A stretch of 64,000 bases of DNA, taken from an uncultured Alphaproteobacteria bacterium. Its GTDB lineage: Bacteria > Pseudomonadota > Alphaproteobacteria > Rhodobacterales > Rhodobacteraceae. Made by a program: the position numbers and the translations under genes. The stretch spans positions 24,056 through 88,055 of the forward strand of contig CACFXF010000005.1 of assembly GCA_902570265.1 (NCBI GenBank), in the 5' to 3' direction. Shown here in pieces: positions 1 to 64,000 of the stretch (positions are counted from its first letter, which is position 1; each line of letters starts with the position of its first letter). The notes under the pieces are model-generated. The model saw only the letters and a list, made by a program, of their open reading frames with translations. It had not been told where the DNA came from and ran no database searches.

Positions 1-736
1 GCATCTCTATAATATGATTGGCTTCTAATCTGCCATCACTATATATAATTGCTTGATCTAATATAGATAATGCATCTCTAATAGAACCTTCTGAAACGTT
101 AGAAATCATTTTTAAAGCACCTTCTGAGAAAGTTATTTTTTCTTTATTACAGATATCAGATAGATGGTTATTTATTAAATGATTATCAATCCTTTCTAAA
201 TCAAAACGTTGGCATCTTGAAATTATTGTAGTTGGGATTTTCAAGATTTCAGTGGTAGCAAAAATAAATTTTACATGTGCTGGTGGTTCTTCCAAGGTTT
301 TAAGAAGAGCATTAAAAGCAGAATTAGATAACATATGAACTTCATCAATTATATAAACTTTATAACGAGCATAAACTGTCTTATAATCAATATTATCAAT
401 GATTTCCCTTACATCAGAAACACCAGTCCTACTGGCAGCATCCATTTCAATAACGTCTATGTGACGGCTTTGAGTTATGGAAATGCAGGATTCACACTCT
501 CCACAAGGATCAACAGTTGGAAGATTATTAGCTGAAGATGCAAAACAATTAAGACCTTTTGCAATAATCCTTGCAGTAGAAGTTTTGCCTATACCTCTTG
601 ACCCAGTTAAAAGAAAAGAATGTGCTATACGATTAAGTTTAAATGAATTAGTTAAAACTTTAACAAGTGTGTCTTGGCCTATCAATTCTGATAATTTTTG
701 AGGTCTATATTTTCTAGCTAGAACAGTATAAGCCAT
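1..736 (-). CDS. dnaX: DNA polymerase III subunit gamma/tau, N-terminal part (cut by window edge)
   Basis: Reverse complement from 736 reads MAYTVLARKYRPQKLSELIGQDT, the typical DnaX N-terminus; frame runs off the left edge, so it is absent from the ORF track. Confidence 0.93.
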   Translation of the reverse strand, partial: MAYTVLARKYRPQKLSELIGQDTLVKVLTNSFKLNRIAHSFLLTGSRGIGKTSTARIIAKGLNCFASSANNLPTVDPCGECESCISITQSRHIDVIEMDAASRTGVSDVREIIDNIDYKTVYARYKVYIIDEVHMLSNSAFNALLKTLEEPPAHVKFIFATTEILKIPTTIISRCQRFDLERIDNHLINNHLSDICNKEKITFSEGALKMISNVSEGSIRDALSILDQAIIYSDGRLEANHIIEM

Positions 737-783
737 ATATTTTCAATAAATAAGTATCAAAATTTAAATTTTAATATAAAAAA

Positions 784-880
784 GCGAGAGATTGATATTG
801 ACCCAAGTAATTTCGTTACGGCTGCTTCCTTTCAGACCTGACCGGGTTGGCGACGTACTTGTCCAAAACAACCTCTCAAT
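784..880 (-). ncRNA. ffs: Signal recognition particle RNA, small bacterial (4.5S) type
   Basis: Reverse complement contains GGTCAGGTCTGAAAGGAAGCAGCC, the conserved SRP domain IV core, with flanking complementary ends (TTGAGAGGTTG / CAATCTCTC); next to dnaX as often seen. Ends approximate. Confidence 0.93.
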
Positions 881-931
881 TAAACTAGTAAGTTTTTATT
901 TCGAATTTTACAAGTCTTTGATTCTATAATA

Positions 932-1891
932 ATGAATTTATTTATGAAAAATGATATAAACCTTTCTTTTACTGATACAAAAGAAATAACTAAAATATAT
1001 CCAGACAATAAAAAAAATATTTTCAAACAATCTGAAAATTATCATATATTTTTTTGTGAGGGTTTAATCCTAACAAAAAAAATAAAAAATAAATTTAAGA
1101 TAACTTTCTTTAACAAAAAAAATTCATTATTTAATTACATTAATAAAACAGTCTATTTTGGTAAATTTAAAGATAAACATATTTTTATTCATAACATTTC
1201 TCTTGAAGAAAAAACTAAAACAAGTTTGAAGCAAGTAAAGTTTTTTAACAAAAAAATTAAAAAAGAAAAAATATCAAGGTCTTCCTTCAGTGACCTAAGA
1301 ACAATTTTTGCAAATTTGAGTATAAAAGATTCTTCTATTGCAGGCATTGCTAAATCTCTCATTAACTGGAAGTTAACAAATACATTTTGTACAAAATGTG
1401 GAGAAAAATTTGCAAACCCTATCAATTTCAAATGGGAGACCCAATGTATAGCCTGTAAAAAAATATATTTTCCAAGAGTAGACCCTGTCATAATTGTTAT
1501 TGTAGTAAAAGGTAACAAGGTACTTATCGGAAGATCTCATCACTTCCCAAAAAAACTTTATTCTTGTTTAGCTGGCTTTATTGAACTTGGAGAAACATTA
1601 GAAACTGCTGCAAGACGTGAAATACTAGAAGAGGTTGGTGTTTATATTAATGATATAAAGTTTATTACTAATCAGCCCTGGCCATTTCCATCATCCTTAA
1701 TGTTTGGTTTGATTGCTAAAGCTAAAAATAAAAAATTGAAAGTCGACAAAAATGAAATAGAGGATGCTTTTTGGATTTCAAAACAGGAACTAAAACAAGT
1801 GCTTAATGGAAAGAATAATAATATTATTGCAGCAAGAGAAGGAACAATAGCCAGATTTCTTTTGGAAAAATGGGTAAAAAATGAAATCTAG
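932..1891 (+). CDS. nudC: NAD(+)/NADH diphosphatase (Nudix, NudC type)
   Basis: Zinc ribbon CTKCGEKF...CIACKKIYFPRVDP and Nudix box GFIELGETLETAARREILEEVG. Confidence 0.9.
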   Translation: MNLFMKNDINLSFTDTKEITKIYPDNKKNIFKQSENYHIFFCEGLILTKKIKNKFKITFFNKKNSLFNYINKTVYFGKFKDKHIFIHNISLEEKTKTSLKQVKFFNKKIKKEKISRSSFSDLRTIFANLSIKDSSIAGIAKSLINWKLTNTFCTKCGEKFANPINFKWETQCIACKKIYFPRVDPVIIVIVVKGNKVLIGRSHHFPKKLYSCLAGFIELGETLETAARREILEEVGVYINDIKFITNQPWPFPSSLMFGLIAKAKNKKLKVDKNEIEDAFWISKQELKQVLNGKNNNIIAAREGTIARFLLEKWVKNEI

Positions 1892-1894
1892 TTA

Positions 1895-2734
1895 TCACGA
1901 ATTAAATTTTCTAAATTCGTGACACTCATAGACACCTAATATTTTAAACATACTTGTAAAAAAAATTAATTCATCGAGTGCGCGTTTAACTTTTTCTTCA
2001 TCTGGATGACCCTCTATATCTGCATAAAATTGAGTAGATGTAAAAGATCCTGAAACCATATAGCTTTCTAATTTTACCATATTAACATTATTTGTAGCAA
2101 AACCACCCATTGCTTTATAAAGAGCAGCAGGTATATTTCTAACCTGAAAAACAATAGTTGTCATAAATTTAGCATTTTTGGATAAATCTAAATCCTGTTT
2201 TTTATTAGCCATTATTAAAAAACGAGTTGTATTATTTTTCATATCTTCTATTTCAACACCTAGCGCATCAAGTCCATAAATCTTACCAGCAAGAGGAGAA
2301 GCTAAGGCCGATTGGGACCTATCACTGCTTTCTGAAACAATTTTAGCAGATCCCGCTGTATCAATACCTGATAATGGCTTGATATTATTTTTCGACAAAA
2401 ATTTTCTACACTGTCCCAATAAAACAGTATGACTCATTGCTGTCTTGATCTCACTTAAAGAAACACCAGGCAATGCAAGAAGGTTTATATGAACTCTTAA
2501 AAAATGTTCTTTTATAATAAACAGACCAGAATTAGGAAGTAAGTAATAAGCATCAGCAACTCTACCATAGGTAGAATTCTCTACCGGTATAATCGTATAT
2601 TGTGAGTTTCCTTCTTTTACTTGATCCATTGCCATTTCAAAAGTAGAACAAGGTAATGGAACAGCATTTGGAAAAGCCTCACTACAAGCTTGATGTGAAT
2701 ACGATCCGAGTTCACCCTGAAATGATATTCTCAA
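1895..2734 (-). CDS. pheA: Prephenate dehydratase with ACT domain
   Basis: MRISFQGELGSYSHQACSEAFP start, NNTTRFLIM motif, C-terminal ACT domain; TTG start with AAAGGA upstream. Confidence 0.9.
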   Translation of the reverse strand: MRISFQGELGSYSHQACSEAFPNAVPLPCSTFEMAMDQVKEGNSQYTIIPVENSTYGRVADAYYLLPNSGLFIIKEHFLRVHINLLALPGVSLSEIKTAMSHTVLLGQCRKFLSKNNIKPLSGIDTAGSAKIVSESSDRSQSALASPLAGKIYGLDALGVEIEDMKNNTTRFLIMANKKQDLDLSKNAKFMTTIVFQVRNIPAALYKAMGGFATNNVNMVKLESYMVSGSFTSTQFYADIEGHPDEEKVKRALDELIFFTSMFKILGVYECHEFRKFNS

Positions 2735-2844
2735 AAAAAAATTCCTTTTGTTCTATTTGTCGCGTAAACAACACCTTGAAAACTATATATAGAAGTAGTT
2801 AAAGTACAATACGAAAATAAAATTAAATATATTTGAAGGACATT

Positions 2845-3360
2845 ATGATGGATACAATGACATGGACAAAAATTATAGGTGCTGGTTGTGGGTCCCTTTT
2901 AATACTATTACTTATACAATGGACAGCAGAAGAAATTTACCATCATAGCAATTATAAATATAAAGAGGTAGCTTACCTTTTAGAAATCGAAGAAGAAGTT
3001 ACTAAGGTTGAGAAAGAGGAAGAAGAGACTCCATTTGTTGAATTAGTTGCAAGTGCAGATTTATCAAAAGGGAAAAAAGTTTTTGGCAAATGTAAAGCTT
3101 GTCATAAATTAGGAGATGGTGAAAATGGAACCGGCCCACATCTTCATAAAATAATTGGAAGAGAGATGGCTTTAATATCAGATTTTAAATATTCATCAAG
3201 TTTTAAAGGTCTTGAAGGTAATTGGACTATTGATGAACTAAATTTATTTCTAACCAAACCGTCTAATTATATAAAAGGTACAGCAATGAATTTCGCTGGT
3301 CTTGGAAAAGCAACCGACAGAGCAAATTTAATTGCCTATTTGGAAGATAGCACAAAATAA
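2845..3360 (+). CDS. Membrane-anchored class I c-type cytochrome (CycM/c552-like)
   Basis: N-terminal TM anchor, CKACH haem motif, GTAMNFAGL distal region; adjacent to pheA. ATG at 2845 preferred to the TTG at 2833 because GAAGGA precedes it. Confidence 0.85.
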   Translation: MMDTMTWTKIIGAGCGSLLILLLIQWTAEEIYHHSNYKYKEVAYLLEIEEEVTKVEKEEEETPFVELVASADLSKGKKVFGKCKACHKLGDGENGTGPHLHKIIGREMALISDFKYSSSFKGLEGNWTIDELNLFLTKPSNYIKGTAMNFAGLGKATDRANLIAYLEDSTK

Positions 3361-3470
3361 ATGATTTAACGATTAATAAATAATTTAAGGATTACCTTAA
3401 AAAAAATTATAATTTTATTAAATTAAAGTCTAAAGTAATTAAACTATCATTTAAAACAATTTTAACACTA

Positions 3471-5321
3471 ATGAGGTCCTTTATTATGAAAAAAATTAGT
3501 TTTAATAATTTTTTTAAATTTTTTCTTTTGATTGGATTTTTATTTTTTTCTAGCTTTAGTTTCTCTGAAACGCTAATCAAGTCTCATGGTATTTCAAGTT
3601 TTGGAAATCTAAAGTATTCAAATAATTTCACCCACTTAGATTATGTTAATCCAAAAGCACCCAAAGATGGAGAAATATCTACTTGGGCATTTGGAACATT
3701 TGACTCCTTAAATAGGTATATAGTTAAAGGAAATGCCGCTGGATCTGGCAATATTTTCATCGAAACGTTAATGACAGAAACTGCTGATGAGCCCGATTCT
3801 ATGTATGGATTACTAGCAGAAAGTATCGAGTATCCTCAGGATCGATCTTTTATAATTTTTAATCTTAGACCTGAAGCCCAATTTTCAGATGGATCTAAAG
3901 TGACAGCCTCTGATGTTGTTTTTAGCCATTATATTTTATTAGAAAAAGGAATACCTTCTCTTAAACAACTTTTTGCCGATATTGAAAAAGTTGAGGAATT
4001 ATCACCTACAAGGGTAAAATTTAGTTTTAAACAACCATCAGATAATAACGAACTATTAATGTTAGCCGCTTCATCAAGTGTTTTTTCTAAAAAGTTTTTT
4101 TCTTCTCGAGATTTTGCAGAGAGCAGTCTTGAACCTATGTTGGGTAGTGGGCCGTATACTTTAGATGAAATTGAAGTTGGCAAAAGGTTAGTCTATAAGC
4201 TTAATGATAATTACTGGGGAAAGCATTTAGCTATTAATAAGGGTAGAAATAATTTTAAAAAAATCCGATACGAATATTATGCTGACACTACTGCGGCTTT
4301 CGAAGGTTTCAAAGCTGGCGAATATACTTTCCGTTCTGAAAATTCATCACAAAAGTGGGCACAAGATTATAATTTTCCAGCTATTGAAAAGAATATTATT
4401 AAAAAGGAAACTCTTCCGGATGGAAATTTAGGTTCCGCTCAGGCATTCTTCTTTAATCTTCGTTTAGATAAATTTAAAGACCCAAAAATAAGAGAAGCTA
4501 TAGGTCTTATGTTTAATTTTGAATGGTCAAATAAAACACTTTTTTTTGGGCTCTATGATAGGGTAACTAGTTTTTGGGAAAATAGCGAAATGCAAGCCTC
4601 TGGTAAAATTTCGGAAAAAGAGCTTGCCATACTTAGTCCTATAAAAAATTATTTACCTAAAAGTGTTTTTGATGATACCGTTTTCATTCCTCCTATATCT
4701 AAACCTGATAAAGTAGACAGAAAAAATAGGAGAAAAGCTACAAAATTGTTAAAAGACGCAGGCTGGGACTTAGTAGACGGAAAGTTAAAAAATAAAAATG
4801 GTGATAAATTTTCTTTAGAAATTTTAAATTATTCTCCTGCATTTGATAGAATTATAAACCCATTTATTGAAAACCTTAAGTTATTAGGAATAGATGCAAA
4901 ACATACAAGAATAGACGGTACTCAATATACCGAGAGAGTGAGAAATTTTGAATGGGAAATTATAACATCAACTTATGGTAATTCATTAACACCTGGCTTG
5001 GAACTTATACAACAATACTCTTCTAAAACTGCTGATGTACCTTCTCGAAATGTGGTAGGATTAAAAAATGAAGGCATAGATAAGCTAATTGAATTAGCTG
5101 CTAAAGCAAAAACGAGAGACGATCTGAATGTTATTATAAGATCTTTGGATAGATCACTAAGATCCTTACACATATGGGTCCCGCAATGGTATAAAAATGT
5201 GCATACTATTGCTTATAGAAATCAGTATGCATACCCAAATAATCTTCCTCCTTTTGAATTAGGCGCCTTTGACTTCTGGTGGTTTGATGCAAAAAAAGCA
5301 GCAATTCTAGAAAATAAATAA
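3471..5321 (+). CDS. yejA: Peptide/microcin C-type ABC transporter substrate-binding protein
   Basis: SBP family 5 sequence with signal peptide (HGISSFGNLKYSNNFTHLDYVNPKAPKDGEI), followed by yejB/E/F. Confidence 0.88.
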   Translation: MRSFIMKKISFNNFFKFFLLIGFLFFSSFSFSETLIKSHGISSFGNLKYSNNFTHLDYVNPKAPKDGEISTWAFGTFDSLNRYIVKGNAAGSGNIFIETLMTETADEPDSMYGLLAESIEYPQDRSFIIFNLRPEAQFSDGSKVTASDVVFSHYILLEKGIPSLKQLFADIEKVEELSPTRVKFSFKQPSDNNELLMLAASSSVFSKKFFSSRDFAESSLEPMLGSGPYTLDEIEVGKRLVYKLNDNYWGKHLAINKGRNNFKKIRYEYYADTTAAFEGFKAGEYTFRSENSSQKWAQDYNFPAIEKNIIKKETLPDGNLGSAQAFFFNLRLDKFKDPKIREAIGLMFNFEWSNKTLFFGLYDRVTSFWENSEMQASGKISEKELAILSPIKNYLPKSVFDDTVFIPPISKPDKVDRKNRRKATKLLKDAGWDLVDGKLKNKNGDKFSLEILNYSPAFDRIINPFIENLKLLGIDAKHTRIDGTQYTERVRNFEWEIITSTYGNSLTPGLELIQQYSSKTADVPSRNVVGLKNEGIDKLIELAAKAKTRDDLNVIIRSLDRSLRSLHIWVPQWYKNVHTIAYRNQYAYPNNLPPFELGAFDFWWFDAKKAAILENK

Positions 5322-5327
5322 AGACGC

Positions 5328-6425
5328 ATGCTTGATTATATCATTAGGCGAATTTTATTCATTATTCCAACATTGTTAGGCATAATGTTCCTTAACTTTT
5401 TATTGGTTCAATTTGTACCTGGTGGTCCTGTTGAGCAAATGATATACCAATTCGAAAATGGTTCAAATTTGGAATTGGTTGGAGGGGGTGGAACAGACGC
5501 TGGCCAACAAAATGATCAAAATCAATCATTAAAAAATGACTCAAAATATAGAGGAGCTCAAGGTTTACCTGAAGAGTTTATAAAAGATTTGGAAAAACAA
5601 TTTGGTTTTGATAAATCACCAAGTCAGCGCTTCTTTATAATGATACAAAACTATTTAACTTTTAATTTTGGAGAAAGTTATTTTCGATCAATCTCTGTTA
5701 TTGATTTAGTTTTAGAAAAAATGCCCGTCTCTATCACACTTGGGCTATGGTCTACTCTTATTGCTTATCTCATTTCTATACCACTTGGAATCAGAAAAGC
5801 AGTTAATGATGGCTCATCTTTTGACACAATTTCATCAGGAATTATAATAATTTGCTACTCTTTACCTGGCTTTTTATTTGCAATAATTCTTTTAGTTTTT
5901 TTTGCAGGTGGAAGTTATTATCAAATTTTTCCAATGCGAGGCTTAACATCAGATAATTGGAGCGAGCTAACAAATTTAGGCAAAGTTTTAGATTATTTGT
6001 GGCATATCTTTCTTCCAGTTTTAGCTTCAACAATAGGATCTTTTGCTACACTTACTCTTTTAACAAAAAATTCATTTGTTGATGAAATAAAAAAACAATA
6101 TGTGATAACTGCCAAGGCAAAAGGACTTCCAAAAAATAGAGTGTTGTATGGTCATGTTTTTAGAAACGCCATGCTTATAATAATTGCAGGATTTCCAGGA
6201 TTATTTATAGGTGTATTTTTTGGAGGTTCACTCATAATTGAAACAATTTTTTCATTGGATGGACTAGGTCGTTTAGGATTTGAAGCTGCCTTGACACGTG
6301 ACTATCCTGTTATGTTTGGAACACTTTATTTTTTTGGTCTATTAGGACTAATTATTGGTCTAATATCAGATCTAGTTTATGTAGTTGTTGATCCTAGAAT
6401 TGATTTTGAAAGTAGAAATACATGA
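5328..6425 (+). CDS. yejB: ABC transporter permease YejB
   Basis: MLDYIIRRILFIIPTLLGIMFLNFLLVQFVPGGPVEQ; BPD permease with long periplasmic insert typical of YejB. Confidence 0.9.
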   Translation: MLDYIIRRILFIIPTLLGIMFLNFLLVQFVPGGPVEQMIYQFENGSNLELVGGGGTDAGQQNDQNQSLKNDSKYRGAQGLPEEFIKDLEKQFGFDKSPSQRFFIMIQNYLTFNFGESYFRSISVIDLVLEKMPVSITLGLWSTLIAYLISIPLGIRKAVNDGSSFDTISSGIIIICYSLPGFLFAIILLVFFAGGSYYQIFPMRGLTSDNWSELTNLGKVLDYLWHIFLPVLASTIGSFATLTLLTKNSFVDEIKKQYVITAKAKGLPKNRVLYGHVFRNAMLIIIAGFPGLFIGVFFGGSLIIETIFSLDGLGRLGFEAALTRDYPVMFGTLYFFGLLGLIIGLISDLVYVVVDPRIDFESRNT

Positions 6426-7507
6426 GTCCATTAAATAAAAGACGTTGGCAAAATTTTAAACAAAATAAACGTGCTATTTATAGCTTATTAATTTTTTCTA
6501 TTTTTTTCCTTATATCAATCTTCGCTGAGTTTATAGCAAACGATAAACCACTAGTGATTTATTACAATAAGGAATTTTATTCACCAATTATTAAGAATTA
6601 TAGTGAGCGTGTTTTTGGGGGGGAATTTGAAACTGAGGCTGAGTACAAAACTATTGAAGTAGAATGTCTTATATTGAGTGGAGGTATGCTAGAAGAATGC
6701 CTAGATAATCCGAGAAAAATAATAAGTAAAATTCAAGAATTGAATTTGAATAATTGGATCCTTTGGCCACTCATAAAGTCATCATTTGATACAGTAAATT
6801 ACGACGTTGATGTAGCTCCTAGTCCACCTGACAACAATCACCTACTGGGAACAGACGATCAAACACGAGATGTAGTTGCTAGAATAATTTATGGGTTTAG
6901 GCTTTCAGTTTTTTTTGCATTCTTAGTTACAATCTTTTCAACAATTATTGGAATAGGTGCTGGAGCGATTCAGGGGTTTTTTGGTGGATGGACCGATTTG
7001 ATTTGTCAAAGATTCATAGAAATATGGACTTCTCTTCCCTACCTATACGTGATTATTATTCTAGCTGCAGTTTTTCCTATGAATTTTTGGTTGCTAACTT
7101 TTATAGTTATTCTTTTTAGTTGGACTGCACTAGTTGGTGTTGTAAGAGCAGAATTTTTAAGAGTTCGAAACTTTGAATATATAATGGCTGCAAGAGCACT
7201 TGGAGTTTCTAATTTTAAAATTATAATTCGTCATATCATCCCTAATGCTATGGTAGCAAGTATAACACTATTACCATTTTTTATAACAGGCTCTATTGCA
7301 ACTCTTGCAACACTGGATTTTCTTGGCTTTGGGTTACCAGCCAGCTATCCTTCACTGGGTGAACTAGCCCTTCAAGCAAAAAATCAACTAAATGCACCTT
7401 GGCTAGGTATTTCAGCTTTTTTAACTTTTACTGTGATGCTATCACTTCAAGTATTTATTTTTGAAGGAATAAGGGATGCTTTTGATCCTAGAAAAGTTTT
7501 TACATGA
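6422..7507 (+). CDS. yejE: ABC transporter permease YejE
   Basis: PSPPDNNHLLGTDDQTRDVVARIIYGFRLS motif; ATGA overlap with yejB. Confidence 0.9.
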   Translation: MSPLNKRRWQNFKQNKRAIYSLLIFSIFFLISIFAEFIANDKPLVIYYNKEFYSPIIKNYSERVFGGEFETEAEYKTIEVECLILSGGMLEECLDNPRKIISKIQELNLNNWILWPLIKSSFDTVNYDVDVAPSPPDNNHLLGTDDQTRDVVARIIYGFRLSVFFAFLVTIFSTIIGIGAGAIQGFFGGWTDLICQRFIEIWTSLPYLYVIIILAAVFPMNFWLLTFIVILFSWTALVGVVRAEFLRVRNFEYIMAARALGVSNFKIIIRHIIPNAMVASITLLPFFITGSIATLATLDFLGFGLPASYPSLGELALQAKNQLNAPWLGISAFLTFTVMLSLQVFIFEGIRDAFDPRKVFT

Positions 7508-9084
7508 GAGAAAAAATATTAGAATTCCAAAACCTATCAATATCTTTTCATGAAAATAAAAAGGTAGTTAAAAATTTATCTTTTTCGCTTAATGAAAAAG
7601 AGACATTAGCACTTGTTGGAGAAAGTGGCTCAGGTAAATCAATAACGGCTCTAGCTTGTATGAACTTATTACCAAATAATGCTAAAATAGAGGGTAACAT
7701 TTTTTTTGAAAATAAAAACTTATTAAACCAAGAAGAAAATGAACTTCAAAAGATCCGTGGCAATAAAGTTTCTTATATTTTTCAAGAGCCTATGACATCT
7801 CTTAACCCGTTACAGACAATTCAACACCAAATTAAAGAAAGCATAATTCTTCACCAAAAGTTAAATCAAAATGAAGCTTCTAAAAAAGTTATTTGGCTTT
7901 TGGAAATGGTAGGACTCTCAAAAATTAACAATTACACACCTAGTTACCCACACCAATTATCTGGTGGCCAGAGACAACGAGCTATGATTGCTATGGCATT
8001 AAGTAATAATCCTAAAATTTTAATTGCAGATGAACCTACTACTTCTCTGGACGTATCAGTAGAAAACAAAATTTTAAATCTATTAGAAGATCTAAAAAGT
8101 CGTTTTGGCATGAGCATTTTATTTATTACGCATGATCTCAATGTTGTAAGAAAAATTGCTGATAACGTGGTAGTTATGCAATCAGGTAAAATTGTTGAAA
8201 AGGGAATAACTAAAAATATCCTAAATAATCCCAGAATGGTCTATACCCGTAAACTCATTTCAGAACCTGAAAAGATAATTAAAAAAAAGAAATCAAGTGA
8301 TATTCCTATTATTGAGGTAAAAAACATTAGTGTTAATTATCCAATAAGAACAAGTATTTTTAAAAGGGTTAAAAGAAATTTTAAAGCGGTAAAGAATGTA
8401 AGTTTCAAAATTGTTGCTGGTGAAACTTTAGGGATTGTAGGAGAAAGCGGGTCTGGTAAAAGTAGCTTAGGATTGGGAATTCTTAGGTTAATAAGTTCTG
8501 AAGGTGAAATTTTTTTTGATAATAAATCTATTAGAAACTTAAAGGGTAAAGAATTAACTAAAATCAGAAAAGATATTCAAATAGTATTTCAGGATCCCTA
8601 TGGATCATTATCTCCAAGAATGTGTGTAGCCGAAATTATTGCTGAAGGACTAAATGAACATTATCCATATTTTTCAAAAACAGAAGTAATGAGAAAAGTT
8701 AAGAAGAGTCTAGAAAATGTAGAATTACCTACTGACATACTAAGTAGATACCCACATGAATTTTCAGGTGGACAAAGACAACGAATTGCTATTGCTAGGG
8801 CAATTATACTGAGACCAAAATTCTTGATCTTAGATGAACCTACCTCAGCTTTAGACAGAACTATACAATTACAAATTTTAAAGCTTTTAGCTAAACTGCA
8901 GAATAAATATAATATGGCGTATCTTTTTATAAGCCATGATTTAAGATTAATGAAATTTTTTACAGATAAACTATTAGTGATGTATCAAGGAACAGTTGTA
9001 GAGAAAGGTTTGACTTCAAATATCTTTAAAAAACCAGAGAGTGCATATTCTAAATTATTATTTGAAGCGGCATTTAATAAATAA
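7504..9084 (+). CDS. yejF: ABC transporter ATP-binding protein with two nucleotide-binding domains, YejF
   Basis: Two Walker A (GESGSGKS) and two LSGGQRQR/FSGGQRQR signatures. Confidence 0.9.
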   Translation: MREKILEFQNLSISFHENKKVVKNLSFSLNEKETLALVGESGSGKSITALACMNLLPNNAKIEGNIFFENKNLLNQEENELQKIRGNKVSYIFQEPMTSLNPLQTIQHQIKESIILHQKLNQNEASKKVIWLLEMVGLSKINNYTPSYPHQLSGGQRQRAMIAMALSNNPKILIADEPTTSLDVSVENKILNLLEDLKSRFGMSILFITHDLNVVRKIADNVVVMQSGKIVEKGITKNILNNPRMVYTRKLISEPEKIIKKKKSSDIPIIEVKNISVNYPIRTSIFKRVKRNFKAVKNVSFKIVAGETLGIVGESGSGKSSLGLGILRLISSEGEIFFDNKSIRNLKGKELTKIRKDIQIVFQDPYGSLSPRMCVAEIIAEGLNEHYPYFSKTEVMRKVKKSLENVELPTDILSRYPHEFSGGQRQRIAIARAIILRPKFLILDEPTSALDRTIQLQILKLLAKLQNKYNMAYLFISHDLRLMKFFTDKLLVMYQGTVVEKGLTSNIFKKPESAYSKLLFEAAFNK

Positions 9085-9094
9085 TTCTTGAAAA

Positions 9095-12000
9095 TTAAAT
9101 TATACCACAACCTCCTCCTCCAGGAGTTTCTATTTGTAAAATATCATCTCTGTCTAAAGTAATTTTATCACATGGTTTAAGAATTATTTTTTTTCCATTA
9201 CTTTTATAAACAGTTGATTTTCCGACTTTTCCAGCTCCACCACCATTAAGACCTGGTGGTGGAACTTGACGATGGCCTGAAATAATTGCCAAACTCATTT
9301 TTTGAAGAAATCTAATATTTCTAATTACACCATTTCCCCCTTTTGCAATCCCACTTCCTCCTGAATTTTTTCTTATTGAAAAGTTTTCTAAGACTACGGG
9401 GAATCTTGATTCAAGTATTTCTGGATCAGTTAGCCTACTATTTGTCATATTACTATGCACTCCAGATGTCCCCTCATAAAGTTCTCCATTCTTAAGAATA
9501 CCTGCCCCTGTTCCCCCACATATAGTTTCATAATATTGGTATTTTTTATTCCCCCAAGTAACATTATTCATAGTGGATTGAGACGCAGCTTGTACACCAA
9601 AAGCAAGTAATAGAGCCGATGTCACTGCTTGACTTGTTTCTACATTTCCAGCGATTACTGCAGCAGGGTATTCTGGCGAAAGAATAGTACCTTTTGGTAG
9701 TACTAACTTAACATTTTCCATTAAACCCGCATTCATTGGTATTTTTCCACCAACTAAAATTCTAATGGCATATAACACAGCAGCTCGGGTTACTGGTTGC
9801 GGAGCATTAAAATTTGTTTCAGTTTGGGATGTTGTCCCTGAAAAATCAACTACAATTTTTTCTGGGTTTTTGGTGGTACTCACAGAAACACATATTTTTC
9901 TCTTTTTATTATCAATGTCGTCATCCATATAATAAATGTACGATCCTTTCTTAATTGATTTCAGAATACTTCTTACCATTTCAGATGCATTGTTATTCAC
10001 AAATTTTGTATATTTTTTTACTAAAGTGACACCATACTCATTAATCAAATCTCTTAATTCTAATTCTCCCTTTTCGCAGGCCGCAACTTGAGCTCTAAGA
10101 TCTGCAAGATTCTTTGAAAGGGATCTCACAGGAAATTTTGCTCCTAGTAAAAGATCTGAAATTTCTCTTTTTTTAAAATTCCCATTTTGTACTAATTTGA
10201 AATTATCAATATAAACACCTTCATCTTCAATTTCTCTACTATCTGGAGGCATAGAACCTGGAGTAAGTCCTCCTACATCAGTGTGGTGACCCCTTGCAGC
10301 AACAAAAAACAAAATTTCATCTTTTGAGGGATGAAAAATCGGTTTAATAACGGTTATGTCTGGGAGATGTGTACCACCATGATATGGTGCATTCAGAGCA
10401 TAAACATCTCCTTTTTTAATATTCTTATTTTTTAAGATTATAGCTTTAACGGAAGCATCCATCGAACCTAGATGAACAGGCATATGTGGTGCATTGGCTA
10501 TTAAATCTCCTTTCTTATCAAAAACCGCACAGGAGAAATCTAATCTTTCTTTTATTGTAACAGACTGTGCCGTATTTTCTAAAACAATCCCCATTTGTTC
10601 TGCTACTGACATGAATATATTATTGAATACTTCCAACATCATTGGATTAGGTTTTGAAGTTTCAAAATTCTTAATTTTATACTTTTTTTCACTTGTACTT
10701 TTCAAAATAACGTCATCATGCTCTAATTTCTCACATTGCCAATTTGGTCTGACTAGAATCGAAGTAAATTCATCTATTACTATGGCAGGTCCAATTACTT
10801 TTTCGTTTATATAAAGGTATTTTTTTTGAACCAATTTACACTTTTGCCACTTTCCATCTATAAATATCTGATCACTAAAGTAATCTTTTTTAAATAAATC
10901 TTTATGTAGTTTTTGATTATTTTTATCCCTAATTTCATTATTTTTTGATTGGAATACTTCTACTGCAATTGAATCAATGTGAATTGGATCATCTGATATT
11001 TTAAATCCATACCTTCTTTTAAAATTTGTATAGAAATCTTCTCTCATATCATCAAAAGACTTGAATCTTACTTGAAAAGTTGTATCAGAGTTCTTTAATC
11101 TTAGAAAAATTGTTTCATATATCCCAATATTGTCTTTTTCTATTTTTTGAGCAATAAGCTCATGTTTTAACTCATCAGTTAATCTATTAAGAGAATTTTT
11201 CAAAAGTTTTAAATTTGCTCTTGTTAGAGGCTTTTCAATAGTCTCTTTTTTCAAACTTCTAACATTAGCTAATCCAATTCCATATGCTGAAAGCAAAGAA
11301 GCTTTTGAATGGATATAACACTTTTTTATATTGAGATTCTCAGCAATTGAGCACGCAAATTGGCCACCTGCCCCACCAAAAACTGTGAGGCAATATTTAT
11401 TGAGATCATATCCTTTTTGAACTGAGATTTTTTTAATTGCACTTGCCATATTCTGAGATGCTATGTTCAACCAATCTTCAGCTAAACTCTCTTCAGATTG
11501 ATTTAGTTTTTGAGCAATTGAACGAATGGCTTTTCTAGGGGTTGCTTGATCTAAAAGCTTTTTACCATTTTTTCCAAAAATAGCTGGAAAAAATTCAGGC
11601 CTTAATCTTCCCGTAATCAAGTTAGCATCTGTCACAGTTAAAGGTCCTCCATTGCCATAAGAAGAGGGACCAGGATAAGCGCCTGCACTTTCAGGACCGA
11701 CTTGCAATCGGCCTAACCTATAAGAAAGTATACTTCCACCACCTGCTGCTACAGTATTTATATTCATCATGGGGGAAGCTAACCTCACGCCAGCAATTTG
11801 ACTTCTATGAGTTCTTTCATAACTTCCTGAAAAATGGCAAACATCTGTAGAAGTTCCACCCATATCAAAACCAATTATTCTATTTTCACCTATTTTTTTG
11901 CTTACTTCTACTGCTCCTACCACGCCTCCAGCAGGACCAGATAAAACAGCATCCTTCCCTCGAAATAAGTCTTTAGATATTAAACCACCATTTGATTGCA

Positions 12001-12730
12001 TAAATTTTAGTTTATTACCTAAATCGCCAGAAAAATTCTCAACTAATTGTTCAACATATTTCTTAAGCACTGGTGTTAAATAGGCGTCTATTACTGTTGT
12101 ATCTCCTCTTTCTACAAATCTTATTTGAGGCGATATTTCATGACTTGCTGAAACTTGTTTAAACCCCAAAGAATAGGCTAATTCTAATATTGTTTTTTCG
12201 TGATTAATATACTTATAACCGTGCATTAACAAAATCGCACAAGAGGTAATACCTTTTTTTATACACTTTATTAATTCTTTTTTTAATTCAGAGACATCAG
12301 GTGCTATTACTGTTTTTCCATCTGCTAGTATTCTCTCCTCAACACTGACCACTTTTTCATAGAGCTGATCAGGTAGATTAATTTTTCTTGCAAATATATC
12401 AGGTCGATTTTGGTAACCTATTTTAAGTTGGTCTTCAAATCCCTTAGTAACAACTAAAACAGTTCTAGCACCTTTTCTTTCCAGTAAAGCGTTTGTAGCT
12501 ACAGTTGTACCTACTTTTATTTCAGAAATTAGAGAGGTTGGAATTTTTTTATTTTTTGGGATACTTAAGAACTGCTTTATAGAATGAATAGTTGCATCTT
12601 TATATTTGCTAGGATTAATAGAAAGATGTTTAGAAATTAATAACTTCCCGGTTGGATCTAAAGCTATAGAATCCGTGAAGGTTCCCCCTCTATCTATCCA
12701 AAAGCTCCATTTTGACATTAAATTCCCCAT
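9095..12730 (-). CDS. Fused HyuA-HyuB ATP-dependent hydantoinase / 5-oxoprolinase
   Basis: 1211 aa; HyuA start WIDRGGTFTDSIALDPTGKL and KVGTTVATNALLERKGART, then HyuB motifs (NAPYHGGTHLPDITVIKP, GGTGAG, TPGGGGCG C-terminus). Confidence 0.88.
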   Translation of the reverse strand: MGNLMSKWSFWIDRGGTFTDSIALDPTGKLLISKHLSINPSKYKDATIHSIKQFLSIPKNKKIPTSLISEIKVGTTVATNALLERKGARTVLVVTKGFEDQLKIGYQNRPDIFARKINLPDQLYEKVVSVEERILADGKTVIAPDVSELKKELIKCIKKGITSCAILLMHGYKYINHEKTILELAYSLGFKQVSASHEISPQIRFVERGDTTVIDAYLTPVLKKYVEQLVENFSGDLGNKLKFMQSNGGLISKDLFRGKDAVLSGPAGGVVGAVEVSKKIGENRIIGFDMGGTSTDVCHFSGSYERTHRSQIAGVRLASPMMNINTVAAGGGSILSYRLGRLQVGPESAGAYPGPSSYGNGGPLTVTDANLITGRLRPEFFPAIFGKNGKKLLDQATPRKAIRSIAQKLNQSEESLAEDWLNIASQNMASAIKKISVQKGYDLNKYCLTVFGGAGGQFACSIAENLNIKKCYIHSKASLLSAYGIGLANVRSLKKETIEKPLTRANLKLLKNSLNRLTDELKHELIAQKIEKDNIGIYETIFLRLKNSDTTFQVRFKSFDDMREDFYTNFKRRYGFKISDDPIHIDSIAVEVFQSKNNEIRDKNNQKLHKDLFKKDYFSDQIFIDGKWQKCKLVQKKYLYINEKVIGPAIVIDEFTSILVRPNWQCEKLEHDDVILKSTSEKKYKIKNFETSKPNPMMLEVFNNIFMSVAEQMGIVLENTAQSVTIKERLDFSCAVFDKKGDLIANAPHMPVHLGSMDASVKAIILKNKNIKKGDVYALNAPYHGGTHLPDITVIKPIFHPSKDEILFFVAARGHHTDVGGLTPGSMPPDSREIEDEGVYIDNFKLVQNGNFKKREISDLLLGAKFPVRSLSKNLADLRAQVAACEKGELELRDLINEYGVTLVKKYTKFVNNNASEMVRSILKSIKKGSYIYYMDDDIDNKKRKICVSVSTTKNPEKIVVDFSGTTSQTETNFNAPQPVTRAAVLYAIRILVGGKIPMNAGLMENVKLVLPKGTILSPEYPAAVIAGNVETSQAVTSALLLAFGVQAASQSTMNNVTWGNKKYQYYETICGGTGAGILKNGELYEGTSGVHSNMTNSRLTDPEILESRFPVVLENFSIRKNSGGSGIAKGGNGVIRNIRFLQKMSLAIISGHRQVPPPGLNGGGAGKVGKSTVYKSNGKKIILKPCDKITLDRDDILQIETPGGGGCGII

Positions 12731-12814
12731 GATAAAATTTTAAGAATGACTAAATACATTTAATTTTTATAATATACATATAAAACTCAAAATGAAAATT
12801 AAACTCAAATTAAT

Positions 12815-13501
12815 ATGTCAATTTGGTCAGCTATATTTAAATTAATTTCTAAAATCTCAAAAAAAGTGAGAACAACTAAGTAAAATTTTTCAAAAGTTAA
12901 AAACACCTTCTAAAAAAACTTTTGGGTTTACCATTGCAGTCATTGCACTTAGTGCAAAAATGGCTAAAGCTTATGGGATAGTAAAAAATGAAGAAATCAA
13001 AGCATTTAGACAAGTTTTTTTATACCTAACAGTAAAGAAAAATACGCCGCTTTGGTTTTTTATTTAGCAAGAAAAGATGTTGCTGGATTTGAAATTTGTG
13101 CAAATAAGGTAAACAAAATGCTATATTCTAATAATAAAGTTCTAGAAGATTTACTAGAAGGATTTCTACATATTGCAACATCAGACGGAATTCATGATAC
13201 ATTAGAAAATCAATTTATTGAAACTGTAGCTAAAATCTTTAAGATTAGCCATAACAAATTAAATGTTTTAAAATCAAGATACTTACCAAATGAAATTATA
13301 GATCTTTTTATGGTTCTAGGAGCCAATCCAAACTGGGATATCTCTGTAATTAAGAAAAAATAGAAGGAACTATTTCGTGAATGCCATACAGACAAATACT
13401 TTGTAAAAGGATTGCCTTTGGAGGCATCAGCTTTAGCAAGTAACCGACTTTTAAAAATTAACAAAGCATTGGAAATGATAAAACATAACAGAATAATATA
13501 A
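12815..13501 (+). pseudogene. djlA: DjlA-like TerB/J-domain co-chaperone pseudogene
   Basis: Pieces in order: MSIWSAIFKLISKISKKVRTTK* (frame of 12815, stop 12881-12883); FTIAVIALSAKMAKAYGIVKNEEIKAFRQVF (another frame, from 12927); shift at T7 (13015-13021); IPNSKEKYAALVFYLARKDVAGFE...ANPNWDISVIKKK; in-frame TAG 13361-13363; KELFRECHTDKYFVKGLP...NKALEMIKHNRII to TAA at 13499-13501. Confidence 0.85.
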
Positions 13502-13570
13502 AAGAATTGTTTTCAAATAAATTATGTTAAATTATTTTTAAATTTAAAATAATACTCAAATAGGTAAATC

Positions 13571-15355
13571 ATGGATAAAAAAATAATAGAAAAAAAAGAA
13601 CTCCCTTCATGGGATCTTTCTGATTTATATAAATCAACTGAATGTTCTGAAATAGATCAAGATTTAGATAAATTAGAAAAACTAACTATTAGTTTTAATA
13701 AAAAATACAAAGGAAGAATATATAAATTAAATGATAAAAAAATTTTTGATCTCTTCAAAAGTTTAGAAATAATAGAAAAGTTGAGTGGTAGATTAATTTC
13801 TTTTGCTTATCTAAATTACTGCGAAAAAGTTAATTGTGAGGTGAAGAATAAATTTCTTTCCTACATACAAGAAAAGCTTGTTAAATTTGAATCCAGAATG
13901 CTTTTTTTGTCCTTAGAAATTAATTCTCTTAATGAAAAGAAGTTTAAAAGTTTAATCTCAAAGCAAAGCAAAGTTTATAAATTTAAAACATTTTTAAAAA
14001 AAATGAGATTATTTAAACCATACCAACTTTCTGAAGGACTAGAAAATTTATTAAATGAATATAAATCATCGTCTAGATCTTCTTGGGTTAAATTATTTGA
14101 TGAAACAATATCAGAGTTAAGTATATCAGTATCTAACAAGCAGTATTCTTTTGAAGAAAGTTTGAATCTATTACAAAATAATAATTCAAGAATAAGAGCC
14201 ATGGCAGGTACAAGACTTTCAGAAGTTTTACAGAAAAAAATTAAATTATTTAGTAGGATTACTAATACCTTAGCCAAGGAAAAACAAATTGAAGACGAGA
14301 AAAGAAAATTTGATAGTCCTGCAGCGTCAAGACATCTTGCTAATAATGTAGATCCAAAAATTATTCAAAATCTTAGAGATACAGTTGTAGCTTCTTACCA
14401 AAATACTTCACACAGGTATTACAGACTTAAAGCAAAGATATTAAATAAAAAAAAATTAAAACTATGGGATAGAAATGCACCTATTAGATCAAGAAAAGAA
14501 CCACAGATTGATTGGGATAATGCAAAAAATATTGTCTTAGAAGCCTATTATGATTTTGATCCCAAAATTTCAGAAATAGGTAAAGAATTTTTTGATAATA
14601 ATTGGATTCATGCTAAACCAAACCCAAATAAAGCCTCTGGTGCCTTTAGCCATCCTACCGTTACAGACGTCCACCCTTTTATTTTATTAAATTATTTTGG
14701 AACAAGTAGGGATGTAATGACTCTAGCACATGAATTGGGTCATGGGATACATCAAGTACTTGCATCCAAACAAGGTGAAATTTTATCAAATACACCACTC
14801 ACTTTAGCAGAAACCGCTTCAGTTTTTGGAGAAATGCTTACTTTTGAAAGACTACTAAATGCTGAGAAGAATATCACCAGAAGGAAATATTTATTAGCAG
14901 GAAAAATAGAAGACATGATAAATACAGTAATAAGACAGATATCTTTTTACGACTTTGAAACACAAATTCATGATAAAAGAAAAGAAGGTGAGTTAACTTC
15001 TGAAGATATTTCAGCAATTTGGATGAATATATCTAAAGAAAGCCTAGGTGATAGTTTTGAATTTGACAATAATTATAAATATTTCTGGTCATATATTCCT
15101 CATTTTATCCATTCTCCCTTTTATGTGTACGCATATGCATTTGGAGATGGGATGGTTAATTCGCTATTTTCAAAATATAAAAATAAAGACTGTGATTTTG
15201 AAAAAAAGTATATCAAATTACTCAAAGCGGGCGGATCAAAAAACTATAAAGAACTTTTAAAGCCATTTAACCTAAATATTTCTAAAAAGGATTTTTGGGA
15301 GAAAAGTATAAGTGTAATAGATAATTTAATTGATGAGTTAGAGAGTATAGTATGA
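13571..15355 (+). CDS. pepF: M3 family oligoendopeptidase
   Basis: 594 aa with HELGHGIHQ zinc motif and M3/PepF sequence throughout. Confidence 0.88.
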   Translation: MDKKIIEKKELPSWDLSDLYKSTECSEIDQDLDKLEKLTISFNKKYKGRIYKLNDKKIFDLFKSLEIIEKLSGRLISFAYLNYCEKVNCEVKNKFLSYIQEKLVKFESRMLFLSLEINSLNEKKFKSLISKQSKVYKFKTFLKKMRLFKPYQLSEGLENLLNEYKSSSRSSWVKLFDETISELSISVSNKQYSFEESLNLLQNNNSRIRAMAGTRLSEVLQKKIKLFSRITNTLAKEKQIEDEKRKFDSPAASRHLANNVDPKIIQNLRDTVVASYQNTSHRYYRLKAKILNKKKLKLWDRNAPIRSRKEPQIDWDNAKNIVLEAYYDFDPKISEIGKEFFDNNWIHAKPNPNKASGAFSHPTVTDVHPFILLNYFGTSRDVMTLAHELGHGIHQVLASKQGEILSNTPLTLAETASVFGEMLTFERLLNAEKNITRRKYLLAGKIEDMINTVIRQISFYDFETQIHDKRKEGELTSEDISAIWMNISKESLGDSFEFDNNYKYFWSYIPHFIHSPFYVYAYAFGDGMVNSLFSKYKNKDCDFEKKYIKLLKAGGSKNYKELLKPFNLNISKKDFWEKSISVIDNLIDELESIV

Positions 15356-15358
15356 TAA

Positions 15359-16237
15359 TTATGCGGGTTCTTTATGCGCTAATTCGTACATCTTTTTTTG
15401 AAGCTTTTCAAAAGCCCTAACTTCTATTTGACGTATTCTTTCCCTACTAACATTATATTCATTACTTAATTCTTCTAATGTTAAAGGATCATCTATTAAT
15501 TTACGCTTTGTTAAAATTTCACACTCTCTCTGGTTAAGAGACGTAAGTGCAGATTTTAACAATACCCTTCTACTATCTAATTCTTGTTTATCAGCAAATT
15601 TGGCTGCATGATCAGAATCTTCGTCTTCAATCCAATCCTGCCATTCCAATGTACCTTCGTTATTTGTATTAACTAAGACATTTAAGGATGCATCACCCCC
15701 ACCCATTCTTCTGTTCATTGAAATAACTTCATCTTGACTTACATTCAGATTTTCAGCAATGCTTTTTACATTATCTGGATGAAGCTCTCCATCTTCCATA
15801 ACCCCAATTCTATTTTTTGCCTTTCTTAAATTAAAGAAAAGCTTCTTTTGAGCACTTGTTGTACCCATTTTAACTAAACTCCAACTTCTCAAAATATATT
15901 CTTGAATGCTGGCTTTAATCCACCACATTGCATATGTTGCTAACCGAAAGCCTTTATCTGGATCAAATCTTTTCACTGCTTGCATTAAACCAACATTTGC
16001 CTCTGAAACAACTTCGTTGATTGGTAATCCATAGCCTCTATAACCAAGTGCAATTTTGGCAGCCAGTCGCAGATGTGACGTAACTAACCTATGAGCACTT
16101 TTTCTATCATCATGATCAACCCACGCTTTTGCTAACATAAATTCTTCTTCAGAGCTGAGCATAGGGAATTTTTTAATCTCATTAAGATAGTCAGATAAAC
16201 TTCCATCGCTTAAAGCTGGTAAATTACTTTTATACAT
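15359..16237 (-). CDS. rpoH: RNA polymerase sigma-32 factor
   Basis: Sigma-70 regions 2 and 4, GFRLATYAMWWIKASIQEYILRSWSLVK, about 290 aa. Confidence 0.93.
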   Translation of the reverse strand: MYKSNLPALSDGSLSDYLNEIKKFPMLSSEEEFMLAKAWVDHDDRKSAHRLVTSHLRLAAKIALGYRGYGLPINEVVSEANVGLMQAVKRFDPDKGFRLATYAMWWIKASIQEYILRSWSLVKMGTTSAQKKLFFNLRKAKNRIGVMEDGELHPDNVKSIAENLNVSQDEVISMNRRMGGGDASLNVLVNTNNEGTLEWQDWIEDEDSDHAAKFADKQELDSRRVLLKSALTSLNQRECEILTKRKLIDDPLTLEELSNEYNVSRERIRQIEVRAFEKLQKKMYELAHKEPA

Positions 16238-16302
16238 TCAATCCTCACATTTCAGATATTGATATAGTAGTTTTTAAAAAAAATTCAATATATTTATTTT
16301 AA

Positions 16303-17355
16303 TTAATATAATTCTGAAAAAGATGTTTCTAATTTTTGAAAATCTGATGGTAAAGGAGTTTGAAAAGATTTATTTTCCGAAGTTATAGGGTGAACAAAAG
16401 ATAAGTTTCTAGCATGTAGTGCTTGTCTTTTAAAATTAAGATAAATATTACCTAATGTATTAATAAGTTCAGTATCTGTTTTTTTCCCAGATCTATATGT
16501 TTGATCACCAACTATACCATGATTAATTGAATCCATATGGACTCTGATTTGATGAGTTCTACCAGTTTCAAGCCAACATTCCACTAACGATGCAACTACC
16601 TTATTTTTAAATTTATATTGATTATTTACTCTAAACCTAGTTACAGCATGTTTACCATTATTATTATTCCTAATCGCCATTTTTTTTCTATCAACAGGAT
16701 GTCTCCCAATATTACCGCTTATTTTAAAGATTTTATTTTCTTCTAAACAAAATACTAAGTTTTTTTTTGAATAATTATCATTTATGTTTGGAAGCCCCCA
16801 TATTAAGGCTATGTAATGTCTTCTTGCAGAATGTTTAGAAAACTGGTCTCTTAGACCTAAATAAGCTTGATCCGATTTAGCAACTACAAGTAATCCTGAA
16901 GTATCTTTATCTAATCTATGAACTATACCTGGTCTAAAATTCCCTCCCAAAACCGATAATCTATCACAATGATACAATAATCCATTAACTAAGGTTCCAC
17001 TATCAATTCCAGAACCAGGATGAACTACTAATCCTGATTTTTTATTAATTACAAGCAAATGTTCATCTTCAAAAATTATGTCTAATTCCATTTTCTCTTT
17101 GACTAAAACCTTCTTTTTATCTAAATCAAGTTCCAAGATTAGAGTTTCATCGTCTGATAATTTATGATCTAAATTAATTGGTCTATTAGAAATAGTACTA
17201 AAAATTAATCCGTTTGAAATTAAGTTTTTGACACGAGTGCGAGATATGCCTAATCCTTTGGGTATAGATTCTGCAATTATCTTTTCTAATCTGCCTGATT
17301 TTTTTCTTACTTTAAATTTAAAATTTTTTGCAGTCTTTAAATTAGAGGAAACCAT
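16303..17355 (-). CDS. rluD: RluA-family pseudouridine synthase
   Basis: S4-like N-terminus, GIVHRLDKDTSGLLVVAKSDQAY catalytic motif, TGRTHQIRVHM. Confidence 0.9.
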   Translation of the reverse strand: MVSSNLKTAKNFKFKVRKKSGRLEKIIAESIPKGLGISRTRVKNLISNGLIFSTISNRPINLDHKLSDDETLILELDLDKKKVLVKEKMELDIIFEDEHLLVINKKSGLVVHPGSGIDSGTLVNGLLYHCDRLSVLGGNFRPGIVHRLDKDTSGLLVVAKSDQAYLGLRDQFSKHSARRHYIALIWGLPNINDNYSKKNLVFCLEENKIFKISGNIGRHPVDRKKMAIRNNNNGKHAVTRFRVNNQYKFKNKVVASLVECWLETGRTHQIRVHMDSINHGIVGDQTYRSGKKTDTELINTLGNIYLNFKRQALHARNLSFVHPITSENKSFQTPLPSDFQKLETSFSELY

Positions 17356-17701
17356 GGAACAGAAACCTTCAAATGGGGAAACTAATTCTCAATTAAACTT
17401 AAATTTTCTTAAAACTTTAGTTAATATATTAACTATAGTAATGACTTTGGGTATGATTATTATAGTATTTATAATTATTAAAGAGTTTTTTTTAGATCCC
17501 AAGAATAAAAATGATAAATTTAAATTACCTGAATTAATTAAAATACCTAAATCATCCAATTTAGAATCAATTGATTTAAAAAATAATAATATTAGTATGG
17601 TAGTAACTTTAGATGATGGCACACAAAAGTTAATAATAATAACTTTTGATAATGGTTTAGAAACATCAAGAAAGTACATAGATATAGATAAAAGTAATTA
17701 A
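17354..17701 (+). CDS. Small single-TM protein divergent from rluD (DUF6476-like)
   Basis: MEQKPSNGETNSQLNLNFLKTLVNILTIVMTLGMIIIVFIII...; ATG at 17354 with AGAGGAA upstream preferred over the track start at 17228; position matches the family usually found beside alphaproteobacterial rluA/rluD. Confidence 0.7.
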   Translation: MEQKPSNGETNSQLNLNFLKTLVNILTIVMTLGMIIIVFIIIKEFFLDPKNKNDKFKLPELIKIPKSSNLESIDLKNNNISMVVTLDDGTQKLIIITFDNGLETSRKYIDIDKSN

Positions 17702-17720
17702 AAATTTAAGACATCATTTT

Positions 17721-19706
17721 ATGCTAAAAAACGATATTTTTATTAATCAACTTAAAGAAAAACTTTCTATTGTTGATATAATCGGGAAAAGGGTAACTTG
17801 GGATAATAAAAAAACTAATGCCAATAATGGTGTTTACTGGTCTTGTTGCCCCTTCCACAATGAAAAAACAGCTTCTTTTAAAGTAGATCAAAACAGAGGT
17901 TTATTTTACTGTTTTGGATGTCATGAAAAAGGTGACACTATTTCTTTCACAATGAAAAAAGAAAATATTGACTTTTTAACTGCTATTGAAAAGTTGGCAA
18001 CTGAAATTGGATTAAAAATACCTACTAATTTTGGAAGTAAAAATGTCAACAATAATATATCAAAATCGTATTCAAAAATATTGGAAATTCAAGAAATAGC
18101 ATTATTGTATTTCACAAATTGCTTAAGAGATACTCCTTCTTCAAAAGCTTCTTTATTTATAAAAAATAGAATTTCCTCTGAAAAAATCATAAATAACTTT
18201 AAATTAGGTTATGCTACTGAAAAGAATAAAGCTATCTATGATCTTCTTTCAAATAAAGGATATAAAGAAGATATGATAGTTAAAAGTGGTCTTTGTGCTA
18301 AAAATGACAGGGGTGATATATATGATAGATTTAGAGATCGTATAATTTTTCCAATTTTTAACTCCAGTAATAAAGTTGTAGGATTTGGTGGTAGAGCTTT
18401 GAATTCATCTGCAAGTGCAAAATATCTAAATTCGCCCGAAACAGAAGTTTTTCAAAAAGGTAAACTTTTATTCAATGAAAATAATTGTCAAAAAGACTTT
18501 AAAAATAAAAATTTAATAATTGTTGAAGGTTACATGGATGTCATAGCTCTTAGCAAAGTAGGTTTGACAAACTGTGTTGCACCACTAGGTACTGCTGTAA
18601 CAATTGATCAAATTAATAGAATTTGGCGTATTTCAAAATCTCCAATTTTTGCATTTGATGGGGATAATGCAGGGCAAAAAGCGCTTGAACGTTTAACCTA
18701 TTTAGTACTTCCATACATTTCAGCAGAAAATACAATTCAAGCGTGTTCATTGCCAAATAATCATGACCCGGATGATTTGATTTCAAAATTTGGTAACCAA
18801 TCCATTCTTGAATTAATAAATCAGCCCAAGTCTCTACTTCAAATTTTGTGGGATAATTTGACAAAAAATATTGACATTTCCACACCTGAAAAGCGTGTAC
18901 AATTAGAGAATAAAATAAATTTTATTTTAAACCAAATAAAAGAAAAAAGTTTACGTTATCATTATTCACAAGCATTTAATAAATTAAAATTAGAGTTATT
19001 TGGATTATTCGAAAAAAAAATCAATATTATGCAAAATTTCAATAATGAAACTGACGAGAAAGGCTACACTAGTAAATTAAAAACAAATAAAAAAAATTCA
19101 TCACCAAATGAACAAACAAAAAATACTTTAATTGCTAATACTGATGATCCAAATAAAGTAGAGTCCCGACTACAGGAAACTGCTATTATACTTTTACTTA
19201 TTAATCACCCCAGTTTTATTGTAAAATTCGCGAATAAATTAAATGAAATTTTTTTTATAAATAGAGATGTTGAGAAAATTTTCAAAGTTTTAATACACTT
19301 AAATTCAAAAGGTCTTTTTAAAAAGACAGAAATTATAGAAGAATTAAATGTTAACTTTGGGCAGGATATATATAAAAAACTTTATTCAGCTGGTCCAATA
19401 AAAATTAATCCTCTTTTCAATGAAGAAATTTCTTTTGAAGAAGCTGAAATTGGTCTTAATGATGTGCTAAATAGAAAAATAGCACGTCAATACATAGACC
19501 AAGAGTTGAATGAAGCAAGGGAAAATATATTTAAAAATGAAGAAGAAACATTAACTTGGAGAATAGATCAAGCTAATAAATTGTTAAATAAAGCAATTAG
19601 TGGCATAAATGAAAATAATCATGATGAACAAAATAGACTTAATGATGATTTAAACTCTATCAATGATTTGATTAAAGATAAAATCTGGATTAAAAAAAAC
19701 TACTAA
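17721..19706 (+). CDS. dnaG: DNA primase
   Basis: CHC2 zinc motif CPFHNEKTASFKV...FYCFGCHEKGD; Toprim motifs VEGYMDVIAL and FDGDNAGQKA. Confidence 0.95.
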   Translation: MLKNDIFINQLKEKLSIVDIIGKRVTWDNKKTNANNGVYWSCCPFHNEKTASFKVDQNRGLFYCFGCHEKGDTISFTMKKENIDFLTAIEKLATEIGLKIPTNFGSKNVNNNISKSYSKILEIQEIALLYFTNCLRDTPSSKASLFIKNRISSEKIINNFKLGYATEKNKAIYDLLSNKGYKEDMIVKSGLCAKNDRGDIYDRFRDRIIFPIFNSSNKVVGFGGRALNSSASAKYLNSPETEVFQKGKLLFNENNCQKDFKNKNLIIVEGYMDVIALSKVGLTNCVAPLGTAVTIDQINRIWRISKSPIFAFDGDNAGQKALERLTYLVLPYISAENTIQACSLPNNHDPDDLISKFGNQSILELINQPKSLLQILWDNLTKNIDISTPEKRVQLENKINFILNQIKEKSLRYHYSQAFNKLKLELFGLFEKKINIMQNFNNETDEKGYTSKLKTNKKNSSPNEQTKNTLIANTDDPNKVESRLQETAIILLLINHPSFIVKFANKLNEIFFINRDVEKIFKVLIHLNSKGLFKKTEIIEELNVNFGQDIYKKLYSAGPIKINPLFNEEISFEEAEIGLNDVLNRKIARQYIDQELNEARENIFKNEEETLTWRIDQANKLLNKAISGINENNHDEQNRLNDDLNSINDLIKDKIWIKKNY

Positions 19707-19759
19707 AAACGAATCAATAAATAAGTGATTCTAATTTTTACACTTTAGGTGGTTACTCA

Positions 19760-21817
19760 ATGCAAAATGAACAAGAAAATTCAAAAAATCAAAAAGAAGA
19801 AGATGCCAGTATACCTTTGTTAGATTTAAATCAAAGTTCCATAAAAAAACTTCTTTCTAATGCAAAATCAAAGGGTTACCTCACTTACTCAGAGTTAAAT
19901 GAAACTATGCCACCTGGCGAAATGAGTTCTGAACAAATTGAAGATATAATGACTGCACTTTCAGAGATGGGCATTACTTTAATTGATAGTGAAGATGAAC
20001 AAGATGATTCTCAAACTAAACAAGAAAACGTAACTGAAGAAACAGAAGAAACTAAAGAATTAGTAGTAGCTTCTTCAGCTTCAGATAATTTAGATCGAAC
20101 CGATGACCCTGTTAGGATGTATCTCAGGGAGATGGGATCCGTAGAACTTCTATCTAGAGAAGGTGAAATTGCTATTGCCAAAAGAATTGAAGCTGGAAGA
20201 AATACCTATATCGGTGGTTTGTGTGAGAGCCCTCTTACCTTTCAAGCAATTACCATTTGGCGTGAAGAGCTTTTAGATGAGAAAATTATGTTGCGAGACG
20301 TTATAGATCTTGATGCAACTTTTGGTAGTATGTCTGAAAGTGAACTACCTGAAGAAGTAAAAATAGAAGGTTTTGAAAATCAAAATCCGACATCAGAAAT
20401 AAGACATGATAATTTAAAAGAAAATTTAGCTGAAGAATTTAATAAAACTAAAGAAAAAAAATCATATAATGATTCTAATGATAAAGAGGGAGATCTAGAA
20501 CTCTCAGAAGACGAGGAAAATGAAGATTTTGAAGAGGATCATGCTAATGTATCATTGGCTGCTATGGAGAGTTCTCTAAAACCACAAGTTTTAAAAACTC
20601 TCAAGAAAATTGCAGATGCCTACTCTAAACTTTCTTCTCTTCAAAACAATAGAATGCTTGCTGCAATTAGAGAAAAAAAGGCGTTTTCAGCAAGCGAAGA
20701 AAAGAAATATCAAAATTTAAGGAATGATATAGTAAAGTTAGTTAATTCTTTACATTTACATAATAATAGAATCGAAGCATTAATAGATCAATTATATGGA
20801 ATAAACAGAAAAATTATGGGACTTGATGGCGAGTTAGTAAAATTAGCTGATAAGTCCAGAATAAACCGAAAAGAATTTATACAAAACTATAAGGGGTCAG
20901 AACTTGATCCAGTATGGCTTGAAAGAGTTTCAAAATTTAAATCAAGGGGTTGGGAGAGTTTTGCTGAAAATTTTGGAGATAAAATTGATCAAATAAGAAT
21001 TGAAATTGCTGAAATTGGTCAATATATCGGAATAGATATAAGTGAATTTAGAAGAATAGTTCAACAAGTACAAAAGGGTGAAAAAGAAGCAAGATCAGCC
21101 AAAAAGGAAATGGTAGAAGCCAACTTAAGGTTAGTAATCTCAATAGCTAAAAAATATACGAATAGAGGTCTACAATTTCTTGATTTAATTCAAGAGGGTA
21201 ATATAGGTCTAATGAAAGCTGTTGATAAATTTGAATATCGAAGGGGCTATAAATTTTCTACTTATGCTACTTGGTGGATACGCCAAGCAATCACAAGATC
21301 TATTGCTGATCAAGCTAGAACAATTAGAATTCCAGTCCATATGATAGAAACCATAAATAAGCTTGTGCGTACTGGAAGACAAATGCTTCATGAAATAGGT
21401 AGAGAACCTACACCAGAAGAGCTATCCTCTAAACTTCAAATGCCTCTTGAAAAAGTCAGAAAGGTTATGAAGATTGCAAAAGAACCAATAAGTTTGGAAA
21501 CACCTATTGGAGATGAAGAAGATAGCCAGCTAGGAGATTTTATTGAAGACAAAAATGCTGTTCTACCTTTAGAAAATGCTATACAAGGAAACCTCAAAGA
21601 AACTACAACTCGTGTGCTTTCTAGCTTAACTCCAAGAGAAGAAAGAGTTCTCAGAATGAGATTTGGTATTGGTGTTAATACTGATCATACATTAGAGGAA
21701 GTAGGACAACAATTTAGTGTTACTAGGGAGCGTATTAGACAAATAGAAGCTAAGGCACTTAGAAAATTAAAACATCCGAGTCGTTCAAGAAAATTAAGAA
21801 GTTTTCTCGATACATAA
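19760..21817 (+). CDS. rpoD: RNA polymerase sigma factor RpoD (sigma-70)
   Basis: [62 protein letters not shown]; region 4. Confidence 0.95.
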
Positions 21818-21837
21818 TACTACAATAGGAGAACGTC

Positions 21838-22296
21838 ATGAGATGCCCATTTTGTGGAAACACTGATACTCAAGTTAAAGATAGTAGACCAGCAGAAGAT
21901 AATGTATCTATAAGAAGAAGACGATCTTGTCCTGCATGTGCGGGAAGATTTACAACATATGAAAGAGTTCAACTTAGAGATTTAATTGTATTAAAAAAAA
22001 ATAATAGAAGAGAAATATTTGATAGAGATAAATTAGAAAGATCAGTCAGAATTGCACTACAAAAAAGACCTATTGATATTGATAGGATAGAACAAATGGT
22101 AACTGGTATAGTTAGAAGATTGGAGAGCTTAGGGGAGACAGATATTCCCTCTGATAAGGTAGGGGAAATTGTTATGGAGACATTGGCTAGAATAGATACA
22201 GTTGCATATGTAAGATTTGCATCTGTTTACAAAAATTTTCAAGCAGCTGATGATTTTGAAGAATTTGTATCTGAGTTAAGACCAGATATAAAATAG
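21838..22296 (+). CDS. nrdR: Transcriptional repressor NrdR
   Basis: [43 protein letters not shown] and ATP-cone. Confidence 0.95.
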
Positions 22297-22308
22297 TCAT
22301 TTTTGTTG

Positions 22309-23439
22309 ATGGACAATCAAGAAAAAAATACAAAAAATGATTTCAGATTTTTGAAAACTGCTATTTCATTGGGTTACAGAAGCATAGGACAAACATGGCC
22401 CAATCCATCAGTAGGATGTGTGATAGTTAAAAATCAACATATTGTTGGAACTGGTAACACTGCAGTTAAAGGGCGACCACATGCTGAGAAAATAGCATTG
22501 GATCAGGCAAAATCTGAGGCTTTAGATTCTACCGTTTATGTTACTTTGGAGCCATGTTCTCACGTCGGCAAGACCGCTCCTTGCACAACACAACTTATTA
22601 AAGCAAAAGTAAAGCGAGTAGTTTGTCCATTAAAAGATCCAAACCCTAGAGTAAATGGTAAAGGATTCGAAATTCTTCGAAAGAATGGAATAATTGTAGA
22701 TAACTCTCCTATTTTACTACAAGAAATTAAAAAACTAAATCAGGGTTTCATTACATCAATAGAAAAAAAGAGGCCCTACATAGCTTTAAAGTTAGCTATG
22801 AGTTTAAACGGGAAAATAGCCACTCAAACTAAAAAAAGTAATTGGATTTCTGGAGAAAAGTCTAGAAATTTTGTTCAACTTATAAGATCTCAGTATGATG
22901 CCATCATGATTGGTACAGAGACTGCTTTTTGGGATAATCCTAGACTTAATCTACGAGATCAATTTTCAGACCTTCCTCAACCAGCTAAAATCATTATTGA
23001 TAAAGATCTGAAATTATCAAAAAAAATGAACTTAATTAGATCTAAAGATACTGAGAAATTATTTTTTGTACATGATTTAAATTTAAAAAAAGATAAAATT
23101 GAATCTATGAAAGTTAAAGGTATAAGAACTATAGGTGTATCAACCCTGGAAAACGGCAATTTAAATTTAGATGAAATTTTTAAAAAACTTTCAGAGTTAG
23201 GGCTGACAAGTGTTTTAGTTGAAGGTGGAGGAAAAATTGCAACTTCTTTATTAGAAGTTGAATTGGTAGACAAACTTATATTATTTACTGCAGGAATTAT
23301 ATTAGACAAAAATGGTATTGATGGTTTTCAACCATCAATACCTGAAAGTATAAATTTAAATAATTATAATCGATATGATCTTGATAAATCGTTAACGATT
23401 GGAAATGATGTCGCTCACTTTTGGAATATAAATAATTAA
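22309..23439 (+). CDS. ribD: Bifunctional riboflavin deaminase/reductase
   Basis: HAEKIALDQA and PCSHVGKTAPCT deaminase motifs; reductase C-terminus with VEGGGKIATSLL. Confidence 0.93.
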   Translation: MDNQEKNTKNDFRFLKTAISLGYRSIGQTWPNPSVGCVIVKNQHIVGTGNTAVKGRPHAEKIALDQAKSEALDSTVYVTLEPCSHVGKTAPCTTQLIKAKVKRVVCPLKDPNPRVNGKGFEILRKNGIIVDNSPILLQEIKKLNQGFITSIEKKRPYIALKLAMSLNGKIATQTKKSNWISGEKSRNFVQLIRSQYDAIMIGTETAFWDNPRLNLRDQFSDLPQPAKIIIDKDLKLSKKMNLIRSKDTEKLFFVHDLNLKKDKIESMKVKGIRTIGVSTLENGNLNLDEIFKKLSELGLTSVLVEGGGKIATSLLEVELVDKLILFTAGIILDKNGIDGFQPSIPESINLNNYNRYDLDKSLTIGNDVAHFWNINN

Positions 23440-23592
23440 ACACAAATAATTTTACTAAATAAAAACCTAGATATATTGATTTTACTAAAAAATGTTTGAA
23501 GTTTTACAAAATAAACATTAGTAAGATTTCTTAGTAAAATTATCAACAAAATATTCCTAATTATTCAATTAAATTTTAAATAGATTAAAAAT

Positions 23593-24207
23593 ATGTTTAC
23601 TGGTTTAATAACAGATATTGGAACATTAGTAAGAGTTAGTAGATCCAAAATCTTTAGTGCAAGAATAAGTTGTAATTATAATTTTTCTGAAACTTCCGAA
23701 GGTGCCTCTATATGCCATGATGGGGTATGCTTAACAATTTTTAATAAAAGAAAAGAAGAAGAAGGCTTTTCTTATGAAGTTGAAGTTTCTAATGAAACAA
23801 TTTCAAAATCAAATATCATAGAATCAAACGAACCTTGGAAAATTGGTAAAAAAGTCAATTTAGAAAAATCCCTTAAAATTGGTGATGAATTAGGTGGACA
23901 TATAGTTACTGGTCACGTTGATGGTGTAGTAAAACTAATGAAATCAAAAAAAATAGATGAAAGTCATAAATTAACATTTGAGTGTCCGGAGGCACTTATT
24001 AAATTCATTGCAGTGAAAGGATCAATTGCTTTAAACGGAACTTCTCTAACCGTAAACGATGTAAGTAAAAATCTATTCACGGTAAATATTATTCCACATA
24101 CAAAACAAGTAACTACTTGGAAAGATTGTAAAACTGGAGATCTATTTAATTTAGAAATAGACTTACTAGCTCGTTACATGGATAGATTGCAAGCGGGTAG
24201 GAAATAA
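23593..24207 (+). CDS. ribE: Riboflavin synthase alpha chain
   Basis: MFTGLITDIGTL start and duplicated lumazine-binding domains (GHIVTGHVDG, LNGTSLTVND). Confidence 0.93.
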   Translation: MFTGLITDIGTLVRVSRSKIFSARISCNYNFSETSEGASICHDGVCLTIFNKRKEEEGFSYEVEVSNETISKSNIIESNEPWKIGKKVNLEKSLKIGDELGGHIVTGHVDGVVKLMKSKKIDESHKLTFECPEALIKFIAVKGSIALNGTSLTVNDVSKNLFTVNIIPHTKQVTTWKDCKTGDLFNLEIDLLARYMDRLQAGRK

Positions 24208-24208
24208 A

Positions 24209-25333
24209 ATGAATATTAAGAATAAAGAAAAGCGTATTCAAAAACATAATGATAATAATGCCATCGCGGAAATTAATGATATTATTGAAGAAGCTAGAAA
24301 TGGAAGAATGTTTATTCTTGCAGATGATGAAGATAGGGAAAATGAGGGAGACCTTATAATTCCTGCACAAATGGCTACGCCAGAGGCAATAAATTTTATG
24401 GCCACTTATGGACGAGGTTTAATATGCTTATCTTTAACTAAAAAACGCATAGAAACTTTGAATCTTCCATTAATGTCAGCTTCAAACTCATCAAGACATG
24501 AAACTGCTTTTACAGTTTCTATTGAAGCTAAAGAAGGTGTAACTACAGGTATATCTGCACATGACCGAGCCTTAACAATTTCAACAGCAATTAATCCTTT
24601 ATCAGGGCCAAGTGATATAGCAACACCTGGACATGTATTTCCTTTAAAAGCTAAAGAAGGCGGTGTTCTTGTACGAGCAGGGCATACAGAGGCCGCTGTG
24701 GATATATCAAGATTAGCTGGCTTAAATCCCTCAGCAGTAATTTGTGAAATTATGAATGAAGATGGAACTATGGCTAGAATGCCTGATTTAATTTCATTTG
24801 CTAAAATGCATAATTTAAAACTTGGGACTATTTCAAATTTAATTGCATACAGAAGAAGGTATGATAATTTAGTTAAAGAAATTGAAAGCAAAAAAGTAAA
24901 TTCAATTTTTGGAGGTAATTGGCAATTAAAAACTTTTATTGATGAGATTAGTAACTCATTACATTATACAATTTCCAAAGGTGATATTAGATCAGATGAA
25001 GGTATACTCGTAAGAATGCACGTTACAAATACATTTCAAGATCTGCTTGGAATTGAACCCAAACGACAAAATCAAATAAGTGATTCTATGAAACAAATAA
25101 GCGAGGAAGAGAGAGGTGTACTAGTATTACTAAATTTTAGTAATCAAACAAATAATAAAGAAGATAAAAATTCCAATACTATTCGTAGATACGGTATTGG
25201 AGCTCAAATCTTAAAAGCTCTGGGATTAAATAATATAAAGTTATTAACTAATTCTGGCACGCCAAAATTAATTGGATTAGAAGGTTATGGTCTCAAAATA
25301 TTAAAAACTATACCTATTAAAAAATATGAATAA
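24209..25333 (+). CDS. ribBA: DHBP synthase fused to a degenerate GTP cyclohydrolase II domain (RibBX-like)
   Basis: RibB motifs ADDEDRENEGDLIIPAQ and RAGHTEAAVDISRLAGL intact; C-terminal GCHII-like domain lacks zinc cysteines. Confidence 0.88.
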   Translation: MNIKNKEKRIQKHNDNNAIAEINDIIEEARNGRMFILADDEDRENEGDLIIPAQMATPEAINFMATYGRGLICLSLTKKRIETLNLPLMSASNSSRHETAFTVSIEAKEGVTTGISAHDRALTISTAINPLSGPSDIATPGHVFPLKAKEGGVLVRAGHTEAAVDISRLAGLNPSAVICEIMNEDGTMARMPDLISFAKMHNLKLGTISNLIAYRRRYDNLVKEIESKKVNSIFGGNWQLKTFIDEISNSLHYTISKGDIRSDEGILVRMHVTNTFQDLLGIEPKRQNQISDSMKQISEEERGVLVLLNFSNQTNNKEDKNSNTIRRYGIGAQILKALGLNNIKLLTNSGTPKLIGLEGYGLKILKTIPIKKYE

Positions 25334-25784
25334 AAACGTTAAAAATTTTGCACTTAATTTTGATACCAATATTGCAATTGTTGGTTCTCCTTATTATAAA
25401 TCAATTTATGATAACCTTCTGAATGGCACACTAAGTGAATTGTCAAACCACAATATCAATGTGGATATACTAAATGTAGAAGGAGCTTTAGAAATACCTA
25501 CAGCCATCAGTCTTGTTAAAAGAGATTTTGATGGTTTCATTGCTTTAGGTTGTATAATAAGGGGAAAAACAAGTCATTATGATATCGTAGCAGAAAATAG
25601 TGCTCAAGCACTATCTCAGTTAGGATTGGATGGTATTTGTATTGGTAACGGAATACTTACAGTTGATAGCATTGAACAAGCAATAGAGAGATCTGATCCA
25701 AAATTAAAAAATAAAGGTAAAGACGTAGCCAAAGCATTGATTTCTTTGCTTTTAATCAAGCAGAATTATAATTCTAATAAATAA
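25326..25784 (+). CDS. ribH: 6,7-dimethyl-8-ribityllumazine synthase
   Basis: NVEGALEIPTAI, GCIIRGKTSHYD motifs; overlaps ribBA end. Confidence 0.93.
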   Translation: MNKNVKNFALNFDTNIAIVGSPYYKSIYDNLLNGTLSELSNHNINVDILNVEGALEIPTAISLVKRDFDGFIALGCIIRGKTSHYDIVAENSAQALSQLGLDGICIGNGILTVDSIEQAIERSDPKLKNKGKDVAKALISLLLIKQNYNSNK

Positions 25785-25806
25785 AATTTTAATTCATTTT
25801 TAGATT

Positions 25807-26274
25807 TTGGAAAGTTCAAAAATTACAAAATTACAAAAAATCAAAGAGAAAAGTGTTTCAAGGCTATATGCTGTTCAAGCACTTTTCCAAATTGAAGCAA
25901 ATAACAATTCTGTAGAAAAAATTGTCTTAGAGTTTAAAAATTATAGAGAAAAAGAAAATCTTGATAGTAATAACTATTCTAAGTCCGACTTAATCTTTTT
26001 TAAAAAAATAATTGAAACAACAGTTAAGCATCAAAAAAAAATTGATATGAATATAATGAAATCAATAAAAGATGACTGGGCTATGGAAAGAATTGATCCA
26101 ACTTTAAGAGCTATCTTCAGAGCAGCTGCTGCTGAATTTTTGATAAAAACTCCCCCCAAGGTTGTAATTAGTGAATTTTTAGAAATTGCAAAATCATTTT
26201 TCCCGAATGGAAAAGAGTGTAAATTAGCTAACGGAGTATTAGATAAGCTTGCAACTGAAATTTTATCAACTTAA
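25807..26274 (+). CDS. nusB: Transcription antitermination factor NusB
   Basis: SRLYAVQALFQIE, DPTLRAIFRAAAAEFL, KVVISEFLEIAKSF; downstream of ribH. Confidence 0.9.
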   Translation: MESSKITKLQKIKEKSVSRLYAVQALFQIEANNNSVEKIVLEFKNYREKENLDSNNYSKSDLIFFKKIIETTVKHQKKIDMNIMKSIKDDWAMERIDPTLRAIFRAAAAEFLIKTPPKVVISEFLEIAKSFFPNGKECKLANGVLDKLATEILST

Positions 26275-26331
26275 ATTAGACAAAGATAGAAATCATTAAT
26301 TTGCTGAACTATATTAAGTCATTTTTGAATA

Positions 26332-28569
26332 TTATTGCAAATTAAACTTGTTATTTCTTGGAAAACCTTTAGGTGCAATTTTACCTGATTGGGCTCTTTT
26401 ACCTACCCAATTTTCAAAATTGTTTACAACATTTTTCCTACCTGATTTATCAAACCAAACAAGGCCAGTTTCTGAATCAAAAGAAGTTATATCGGAGAGA
26501 TATGCATTTTTATATTTTTGCAACCTCACACCCTTACCCTTATTAAGTTCAGGTAATTCATTTATTTTGAAAATCAAAAGTTTTCTATTTGTTCCAATTG
26601 TAGCAATTGAATCACCCTTAATATTTTTTAAACAATTGGCTATGATGCCAGTTTTTAAATTAATTATTTTTTTGCCAGACCTTGTTTGTGCTAACATGTC
26701 TTCATGCTTTATTATAAAGCCATCCCCAATATTAGATGTAACAAGTGAACTTAGATTTGATTCAAAAACTATAACAGTCACTATTTCTATCTGATTAGGT
26801 AAATCAGTAAGTAACCTTATTGGTTCTCCATTAGTTCTTCCACTTGGAAGTAAATTCACTTGTAGAGAGTAGATATGGCCATTACTTCCAAAAATAAGAA
26901 TTTTATCAGAAGTTTTTGCATTAATTAAAAAACGTTCCTCATCTCCCTCACGATATTTTATTTCTTCAGTGTTGATTACTGTTCCTTTTACAAATTTTAT
27001 CCAACCAAGCTTTGAAACTATAACCGTAACTTCTTCTTCCTCAATAAATTCAGGAATTTCTAAATTTTCTAATATTCCTTTTTCTTCAATTATTGTTTTT
27101 CGTTTAAAATACATAGTATTTGAACTTAATTTGAGTTTTAATAACTCAAAATCCTTAGACAATTTTTGCCATTGATTATTTTCATCTTCTAAAAGCATTT
27201 CTAAACCTAAACGCTCTTTTAAAAGTTGGTCTTTTTCTTCTTCAAGCTGAATTTGCTCAAGTTTTCTTAAAGATCTTAATCTCATATTTAAAATTGCCTC
27301 TGCTTGTAATTCAGAGAGGTCAAATTCTTTTTGAAGATCCAATTTAGGGTTATCTTTATACCGAATTATACTTATTACTCTATCTAAGTTTAAATAGGTT
27401 ACTATAAAACCTTCTAATAAATGTAACCTAGAATCTATATTTCTTAATCGAAATTTTGATCGTCGGATTAAAATATTTCTAGAGTGATCAATATAATTTT
27501 GTAATAAGTCTTTTAAGCTCGAAACTCTAGGCATTTTACCATCAAATAAAACGTTCATATTGAGAGAAAATCTGGATTCTAAATCGGTTTTTTTGAACAA
27601 ATGTTCCATGAGTATATCAGGAGGAATATTTTTCGATTTAGGCTCAAGTACTAACCGAATATCTTCAGCACTTTCATCTCTTAAATCATTTAATAGGTTT
27701 GTTTTTTTATCATTTATAAGTTCGGCTAATTTTTCGACTAATTTTGATTTTTGAATACCATATGGTATTTCTGTAATTACTATTTGCCACCTTCCCCTAG
27801 ATAAAAACTCTTGAATGAATTTAGCTCTGATTCTAAAACTTCCTTTCCCTGAAATATAGTTTTCTAATATCGTACTTTTAGAATCAACTAATACACCTCC
27901 TGTGGGAAAGTCAGGACCTTTTACTATCTTCATAAGATCTGAATCATCTAATTTTGAATTCTGAATTAACTTTATTGAAGCATCCAATATTTCACAAATG
28001 TTATGTGGTGGAATACTAGTAGCCATTCCTACAGCAATCCCGTAAGCACCATTTGCTAGAAGTTGAGGGAAGAAGGCGGGTAAGTACTCGGGTTCTTTTT
28101 CCGACCCATCATAATTATCTTTAAAATCAACAGCAGATTCATCTAGCCCATCTAAAATTATCATAGAGATTTCGCTCAAGCGAGCTTCGGTGTATCGCTG
28201 TGCTGCTGCATTATCACCATCAATATTACCAAAATTACCTTGACCCTCTATAAGTGGATACCTAGTTGTAAAAGTCTGAGCCATTCGCACTAAAGAATCA
28301 TATATGGCTTTATCCCCATGGGGATGGAAATTACCCATAACCTCACCAACAATTTTAGCACATTTTCTAAATGAACCGGAGGGAACCAGTTTTAACTGCC
28401 TCATGGCATATAATATTCTTCGGTGAACTGGCTTTAAACCATCTCTGCTATCAGGTAATGCGCGATCAGTTATAGTAGAAAGAGCATATTCTAGATATCT
28501 TTGACCAAGTGCAACGTCTAGATTTTCATTTAATATTATTTCTTTATTTGAATTTTTTTTATTTGTCAT
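26332..28569 (-). CDS. parC: DNA topoisomerase IV subunit A
   Basis: ALPDSRDGLKPVHRRILYAM, AAAQRYTEARLS, 745 aa with short C-terminal domain as in ParC. Confidence 0.92.
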   Translation of the reverse strand: MTNKKNSNKEIILNENLDVALGQRYLEYALSTITDRALPDSRDGLKPVHRRILYAMRQLKLVPSGSFRKCAKIVGEVMGNFHPHGDKAIYDSLVRMAQTFTTRYPLIEGQGNFGNIDGDNAAAQRYTEARLSEISMIILDGLDESAVDFKDNYDGSEKEPEYLPAFFPQLLANGAYGIAVGMATSIPPHNICEILDASIKLIQNSKLDDSDLMKIVKGPDFPTGGVLVDSKSTILENYISGKGSFRIRAKFIQEFLSRGRWQIVITEIPYGIQKSKLVEKLAELINDKKTNLLNDLRDESAEDIRLVLEPKSKNIPPDILMEHLFKKTDLESRFSLNMNVLFDGKMPRVSSLKDLLQNYIDHSRNILIRRSKFRLRNIDSRLHLLEGFIVTYLNLDRVISIIRYKDNPKLDLQKEFDLSELQAEAILNMRLRSLRKLEQIQLEEEKDQLLKERLGLEMLLEDENNQWQKLSKDFELLKLKLSSNTMYFKRKTIIEEKGILENLEIPEFIEEEEVTVIVSKLGWIKFVKGTVINTEEIKYREGDEERFLINAKTSDKILIFGSNGHIYSLQVNLLPSGRTNGEPIRLLTDLPNQIEIVTVIVFESNLSSLVTSNIGDGFIIKHEDMLAQTRSGKKIINLKTGIIANCLKNIKGDSIATIGTNRKLLIFKINELPELNKGKGVRLQKYKNAYLSDITSFDSETGLVWFDKSGRKNVVNNFENWVGKRAQSGKIAPKGFPRNNKFNLQ

Positions 28570-28617
28570 AAATAATCCATCAACTATGTCATATGCTTTT
28601 AATTAAAAGGTTTAAAA

Positions 28618-29454
28618 ATGAAAACAAAAAATATTCTAATTACTGGATGTTCAAGTGGAATTGGTAAAAATGTTGCCATTACTCTTCATAACAAAGGATG
28701 GAGAGTCTTTGCAACATGTAGATCTAAAACAGATTGTACTTTTTTTACAAAATTAGGTATCGAAAGTTTTCCTTTAGATCTACTTAAAGAAGAATCGATA
28801 AATTGTGCAGTTAGTTTAGTAAAACAAAAAACTAAATCTCAACTAGATGTATTATTTAATAATGGTGCGTATGCGATACCGGGTGCGATCCAAGATATAC
28901 CTAGGTCTGCTATGAGAGAAATTTTTGAAGTAAATGTATTTGGCCAAATTGATTTAATTAATAGATGCATACCACTAATGATGAGTTCAGATTATCCAAA
29001 AATTATAAACTGTTCGTCAGTATTAGGTTTCATATCACTACCTTATAGAGGTTTGTATTCGGCTACTAAATATTCAATTGAAGCACTAACTGATGCTCTA
29101 AGAAGAGAAAACTATGATAGTAAAATTAAATTTGTACTAATTCAGCCAGGCCCAATAAACACTGACATAAAAAAGAAATCTATAAAGCATTTTGAAAAAT
29201 GGATTGATTGGAAAAAATCTATCCACCAAAAAACTTATGAAAACAAAGTGATAAAAAGATTATATGATGATAACTATAAAGATTCTTTTAATAGCTATGA
29301 ATTACAACCTGATGAAGTTACAAAAATACTAATTAACGTCTTAAATACTAAAAAACCAAAAGCAAGGTACAAAATTACTATCCAAACTAAAATTGCTCAA
29401 ATAATGATTAAACTTTTGCCAACTAATACACTAGACTGGTTCTTTAAAATCTGA
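28618..29454 (+). CDS. SDR family oxidoreductase
   Basis: GCSSGIGKN, NNGAY, YSATKYSIEAL motifs. Confidence 0.88.
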   Translation: MKTKNILITGCSSGIGKNVAITLHNKGWRVFATCRSKTDCTFFTKLGIESFPLDLLKEESINCAVSLVKQKTKSQLDVLFNNGAYAIPGAIQDIPRSAMREIFEVNVFGQIDLINRCIPLMMSSDYPKIINCSSVLGFISLPYRGLYSATKYSIEALTDALRRENYDSKIKFVLIQPGPINTDIKKKSIKHFEKWIDWKKSIHQKTYENKVIKRLYDDNYKDSFNSYELQPDEVTKILINVLNTKKPKARYKITIQTKIAQIMIKLLPTNTLDWFFKI

Positions 29455-29486
29455 TAACTCAAAATTAATTTTAAAAATAAAAAAAA

Positions 29487-29687
29487 ATGTCCTCTATCCT
29501 ATTCATAATTATAATTATTACTTGTCTTGTTGTTTTAATTATTCTGATGTTTGGAATTGGATCTTTTGCCAAAGGTGGAAATTTTGGAAAAAAATATTCT
29601 AACAAACTCATGCGATGGCGAATTATAGCACAAGCAGTAGCAGTATTACTTATTATTGCCTTTGTTTATTTTGAAAAAAGAGGGTAA
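29487..29687 (+). CDS. Small twin-TM protein (HIG1-like)
   Basis: Two TM helices flanking KYSNKLMRWRIIAQAVAV; followed by adenosyltransferase and etfBA. Confidence 0.75.
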   Translation: MSSILFIIIIITCLVVLIILMFGIGSFAKGGNFGKKYSNKLMRWRIIAQAVAVLLIIAFVYFEKRG

Positions 29688-29689
29688 AA

Positions 29690-30265
29690 ATGGTTATTCT
29701 TAATAAAATATATACAAAAAGGGGAGATGACGGAAAGACAGAACTTGGTAATGGAGAAAGGGTTAAAAAGTTTTCTAAAAGGGTTATTGCCTATGGAACA
29801 GTGGATGAACTTAATTCATTAATTGGTATAGTAACTTCTTTAGATATTGATAAAGATCTTCAAAAATCTCTATTAAAAATACAAAATGATCTGTTTGATA
29901 TAGGAGCAGATCTATGTGTTCCAAAAGATGAAAAAAATAATAATTTTTTACCTTTTAGATTTCCAAAAAATTTTGTTCTTAGGTTAGAAAATGAAATAGA
30001 TTCAATGAATTCATCCATAGAACCAATAAAATCATTTGTTCTACCTGGGGGAAGCAGAGTGTCATCTCAGTTGCACCTGTGCAGAACAACTTGTAGAAGA
30101 GCTGAAAGATATGTAGTCGAATTAATGGAAAAGGAAGATATTAACTCAGAAGTTTTAAAATATTTAAACCGTCTTTCTGATTGGTTTTTTGTGTCAGCCA
30201 GGAAATATAATGATAATGGAAAGAATGATATTCTTTGGGTTCCATCCAAAAATAAAAACGAGTAA
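29690..30265 (+). CDS. Cob(I)alamin adenosyltransferase, PduO type
   Basis: IYTKRGDDGKTELGNGERVKK, GTVDELNSLIG, RTTCRRAERYVV. Confidence 0.92.
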   Translation: MVILNKIYTKRGDDGKTELGNGERVKKFSKRVIAYGTVDELNSLIGIVTSLDIDKDLQKSLLKIQNDLFDIGADLCVPKDEKNNNFLPFRFPKNFVLRLENEIDSMNSSIEPIKSFVLPGGSRVSSQLHLCRTTCRRAERYVVELMEKEDINSEVLKYLNRLSDWFFVSARKYNDNGKNDILWVPSKNKNE

Positions 30266-30346
30266 AATGTGCGACAATAATTAGTGTTTAATTAAATGTT
30301 TTTTTATGAATTAATGAAAAAATAATATTAGAAAATGAGGGCATAA

Positions 30347-31108
30347 ATGAAAATTTTGGTTCCGGTTAAAAGGGTTATAGACTATAATGTAAAAGTCAGA
30401 GTTAAACCTGATGGTAGTGGTGTAGATTTATCAAACATCAAAATGTCAATGAATCCTTTTGATGAAATAGCGCTGGAAGAAGCTATAAGGATTAAAGAAG
30501 CTAATCGTGCTGAAGAAATAATTGCTGTATCAATTGGTCCAGAGCAATCTCAAGAAACTCTAAGAACTGCTTTAGCTATGGGTGCTGATAGAGCTATTTT
30601 GATCGTTGCAACTAACGATGTTAATTGTGATATTGAACCATTAGACGTGGCAAAAATTTTACACGCTATAGTAGTTGAAGAAAAAATTGATTTGGTTTTA
30701 TGTGGAAAGCAAGCCATTGATAATGATATGAATGCGACAGGACAAATGCTTTCAGCTCTCATGGGCACATCTCAAGCTACTTATGCTTCAAGAATAGAAT
30801 TAAATACAAATAAAGCCACTGTTACTAGAGAAGTAGATGGGGGTTTACAAGTAATAGAAGTATCTTTACCCACAGTAATCTCAGTAGATTTAAGACTAAA
30901 TGAACCGAGATATGCAAGCCTTCCTAATATTATGAAAGCGAAAAGAAAACCTTTGGAGCAAAAAACTCCAAAAGATTTAAATATTCAAATTAAAAATAGG
31001 TTGGAGATTTTAGAAACAAAAGAACCACCTGAAAGACCATCCGGAATTAAAGTTTCTTCTGTAGATGAGCTTGTAGAAAAACTTAAAAACGAAGTAGGAG
31101 TAATTTAA
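30347..31108 (+). CDS. etfB: Electron transfer flavoprotein beta subunit
   Basis: [43 protein letters not shown]. Confidence 0.95.
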
Positions 31109-31109
31109 A

Positions 31110-32039
31110 ATGACAGTTTTAGTAATTGCTGATATCGTAAATAATGAACTTTCTGTTGACCTAACTGGGAAAACTGTAAATGCAGTTAGTAGTTTAGGAG
31201 ATGTTACTGTACTTTGTGCTTGTGAAGATGCAGCAAGTGCTTCTAATGAAGCAGCTAAAATCAAAGGTGTAAATAAAGTTCTTAATATAAGTAATGCACT
31301 TTTTAAAAACGGTTTGGCAGAACCTATGTCAGCCCTTATAGTTGAATTATCTGAGAATTATGATTTCATTGTTTCTGCTGCTAGTGCTTTTGGAAAAAAT
31401 ATATTACCTAGGGTAGCTGCATTAATCGATGTCATGGTAATAACAGACATTTCAAGAATTATAAATGAAGATACTTTTGAAAGACCTATATATGCAGGCA
31501 ACGCTCTTCAAACTGTAAAGAGTAGTGATAAGAAAAAAATTCTTAGCATAAGAACTGCTAATTTCGATGTACCAGATCTTTCGAATAGTACTTCTATTAT
31601 AAATACCAGCTGCTCCATTTCTGAAAATAAAATGTCTTCTTGGGTCGAAGATAAAATCCAAGAGAATGATAGACCTGAACTAACTTCCGCAAAAATAGTA
31701 GTTTCTGGAGGAAGAGGTATAGGAAGTGAAGAAAATTTTGAGATAGTTGAAAAATTAGCAGGTAAGCTTGGTGCTGCTGTAGGAGCTTCTAGAGCCGCTG
31801 TAGATTCAGGTTTTGCACCTAACGACTGGCAAGTAGGTCAAACTGGAAAGGTAGTCGCACCAGAGCTTTATGTTGCAGTAGGAATTTCAGGTGCTATACA
31901 ACATTTAGCTGGAATGAAAGATAGCAAAGTGATAGTAGCTATTAATAAAGATGAAGAAGCGCCTATTTTTCAAGTTGCAGATTTTGGTTTGGTTGGGGAT
32001 TTATTTAATATTGTTCCCGAATTAACTAATAAAATTTAA
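31110..32039 (+). CDS. etfA: Electron transfer flavoprotein alpha subunit
   Basis: C-terminal FAD motif VGASRAAVDSGFAPNDWQVGQTGKVVAPELYVAVGISGAIQHLAGMKDS. Confidence 0.95.
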   Translation: MTVLVIADIVNNELSVDLTGKTVNAVSSLGDVTVLCACEDAASASNEAAKIKGVNKVLNISNALFKNGLAEPMSALIVELSENYDFIVSAASAFGKNILPRVAALIDVMVITDISRIINEDTFERPIYAGNALQTVKSSDKKKILSIRTANFDVPDLSNSTSIINTSCSISENKMSSWVEDKIQENDRPELTSAKIVVSGGRGIGSEENFEIVEKLAGKLGAAVGASRAAVDSGFAPNDWQVGQTGKVVAPELYVAVGISGAIQHLAGMKDSKVIVAINKDEEAPIFQVADFGLVGDLFNIVPELTNKI

Positions 32040-32056
32040 ACTAATGTAATATTCCA

Positions 32057-32938
32057 ATGACTAATAGTATTAAGCTTATAGGAGTAGTTGGAGCAGGACA
32101 AATGGGGCTTGGTATTGCGCAAGTTTTTGCCACCTCTGGATTTGAAGTTTTGCTAAACGATAATAATAAAATTGCTTTATCAAATTCTTCTGAAGTAATC
32201 AAAGCAAATTTGAAAAAGGCAATAAATAAAGGTAGATTGCATGAGAATGATGGCATATCTTCCGTTAAAAAGATCAAATCAGAATTTGATATTTCTCAGC
32301 TTGGTAAATGTGATCTAATTATCGAAGCTGCTACAGAAGACGAAAAAGTTAAGCATGGAATATTTAAGGATTTAATACCTCACCTCCAACCCCATACAAT
32401 CCTTACCTCCAATACCTCATCAATTTCAATAACAAGGTTAGCGGCTAGAACAGATCGACCTGAAAAATTTATGGGCTGTCATTTTATGAAACCTGCACCA
32501 GTCATGCAGTTAGTAGAATTAGTAAGAGGTATAGCTACAAATGAAGAAACAGCAAATTGCTTAAAAGATCTAGTAAAAAAAATTGGTAAAATCTCTACTA
32601 ATTCGGAAGATTTTCCTGCCTTCATTGTAAATAGAATACTTATGCCGATGATAAATGAAGGAATATATGCACTTTATGAAGGTGTAGGTACTGTTGAAAG
32701 TATTGATAATTCTATGCGTTTAGGTGCTAATCATCCAATGGGACCGCTGGAGCTTGCAGATTTTATTGGTCTTGATACTTGCTTAGCAATTATGAACACT
32801 CTTCATGACGGTTTAGCTGATACAAAATATCGTCCATGCCCATTACTAGTTAAATACGTAGAGGCAAATTGGTTGGGAAGAAAAAATAAAATAGGTTTTT
32901 ATAATTACAAAGGAGAAAAACCAGTCCCAACAAGATAG
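32057..32938 (+). CDS. 3-hydroxybutyryl-CoA dehydrogenase
   Basis: GVVGAGQMGLGIAQVFA, GCHFMKPAPVMQLVELV, NHPMGPLELADFIGLD. Confidence 0.93.
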   Translation: MTNSIKLIGVVGAGQMGLGIAQVFATSGFEVLLNDNNKIALSNSSEVIKANLKKAINKGRLHENDGISSVKKIKSEFDISQLGKCDLIIEAATEDEKVKHGIFKDLIPHLQPHTILTSNTSSISITRLAARTDRPEKFMGCHFMKPAPVMQLVELVRGIATNEETANCLKDLVKKIGKISTNSEDFPAFIVNRILMPMINEGIYALYEGVGTVESIDNSMRLGANHPMGPLELADFIGLDTCLAIMNTLHDGLADTKYRPCPLLVKYVEANWLGRKNKIGFYNYKGEKPVPTR

Positions 32939-32944
32939 AGAAAA

Positions 32945-33217
32945 TTAAATACCCTCACCAAAATAATTATTTACTAAACTTTTTAGTTTTGCTTCTAAAA
33001 CCTTTTCATCTTCACCAGTAATTTTTATAGATATCACTGATCCCTTTTCTGCTGCTAAAGTAAGTAATCCCATTATTGAATTTCCGGGAACAACCAAGTT
33101 ATCTTTGGAAACTTCTACAAAGGATTTATAGCTATCTACAATAGTTGCAAATTTTGCGGATGCTCTAGCATGCAAACCTCTTTCATTTATAATTTTTAAT
33201 TCAAGTTTTATAGTAAT
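32945..33217 (-). CDS. ptsH: HPr family phosphocarrier protein; probable ATT start
   Basis: Extended frame reads (I)TIKLELKIINERGLHARASAKF, with active-site His and Ser motif NSIMGLLTLAA. The track start (33175) is an internal TTG that removes the first strand. Confidence 0.88.
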   Translation of the reverse strand: MTIKLELKIINERGLHARASAKFATIVDSYKSFVEVSKDNLVVPGNSIMGLLTLAAEKGSVISIKITGEDEKVLEAKLKSLVNNYFGEGI

Positions 33218-33247
33218 TTTTTTACCTTTTTTTTAAATCTACATTAC

Positions 33248-34102
33248 TTAATTTGGAAGATCTCTATGATTAGAAAGAACATTATGGCCGTCACTATTTA
33301 ATTTATTCCTTAACATATTAACAAAAACTACAGAACGATGTTGTCCTCCTGTACAGCCAAATCCAATTGAAAATTGGCTTTTCCCTTCTTTTTGAACTTG
33401 AGGAATCAAAAAATTGATCAAGCTCAATACTTTAGAAAAAAATATTTTAAATTCTCTAGAACTAGATACAAAATCTTGTACTTTTTTGTCACGACCATCT
33501 AATTCTTTTAAGTGTGAAATCCAGTAGGGATTTTTCAAAAACCTACAGTCAAATATCATATCAAAATTTCTAGGTAACCCGTTTTTATAGGAAAACGACT
33601 GTAATAAAATGCTAAATTTTTTTATTTTCGCAATTGATAAATTATTTAGCAATTCTTCTCTAAGATCTTTAGGACTATAATCAGTTGTATCAATAATGAT
33701 GTTAGCAAAATCTTTTATAGGTTTCAGATACTCCATTTCTTCAACTAATGCCTCTGATAAAGATTTAACTCCAGACAATGGATGACTCCTGCGAGTTTCA
33801 TTAAACCTTTTTAAAAGTTTATTTGAATCACAATCTAAAAAGATTATTTTAACTACCATTTTTTTATATTTTGAAAGAAGTTTTCTTAAGTTTTCAGGAG
33901 AAAATTCTCTTGTTCTAATATCTACCCCTAATGCTAAGTTTTTATTTCTCGTTTTACTCAAAACTAAGCTATCTATCATGGATATTGGTATGTTATCTAC
34001 TGATTCAAAACCAACATCTTCAAAAACATTTATTGCAGTAGTCCTACCTGCTCCAGATGCGCCAGTGATAATGATTAATTGGTTATAATGATTAGTTTCC
34101 AA
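33248..34102 (-). CDS. rapZ: RNase adapter / nucleotide-binding protein RapZ
   Basis: ITGASGAGRTTAINVFEDVGFESVDNIP, GFGCTGGQHRSVVFVN. Confidence 0.93.
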   Translation of the reverse strand: METNHYNQLIIITGASGAGRTTAINVFEDVGFESVDNIPISMIDSLVLSKTRNKNLALGVDIRTREFSPENLRKLLSKYKKMVVKIIFLDCDSNKLLKRFNETRRSHPLSGVKSLSEALVEEMEYLKPIKDFANIIIDTTDYSPKDLREELLNNLSIAKIKKFSILLQSFSYKNGLPRNFDMIFDCRFLKNPYWISHLKELDGRDKKVQDFVSSSREFKIFFSKVLSLINFLIPQVQKEGKSQFSIGFGCTGGQHRSVVFVNMLRNKLNSDGHNVLSNHRDLPN

Positions 34103-34111
34103 AAGCTTACC

Positions 34112-34555
34112 TTAAATAGTATTGTTTTTTACTCCATATCTTAAGCTCATAAAAAGAGCGCTTTCATTATTATAAAAAGGATTAAATTCCATCATTTTTA
34201 TTTTTTTTCCAAAGCAATATTTCTTTTTTGCATTTGGTAAACGATTTAATTCTAGATTAGTAATCTTTACAAAGCAAAATAATTTAGCTGAAACAACAAA
34301 AGGAACCTTGATTAATCCAATACCTCTTGCCTCAATAAAATTTGGGGTAGTTTCGGGTTTGCTTATTATAATTTTATTTTCTTTTAACTTGAAGTGGGTT
34401 TGATCATCAGAAATTAATTTTGCTCCCATTGATATAAGCTTTATTGCTAAATTACTTTTACCAGCACCAGATTTTCCAAGTATGACAACTCCCTTACCAT
34501 TAATATCAACACTTGAAGCATGTATTATTTTACTATTATCTTTAGATATCTTCAT
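34112..34555 (-). CDS. hprK: HPr kinase/phosphorylase, short alphaproteobacterial form
   Basis: P-loop GVVILGKSGAGKSNLAIKLI, ISDDQ, EARGIGLIKVP. Confidence 0.9.
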   Translation of the reverse strand: MKISKDNSKIIHASSVDINGKGVVILGKSGAGKSNLAIKLISMGAKLISDDQTHFKLKENKIIISKPETTPNFIEARGIGLIKVPFVVSAKLFCFVKITNLELNRLPNAKKKYCFGKKIKMMEFNPFYNNESALFMSLRYGVKNNTI

Positions 34556-34719
34556 GCTAATTATTGACTTAAAAATTTATTCATTATTCAATGTTATAAT
34601 AATTAATTATTTTAAAAAATAATTTAATTTAATAAAATAAAAATTAAACTTGTGATACTTATTCAAATTAAAATTAATTTGATTACAGGAAATTTAGATC
34701 GTAACGCATAAGGATTACT

Positions 34720-35913
34720 ATGGCTAATATAAGTATAACTACAAATCCAACTGGACGCAGTCCAGATAATAAATTTTTCTTTGGAAAACAAACCAAAGCT
34801 TTAGATCTAACAAGACCAAAATATAATAAAATTGGTAAGGAAAAAGATTATAAAGAATTTTTAAAATTACTAAAAAGTCAAAACTATTTATCCCCTATGA
34901 ATTTCGAAACAGTAGGGACTAATTTTACATTACATACCAATGATGAACGTCATAAGCAATTTGTTTGGAATATGTTTAAAGTTACAGCTGAAGATCAAGT
35001 AGGAGATTGGACTATATATCACAATACTGAAATCAAAATGGATCCAAAGATATATATTCACCTGGATGAAAAAATATTGTTAATAGGTGGGACAACCTTT
35101 CTTGGTGAAATCAAAAAGGGCGTATTTGGTATTGTTAGTTTTGAGCTGCCAAAGTATAAAATACTTCCCATGCATTGTGGTGCATTTACATATGGCGGGA
35201 CTACTAACTTAATGTTTGGATTAAGTGGTACAGGTAAAACAACATTAAGTAGTGATCCAGATTATAAACTTATAAGTGATGACGAAGTAGCATGGACAAG
35301 CATGGGCATAAGAATGATAGAGACTGGTTGTTATGCAAAAAGTGAAGGGCTTACACCTGATACTCATAGAACAATTTTTGATGCAGTAGCAACTGCAAAA
35401 AAACGTAATACACTTGTAGAAGAAAATCCTGAGGCATTAAATGCAAGATTAAGTTATCCTATAACTTGTGTAGAAAATGCTTATCATAAACGTAGTAATT
35501 TTGATCACGCTGATAATATATTTTTTCTAACTATGGATGCAGAAGGTGTTTTTCCTGCTATTAGTAGAATAAATGGAAATACTGTCAAGCGTTTTTTTGA
35601 AACTGGTTATACAAGTCAAATGCCCGGTACAGAAGCTGGAACTGATGAAATCAGAAGAACATTTTCACCATGTTATGGGTCTCCATTTATGCCACGTAAA
35701 GTAAAAGAATATAGTGATATGTTGATGAAAAAAATAAAAAAACATAATTGTAATGTTTTTTTGGTTAATACAGGTATGGATAAAAATGGTAAAAGATTTG
35801 ATTTAGAATTTACTAGAAATACTATAAAACAGGCTATATTGACAGAATATCCTTTAGAGGATGATAGTGAGAAAGTTTTAAAAAAGCTTGAAAATTTAAT
35901 TGAACAAAAATAG
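34720..35913 (+). CDS. pckA: Short ATP-type phosphoenolpyruvate carboxykinase homologue
   Basis: TGRSP, IGGTTFLGEIKKGVFG, MHCGA, P-loop GLSGTGKTTLSSDP, ISDDE, ARLSYP, GKRFDLEFTR motifs; only 397 aa. Confidence 0.85.
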   Translation: MANISITTNPTGRSPDNKFFFGKQTKALDLTRPKYNKIGKEKDYKEFLKLLKSQNYLSPMNFETVGTNFTLHTNDERHKQFVWNMFKVTAEDQVGDWTIYHNTEIKMDPKIYIHLDEKILLIGGTTFLGEIKKGVFGIVSFELPKYKILPMHCGAFTYGGTTNLMFGLSGTGKTTLSSDPDYKLISDDEVAWTSMGIRMIETGCYAKSEGLTPDTHRTIFDAVATAKKRNTLVEENPEALNARLSYPITCVENAYHKRSNFDHADNIFFLTMDAEGVFPAISRINGNTVKRFFETGYTSQMPGTEAGTDEIRRTFSPCYGSPFMPRKVKEYSDMLMKKIKKHNCNVFLVNTGMDKNGKRFDLEFTRNTIKQAILTEYPLEDDSEKVLKKLENLIEQK

Positions 35914-35923
35914 AAATTTTTAC

Positions 35924-35951
35924 TTTGAAATATGAATTTAAATATTTCAAA
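35924..35951 (+). terminator. Possible terminator hairpin after pckA
   Basis: TTTGAAATAT / ATATTTCAAA 10-bp stem, A/T-only except one G-C pair; T9 run lies about 18 nt downstream rather than adjacent. Confidence 0.3.
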
Positions 35952-36090
35952 TATTGTGTAAGCTTTATTTTTTTTTCTAATTTCTTTGAATGTTTCTAAA
36001 TAATTTATCTAAACATCAATACTAAAAAATCCATTATTTATAAAAATAGAAACATTATGTGAAGTTTTTCAATGTTTGAGGGAATATTAA

Positions 36091-36786
36091 ATGTATGCAG
36101 TAGGAATTGATGGATGTAGTAATGGATGGTTGGCAAGCTATTCCAAACCTTTTGATTTTGAAAATTGTTTTTGTCTTTATTCAAAATCTCTTGATGAACT
36201 AATATCAAGACTTCCTGAAACAAACTTAATTATTGTTGATATACCAATAGGACTTGAAGAAAAAAAACATATACGAGAATGTGACAAAAAAGCTAGGGAA
36301 TTTATTGGTCCAAGACGCCACTCAATTTTTGCCCCACCATGCAAAAAAGCATCATTACAAAATGATTATGCATCTGCAAATAAATTAAATAAAGAAATAA
36401 CCAGTTATGGATTATCTAAACAAACGTGGATGATTAATGAAAAATTAAAAGAGACACAAAAACTAATTGAAAAAGGATATTTATTAAATGAAGGTCACCC
36501 CGAGTGTAGTTTTCGTGAGTTAAAAGGAGATTTTTTAAAATTTGGTAAAAGTGGGCTTTTAGGATTTTTTGAAAGACTTAATCTTGTAACTAAACTTGGA
36601 TTTGATCCAATTTCACTTAAGAATCAATTATCACATGATATAAAAGCAAAACCTGACGACTTATTAGACTCTCTCATATTATGCTGGAGTGCATCTAGAC
36701 ATATAGAAAAAAAAGGTATTTATTTAGGTCTAAATAAAAAATCTAAAAAGCTTAGTGATAAAAATAAAAGTTTGATTCTTGTCTAA
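36091..36786 (+). CDS. DUF429 family protein
   Basis: MYAVGIDGCSNGWLASY, IVDIPIGL, GPRRHSIFAPPC. Confidence 0.82.
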   Translation: MYAVGIDGCSNGWLASYSKPFDFENCFCLYSKSLDELISRLPETNLIIVDIPIGLEEKKHIRECDKKAREFIGPRRHSIFAPPCKKASLQNDYASANKLNKEITSYGLSKQTWMINEKLKETQKLIEKGYLLNEGHPECSFRELKGDFLKFGKSGLLGFFERLNLVTKLGFDPISLKNQLSHDIKAKPDDLLDSLILCWSASRHIEKKGIYLGLNKKSKKLSDKNKSLILV

Positions 36787-36829
36787 AATATTAATAGATA
36801 CTCAATTTCTAATAAAATAATTACCTATT

Positions 36830-38497
36830 ATGTTAAATAAAACAAACAATACAAAAAACTCTTTCGCTAATAAATATTCCCATATTATTAAAGGTTTGGA
36901 AAATATATTCGAAAAGATAAAAAAAGAATTAGTAACGAAAAAAGAATTAAGTCAGGAAAATTTTAAGGTATGGGAGGAAAAAAATCAGCATCTTGTCCAT
37001 GGTTTTGCCTGGATTGCTACTTATATAGAAGCCTTAAGGCAAATAAATAACTGGGGAATTGAGTTAACAAATAAAAATAAATTAAATGAATTTGAACAAT
37101 TAATCTTAGATATTTCTTTTATTGAATATATAAGGCAAATACTAAATGGTATACCAATGTCTCAAACTGAATTTATTAAAATTACTGATTTTGAGAGTAT
37201 AAATAAAAATGATGAATTAAAGGTTAGTGAAAATTTTAATTTTAGCAATATTAATGAACTAAAAGAACGTTTAGTAAAAATTGCAATTAATAAAGATAAC
37301 ATAATAACACTTGAAAATACTGGATTGGACACTGAATATCAGCAAATTAGAGAACAGTTCCAAAAATTTAACTCCTTAAATATCTACAATAATGCGAATA
37401 AATGGCACCTTGAAGACAAACTTATACCCCAAAAAATAATAGATGACTTAGCAACTCTAGGAGTATTTGGTTTAACAATTCCAGAGAAATATGGGGGACT
37501 TGGATTAAATAAACTTGCAATGTGTGTTGTTTCTGAAGAATTAGCAAGAGGCTATATTGGCGTTGGTAGTTTGGCAACTAGAACGGAAATAGCAAGTGAG
37601 TTAATTTTAAACGATGGAACAGAAACTCAAAAAGATTTTTGGTTACCAAAAATTTCTAAAGGTGAAACTATACCAGCTGCTTGTTTTACTGAACCAGATA
37701 GCGGATCGGATCTAGGGTCTATAACTACTAAAGCAAAAAAAGATGATGGCAAATTTTTAATTTCTGGTAATAAAACTTGGATAACTCATGCATCTAGATC
37801 AAATCTCCTTATTATTTTAGCTAGGACAAATCCTGACATTTTATTGAAACATAAGGGTTTGTCTATTTTTCTTGTCCCAAAAACTCAAGGTAAAGAGGAT
37901 GAGTTTTTTCCTAATAAAAGTATATCGGGAACAGAAATTAAAGTATTAGGCTATAGAGGAATGAAAGAATTTGAATTAAGTTTGGACAATCTAGAGGTGG
38001 AAAAGATTAGTCTTTTAGGAGAAAATGAAAATAGTGGGTTTTCACAACTAATGAAAACTTTTGAGAGTGCCAGAATCCAAACTGCAGCCAGGGCAGTAGG
38101 TGTTGCACAAAATGCTCTCGATTTAGCCATATCTTATGCTTCTAATAGAAAACAATTTAACAAATCTATTATTAATTTTGAAAGGGTTTACAATAAGATA
38201 GCAATGATGATTATTGAAATCGTTTTGGGCAGACAACTAACATACTTTGCTGCAAAAAATAAAGATCTTGGCTTTAGATGTGATTTAGAGGCTGGTATGG
38301 CTAAGCTTTTATGTGCAAGAATTGCTTGGTCATGTGCAGATAATTCCCTACAGATACACGGTGGTAATGGATATGCACTGGAATATGACATAAGCAGAAT
38401 TCTTTGTGATGCAAGAGTTCTCAATATTTTTGAGGGCTCAGCTGAAATTCAAGCTCAAATTATTTCTAATCGAATACTAGGAAGAGGACCTAATTAA
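36830..38497 (+). CDS. Acyl-CoA dehydrogenase with long N-terminal extension
   Basis: PAACFTEPDSGSDLGSITTKA, IHGGNGYALEYDISRILCDARVLNIFEGSAEIQAQ; about 150 aa N-terminal helical extension. Confidence 0.9.
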   Translation: MLNKTNNTKNSFANKYSHIIKGLENIFEKIKKELVTKKELSQENFKVWEEKNQHLVHGFAWIATYIEALRQINNWGIELTNKNKLNEFEQLILDISFIEYIRQILNGIPMSQTEFIKITDFESINKNDELKVSENFNFSNINELKERLVKIAINKDNIITLENTGLDTEYQQIREQFQKFNSLNIYNNANKWHLEDKLIPQKIIDDLATLGVFGLTIPEKYGGLGLNKLAMCVVSEELARGYIGVGSLATRTEIASELILNDGTETQKDFWLPKISKGETIPAACFTEPDSGSDLGSITTKAKKDDGKFLISGNKTWITHASRSNLLIILARTNPDILLKHKGLSIFLVPKTQGKEDEFFPNKSISGTEIKVLGYRGMKEFELSLDNLEVEKISLLGENENSGFSQLMKTFESARIQTAARAVGVAQNALDLAISYASNRKQFNKSIINFERVYNKIAMMIIEIVLGRQLTYFAAKNKDLGFRCDLEAGMAKLLCARIAWSCADNSLQIHGGNGYALEYDISRILCDARVLNIFEGSAEIQAQIISNRILGRGPN

Positions 38498-38668
38498 TTT
38501 TTTAAACAGAAATTCTGCAAACAATTTTACAGAATCTTATCAATAAAGTTTTCTAAGATAAAACGAATTTCTCATTAAACTTGTGTTTATAAAAGAATTT
38601 TAAGTTTTAAGAATTATCATCATTTCTAGAGAAAAACGAATATCTAAATTAATATATTATTAAATATT

Positions 38669-39853
38669 TTGGAAATAATAGCATTTTTAAAGGTTGTAAA
38701 TGATAATAAAAAAAACTATGGAGCTTCACATGACCCATTTGTTGTTAGTTCAAAACGTATTGAATTGAGTCCATATCTTAATAAATACTATAATAAAAAT
38801 ATTGTTCTCGGTATTTCTGCAAAGAGATTTTATCCATTATCCACCGAAGTAGATCCAACTGCTTCATATTGGAATCTAAAAAAAAATGTGATGCTTTATG
38901 ACGTCCCTGAAAAACCACTAGAAATAAGTGGGCCTGACTCATTAATATTATTAGAAAATATATTCACTAGAAATATTTATGATCTTAAAATAAATAGAGC
39001 CAGATATGTAATTTCCTGTAATCATGACGGTGGAGTTATGATGGATGGAGTTCTGATTAGATTAACCACTAAAAAATTCTGGTATATTCATGCTGATGGT
39101 GATTTTGAAACATGGTTATTAGCTCATTCTAAGGGCTTAAGAGTAAAAATTAAGGATCCAAAATCTTGGGTAGTACAAATACAGGGTCCAAAAGCACTTA
39201 AAGTTTTGAAAGAATGTGTTCCAGAAATAAACATTAAAAATTTTAAATATTTTAACTGTCAGATACTAAATTTTAATGGCCAAAAGTTTTTAGTATCTAG
39301 AACAGGCTGGACTGGCGAACTTGGCTTTGAGGTTTACAGTAATGGTCCTAAAGATGATCATCTTGGTTTATGGGATTATATCATGAAAAAGGGGGAAGCT
39401 TATAAAATAAAAACAGCAGGATTAGATTCAATGGGAATTAGAAGAATAGAAGCTGGTATTTTAGATTATGGTACAGATATGGATCGATTTAATAATCCAT
39501 TTGAAGTTGGACTAGGTGCATATATTGATCTAACTAAGGATTATTTTATTGGTAAAGACAGTCTTCTTAAATCAAGTAAAAAAACAAAACTTTTCGGTAT
39601 AACATCAGAAAATTTTATTCCTTTTGGTGGTTCAGAAATATATTATAAAAATCAAATGGTTGGTAGAACAACTGTAGGAGCTTTTTCACCATATCTTAAT
39701 AAAGGTATTGGCTACGTATTGTTTAACCATAATAGCAATTGGGTAGAAAAGACCTTATCGATAAAAGGGAAAGAAAATAATTTTTATGATTGTAAAATTG
39801 TAAACTTACCTTTTTATGACGAATTAAAAAAATTACCAAGGGGAATAAATTAA
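38669..39853 (+). CDS. GcvT/DmdA-family (aminomethyltransferase-like) protein
   Basis: YDVPEKPLEISGPDSL, VQIQGPKALKVL, SRTGWTGELGFEVY, GLDSMGIRRIEAGILDYGTDM; exact substrate and N-terminus uncertain. Confidence 0.8.
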   Translation: MEIIAFLKVVNDNKKNYGASHDPFVVSSKRIELSPYLNKYYNKNIVLGISAKRFYPLSTEVDPTASYWNLKKNVMLYDVPEKPLEISGPDSLILLENIFTRNIYDLKINRARYVISCNHDGGVMMDGVLIRLTTKKFWYIHADGDFETWLLAHSKGLRVKIKDPKSWVVQIQGPKALKVLKECVPEINIKNFKYFNCQILNFNGQKFLVSRTGWTGELGFEVYSNGPKDDHLGLWDYIMKKGEAYKIKTAGLDSMGIRRIEAGILDYGTDMDRFNNPFEVGLGAYIDLTKDYFIGKDSLLKSSKKTKLFGITSENFIPFGGSEIYYKNQMVGRTTVGAFSPYLNKGIGYVLFNHNSNWVEKTLSIKGKENNFYDCKIVNLPFYDELKKLPRGIN

Positions 39854-39958
39854 AAAAACTTAAGAAGTGCATAATGAATTATAAGATATTTGGGTTCTAT
39901 GGAATATTAATTTTTAGAGCTTTAAAAAATAAGCATTAAGTGTTATAATCTGGATTAA

Positions 39959-40363
39959 ATGATCAAGAATTTAATCTATGTTTCTAACCCCGTCGGGTTT
40001 AATGAAAAAAATATTAAAAATATTTTAGAAACCTCCAATATAAATAATAAAAAAAATAAAGTCACTGGATGTTTAATATATCGTCAGGACCTTTATTTAC
40101 AGTTCCTTGAAGGCCCCCAAAAAGAATTAGAATTTACTTACAATAAAATTTTAAGTGACAAAAGACACACAGATATACATAAGTTAAGCGATAACTCTAC
40201 CAAAAGAAGGTTATTTACTAATTGGGCAATGCGAGGTGATCCATTAATGACTTCAATGTGGACTAATAAAGATATTAAAGATGGTAAAGTAAAAAAGTTA
40301 AATTCAAATGAAGCTTTGAAATTATTTGAAAAATTTTCTAGAGAAATCGATCAATTTAATTAA
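39959..40363 (+). CDS. Stand-alone BLUF-domain blue-light sensor
   Basis: IYVS with conserved Tyr, NNKKNKVTGCLIYRQDLYLQFLEGP with conserved Asn and Gln, TNWAMRG. Confidence 0.88.
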   Translation: MIKNLIYVSNPVGFNEKNIKNILETSNINNKKNKVTGCLIYRQDLYLQFLEGPQKELEFTYNKILSDKRHTDIHKLSDNSTKRRLFTNWAMRGDPLMTSMWTNKDIKDGKVKKLNSNEALKLFEKFSREIDQFN

Positions 40364-40449
40364 AAATTTTAATATAGTTTTCACGAGTAAAGGTATTAAA
40401 ATTATTCACATGTAATATAAGAAAGTTATGATTTTTTCGCTAAGTCAAT

Positions 40450-40995
40450 TTAAAGCTTTGGGCATGGTACAGCTTCATTTTTATTATCACAAAGAAAAAC
40501 TTGAGAGACCAACCTCGACCAATCTTGTATTTGGATATCAGTTGGCTCATATCTCCATGCTTTTTGTACAACGTAAAGTGCATCGTTTCCAGCAATCGCT
40601 TTGACCATTGTAAATTCTGGTTTTTGTGTATCTGGATTTCTTCCACAAATTGTCATGAAATAATTGAATAAATATCCATATTCAACACCATCAGTTATTG
40701 TCAAACCTCTTCCATCTTCACAAGTATCCACAATCATCTCAATGAAGTTATTTACAAAATTATCCAAATCTCCTATTGGATAATTAAATAATACTTGAAT
40801 AGTTACCATTTCCGACCAATCCTTTATATTCTGCCCATCAGGTATCCATTCTTGAATATAAATATCTTTATTATTGCTATTGTATCCTATCTGATATCCA
40901 TCTGGGGGACTAAAAAGGAGATTCTCTCCTTGAAGTTCTTCAGCATTAAGATGAACTGGAAATATTAAAAAAAGAAATAATAATTTGATTTTCAT
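40450..40995 (-). CDS. Hypothetical secreted protein
   Basis: Signal peptide MKIKLLFLFLIFPVHLNAEE, 181 aa, uninterrupted. Confidence 0.65.
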   Translation of the reverse strand: MKIKLLFLFLIFPVHLNAEELQGENLLFSPPDGYQIGYNSNNKDIYIQEWIPDGQNIKDWSEMVTIQVLFNYPIGDLDNFVNNFIEMIVDTCEDGRGLTITDGVEYGYLFNYFMTICGRNPDTQKPEFTMVKAIAGNDALYVVQKAWRYEPTDIQIQDWSRLVSQVFLCDNKNEAVPCPKL

Positions 40996-41043
40996 TATTC
41001 AATACTAAGTATTATAATTTCATTTGACAATTAATGTTATCAA

Positions 41044-41944
41044 TCAATTTATTTTACGTTTAATAAGGAGTAAATATATCGATCTCAGTAAAATCGATAT
41101 TAATATTATTTTTCCTCCTATTAGAGTATTAAAAGTTGTATATTCATTCAAAAATAACCACACCCAAAATGGGCTAAGAGCAATTTCTATGAAAAAAAAT
41201 AAAGTTACTTCTGCAGCGATCAGGTGCCTTGTGGCAAACACAAAACAGAAATTAACAAAACCTGACAGAACTGCTCCTAATATAAAACAAAGGAAAAAAT
41301 CATTACTAGATATTTGCAATGATCCCATTTTTTGAAATAAAGATAATGCCATAGCAATCACACCTGACATTAACAAACATGGCAACATATCAATATTCTT
41401 ATTCATCCTCAAAATTATGGTAAAGATTGAGAAACAAATAGCAGCAAAAAGAGCAAGTATGTTCCCCCACAGTGCCCCTATTAACAAAACACCATAGAAC
41501 ATTACTAATAACCCCCCAAATGCTAAAAACATTGTAAAAATAGTAATTTTAGCTAATTTTTCTTTAAGAATTAAAAAGGAAAAAAAAGCAGTTAGAAAGG
41601 GGATAAGACTTATAGTAAAAAACAGTATTTGCGACTGTTGTGGATGTCATTGATAAAATGAAACATATATTTGATGCACTTAATACAATTCCTCCAAGGA
41701 GCCCATAAATTCTAATTTCAATAATTTTTTTTAAAACGTCATTTCTATATTTAAAAATCAGATACAAAAAAATAGAAAAAGAAAAGGAAAAAGCTCGATA
41801 AAATATTATTGTCCAGTCATCTGCTAAATCTATATTCCTAAGGACTAATCCATTAAAGCTAATGGCTATAGAACCAACGCTCATTAATAATATAGATAAA
41901 AAGTGTTTATTTTTAAAAGAATAATAGCTTTGTTTCATAATCAA
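41044..41944 (-). pseudogene. EamA/DMT transporter split by a frameshift
   Basis: ORFs 41564..41944 and 41044..41532 join as ...STTVANTVF-TISLIPFLTAFFSFLILKEKLAKITIFTMFLAFGG...; shift at A6 (41617-41622 on +). Confidence 0.8.
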
Positions 41945-42082
41945 TTTATTATAAGTAAACAGTTTTATTTTACTAATTCATTATTAAACAATTTTATTGT
42001 ATAAATTATAGCACCAAAACTGAATCTCTTTTTAAAAAAAATTGATTTTTTTAAACCCTGTTCTGATTCGAAAAATCCATAA

Positions 42083-42125
42083 TTCTGAAATAAGCTCCAA
42101 ATATTTATATTCAGAACTTTTTTTT
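42083..42125 (+). terminator. Terminator-like hairpin plus T8
   Basis: TTCTGAA ... TTCAGAA followed by C and eight Ts, in the divergent EamA/SDR intergenic region. Confidence 0.35.
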
Positions 42126-42192
42126 ATTCTTGATTTGTTTACCTATATTTAAGATGGTTTAATTATATGTTTTATAAAATTTAGAAAACAAA

Positions 42193-42942
42193 ATGAGTAT
42201 TTTGAAAAAAAAAACCGCTATTATTACTGGTGCCGCCCAAGGAATAGGAAAAGCTATTGCTATGAGATTTTCAAAGGAAGGAGCGGTTGTTGTCCTTTTA
42301 GATACAAACAAGAAAAAATTAGATTTAACTTTATCAGAAATTGGTAGTAATGCTTATGGTTTTCAGGTTGATATAACAAATGAAAAAGATGTGGGAAAGA
42401 TAATAAATAATGTTGAAAACAGTTATGGGGTTATAGACATTTTAGTAAATAACGCAGCTTCTACTAGTAAAAAAGAAAAAATAACCAAAATTTCATTAAA
42501 AGAGTGGGAAAAAGTCTTACGTGTTAACATTAACGGAACATTCATTGTTACTAAATCAGTTTTGCCTGGAATGATAAGTAATGGAAGTGGGATCATTATT
42601 AACATAGCATCCCAGCTAGGTTCAGTAGCCACAAGAAATAGTTCCCCTTATTGTACTTCAAAGGGAGCAATAATTCAATTTACTAAAGCACTAGCTTTGG
42701 ATCATGCGTTAGACGGAATTAGAGTTAATAGTTTGTCACCAGGAGCAGTTTTAACTCAAAGATTAATTGATATTTATGGATCAGAAGAAAAAGTTAATGA
42801 TCAACTCTTATCAAAGCATCCTATTGGAAGAATTGCAAATACAAGTGAAATTGCTGCAGCAGCAGTTTTCTTGGCATCTCCTGAATCTTCTTTTGTAACA
42901 GGATCAGATCTATTAGTTGATGGTGGGTATTTATGTCAGTAG
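42193..42942 (+). CDS. SDR family oxidoreductase
   Basis: TGAAQGIGKAIAMRF, NNAAST, YCTSKGAIIQFTKALA, DGGYLCQ C-terminus. Confidence 0.9.
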   Translation: MSILKKKTAIITGAAQGIGKAIAMRFSKEGAVVVLLDTNKKKLDLTLSEIGSNAYGFQVDITNEKDVGKIINNVENSYGVIDILVNNAASTSKKEKITKISLKEWEKVLRVNINGTFIVTKSVLPGMISNGSGIIINIASQLGSVATRNSSPYCTSKGAIIQFTKALALDHALDGIRVNSLSPGAVLTQRLIDIYGSEEKVNDQLLSKHPIGRIANTSEIAAAAVFLASPESSFVTGSDLLVDGGYLCQ

Positions 42943-42944
42943 AA

Positions 42945-43706
42945 TTACATAGAAACTAATGAAAAAAATCTTTTTCTCCATTTAATACCAGTATACCACT
43001 CCTTTAAATTTTTTTGCGAAGGCTTTTGTTTTTCTATAATTAGACACGTTCTCCAAATCAAACAAAGGTTAGCAGAGATAACAATCAAATTTGATTTATT
43101 ATCTAAAATAGAAGGTAGAGTTGGAAGACCGGTACCTAAAAATAAAATTAAATCACAGTTTTCTGACTCAATCTCATATAAACAATTTTTGGTTGTACTT
43201 GTTTGAATAGTGTAAATTGGATGAAAATTATTTTTTTTCTGTTTTAATCTTTTGATTACCTTTATATTGTATGGAATTTTTTTCCAATAAGACATTGCTT
43301 TGTTATGCAATTTATCATTATATGGAGATATAATACCAATTTTTTTTGGCTTAATCACATTCAAAGCATCACAAATAGCGGTTGTTGCAGAAATAATAGG
43401 ATACCCACGTCTAGAAGAAATTTTTTTTAGATATTCCTTTTCTTCAGTAGATTCAAAAAAATAAGAGGCACCGGTGCATGCAAATAAAACCGTTTTTAGT
43501 GGTGCATTAGCAAATTCTTCAAGATTATTATCAATTTGATTTATATATTCGATTAACCTTGAATTAATAGTTGGCTTTTTACTAGTCAATCTTGATGTTA
43601 TCAGTCCAATACTTGGGGGTTTTAAAATTGAAAACTCTGCCTCTACAGTTGTGTTTGCCTGTGGAGTTAAAACACCTACTAATCCTTTTGGGGCGTATTC
43701 TAACAT
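42945..43706 (-). CDS. Asp/Glu racemase superfamily (maleate isomerase / arylmalonate decarboxylase-like)
   Basis: GVLTPQANTTVEAEF, VLFACTGASYFFES, KKIGIISPYNDKLHNKA, LILFLGTGLPTLPSI. Confidence 0.75.
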   Translation of the reverse strand: MLEYAPKGLVGVLTPQANTTVEAEFSILKPPSIGLITSRLTSKKPTINSRLIEYINQIDNNLEEFANAPLKTVLFACTGASYFFESTEEKEYLKKISSRRGYPIISATTAICDALNVIKPKKIGIISPYNDKLHNKAMSYWKKIPYNIKVIKRLKQKKNNFHPIYTIQTSTTKNCLYEIESENCDLILFLGTGLPTLPSILDNKSNLIVISANLCLIWRTCLIIEKQKPSQKNLKEWYTGIKWRKRFFSLVSM

Positions 43707-43758
43707 AGTATAAAAATGTACTCTTTTTTAATTAAATGATTGAACCTACTAGCCTCAT

Positions 43759-44349
43759 TTAAATACTTGATGCTTCCTCTGAGGTAATTGAATGAACAAT
43801 TGTAGACATATCCAAAAGGGCCGTAGAGTGAGATTCTGCTGAAAAAGAAGCACACCCATCAGAAATTAATGTTGAACTAATATCGCGCAAATGTGCATCT
43901 CTTATTGTAGAGGCTACCCCTCCATTAGTAACAATACCACAAACATATAAATGTTTTATATTTGCTTTTCTTAAAATCCATTCAAGACGAGTCATATAAA
44001 AAGCTGAATAGGCTACTTTTTCAATTATAATATCTGCAGGCTTAAGTTCATCTACCAAATTGTGTCCCCATTCACCAGAAACAAAATCCCCTTTCCCAAG
44101 AAAAGGTCTCATTTTTTTTAAATGTTTAGAAATAAAAGGATTACCATTTTTACCTGGTACTAAAGTAAACTGCGCTGATATTATCCATGAACCATTTTTT
44201 TTAAATCTTTCAACTACAGGAGATATTCTTGATGGTAATGCGCTTATATGATTATTTTGTAGCCCTGCTCTTCCATAAGCTCCTTTATTATGTAAGAAAT
44301 CATTTTGTAAATCGATTATTAATAAACCTTTTTCATTAAAAGTACTCAT
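43759..44349 (-). CDS. Isochorismatase-like (cysteine hydrolase superfamily) protein, Gly at nucleophile position
   Basis: LIIDLQNDFLH, EKVAYSAFYMTRLE, CGIVTNGGVASTIRDAHLRDI. Confidence 0.85.
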   Translation of the reverse strand: MSTFNEKGLLIIDLQNDFLHNKGAYGRAGLQNNHISALPSRISPVVERFKKNGSWIISAQFTLVPGKNGNPFISKHLKKMRPFLGKGDFVSGEWGHNLVDELKPADIIIEKVAYSAFYMTRLEWILRKANIKHLYVCGIVTNGGVASTIRDAHLRDISSTLISDGCASFSAESHSTALLDMSTIVHSITSEEASSI

Positions 44350-44365
44350 TTGGTGTCCTCGGCTT

Positions 44366-46420
44366 TTAACTTTCTTTTTCTTTTATTATTAAATTTCCAG
44401 TTGTATCTACTTTTGCAAACAATCCAGGATCCACAAAAATAGTTGTATCAGATTGTTCAAGAATTGCTGGACCTTCCACCTTTTCATTAACTTTCAATTC
44501 TAATCTGTCATATAGTTTGGCTTCCCAAAATTTACCGTCACAGTATACTTGTCTAGCTCCTAATATACACTCCTCTTTTGATTTACCTTCTAAAGGTGAA
44601 AAAAGTTTCATGTTAAATGGTAACTTTTTGCCCAAAACTATAATTCTGTAATTAATTATTTTAATTGGTATATTTTCTAACAACCGTCCAAAATTTGATA
44701 AATATGCCTCATTGAAGGATTCTTTGATTTTTTGTTCTTTTAAATTTGTATTTTTAAATGCTAAAGGAACTGAAACAGTGTGAGTTTGGCCAGCATATAA
44801 CATATCTAACTCAAAATATCTTTCCACAGATTTAATTGAAGCATTTGAATCAAGAACTTGTTTTTCAAGAATATTTGCAGAATTTTGCATTTTTTTGGCT
44901 AAATCATTTGCATCAACTCCATTTAAAAATTTATTCACAGTTTGAACTCGGTCATACAAAACATCAGCAACCAAACAGCCTAAAGCGGAAGTAACCCCAG
45001 GAAACCTAGGAATAATAGCAGACTTCAAACCCACTTCTTTTATAAGTGATCCAGTATGCAATGCTCCACTACCTCCAAATGGCATCAAAAAAAAGTTTCC
45101 TGGATCATGTCCTTTTTCAATTGAAACCAATCTAATAGCACCGGCCATTTTGGCATTTGCAACTTTAAGAATAGCTTCAGCTGCATCCTCAATAGATAAA
45201 TTTAGCTTATTGGCTATATTTTGTTTTATAGATTTTCTTGATTTTTCTATATCCAAACGTTTAAGTTTTCCACCAATTGGCCGCTCAGGATTTATCCTAC
45301 CCAATACTAAATTTGCATCTGTAACTGTAGGACTATTATTTCCCATTCCATAACAAACTGGACCTGGTTCAGAACCAGCAGACTCTGGACCTATTTTAAG
45401 TAAACCACTAGTATCTATACTGGCAATTGACCCACCACCTGCACCAATTGTTGTAACTTCAATCATAGGTGTTCTTACTGTCATGCCAAAATCTATGGAA
45501 GTTTGAGCGGTAAATGTTAATCTTCCTTGAGTTATTAAAGAAACATCAAATGAAGTTCCACCCATATCACAGGTAATAATATTCTTAATGCCAGCTGAAA
45601 GTGCTATAGCGCGTCCTGCAATTACTCCTGCAGCAGGCCCAGAAAGAGTAGTTCGAATGGGATACTGTTTTGCAATATCTAGGGACATAGTCCCTCCATT
45701 TGATTGAACGACGAAAATATCTTTTTTGAATCCATGATTTTCTAATTTGAGTTTTAAATTATCTAAATAAGATGAAACAACAGGCTGAAGATATGCATTA
45801 AGTACAGATGTGGATAATCTTTCAAATTCTCGAATTTCTGGTAAAATCTCAGTAGAGACTGAAACAAAATCATTAGGCCAGTTTTTCCGTACTATTTCAG
45901 CAGCTTTATGTTCATTTGCGTTATTGGCATAAGAATTTACAAAAAAAATACAAACAGCATCAATTTTAAGAGATAACAAGCTATTGATGCATTTTTGTAT
46001 TTGCTCCTCTGAAACATGTTTTTCTATTTTACCATTAGACAGAACTTCTTCTGAAACTTCCATCCTAAATTTTTTTTTAACAATAGGTTCATAACTACCT
46101 TTTAATCCCCAAGTCTTTGGTCTGTCGCGTCTTCTCATTTCTAATATGTCAGAAAAACCTTGGGTAGTAATTATCCCAGTTCTAGCACCACGTCTCTCAA
46201 GTAATGCGTTAGTTCCTACAGTCGAACCATGAACTAAATTTTTTATTTTTGAAAAATCATCTACTATAGTAGATATTCCCTTTATGAAACCTTCCGATTG
46301 GTCTTTTTTCGTAGAAGGTACTTTTGCAGTCATTATACATTTACTTTTTTCATCAAATACAAATATATCTGTAAAAGTACCTCCAACATCTACCCCAACC
46401 TGAAAATTTAAAATACTCAT
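44366..46420 (-). CDS. hyuA: Hydantoinase/oxoprolinase subunit A
   Basis: VGVDVGGTFTDIFVFD, HGSTVGTNALLERRGARTGIITTQGF, CDMGGTSFDVSLI. Confidence 0.92.
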   Translation of the reverse strand: MSILNFQVGVDVGGTFTDIFVFDEKSKCIMTAKVPSTKKDQSEGFIKGISTIVDDFSKIKNLVHGSTVGTNALLERRGARTGIITTQGFSDILEMRRRDRPKTWGLKGSYEPIVKKKFRMEVSEEVLSNGKIEKHVSEEQIQKCINSLLSLKIDAVCIFFVNSYANNANEHKAAEIVRKNWPNDFVSVSTEILPEIREFERLSTSVLNAYLQPVVSSYLDNLKLKLENHGFKKDIFVVQSNGGTMSLDIAKQYPIRTTLSGPAAGVIAGRAIALSAGIKNIITCDMGGTSFDVSLITQGRLTFTAQTSIDFGMTVRTPMIEVTTIGAGGGSIASIDTSGLLKIGPESAGSEPGPVCYGMGNNSPTVTDANLVLGRINPERPIGGKLKRLDIEKSRKSIKQNIANKLNLSIEDAAEAILKVANAKMAGAIRLVSIEKGHDPGNFFLMPFGGSGALHTGSLIKEVGLKSAIIPRFPGVTSALGCLVADVLYDRVQTVNKFLNGVDANDLAKKMQNSANILEKQVLDSNASIKSVERYFELDMLYAGQTHTVSVPLAFKNTNLKEQKIKESFNEAYLSNFGRLLENIPIKIINYRIIVLGKKLPFNMKLFSPLEGKSKEECILGARQVYCDGKFWEAKLYDRLELKVNEKVEGPAILEQSDTTIFVDPGLFAKVDTTGNLIIKEKES

Positions 46421-48174
46421 TGAAAAGATTTCCTCTTTGTACGATTTTCTTTTGTACCATCCAAATCAATATTACCATCACTATCAAAAATTACTCCATA
46501 AGTTTCCTCAGCAGTTTCAAAACTTATATAATCCTCTTCTAAATCTTTAACCACTTCCTCAATTTTTCGATTTAATGGATTCCCATAACCTCCACCACCA
46601 GGTGTTTTGAGTAAAACACTTTCACCTTTCGTTATTTCTATACCTACTACTTTTGAGACCATTGGAGGTTCCAAATATTCAGAGGTTGTCTGTACGCAAA
46701 ATTTATTTGTTTTTGCATTACCACCACCAATAATACCTAATGGTGGAAATTTTCCTCTTTCTCCAAATAATGAAACATTGGCCTTATCTTCAAGAAGCTC
46801 TATTTCATATGTTGCACCTAATCCCCCTCTAAATTCACCCCCACCTCCAGAGTCAGTCCTCAGCGCCCATTTTTTAAACTTTATTGGATAAGCAGCTTCC
46901 AAGATCTCTAGGGGAGGAATTGTGGCTGTAGAAATGGGGGCGTTTCCATGATTTAATCCATCCCCATTATGATGTCCTCCATGACCCCCGCCAAAAAATG
47001 AAAACATAACCCATCTTTTCCCAATATTATTGAATCCAGAAATTGATAAAGCATTGATTGTTCCATAGGCGCAAGCCATAGATTTTGAAGGAGAAATTTT
47101 GGAAAATGTTAAAAAAATTACATCGATTAATCTTAATATTGTTTCAGTATAGCCACCAACAGGTTTCGGAGCACTAACACTTAAAAGGCTATCTTTATTG
47201 ATTTTAAATCTTATCGGTTTTAATACTCCAGCATTAGCTGGTACATCTTCAAAAATGTGCTTTAATGCTACATAACAGGCTGCGATAGTTGTAGAAAGAG
47301 AAATATTTACTGGTCCCATACAAGCTTTTGAAGAACGTGTAAAATCTAAGATCATTTCATCTTTTTTAACTGTAAGATCTAATGCAATCTTTAATGGTTC
47401 ATCTAAAATACCATCATTATCTAAAAAATCCTCTGATGAATATTTTCCTTTAGAAAGTTGAGAAATTTGTTTTCTCATCATTATTTCTGCTCTCTTTTTA
47501 AGAGATGATAGTGCAGCTAAACCAGTCTCAAAGCTATATTCATTAAGTAATGACTTTATGCGATCTTCTCCTAAATCAACTGCATTTATTTGACCATGAA
47601 GATCACCATAAAGTGAGACTGGGAGTCTAGAATTTGAAGAAAGAATATCTATTATCTCTTCTTTTAGTATCCCCTTTTCAAACAATTTCACAGGTGGAAT
47701 TAATATACCTTCTTGGAAACACTCTGTAGCAACTGGGTTATAATTTCCAGGTATGTTGCCTCCAATATCGTGCCAATGACCAACAGAAGCAATATAACAA
47801 AATAATTTTTTATTAAAAAAAACTGGTTTTACTAATCGAAAGTCAGATAAATGAGTGCCACCTTTATATGGGTCATTAAAAATCCAAACGTCACCATCTT
47901 GCGGCTTCTCCCCGATTTGATTAAGTTTATCAATAATTGTCTTAACACCAAAAGCCATTACCCCAACAAATATTGGAAGACCGGAATTGCCTTGAACTAA
48001 TGTTTCACCAGTATAGGCATCATAAATCCCATGAGATGCATCATGAGCTTCTGCTATAATAGGGTTAAATGCCGACCTAAATAATGTTGCATCCATTTCA
48101 TCTGCAATTTGTTCAAATCTACCCTTCAAAATAGCTAAGGTAACGGGATCAATTGCATGATCATTATTATTCAT
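46417..48174 (-). CDS. hyuB: Hydantoinase/oxoprolinase subunit B
   Basis: DPVTLAILKGRFEQIADEMDATLFRSAFNPII, NDPYKGGTHLSDFRLVKP, KTPGGGGYGNPLNR; 4-nt overlap with hyuA. Confidence 0.92.
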   Translation of the reverse strand: MNNNDHAIDPVTLAILKGRFEQIADEMDATLFRSAFNPIIAEAHDASHGIYDAYTGETLVQGNSGLPIFVGVMAFGVKTIIDKLNQIGEKPQDGDVWIFNDPYKGGTHLSDFRLVKPVFFNKKLFCYIASVGHWHDIGGNIPGNYNPVATECFQEGILIPPVKLFEKGILKEEIIDILSSNSRLPVSLYGDLHGQINAVDLGEDRIKSLLNEYSFETGLAALSSLKKRAEIMMRKQISQLSKGKYSSEDFLDNDGILDEPLKIALDLTVKKDEMILDFTRSSKACMGPVNISLSTTIAACYVALKHIFEDVPANAGVLKPIRFKINKDSLLSVSAPKPVGGYTETILRLIDVIFLTFSKISPSKSMACAYGTINALSISGFNNIGKRWVMFSFFGGGHGGHHNGDGLNHGNAPISTATIPPLEILEAAYPIKFKKWALRTDSGGGGEFRGGLGATYEIELLEDKANVSLFGERGKFPPLGIIGGGNAKTNKFCVQTTSEYLEPPMVSKVVGIEITKGESVLLKTPGGGGYGNPLNRKIEEVVKDLEEDYISFETAEETYGVIFDSDGNIDLDGTKENRTKRKSFQ

Positions 48175-49021
48175 ATTGTTTACCTTTATTAAGTATTTTT
48201 TCAGTATTCAATATTTGATTTAAATGATCTAGTTTATACATACTATCTAAAAAATTTAAATTTGAACCATTTAATAGAAGATTAGAAAAATAATTTTTTG
48301 ATAATTTTGCAATTGCCCTAACTAAACCACCTGGAAAAATGACTACCTTATATCCTATTTTTTCTAATTCCTTTGCATTTAATAATGGCGACATACCTCC
48401 TTCAACCATATTCGCCATTAGCGGAACTTCTTTTCTAAAAATACTTGTAATTTTTTTCATTTGATCTTTTGAAGTAGGAGCTTCTATAAACAAAATATCT
48501 GCACCTGCCTTAATATATTTATGTGAACGGTCAATTGCTGATTCAAAACCTTCTACAGCTATCGCATCTGTTCTTGCTACTATTAATGTTTCAGCACATC
48601 TGCGTGCATCACAAGCAGCTTTAATTTTTCCAACCATTTCTGTACATTCTATTAGTTTCTTATCTTTTAAATGCCCACATCTTTTAGGACTAATCTGATC
48701 CTCGATCTGAATAGCATTTGCCCCCATTCGTTCAAAATTTTTTACTGTTCTTTGAACATTCAATGCATTTCCAAATCCATTATCAGCATCAACAATAATT
48801 GGTAAGTTTACTCGATCTCTTATTACTGAGATAGTTTCTGAAACTTCTGACATACTGATCAGTCCAATATCTGGAAGTCCAAAACGGGTATATGCCAGTG
48901 ATGCACCAGAAAGATATACCAAATTAGCACCTGCTTGCTCTGCCATATGAGCTGATAATCCATCAAAAATTCCAGGTGCTATTAAAATATTTTCTTTCTC
49001 TAAAAGATAATTTAGTTTCAT
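48167..49021 (-). CDS. Isocitrate lyase/PEP mutase-family C-C lyase
   Basis: VYLSGASLAYTRFGLPDIGLISMSEV, DADNGFGN, QIEDQISPKRCGHL (K-R-C-G-H lyase signature). Confidence 0.9.
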   Translation of the reverse strand: MKLNYLLEKENILIAPGIFDGLSAHMAEQAGANLVYLSGASLAYTRFGLPDIGLISMSEVSETISVIRDRVNLPIIVDADNGFGNALNVQRTVKNFERMGANAIQIEDQISPKRCGHLKDKKLIECTEMVGKIKAACDARRCAETLIVARTDAIAVEGFESAIDRSHKYIKAGADILFIEAPTSKDQMKKITSIFRKEVPLMANMVEGGMSPLLNAKELEKIGYKVVIFPGGLVRAIAKLSKNYFSNLLLNGSNLNFLDSMYKLDHLNQILNTEKILNKGKQYE

Positions 49022-49042
49022 TCTCTCATCCTTATTAAAAAG

Positions 49043-49522
49043 CTATTTAATACGCTTTTTTAAATGTGGGATTAATCCTCCATCATTTAATATTTCCATT
49101 AGGTTTGTTGGTATACTTTCTAATTTTATTGATTTGTTTTTTTCAATGAGATTTAATTGATTATTTTTTAAATCAAAATCCACTATTTCACCATCTTGAA
49201 CATGCAAATTATCATAGCATACAACTGCGGGTAAACCTAAATTGATAGAATTACGATAGAATATGCCCGCAAATGATTGTGCAATGACAACAGAAATTTT
49301 TAAAAATTTAAGAACTTCTACGGCCTGTTCTCTAGAAGAACCCGTGCCAAAATTTTTTCCACCAAAAATTACGTCTCCTCTTTTTACAAGTTTGGGAAAA
49401 TTTGGGTATGCGTTTTCTAAACAATGCTCTGAAAGTTTTTTTATACCCTGCCCCATAAAACGACCTGGGGCAAGTTGATCAGTATCAATATCGTTACCTA
49501 ACAGAAATATTTTTCCAGCCAT
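49043..49522 (-). CDS. Aconitase-family small subunit (LeuD-like)
   Basis: GNDIDTDQLAPGRF, GGKNFGTGSSREQAVEVLK, FAGIFYRNSINLGLP. Confidence 0.88.
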   Translation of the reverse strand: MAGKIFLLGNDIDTDQLAPGRFMGQGIKKLSEHCLENAYPNFPKLVKRGDVIFGGKNFGTGSSREQAVEVLKFLKISVVIAQSFAGIFYRNSINLGLPAVVCYDNLHVQDGEIVDFDLKNNQLNLIEKNKSIKLESIPTNLMEILNDGGLIPHLKKRIK

Positions 49523-49533
49523 CCTAAACCTTC

Positions 49534-50793
49534 TTAATTTAAAAGATAATCTCTTGGATCAGTAATTGAACCAAAAATTGCTGTAGCTGCAACTGTTGCA
49601 GGTGATGCAAGCCAAACTTTTGAAGTCTTGTCACCCATCCTTCCCTTAAAATTTCTTGCAGTTGAAGAAATACATTTAATATTTGGGTCTAATCTATGTG
49701 CACCATAACCTGCACAAATTCCGCAAGAATTTGGTAATATAAAAGCACCTGCATCCTCAAAAATTTTCATAATACCATTTTGTTTTGCTTTTTTTTGTTC
49801 TTCTAAAGATGCGGGAGCAACGAGTAATTTAATCTTATTATGTATCTTATTATTTTTTAAAATTTTAGATGCAATATTTAAATCTTCATATTTTGCACCT
49901 GTACAAGCTCCAATGTAAGCAATTTCTACTTTTGTATTTTCAATTTCACTTACTGGCAAAGAATTTGAAGGTGAGTGTGGTGTTGCTACTTGAGGCTCTA
50001 AAATACTAGCATTAAAGTTATGTTTTTCAATTCCGGTAGCTTTGTCATCTGTAAAAAAGTTTTTCCAGTTTCCAGGATTAGCGCCTATATTGGTCAAAAA
50101 GTCAGCTGTTTTATTATCTGGAGCTATTAGACCTACTTGTGCCCCTAGCTCAGCTGACATATTCGAAAGTGTCATTCGTTCATTAATAGAAAGATTTTTA
50201 ATTGCTTGACCCATAAATTCAATCGCTTGATATTTACCACCATCCATTCCTAATTTACCACATAAATACAACATAATATCTTTTGCCATTACACCTTTTG
50301 ACAACTTTCCATGCCAATTTAGCAATATTGTTTTAGGGACTTTTACCCAAATCTCTCCTGTAGCTAATACACCTGCCATTTCAGTAGAACCGATACCAAA
50401 CATATATGCACCAAATGCTCCGCCAGTAGTAGAGTGGCTATCGCCACCAACAACAAACATCCCAGGACGCAAATGACCTTTGTTTGGTAATACTACGTGG
50501 CAAATTCCTTCAGAATCATAAAAAGTTGTATTATTTTTTTTTACCCAATCTCTAGTAAAATTCAGAATTTTTTCACCACTTTCTGTTCCACTAGATACAA
50601 AATGATCAGAAACAACTACTATTTTAGATGGATTATATAGATTTGCTCCCAAATCCTTTAGAATTGGTGAAACTCTTCTAGGACCACCTGAATCGTGTAT
50701 CATAGCTAAATCAACCTTAGCAGTAACTACCTCTCCTACACTCACAAACTCGCGGTTTGCAGCTTTTGATATTATTTTCTGTGCGAGACTCAT
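49534..50793 (-). CDS. Aconitase-family large subunit (LeuC-like)
   Basis: MSLAQKIISKAANREFVSVGEVV, VVGGDSHSTTGGAFGAYMFGIGSTEMA, GACTGAKYEDL, SCGICAGYGAHRL; ATG at 50793 preferred over the track TTG at 50826. Confidence 0.9.
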   Translation of the reverse strand: MSLAQKIISKAANREFVSVGEVVTAKVDLAMIHDSGGPRRVSPILKDLGANLYNPSKIVVVSDHFVSSGTESGEKILNFTRDWVKKNNTTFYDSEGICHVVLPNKGHLRPGMFVVGGDSHSTTGGAFGAYMFGIGSTEMAGVLATGEIWVKVPKTILLNWHGKLSKGVMAKDIMLYLCGKLGMDGGKYQAIEFMGQAIKNLSINERMTLSNMSAELGAQVGLIAPDNKTADFLTNIGANPGNWKNFFTDDKATGIEKHNFNASILEPQVATPHSPSNSLPVSEIENTKVEIAYIGACTGAKYEDLNIASKILKNNKIHNKIKLLVAPASLEEQKKAKQNGIMKIFEDAGAFILPNSCGICAGYGAHRLDPNIKCISSTARNFKGRMGDKTSKVWLASPATVAATAIFGSITDPRDYLLN

Positions 50794-51003
50794 ACGCAAT
50801 GCAGATCTCCAAAAATAGCTTCTCAAAGATTACAGTTAAAGCTTGACTTAATTATAATACATTAGATAGGCTTTATATATCTATAGCTTAAAAGGATAGA
50901 AAAATTTAAAAACTTAAGCAAATAAAATCTATCAATTATAATATATTAGTTTTAATTTTTTTGAATTATTTGAAGATCTAATGTTTATAAATTTAATGCA
51001 ATA

Positions 51004-51015
51004 AAACGATCGTTT
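51004..51015. promoter_or_regulatory. Perfect 12-bp palindrome abutting the TRAP operon start, candidate operator
   Basis: AAACGATCGTTT, ending 3 nt before the dctQ ATG (51019). Confidence 0.4.
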
Positions 51016-51018
51016 ATA

Positions 51019-51528
51019 ATGAGTAATTATAATAGTGTACTTACAAAAATAGATTTTTATTTTGAAAAGGTCTTATATTACTTGGCCGGTATACTTCTAC
51101 TTATAATGGCTTCATCAATATTTTATTCTGTTATGATGAGGTATGTATTTAGCAAACCACCTTTATGGTCAGATGAAGCACCTAGAGCCTTCTTTCTTTG
51201 GGTAACTTATATTGGAATTATTGTAGCAACAAAACAAGGTAAAAATATCCGTGTAACTCATTTTATTGATAAAGTACCTCCTTTACCAAGGGTGATTCTT
51301 GAGACTTTAATGCATATTCTCGTACTTATAATGTTAATTAGTTTAGTTTGGTTTAATTTTCCTGTTATCGAGTTACAGTTGGGTGGAAAAATGCTGTCTA
51401 CAGGATGGAGTTTTGTTTGGGTTTATGCCCCAATGTCTGTTGGTTGTGCACTAATGGTGATTTACCAAACTAGATTGATGATAAAAACAATTATTACATT
51501 TCAAGAATCTGAAATAAAAAAGGGGTAA
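51019..51528 (+). CDS. dctQ: TRAP transporter small permease
   Basis: Four TM helices, FSKPPLWSDEAPRAFFLWVTYIG; followed by large permease. Confidence 0.88.
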   Translation: MSNYNSVLTKIDFYFEKVLYYLAGILLLIMASSIFYSVMMRYVFSKPPLWSDEAPRAFFLWVTYIGIIVATKQGKNIRVTHFIDKVPPLPRVILETLMHILVLIMLISLVWFNFPVIELQLGGKMLSTGWSFVWVYAPMSVGCALMVIYQTRLMIKTIITFQESEIKKG

Positions 51529-51529
51529 G

Positions 51530-52825
51530 ATGCTTTTAACATCAATGATTATAATCCTTTTATTTTTTTCTCTGATGGGTATGGAAATAGCTTGGGCAAT
51601 TGGATTGGCTGGATTTGGATATTTAACTCTTTCCCAATTTTCAGATAATGCAACACCAATGGTCTTATTTGCTCAACAGATGACTTCAGGTGTAAATTCA
51701 TTTGTTTTAATTGCAATCCCATTATTCATATTTGCAGGAGAGCTTATGAATATTACCGGTGTGACTCAAAGAATAATCAAATTTGCAGCATCACTTGTTG
51801 CACATCGAAATGGTGGATTAGCAAATGTGGGCGTTACGGCTAATTTTATAATGTCTGGATGCTCAGGATCAGCTCTTGCTGATGCAGCTGCTACTGGAAC
51901 AGTATTATTACCAGAAATGAAAAAAAGAGGTTTTAACCCTGCTTTTTCAAGTGCTGTAATTGCCTCGGCCGCTACAGTTGGCCCCATTGTCCCACCGTCA
52001 ATTTCTTTTGTTTTATTGGGCGCTATTGTCAATATTTCAGTTGGACAACTCTTCTTAGGAGGAATAGTTCCAGGTATAATGATGTTTATAGCAATGTTTG
52101 CAGTTACTTGGTGGATTTGTAAAAAACGAGGTTACCCTTTAGAAAAAAAAGCAACAGGTAAAGAAAGAGGTGTAGCTTTTTTTGAAGGAATAAGTGCTTT
52201 AATTGCACCATTCATTATTGTAGGTGCTATCATTTTTGGTGTAGCTACTCCAACTGAATCTGCCGCAATAGCAGCATTTTATGTCCTTTTTCTTGGAATT
52301 TTTGTTTATCGAAATTTATCCTTAAAACAAATTATTGAAGCTGCATCACATGCAGCAATAATTACGTCTGTTATAATGCTAACAGTAGCCACTTCTAAAA
52401 TATTTGCCTGGTTAGCTGTGAAAGAAAACCTTGGAGAATATTTAATTAATGGTTTGCTTTGGATAACAGATGAACTCTGGGTACTATTACTTCTAATAAA
52501 TTTATTACTTCTAATATTAGGAATGATAATGGAAATTTTACCCATAATGCTTATACTAGCCCCAATTTTGTTTCCACTTTTAACTGGTTTGGGAGTAGAT
52601 GAAGTTCATTTTGGTGTAGTAATGGTGTTAAATCTTATGATTGGTATGATAACACCACCAATTGGACTTAACCTTTTTATTATATCATCGATTGGTGGTG
52701 TCGGTGTAGTAAATATATTTAAACAGGCTATTCCTTATTTTTTAATTTTGATAGTAGTTTTATTAATCATTACTTTTGTTCCATCATTAACTTTATTTTT
52801 ACCTGAGCTAGTTTTCAGGGATTAA
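51530..52825 (+). CDS. dctM: TRAP transporter large permease
   Basis: IPLFIFAGELMNITGVTQRI, ANFIMSGCSGSALADAAATG, GPIVPPSI. Confidence 0.93.
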   Translation: MLLTSMIIILLFFSLMGMEIAWAIGLAGFGYLTLSQFSDNATPMVLFAQQMTSGVNSFVLIAIPLFIFAGELMNITGVTQRIIKFAASLVAHRNGGLANVGVTANFIMSGCSGSALADAAATGTVLLPEMKKRGFNPAFSSAVIASAATVGPIVPPSISFVLLGAIVNISVGQLFLGGIVPGIMMFIAMFAVTWWICKKRGYPLEKKATGKERGVAFFEGISALIAPFIIVGAIIFGVATPTESAAIAAFYVLFLGIFVYRNLSLKQIIEAASHAAIITSVIMLTVATSKIFAWLAVKENLGEYLINGLLWITDELWVLLLLINLLLLILGMIMEILPIMLILAPILFPLLTGLGVDEVHFGVVMVLNLMIGMITPPIGLNLFIISSIGGVGVVNIFKQAIPYFLILIVVLLIITFVPSLTLFLPELVFRD

Positions 52826-52855
52826 TTATTATTTAATCAAACTGAGGAGAAAATT

Positions 52856-53845
52856 ATGAATATAAATAGAAGAAATTTTAATTCTGGTTTAGGAGCGATG
52901 AGTTTAGCATCAGCTCTAGTTGGAGTTGGAGCACCAACTCTGGCAGCGCAGACATTGATCTACGGCAATGCTGGAAATATTAATAGTGCTTCAAACAAAT
53001 TTGCAAAGAAATGGTTAGATTTAGTTACGGAAAGAACTAATGGAGAATTAGTCTTTGATATTAAAGCTGGTACTATTGGTGGTGGAAAAGATGTGCTTGA
53101 TGGAACAGCACTAGGCACAGTTAATCTTTACAACGGAGCCTATACAGGATTAAGAGAATTTGATGTTTTTTATGCTCCATATTTTGCAAGAAATTCTAAC
53201 CATGCACAGGCAATAGCGAATGATTTGTTATATGATGAGTTAAATTCTGCAGTTAAAAACCGTTATCCCTCACTGCACTATTTAAGTGTTGCTAGGGCTG
53301 GCCCATGGAAATTATTTACAAATCAAAAATTAGAAACATTTGATGATTTAAAAGGTCTTAAAATTAGAGCACCTTCTATTGAAGGCGTTATTGCAGGACT
53401 AGAACAGGTTGGAGCAAAACCAACAGTAATACCATTCAATGAACTTTATGGAGCATTACAGCAAGGAGTTGTTGATGGAATGGCTACTCTTGGAAATCTG
53501 ATGATTACTCAAAAGTTTTATGAGGTAGTTAAGCATTGTTATCAAAATGACTGGGGAATTGGACTTGATAAACAAATGATAAATATGAACACATGGAACA
53601 ACCTAGGAGAAAAAAATCAAAAAGTTTTAACTGAAACATTTAATGAACTTGAACCTCAAGATTTTTTTCGAGCTACAGAAGAAGCCGAAATCTCAAATTT
53701 TAAAAAATGGAGAGAAATAAATGGAGAAGATAGTACTCCTCTCTTAGATGCTACTGCAGCTCAAAAAACCCTTGAACCCGCTATAAAAAATCTTGCTGAT
53801 GATATATTTGGTTCAGGAACTTATGATAAAATACAATCGATTTAA
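52856..53845 (+). CDS. dctP: TRAP transporter substrate-binding protein, DctP family
   Basis: Tat-like signal NRRNFNSGLGAMSLASALVG, FDDLKGLKIRAPSIEG, ELYGALQQGVVDG. Confidence 0.92.
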   Translation: MNINRRNFNSGLGAMSLASALVGVGAPTLAAQTLIYGNAGNINSASNKFAKKWLDLVTERTNGELVFDIKAGTIGGGKDVLDGTALGTVNLYNGAYTGLREFDVFYAPYFARNSNHAQAIANDLLYDELNSAVKNRYPSLHYLSVARAGPWKLFTNQKLETFDDLKGLKIRAPSIEGVIAGLEQVGAKPTVIPFNELYGALQQGVVDGMATLGNLMITQKFYEVVKHCYQNDWGIGLDKQMINMNTWNNLGEKNQKVLTETFNELEPQDFFRATEEAEISNFKKWREINGEDSTPLLDATAAQKTLEPAIKNLADDIFGSGTYDKIQSI

Positions 53846-53862
53846 ACTAATTTTATAAAAAG

Positions 53863-53907
53863 CAGTTGGGAAATAAAATAGTTTTTGAAAACAATTTTTC
53901 CCAACTG
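53863..53907. terminator. Inverted repeat between convergent dctP and GMC gene, possible bidirectional terminator
   Basis: CAGTTGGGAAA ... TTTCCCAACTG, 11-bp perfect stem with a 23-nt A/T loop. Confidence 0.5.
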
Positions 53908-53930
53908 TAAGTCTCTTTAATATTAAAACT

Positions 53931-55568
53931 TTACTCCTCTTTTAAGATAAACTCAGAAGCTCTTTCTGCAACCATAATAGTAGGTGCAGCAGTATTAGCA
54001 GAAGTTATCGATGGAAAAATCGATGCATCAACAATACGAAGACCTTCCATGCCACGAACTCTCAGTTTTGGATCAACTACTGAATTCTTATCTGAACCCA
54101 TCCTGCAAGAACCTGTTAAGTGATGAACTGTGCTTGCCGTTCTTCTGACCCAATTAGAAATAGAAGATCTATTACGATTTGTTTTTCCTGGTGATAATTC
54201 TTCACCACGGTATTTATCAAACACTTTTTGAGAAAATACATCTCTCAGAATTTCTACACCATCTACTAATGTCTCTAAATCACGTTTGTCAGTTAAATAG
54301 TTAATTCTAATTTCAAGAGGATCTTTAAGATTTCTACCAGTCAACTTTAATTTTCCTCTTGAATATGGTCGCATTACCGATGCATTAGCCATGAATCCAG
54401 CAGTATAATTTTGTAGTTTTGAAAATGGGTTAAATCTTAAAGTAGCCGAACTCAAAGCTGGTAAAAAAGCACTTTGAATATTTGGGATTTCAGAATCTTG
54501 ACTGCAAATATATGCGCCCGCTTCTAAAGGAAAAATATTCATAGGACCACTACCAAATAATAAAGTCCGAATAAATTCATATGATGCTATATCAATCCTG
54601 GTTAATCGATGTAAAGATACTTCATAACCCGTTCTATGCGATACTCTTATCAAAGGGTGGTCATGGAGATTTTTCCCAACCTCTGGTAAATCTAAAATAG
54701 TTTCTATTCCTAATGAATTAAGTTCGTCTGCATCTCCTATCCCAGAACGCATCAAAATTACAGGGGATCCAATTGCACCTGCTGATAGTATTACTTCAGA
54801 ACTGGTCTTAAAAAAATATTTTTTTGAATTTTGAAAAGCTTCAACACCGATTATTTTTTTATTTGAAAATATTACCTTTGAAACTTCAAACCCTGTTTTT
54901 ATAGTTAGGTTAGGTCTAAAAGTATTATTTTTTAAGAAAGCAGTATAAGAACTTTCCCTGTGACCTTTTCTTATATTGAAATCATAATACCCAAATCCAA
55001 CAGGATTCTCTGTGTTAAAATCATTCAACCTTGGATAGCCAGCTGAAATACCTGCTTCTACATAAGTTTCTGCTAGTGGACTTACTGGTCTTTTCCTTTT
55101 AGAAACAGCAAGTTCACCATTTCTATTATGATCGTTAGAAATAGAATCTCCTAAATAATTTTCAGACTTTAAGAAAAAAGGGCGTACTGATTGCCAGGAC
55201 CATTCAGGCATACCAAGTTGTGACCATAAATTATAATCATGAGATAGACCTCTAGCATATAGCATACCATTAACAGAAGTAGATCCCCCAAGTACTTTAC
55301 CCCTTGGTAAATCAATCTCTCGATTATTAAGTGCAGTTTCTGGATTAGTTTTAAAATTCCACATTCTTCTCTTTCCCCTTAACAACAAAGATGTCATCAA
55401 AGGTACTTTCAAAGTTGGATCAAATTTACCTGATCCACCAGCTTCTAATAAAAGTATCTTAAAGTTTTTGTTCTCAGATAATCTAGATGCTAAAACACAA
55501 CCTGCAGCTCCAGCTCCTACTATTATATGTGTGAAAAAGTTAGAATTATTCTGTTTGTTTAAAATAAT
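53931..55568 (-). CDS. GMC family (choline dehydrogenase-like) oxidoreductase; probable ATT start
   Basis: The frame upstream of the track start reads (I)ILNKQNNSNFFTHIIVGAGAAGCVLASRLSENKNFKILLLEAGGSGKFDPTLKVPLM, supplying the FAD dinucleotide-binding motif; C-terminal HHLTGSCRMG and TSANTAAPTIMVAERASEFI. Confidence 0.87.
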   Translation of the reverse strand: MILNKQNNSNFFTHIIVGAGAAGCVLASRLSENKNFKILLLEAGGSGKFDPTLKVPLMTSLLLRGKRRMWNFKTNPETALNNREIDLPRGKVLGGSTSVNGMLYARGLSHDYNLWSQLGMPEWSWQSVRPFFLKSENYLGDSISNDHNRNGELAVSKRKRPVSPLAETYVEAGISAGYPRLNDFNTENPVGFGYYDFNIRKGHRESSYTAFLKNNTFRPNLTIKTGFEVSKVIFSNKKIIGVEAFQNSKKYFFKTSSEVILSAGAIGSPVILMRSGIGDADELNSLGIETILDLPEVGKNLHDHPLIRVSHRTGYEVSLHRLTRIDIASYEFIRTLLFGSGPMNIFPLEAGAYICSQDSEIPNIQSAFLPALSSATLRFNPFSKLQNYTAGFMANASVMRPYSRGKLKLTGRNLKDPLEIRINYLTDKRDLETLVDGVEILRDVFSQKVFDKYRGEELSPGKTNRNRSSISNWVRRTASTVHHLTGSCRMGSDKNSVVDPKLRVRGMEGLRIVDASIFPSITSANTAAPTIMVAERASEFILKEE

Positions 55569-56275
55569 TACAGTCCTTTAACTTTATCCTCAAATCCATT
55601 TTGTTTACTCATTTTTGCCCATAATTTATAAGGTTCACTTGCACTTACAGTTTTTTCTTTAATAAGTGCTCTCCATATATCACAAGCATCAACAAAATTA
55701 GGAACTCCACCAGGAAACATTGCAAGACTTAATGCTTCAGCTAATGTATTTTCATCCACATTTTCTTTATACGCACCTATTATGTGCTCCCTAACCCAAA
55801 ACCACCTTCGGTGACACTGATGACAAGCTGCGAGAGAAATCTCAATAAGCCATTTTTCTATTTTAAAATTTTTAGTTATATCATTTAAACCAGACCTATA
55901 TAAATCTATACCATTAAAATTTTTAAGATGTTTACCCCAATTATCATTAACAAAGTTAAATCTTTTTGATCCATCTGCCCATGCTGCTAAGGTTGTTGCA
56001 TTATTTACATCTATTTTACTACCTCCACATTTACTTAATCTATCTAAATGATGAGTCGCTATAGACTCACCAGTTGATATAAGGATAACAAGCCATACAA
56101 TTTCTTTTTGATATTCACTCATATACCTTTTTTTTAGTGTTAAATTAGTATAGGTTGAATCATACGCTTCAAGTAATTCTGGCGAAGAAATAGCCATCAG
56201 ACCATGGTGTGGTAATAAATAACCTCTTTTTTCTCTTAGTTTGCTTAATTTCTTTACTACTTCATTTGAACTCAT
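55568..56275 (-). CDS. Carboxymuconolactone decarboxylase/AhpD-like protein
   Basis: CMD fold with ACHQCHRRW (CxxC-H) motif; ATG at 56275 preferred over the track start 56290. Confidence 0.72.
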   Translation of the reverse strand: MSSNEVVKKLSKLREKRGYLLPHHGLMAISSPELLEAYDSTYTNLTLKKRYMSEYQKEIVWLVILISTGESIATHHLDRLSKCGGSKIDVNNATTLAAWADGSKRFNFVNDNWGKHLKNFNGIDLYRSGLNDITKNFKIEKWLIEISLAACHQCHRRWFWVREHIIGAYKENVDENTLAEALSLAMFPGGVPNFVDACDIWRALIKEKTVSASEPYKLWAKMSKQNGFEDKVKGL

Positions 56276-56354
56276 AATTAAGTATCTCACTCTAACTTGA
56301 ATTAAAAAGCAACACTGAAATTGGAAAAATATAACAATAACTAAAAAATGAATT

Positions 56355-57167
56355 CTAGTTATAAGAATATTTTTTTTTCCAATTCTCGATGTAATGATTA
56401 ATTTTTAATAATCCGTCTGTAATTGCCGCTGGACCAGGTTGTAAAATAATAGGCGATTTAATTTCGAATAATGAATTTGTTTTTATAGCATTTATTGATT
56501 CCCAACCATTTCTCTCTTTCATTTTTTTAAAATTTACCTTTTTACCACACCAAGATGCAAAAATAATATCTGGATTTTTACAAATGACTTCGTTGGAGGA
56601 AACCGATCTTACTTTAGATTTATGGTCCTTGCTTCTTTCTGAAAAAATATCAACCCCACCCGCTATCTCTATTATTTCTGAGACCCATCCAATTGCTGAA
56701 ATATAAGGATCATCCCATTCTTCAAAATATACCTTAGGTTTGTATTTATTGTTTTTTTTCTTTATTTGGTTTATTAGATTCTCTAATTTTATTACTAAAT
56801 TTATTGCCCCTTCTACATTTCCTACTAAAGATCCAATATACTTAATCATACTAAAAATCTCACTAATACTCTTTTGGTTAAAGCAAATTACATTAAATCC
56901 TTCCAGTATAAGTTGTTTGGTTAAATTAGCTTGTACATCAGAAAAAGTAAGAATTAATTCTGGTTTTAATTTTTTAATTTTTTCAATATTTACAGAAATA
57001 AATGATCCTACTCTTTGTTTTTCCAGCCTCACCCTTTTGGGTCTTACTGCGTACCCAGTTACCCCAACAATTCTTTTCTCTTCTCCTAAAAGATAAAGAG
57101 TTTCGACAGTTTCTTCTGTTAAGCAAATTATTCTTTGCGGTGGAAAATTAAGAACCATTTTAAGCAA
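56355..57167 (-). CDS. BtuF-like ABC-type periplasmic-binding fold protein (no evident signal peptide)
   Basis: PPQRIICLTEETVETLYLLGEEKRIVGVTGYAVRPKRVR, FEEWDDPYISAIGWVSEIIEIAGG. Confidence 0.8.
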   Translation of the reverse strand: MLKMVLNFPPQRIICLTEETVETLYLLGEEKRIVGVTGYAVRPKRVRLEKQRVGSFISVNIEKIKKLKPELILTFSDVQANLTKQLILEGFNVICFNQKSISEIFSMIKYIGSLVGNVEGAINLVIKLENLINQIKKKNNKYKPKVYFEEWDDPYISAIGWVSEIIEIAGGVDIFSERSKDHKSKVRSVSSNEVICKNPDIIFASWCGKKVNFKKMKERNGWESINAIKTNSLFEIKSPIILQPGPAAITDGLLKINHYIENWKKKYSYN

Positions 57168-57254
57168 TATAAAAGTTATAATTATTTTTAAGATAATCTA
57201 AAATGTTAGCTTTGAAAAAAAATTTTTTGGAAATTAAAATGACTAAGATTTTAT

Positions 57255-57713
57255 TTAATTTCTATTTTTTTTATAAATAAAAATTGTTGGTACCATATTT
57301 ATTACAGTTTCTCTATTTTGATTAATTCCAAAAATTTTTAATTTCATTATACCCATACTTGGTTTTGACCTAGATTCCCTTTTTTCTATTACTTCCCAGT
57401 ATCCAGTTATCTTATCTCCAGGTCTTACAGGATGAAACCAACTTAAATTACTTATACCTGGGGAACCAAGAGTATTAGTACTATTAAGAAATTTATCACA
57501 CATTAGTTTCATTATAACTGAGCATGTATGCCAACCAGATGCTATTAATCCTTTATATTCTGACGCCTTTGAAAGTTTTGGATCAACATGAAAATACTGA
57601 GGATCAAATTTTTTTCCAAATTCTATAATTTCATCTTCAGTAAATTCGTAAGTTCCTAAATTTACTTCTTGATTAATTTCAAAATCTTCCCAGAAATATA
57701 AATAATTTTTCAT
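57255..57713 (-). CDS. MaoC-like dehydratase
   Basis: DPQYFHVDPKLSKASEYKGLIASGWHTCSVIMKL, PGDKITGYWEVIEKRESRSKP. Confidence 0.88.
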   Translation of the reverse strand: MKNYLYFWEDFEINQEVNLGTYEFTEDEIIEFGKKFDPQYFHVDPKLSKASEYKGLIASGWHTCSVIMKLMCDKFLNSTNTLGSPGISNLSWFHPVRPGDKITGYWEVIEKRESRSKPSMGIMKLKIFGINQNRETVINMVPTIFIYKKNRN

Positions 57714-57777
57714 TTTAAATAGCTATAACAAAACTACGTAGTTATATTGATGATTTTTATTTGAATAGTTAATTATC

Positions 57778-58692
57778 TCAGGATTCCAATTTAAGATTAT
57801 TATTAAATCTTTTAAATAAGATAGCAATCCCCACAGCAATGACACCACCCAAGAAAAGACTTTCTGGTTGTGCTCCTAAGGTTTCAAACCACTGTGTATA
57901 AAAGTGTATTGAACCAAAAACTCCCAACACGTTAATTAACCAAACTCTATTTGCTTTCCAAGCCCAAAATCCTACTCCAAGAATAGCTAGAGCCCATGTG
58001 ATTGAAAAGAAATATGCTGGCTCTAACCAAATATCACCCCACAAAGAGCCAATCCAAAACCCTAAATTAACTAGTAATACTGACACCCGAGATCCTGTAA
58101 GTAATAATTTCTCATCCTCAAAATTAACTTTTTTTGAAAGTGAATAAAGACAAATGGCCAAAATAGAAAAAATGATAATAGTGAGAAGTGGATACTCAAC
58201 CCAAATAAAATATGATGCAAACTCATAGCCTACTCCTACACTTAAAAGAGTTGATAAACTTAAGATGGAGAGTGCAGAAAGTAAATTGCTTTTCAAAAAA
58301 TAGGCAGAAAACCCTAAAATGAATACCATGATAGATATAGACCGATATGTAGTCGCTTGAAACCAATAATCTTCAAACCATACTATAGCCACAGAACTCA
58401 TAAGAAGACCTGATATTAGGCAGGTAATTGAAAGTACCATCCATTGATCACTCGCTTTAATTTTAACTAAAAGACCAATTACAGAAACTACTAATCCAAA
58501 AATAAAACAAGAATAAGGAGAGGGTGCTAAGGCTATAGCTCCGATACTAGTCGCTACAATACCAAGACCTAATAGAAGATTAAAAGCTAAACTTGTAGTT
58601 TGCCTTTTTGATAGTAGAAGTAATTTGTCATACTCTGTCTGATCAATTTGACCCTCTTCCAATAATTCTTTAATGTTCAGTACTATTTTCAT
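57778..58692 (-). CDS. DUF2157-like multi-pass membrane protein
   Basis: N-terminal soluble helical segment followed by about 8-10 TM helices. Confidence 0.7.
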   Translation of the reverse strand: MKIVLNIKELLEEGQIDQTEYDKLLLLSKRQTTSLAFNLLLGLGIVATSIGAIALAPSPYSCFIFGLVVSVIGLLVKIKASDQWMVLSITCLISGLLMSSVAIVWFEDYWFQATTYRSISIMVFILGFSAYFLKSNLLSALSILSLSTLLSVGVGYEFASYFIWVEYPLLTIIIFSILAICLYSLSKKVNFEDEKLLLTGSRVSVLLVNLGFWIGSLWGDIWLEPAYFFSITWALAILGVGFWAWKANRVWLINVLGVFGSIHFYTQWFETLGAQPESLFLGGVIAVGIAILFKRFNNNLKLES

Positions 58693-58842
58693 TATAAAAA
58701 ATTATATTAATTGTTTCGTCAGAAAATCTTATTCTAATCTCTCTAATAAAGATATAAAATATAAAAAAATCAAATTTAAGAATTTATCAAAATTTCCAAA
58801 ATATTATAGTTATCATTATTGTGTTTCAAAATATAGGTATTC

Positions 58843-59034
58843 TTAACTTTTACTAATTTCTTTTTCCAGAGCAATTATTTGTTTTTGATTTTCCTTTATC
58901 CGATCTTTTAAAATCTTAATCATTCTAATGCTTTCTTCATCGAGATCATATTGCTCCAAGTCATTTAGTGACTTTTCAAGGCTATATTTTGTTTTCTTTA
59001 GCTTACTTAAATACAGATGGTTTTGATTTTTCAT
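58843..59034 (-). CDS. Small coiled-coil protein
   Basis: 63 aa, heptad-like charged sequence (SLEKSLNDLEQYDLDEESIRMIKILKDRIKENQKQIIALEKEISKS) in an otherwise empty gap. Confidence 0.55.
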   Translation of the reverse strand: MKNQNHLYLSKLKKTKYSLEKSLNDLEQYDLDEESIRMIKILKDRIKENQKQIIALEKEISKS

Positions 59035-59166
59035 AAAACTTTTTTATCATAATTAAAAATAAATGGATACTTTTATTAATAACCTGAGATAGAGTATTAA
59101 AAATAAATTTTTATCATGAAAAGAAATTTTCATCATCAATTTCAAAATCTGAAAGGTTGGCCTTAA

Positions 59167-60069
59167 TTGGAGTTATGGATCTGGGTAACAGTGTTAGCAG
59201 CACTTTCACAAAGTATAAGAAGTGCCCAACAAAAAAAACTTAAAAGTATTTTAGGAGACGTAGGAGCCAGCTATGTAAGGTTTTTGTATGCTATTCCATT
59301 TGCTTGGTTAGGTTTGCTGGGTTACTCATTAATATTTAATCAAACATTACCAACTCTAAATTATATTTTTCTTTTATGGGTTACAGCTGCTGGTATTTTA
59401 CAGATAATATTTACCGTACTTCTAATAAAACTATTTTCTTTGAAGTCTTTTGCATCAGCAACAGCCTTTTCAAAAACTGAAGTTATTCAAGCTATTTTTT
59501 TTGAAAGTATTATTCTAGGTACAATTACAACTATGCAGACTAATCTAGCAATATGTCTGGGTTTTATTGCAATTATTTTACTTGCTGTCGCGAAAGGCCA
59601 GATAAGTCTTTTAAATATAATTTATTCTTTATCGACGAAGCAGGTTATTTTAGGGTTATTATGTGGAGCTTTATTAGCATTATGTAGTGTTTTTTTTCGC
59701 GCTGCAACAGACTCACTAGAAGGAAATAATTTATTGATTAAAGCAGGTACTACATTAGGAGTTTCAGTTATAATCCAAACATTTGTAATGGGAATCTGGA
59801 TGATAAATTATACTCCATCAGAATTTACTTTAAGCCTAAAAAATTGGAGAAGTTCAATTTCAGTTGGTTTTTTTGGAGCTTTAACAAGTTTCTGTTGGTT
59901 TTATGCTTTTTCAGCCAATGCGGTTGCACCTGTAAGAGCGGTAGGTCAAATTGAACTTATAATTGCTATTTTCTTTTCGATTTTTTTCTTTCGCGAAAGA
60001 CCAGTTTTAAAAGAAATATTGGCAATTTTATTATTATTAATTTCAATATTAATGATACTTTTGGAATAA
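59167..60069 (+). CDS. EamA/DMT family transporter
   Basis: About 10 TM helices, SFCWFYAFSANAVAPVRAVGQIELIIAIFFSIFFFRERP. Confidence 0.85.
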   Translation: MELWIWVTVLAALSQSIRSAQQKKLKSILGDVGASYVRFLYAIPFAWLGLLGYSLIFNQTLPTLNYIFLLWVTAAGILQIIFTVLLIKLFSLKSFASATAFSKTEVIQAIFFESIILGTITTMQTNLAICLGFIAIILLAVAKGQISLLNIIYSLSTKQVILGLLCGALLALCSVFFRAATDSLEGNNLLIKAGTTLGVSVIIQTFVMGIWMINYTPSEFTLSLKNWRSSISVGFFGALTSFCWFYAFSANAVAPVRAVGQIELIIAIFFSIFFFRERPVLKEILAILLLLISILMILLE

Positions 60070-60174
60070 AAAATTTTTAATTATAAATCAATGTATTGGT
60101 TAACAATTTATCACTATATATTCTGATTATTTAATTTTCTCAGTAGTTCTGATAAAATTTAACTAAAATAAACA

Positions 60175-60516
60175 TTAATTAGTAATTACTTTTTGAGTTA
60201 TATAAAAAAGAATTACTGTAATTAAACAACTAATTATTAGAGAAATAAAAAAACCTAATCCTTTACTAAGAAAAAAAGGTAAAATAAGGAACATAGGTAA
60301 TCCAGGTATTACGAACCAAAATATTTGTTTACTAATAATTGATATTTGTTCTATATCTTTAGTTTCAACCCAAATCCATATAAGTGAAATTATAGAAACC
60401 AAAGGCAGTGCTATAATAATTGCTGCTATGGTAGTTGATCGATTACTAATCTCTGTAGCAACCAAAATAATCATTGCAGAAATAATTACTTTCACTATTT
60501 GTAACATAGGTATCAT
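60175..60516 (-). CDS. DUF3147-like small membrane protein
   Basis: Four TM helices, 113 aa, VATEISNRSTTIAAIIIALPLVSIISLIWIWVETKD. Confidence 0.75.
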   Translation of the reverse strand: MIPMLQIVKVIISAMIILVATEISNRSTTIAAIIIALPLVSIISLIWIWVETKDIEQISIISKQIFWFVIPGLPMFLILPFFLSKGLGFFISLIISCLITVILFYITQKVITN

Positions 60517-60597
60517 AATTTTATATCACTCTTAATAGATTTTAATTAATAATTATTAATTAAATTAATATTTGAATTAAAAAAGATAAAAATTTTA

Positions 60598-61680
60598 TTA
60601 ATCATTTAATATAGCCATAGATTCTGTGTGCCATCCCAACCAAATTATTCCACTACCAATTTCTTGAGCAGTTTTATTATCAATAAAGGCTCTTAGCAAA
60701 ATTTCATCAGTATTTTCAATTAATATTTCTATTAATAAACGACTACCCTGAAACGTTTTGTTAAGGATTCTTCCTTGAACTTTATTTGTAGTTTTGGGAG
60801 AAACTTTTGATAATATTAAGTTTTCAAGACGAAGCGCTGCTGTAATATTTGATCCCTTTTTGGGGATACCCCAATTTGATGCTCCAAAAATTTTATAACC
60901 ATACCAATCAAAACCAACTATTGAATTATTCAATGAAATTACCTTACCTGAAAGGAAATTGGTTTCACCAATAAATTCTGCAACAAAACGATTAGATGGA
61001 CGATAATACAAATCTTCTGGTGATCCATCTTGTTCAACTCTACCATTATGCATCACAATAATTCTATCAGACATAGTAAGAGCTTCTTCTTGGTCGTGTG
61101 TTACAAATAAGAAAGTTTTGTTTGTTTTCCTCTGAATAGACTTAAGTTCTCTTTGTACTTGAGTTCTTAGTTTTGCATCCAAAGCACCTAGTGGTTCATC
61201 AAGCAATAGTAATGCAGGATTTGGTGCTAATGCCCTTGCCAAAGCTACTCTTTGTCTTTGTCCACCTGATAATTGATTTGGGTACCTATTACCATATTCC
61301 TGGATCTGTAAAAAAGTCATGATCTCATTTTGTCTTTTTATAATAGTGTTTTTGTTCAATCCTTTTAATACTAAAGCAAAAGAAATATTTTCAGAAACTG
61401 TCATATGTGGAAATAATGCATAATCTTGAAAAACCATATTAACCTGTCTTTTTTCAGGCGGATATTTGGTAACATCTTTTCCTTCTAAAATAATTTTACC
61501 TGTATCAGGAATTTCAAAACCACCTAGAATACGTAATGTAGTTGATTTACCACAACCTGAGGGGCCAAGAAATGTAACAAATTCTCCATGTTTTATATCG
61601 AGCGATAATTGCTCTATAGCAGTTGTGGTTCCAAATTTTTTTGAAACTTTATCAATATGAACTATATTTTCAGTTTTCAA
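60598..61680 (-). CDS. potA: Polyamine-type ABC transporter ATP-binding protein
   Basis: FLGPSGCGKSTTLR, LSGGQRQRVALARALAPNPALLLLDEPLGALD, C-terminal TOBE domain. Confidence 0.9.
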   Translation of the reverse strand: MKTENIVHIDKVSKKFGTTTAIEQLSLDIKHGEFVTFLGPSGCGKSTTLRILGGFEIPDTGKIILEGKDVTKYPPEKRQVNMVFQDYALFPHMTVSENISFALVLKGLNKNTIIKRQNEIMTFLQIQEYGNRYPNQLSGGQRQRVALARALAPNPALLLLDEPLGALDAKLRTQVQRELKSIQRKTNKTFLFVTHDQEEALTMSDRIIVMHNGRVEQDGSPEDLYYRPSNRFVAEFIGETNFLSGKVISLNNSIVGFDWYGYKIFGASNWGIPKKGSNITAALRLENLILSKVSPKTTNKVQGRILNKTFQGSRLLIEILIENTDEILLRAFIDNKTAQEIGSGIIWLGWHTESMAILND

Positions 61681-62468
61681 ATTTTATTATCCTTATTTGT
61701 TTTTCGTGTAAACCTTTCTGCCCAAATTCCTATTGCAGCTGTTAATATTAAAGCAATAGTAGCGATAGCATTGATTTCAGGAGACATACCTGATCTTAGC
61801 ATTGCAAATATTAATACTGGTAAAGTTGCATTATAATCTCCTAAGAAGAAAGAACGTACAAAGTCATCAAAACTTAGTAGAAGACAAAATATGCTCGCTC
61901 CTAAGATTGCAGGTATTAAATAAGGAAGTGTAATACGTATAAAAGTTAATAAGGGATCAGCTCCAAGGTCTCGTGCAGCTTCAATTTGACTTTTGGGAAG
62001 TGTTGATAGCCTAGCCATTACAACAATAGTTACAAAGGGGACATTATGAACAGCATGAGCCCAAATTATTGCACCCATGCCAGGCTCAATTCCTAACCAG
62101 CGAGCATAAATCCTAAAAGCTATAGCAGAGATTATACCAGGTACTAAGGCGGGTAATATCATAAGCCCAAATACCGGTGACCATCCCCAAAACTTTCTTC
62201 CTTCCAATAATACTGCTATCCAAGTCCCAATTATTACAGAGATTAAAGTAGAAAAAATTGCAATAAGAATTGAATAGCCAAAAGAGTAAATAATTTCATA
62301 ATCAGAAAAAATACTAATATACCAGTCAAATGTCCATGATTTGATAGGAAATCCTATGAATTTACTATCTTTAAACCCCATTACTATCATTAGAATAAGT
62401 GGAATAAAAATATAAAGAACAAAAGCCCAGTATGTACAAGATAAAATAATTCTATTTCTAGAAACCAT
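61677..62468 (-). CDS. potC: Polyamine-type ABC transporter permease
   Basis: BPD permease EAARDLGADPLLTFIRITLPYLIPAILGASIF, DDFVRSFFLG. Confidence 0.88.
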   Translation of the reverse strand: MVSRNRIILSCTYWAFVLYIFIPLILMIVMGFKDSKFIGFPIKSWTFDWYISIFSDYEIIYSFGYSILIAIFSTLISVIIGTWIAVLLEGRKFWGWSPVFGLMILPALVPGIISAIAFRIYARWLGIEPGMGAIIWAHAVHNVPFVTIVVMARLSTLPKSQIEAARDLGADPLLTFIRITLPYLIPAILGASIFCLLLSFDDFVRSFFLGDYNATLPVLIFAMLRSGMSPEINAIATIALILTAAIGIWAERFTRKTNKDNKI

Positions 62469-63451
62469 TAAGTATCTCCTTTTCTAAGAACTTTCATTAG
62501 TCTATAGAATAAGAACGTAATTATAAGTGCCGTCAAAAACATTATCACAGCAAAAGCAGCTCCTGTCGGCCATTCATCCCCTGCATAGTGAAAAAAACCT
62601 GCAATTGTCTCTGCAAATACTGTAGTTGAAGGTCCCCCTAGTAACACTGGAGTAGCATAAAATCCCGTAGAAATCAGAAATACTAAGATACAACCAGATG
62701 AAATTCCTTCTAATGTAAGAGGTAAAGTTATTTTACGAAAACGAACCCAAGCCCCTGCGCCGAGGTCAGCAGCAACCTCTGTATAACTTTTAGGTAATTT
62801 TTCTAAAGCAGAATATAATGGTAAAAGCATGTAAAGAGCTGTCAAGTAAACTATACCTACACCCATTGAAAAACCAGTATACATAAAGGGGATTGGACGC
62901 TCAATTAATCCAAACCATTTAAGAACAAGATTTACTGCCCCAGTATTACCTAAAAAAATCATAATAGCATATGTTCTTACAATTTCTCCAACCCAAAAAG
63001 GAATTAAAAGAATAAGAAGCATTAGCATTTGATTTTTTCTACTTACATGCCTGGCTAAATAATAAGCTACGGGATAGGTTAAAACCAAAGTACAAACTGT
63101 AAAAATTGTAGCAAAAATCAGAGTTCTAAAAAATGGCATCCAAAAAATATAATCTCCAAAAAAGCGAATATAATTATCAATTGTAAATGAATGCGGCGTT
63201 CCTTCTGCTACAGGATAGGCTTCCAAAAGTGATACCCTAAGCATTTGTAACATAGGACCAAGATGTTGGGTAAGTAACCAAACAATAGGGAATGCAGCTA
63301 AAATTAGAAATTGACGCCTAGGAGAAAATGTAATGAAATTGAGAAAAATCTTATAAAAGTAAAAGTTAATAATCCGGCCCCAGATTGGCCGACTATTTAG
63401 ATATGCATCTTTGGTAGTAATATTTTCCAAGCCCACTTTATATTCTGGCAT
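62468..63451 (-). CDS. potB: Polyamine-type ABC transporter permease
   Basis: EVAADLGAGAWVRFRKITLPLTLEGISSG; overlaps potC by one nt. Confidence 0.88.
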   Translation of the reverse strand: MPEYKVGLENITTKDAYLNSRPIWGRIINFYFYKIFLNFITFSPRRQFLILAAFPIVWLLTQHLGPMLQMLRVSLLEAYPVAEGTPHSFTIDNYIRFFGDYIFWMPFFRTLIFATIFTVCTLVLTYPVAYYLARHVSRKNQMLMLLILLIPFWVGEIVRTYAIMIFLGNTGAVNLVLKWFGLIERPIPFMYTGFSMGVGIVYLTALYMLLPLYSALEKLPKSYTEVAADLGAGAWVRFRKITLPLTLEGISSGCILVFLISTGFYATPVLLGGPSTTVFAETIAGFFHYAGDEWPTGAAFAVIMFLTALIITFLFYRLMKVLRKGDT

Positions 63452-63471
63452 TAAGAAAGCCTCTTCAAAAA

Positions 63472-63502
63472 AAATATCCGCCTGAAATTTAGGCGGATAT
63501 TT
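63472..63502 (-). terminator. Intra-operon hairpin between substrate-binding gene and permease genes
   Basis: AAATATCCGCCT - GAAATTT - AGGCGGATATTT, perfect 12-bp stem, 7-nt loop. Confidence 0.75.
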
Positions 63503-63513
63503 AAAATAATTTT

Positions 63514-64000
63514 TTAAGCTGCCTTTACAGCTTCAACGGCTGGATCAACTAAACCATATTTCATTTTATTAGCCTCAGCTCTAAAAAACTGGAGGTTTGC
63601 TATTTGCTCGTCTGGAAATGAGGTGGACTGTTTCTCTAAATCTGTCAGATAATTAGAAGCATCTTTGTAGGTAGAAATAAAACCTGACGCTTTAGTCATT
63701 GAGGCGCCAATCTCTGGAGAAGCAAGAATAGCATTTAAGAAAGTATAGGCATTATCTTTATTTGGGCAATTATTTGCAATATTATATGTATATACAAAAC
63801 CATATGAACCTTCATTAGGTATAGTCATTCCCAATGGAAAACCGTCATTAATAAGAGCAGCTGCAGGTCCATTCCAACTATGTCCTAATGCAATGTCTTG
63901 ATTTACAAACATTTGTTGAACTTCAGCACCACTATCATAATATTTACGAACTAGTGGTTTCTTTGATATAAGAAATTGTTTTGCTTCCTCAACAATAGCA
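63514..64000 (-). CDS. Polyamine-type ABC transporter substrate-binding protein, C-terminal part (cut by window edge)
   Basis: MFVNQDIALGHSWNGPAAALINDGFPLGMTIPNEGSYGFVYTYNIANNCPNKDNAYTFLNAILASPEIGA; frame continues to the right edge. Confidence 0.85.
   Translation of the reverse strand, partial: AIVEEAKQFLISKKPLVRKYYDSGAEVQQMFVNQDIALGHSWNGPAAALINDGFPLGMTIPNEGSYGFVYTYNIANNCPNKDNAYTFLNAILASPEIGASMTKASGFISTYKDASNYLTDLEKQSTSFPDEQIANLQFFRAEANKMKYGLVDPAVEAVKAA

Follow-up and report, generated by a model that had tools for sequence, protein, structure and literature searches.

In the dimethylmaleate system of Eubacterium barkeri, DmdAB and dimethylmalate lyase are a LeuCD-type heterodimer and a lyase of the PEP-mutase superfamily. 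The methylcitrate cycle ends in a similar way (PrpD/AcnB/PrpB), with a (de)hydratase followed by a lyase with a KRCGH loop. In the maleamate pathway of nicotinate and nicotine (NicF/Ami plus maleate isomerase), isochorismatase-fold and maleate-isomerase-fold proteins co-occur. The isochorismatases PhzD and EntB hydrolyse a vinyl ether by acid catalysis and use no Cys as nucleophile; PhzD has Gly at that site. CapAB, N-methylhydantoinase and 5-oxoprolinase pair an ASKHA ATPase with a metal subunit, with ATP motifs and an Asp-His-Asp-His site. The locus analysed here resembles each of these systems in part. In the open literature that was searched we met no description of this cluster; queries on its combination of genes, on dimethylmaleate hydratase and on the degradation of isonicotinate/citrazinate and maleimides turned up nothing relevant.

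Layout of the locus

The locus lies in a window of 64,000 nucleotides, the whole stretch of DNA that was analysed. The features were as follows.

42193..42942, plus strand: SDR-family oxidoreductase, accessory (adh_short_C2, 213 bits)
42945..43706, minus strand: maleate-isomerase/arylmalonate-decarboxylase (AMDase)-like protein, accessory (Amdase PF17645)
43759..44349, minus strand: isochorismatase-superfamily protein without nucleophilic Cys, core (Pfam/NCBIfam and alignment)
44366..46420, minus strand: HyuA/CapA-like ATP-binding subunit, core (Hydantoinase_A with N- and C-terminal domains)
46417..48174, minus strand: HyuB/CapB-like metal subunit, core (Hydantoinase_B)
48167..49021, minus strand: PrpB-like lyase of the PEP mutase/isocitrate lyase superfamily, core (PEP_mutase/ICL)
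49043..49522, minus strand: LeuD/DmdB-like hydratase small subunit, core (LeuD/DmdB family, 160 bits, above cut-off)
49534..50793, minus strand: LeuC/DmdA-like [4Fe-4S] large subunit, core (PRK00402, 501 bits; TIGR02086, 420 bits, above cut-off)
50794..51018, no strand: divergent intergenic region leuC/dctQ, 225 bp
51019..51528, plus strand: TRAP small permease DctQ (Pfam/NCBIfam)
51530..52825, plus strand: TRAP large permease DctM (Pfam/NCBIfam)
52856..53845, plus strand: TRAP solute-binding protein DctP (Pfam/NCBIfam)
53931..~55577, minus strand: GMC-family FAD oxidoreductase (ORF called from a TTG at 55412; the FAD motif is encoded upstream of it)
55568..56290, minus strand: carboxymuconolactone-decarboxylase (CMD)-like protein (conserved next to the GMC gene)

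Seven packed minus-strand genes, from the AMDase-like to the leuC-like gene, thus face a plus-strand dctQMP operon. A preliminary description had claimed these seven ORFs and the three TRAP ORFs, and every one was recovered at its coordinates. The overlaps that it gave, 4 nt for hyuA/hyuB and 8 nt for hyuB/lyase, were exact. The leuC ORF called by the tool extends to a TTG at 50826. Its homology begins at the ATG at 50793, which is the likely start, and the divergent region therefore measures 225 bp, as described. Pfam and NCBIfam agreed with the families proposed for these ten genes, apart from a 'racemase' label. The extent of the locus was drawn too short: the seven genes and the TRAP operon stand, and the conserved locus continues with the SDR gene on one side and the GMC and CMD-like genes on the other. 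The SDR gene is convergent with the last gene of the operon and common to TRAP-bearing relatives; a homologue adjoins the module in three further loci (L035, L046 and L047). The GMC gene starts beyond the TTG at 55412, and its real start codon is either not ATG/GTG/TTG or ambiguous. The statement that no regulator is present holds for the copy in the window, whereas a GntR gene adjoins leuC in many relatives. As claimed earlier, no prp genes were seen in the neighbourhood.

Conservation of the core module

The order leuC-leuD-lyase-hyuB-hyuA-iso (iso, the isochorismatase-like gene) is a real conserved module, as had been proposed. It was complete and collinear in 31/37 sufficiently long loci found through LeuC, compared with 0/30 control loci. 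Among 18 loci collected independently with HyuB as anchor, iso was adjacent in 17 and the lyase in 14; module-type LeuCD was present in 10/18 and missing from 8/18. Since the arrangement is conserved across several orders, it is not due to chance. Carriers belong to many alphaproteobacterial families (marine roseobacters, SAR116, Stappiaceae, Rhizobiales) and include one gammaproteobacterium. Because of this spread, the module probably serves a common environmental compound through an undescribed pathway. A close HyuB was detected in 28/385 sampled alphaproteobacterial genomes, and identification of the substrate would thus give a function to a gene set in about 7% of them.

Several variant loci are informative. 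In L145 an MmgE/PrpD-family gene takes the place of LeuCD directly before the lyase, a likeness to the methylcitrate cycle which supports the hydratase-then-lyase order suggested earlier. In the same locus the allantoinase gene puuE (product above its cut-off) overlaps the next flavoenzyme gene. L071 carries AMD, lyase, iso and LeuCD genes beside flavin monooxygenases nearest to 2,6-dihydroxypyridine hydroxylase, PnpA and HspB, and in L076 LeuCD occurs together with an FAD dehydrogenase and Mo-hydroxylases. A flavoenzyme, c6, is common next to the module elsewhere and absent from both the window's genome (81% complete) and a near relative. The Clostridiales locus L090 was considered as a possible nicotinate-fermentation reference and rejected, as it shows no such pathway.

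Enzymes and transporter

HyuA retains D11, D285 (DMGGT), D292 and GxxPGP, and in HyuB the residues D45, H108, D111 and H133 were kept in 38/38 homologues. The ATP motifs and the Asp-His-Asp-His metal site are conserved across 34-38 homologues. These are the ATP and metal residues of the lactam hydrolases, as judged against a study of caprolactamase (PMC8453981), and the comparison agrees with the earlier reading of HyuAB as an ATP-dependent ring opener. The nearest solved relative of HyuA is N-methylhydantoinase. In contrast to the described lactam hydrolases, HyuAB scores far below the NCBIfam cut-offs for both caprolactamase (522 + 310 bits, equivalog cut-off 1000) and acetophenone carboxylase (311 bits for HyuA, plus 127 bits).

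The isochorismatase-like protein carries the motif GIVTNGGVAST, in which Gly replaces the catalytic Cys while D13 and K111 are kept. Gly occupied this site in 51/51 homologues checked (34/34 and 17/17). The protein thus lacks the nucleophilic Cys of NicF, RutB, BiuH and carbamoylsarcosine amidase, and for this reason it is not an ordinary maleamate or carbamoyl cysteine amidase. A classical amidase step is unlikely, and roles as creatinine/hydantoin carbamoylase or maleamate amidase were rejected as written. A fold search placed the protein closest to triuret/biuret hydrolases and RutB. It shares its fold with PhzD and EntB, but in fold and sequence it is nearer to the biuret, triuret and ureidoacrylate hydrolases. 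New chemistry may reside in this cysteine-less enzyme.

In the lyase the KRCGH loop was invariant in 45/45 homologues and the PrpB active-site residues were all invariant or nearly so, in agreement with the proposed lyase function. Methylisocitrate lyases gave better matches (191 bits) than 2,3-dimethylmalate lyase 3fa3 (161 bits). Unlike a methylcitrate cycle enzyme, the lyase stays below the prpB cut-off (300 bits against 354), and neither prpC nor prpE was seen near the module. No match in the genome reached the prpB equivalog cut-off.

LeuC shows the clade motifs IGACTGAK, CGIC and TARNF, and LeuD has the specificity loop APGRFMGQ, with a basic residue in this loop in most homologues. The aconitase-superfamily signature is retained: the motifs most frequent among the module copies include GACTG and CGxC, with the three cluster cysteines, and GSSRE of the small subunit. 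The LeuCD motifs are unlike those of isopropylmalate isomerase (IPMI) and homoaconitase. In the tree, module LeuC forms a clade of its own (25 rows, 100/100 support) apart from the IPMI rows, including that of the genome itself. This second, leucine-type LeuC lies at C32:3910-5262, with a LeuD-like match adjoining at C32:5500. By sequence, module LeuCD is not the leucine isopropylmalate isomerase, as the preliminary description had held. Neither outcome that it named as refuting, a LeuCD of the leucine clade with no other leuCD in the genome or a failure of the genes to co-occur in related genomes, was observed.

The product of the AMDase-like gene keeps C77, the first Cys, and shows G-T-G where the second would be. 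It therefore lacks the Cys pair of maleate isomerases although the fold matches. The top fold match was 4ix1, followed by the maleate isomerases 4fq7/2xec and AMDase; racemases appeared at about rank 30 and lower. The 'racemase-like' label is better replaced by maleate-isomerase/AMDase relative, a hydantoin-racemase role is not supported, and the gene, present in few module copies, falls outside the core. In L071 the pair of isochorismatase-fold and maleate-isomerase-fold proteins adjoins an HspB/PnpA-like monooxygenase, as a further likeness to the maleamate pathway. The module differs from that pathway in the missing Cys of its amidase-like protein, in the missing second isomerase Cys and in having LeuCD and the lyase in the operon.

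DctQ, DctM and DctP form a DctP-type TRAP transporter. R171, the carboxylate Arg (for its role see PMC4646407), and K152 of DctP were conserved in 6/6 copies. The best solved relative, a weak match of 78 bits, has a crystal structure with the N-heterocyclic carboxylate orotate; like DctP, it carries Lys at a position that is a second Arg in others.

Vitamin B6 degradation, in which the GMC and SDR proteins would correspond to pyridoxine 4-oxidase and pyridoxal dehydrogenase, was dropped because the GMC protein fits choline dehydrogenase-type enzymes better (300 bits against 205 bits for pyridoxine 4-oxidase) and the SDR lies far below the pyridoxal model cut-off.

Candidate substrates and pathways

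We give an even chance to the module being a horizontally mobile catabolic set for a carboxylate-bearing N-heterocycle (lactam, cyclic imide or cyclic ureide); substrate class, reaction order and each specific chemistry are what we infer from the genes. The acid would be imported by the TRAP transporter, an alcohol group perhaps first being oxidised by the GMC and SDR enzymes. At the expense of ATP, HyuAB would hydrolyse the amide of the ring. A second bond, either C-N or enol-ether/enamine, may then be broken through acid catalysis by the isochorismatase-like enzyme that lacks Cys, which would leave a cis-unsaturated diacid of the substituted maleate type. LeuCD could hydrate it to a malate-type hydroxydiacid, which the PrpB-like lyase would cleave to pyruvate or glyoxylate and a second acid. 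Collinearity, the HyuB-anchored loci, the HyuAB sites, the PrpB residues, L145, L071, L076 and the DctP/orotate match speak for this reading. Against it stand the homology of HyuAB to ATP-dependent ketone carboxylases, the absence of c6, the 8/18 HyuB-anchored loci without module-type LeuCD and the weakness of the orotate match (78 bits). Furthermore, no established mechanism accounts for the second hydrolysis, as the isochorismatase-like enzyme has no Cys.

A ureide or hydantoin route is possible but unlikely. Here HyuAB would open a 5-substituted hydantoin or a pyrimidine/purine-derived ureide, a racemase-family protein would act on the stereocentre, and the ureido product would be the substrate of the isochorismatase-like enzyme, much as creatinine or hydantoin is degraded. 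LeuCD and the lyase would then handle the carbon skeleton. N-methylhydantoinase as nearest HyuA relative, the triuret/biuret hydrolase and RutB fold, and PuuE in L145 are consistent with this route. So are neighbouring genes that we take to be uric-acid genes, recognised by sequence (L064-L067, L082), and an Asp/Glu/hydantoin racemase-family gene in L038, L039, L041, L068 and L070. However, the Cys for carbamoyl hydrolysis is Gly in all 51 homologues, the 'racemase' in the window itself falls among the maleate isomerase/AMDase relatives and misses one racemase Cys, and the core status of LeuCD and the lyase is left unexplained.

We consider it improbable that the genes encode a dimethylmaleate-type tail as in E. 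barkeri nicotinate metabolism, with LeuCD as dimethylmaleate/citraconate hydratase, the lyase cleaving dimethylmalate/citramalate and HyuAB supplying the diacid. The shared heterodimer-plus-lyase pair, the LeuD/DmdB model above its cut-off, the 3fa3 match and the departure from IPMI and homoaconitase motifs all fit. In contrast, methylisocitrate lyases match the lyase better, the basic LeuD-loop residue of most homologues would suit a third carboxylate, and no mutase or isomerase of the E. barkeri pathway was seen.

HyuAB might instead work as an ATP-dependent carboxylase, like those for acetone and acetophenone, in a ketone or aromatic-acid pathway, which we judge quite improbable. The superfamily is shared, HyuA reaches 311 bits with acetophenone carboxylase subunits, and the GMC and SDR enzymes could provide a ketone. 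Caprolactamase subunits nevertheless match far better (522 + 310 against 311 + 127 bits), and the two-subunit architecture is like that of lactam hydrolases. D292 did not vary (35/35) and corresponds to Asp302 of caprolactamase; at this position acetophenone carboxylase has Lys in alpha' and Asp in alpha.

We regard it as highly doubtful that the module is a new marine pathway acting on disubstituted maleimides or similar imides, such as hematinic-acid-type chlorophyll or haem fragments; hematinic acid was met in the literature only in chemical or plant papers. Ring opening by HyuAB would turn the imide into a maleamate, the cysteine-less enzyme might free ammonia with a neighbouring carboxylate as nucleophile, and LeuCD and the lyase would turn the substituted maleate into pyruvate and a diacid such as glutarate. 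If true, this would fill a gap in tetrapyrrole recycling and show the isochorismatase fold catalysing in a new way.

Family names alone would suggest ordinary leucine or methylcitrate metabolism, or genes that are neighbours by chance. These readings are refuted by the leucine-type LeuC and LeuD-like partner on contig C32, the separate module clade (100/100), collinearity in many genera and the lack of any match in the genome at the prpB equivalog cut-off. The same names invite misreadings of LeuCD as leucine biosynthesis, of HyuAB as hydantoin degradation and of the isochorismatase-like protein as a cysteine amidase.

Conservation and spread of the module

The six genes leuC-leuD-lyase-hyuB-hyuA-iso, here called the module (iso is the isochorismatase-like gene), form a conserved, apparently undescribed catabolic unit. 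In the window they share an operon with AMD, a maleate-isomerase/AMDase-like gene, and face a TRAP transporter operon. The ORF listing and family profile matches confirmed the preliminary description in its coordinates, strands, overlaps and family calls.

49534-50793 (leuC) down to 42945-43706 (AMD), minus strand: leuC-leuD-lyase-hyuB-hyuA-iso-AMD operon
51019-53845, divergent from the leuC operon: dctQMP
42193-42942, converging on the operon: SDR gene
53931 to about 55577, minus strand, beyond DctP: GMC flavoprotein gene
55568-56290, beyond DctP, beside GMC: carboxymuconolactone-decarboxylase-like gene

The gap between leuC and dctQ is 225 bp, provided that translation of leuC begins with the ATG at 50793 and not with the ORF-opening TTG. 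The conserved unit extends past the seven-gene operon and dctQMP and includes the SDR, GMC and carboxymuconolactone-decarboxylase-like genes. These, AMD and the TRAP genes were all found around the module again at loci L035, L046 and L047 of other genomes. At L068 and L070 the wider unit recurs without AMD, and the SDR match is weaker there.

A scan for LeuC relatives returned 49 loci (L035-L083), 37 of them with sufficient downstream sequence. The six module genes were present in this order on one strand in 31 of the 37; L069 carries all six and was left out of this count owing to an ORF-calling overlap. Among the 30 more distant, mostly archaeal LeuC loci of the same scan, none had hyuA, hyuB, iso or the lyase gene. 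HyuB (E <= 1e-200) served as a second, independent anchor; of the 385 genomes sampled from the class, 28 carry such a close HyuB. Eighteen of the 28 loci were taken: iso was adjacent in 17, while the lyase was present in 14 and module-type LeuCD in 10.

Module LeuC was detected in only 2 of 12 genomes of the window's genus, several of the 12 being incomplete. The LeuC tree indicates that the module has moved horizontally, because carriers of different families are grouped (for example, Silicimonas with Tepidamorphaceae; Paracoccaceae REEB409 with Allorhizobium) and a gammaproteobacterial copy (Granulosicoccaceae) lies beside the window's pair. Locus L051 (WNWL01000002.1), titled Oceanobacillus (Bacillota), has coordinates identical to genome G015 of the window's own alphaproteobacterial family; the L051 genome is probably mislabelled.

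Predicted enzymes and transporter

HyuA and HyuB retain every ATP-site and metal-site residue of importance in caprolactamase (PMC8453981). Their top NCBIfam matches are caprolactamase subunits (522 and 310 bits, below the equivalog cut-offs), and among solved structures HyuA is nearest to N-methylhydantoinase and HyuB to 6yra. Based on these residues and matches, HyuAB most likely hydrolyses a ring amide with ATP. Both subunits also match acetophenone carboxylase, at far lower scores (311 and 127 bits), so that a carboxylase is less likely than a ring-amide hydrolase.

Module LeuC forms a single clade (100/100 support), separate from the leucine-type (IPMI) clade and from archaeal-type proteins, and the genome's own second LeuC (contig C32:3910-5262) falls in the IPMI clade. 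This bears out the earlier argument that LeuCD is not the leucine enzyme. Compared with the outgroup, the motifs read IGACTGAK versus IGSCTNGR, CGICAGYG versus CGPCLGGH, TARNF versus TNRNF and HDSGG versus HDGTS; the cluster cysteines are retained. The LeuD specificity loop has, after (Y/F)M, a residue that we take to be the counterpart of aconitase R580; most copies carry a basic amino acid there, whereas the window and several relatives have Gly, Ser or Ala. LeuCD is therefore most likely a hydratase with changed specificity. The lyase is PrpB-like (300 bits against the prpB model, cut-off 354). Across 45 homologues KRCGH and the other catalytic residues are invariant or nearly so, and PGG replaces PrpB's PLS near the substrate.

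The general idea of the preliminary description holds, but its amidase label for iso and racemase label for AMD do not. Iso keeps two residues of the superfamily triad, Asp and Lys, without exception, but Gly (GIVTNGGVAST) takes the place of the nucleophilic Cys in all 34 LeuC-anchored (window included) and all 17 HyuB-anchored homologues. Aligning iso with RutB and triuret hydrolase shows the Cys position directly; several of those chains are Cys-to-Ser mutants. The closest folds to the AlphaFold model (pLDDT 88) are triuret/biuret hydrolases and RutB, with maleamate amidohydrolase further down the list. Thus iso, as modelled, groups by shape with amide and ureide hydrolases, though their thiol mechanism is closed to it. 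In isochorismatases such as PhzD the Cys site presumably also holds Gly. These enzymes hydrolyse vinyl ethers via Asp (PMC12210187). We infer that iso either cleaves an enamine, enamide or enol ether by acid catalysis or hydrolyses an amide with assistance from the substrate.

AMD matches Pfam Amdase weakly (39 bits). Its model (pLDDT 90) is nearest to the uncharacterised 4ix1, maleate isomerases and arylmalonate decarboxylase; the first Cys (C77) is present and the second Cys site reads G-T-G. AMD is accessory to the module. It adjoins the module in few loci, and HyuB occurs in 5 of 10 AMD-bearing genomes, above expectation (hypergeometric p about 3e-4, kinship ignored).

In DctP the carboxylate-binding Arg (R171; for its general role see PMC4646407) is kept in 6 of 6 copies. 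The best solved relative is 4NN3, a weak match (78 bits). Its crystals contained orotic acid, and a second site that is Arg in other proteins is Lys in 4NN3 (PMC11668362). In a phmmer alignment, the window's DctP has Lys (K152) at apparently the same site. In carriers where identity to the window is mostly 50-73% for the enzymes, it is 80-92% for DctP and DctM. At other module loci a branched-chain-type ABC transporter replaces TRAP.

A plausible pathway would run from import through ATP-dependent ring opening, a second C-N cleavage and hydration to C-C cleavage.

Variant loci and further observations

In L145 an MmgE/PrpD-family gene occupies the exact LeuCD position (MmgE/PrpD-lyase-hyuB-hyuA-iso-c6, L145:6938-15949; c6 is a flavoenzyme gene often beside the module), and an allantoinase PuuE gene (435 bits, cut-off 424.6) follows and overlaps c6. 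MmgE/PrpD also precedes hyuBA in L153. L071 (3654-11781) has AMD-lyase-iso-LeuCD and no HyuAB. Between its iso and LeuCD lies a monooxygenase gene whose nearest matches are PnpA (211 bits) and HspB (186 bits). A second monooxygenase gene, next to this cluster, has 2,6-dihydroxypyridine hydroxylase as its top match (142 bits, against 70 for the next). L076 has an FAD dehydrogenase gene directly before LeuCD and, by eye, Mo-hydroxylase genes after. L077 (8803-18535), L079 and L080 have LeuCD and the lyase, and no HyuAB; on the opposite strand of L077 are two sub-threshold PuuE-like genes and an isochorismatase-family gene with the Cys retained. Such neighbourhoods suggest that the substrates are nitrogen rings, with differing ring-opening front ends feeding a common hydratase-lyase back end.

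UbiX-like and SnoaL-like genes (both by eye) are also close by in L077. In L064-L067 and L082 the module is adjoined, by eye, by xanthine dehydrogenase, hydroxyisourate hydrolase and OHCU decarboxylase genes, likely for uric-acid degradation; in four of these five the module is followed by a gene read by eye as a monomeric isocitrate dehydrogenase.

Within the window, the GMC FAD motif (55412-55577, minus strand) lies upstream of every in-frame ATG, GTG or TTG, so that the start codon is a rare one or the sequence contains a small error. Two neighbouring short ORFs (41044-41944, minus strand; 126 and 162 aa) look by eye like a frameshift-split EamA/DMT-type transporter. A second Hydantoinase_B domain (9104-10648, minus strand; 604 bits) lies within a 1214-aa open frame, which is probably a fused 5-oxoprolinase-type HyuAB.
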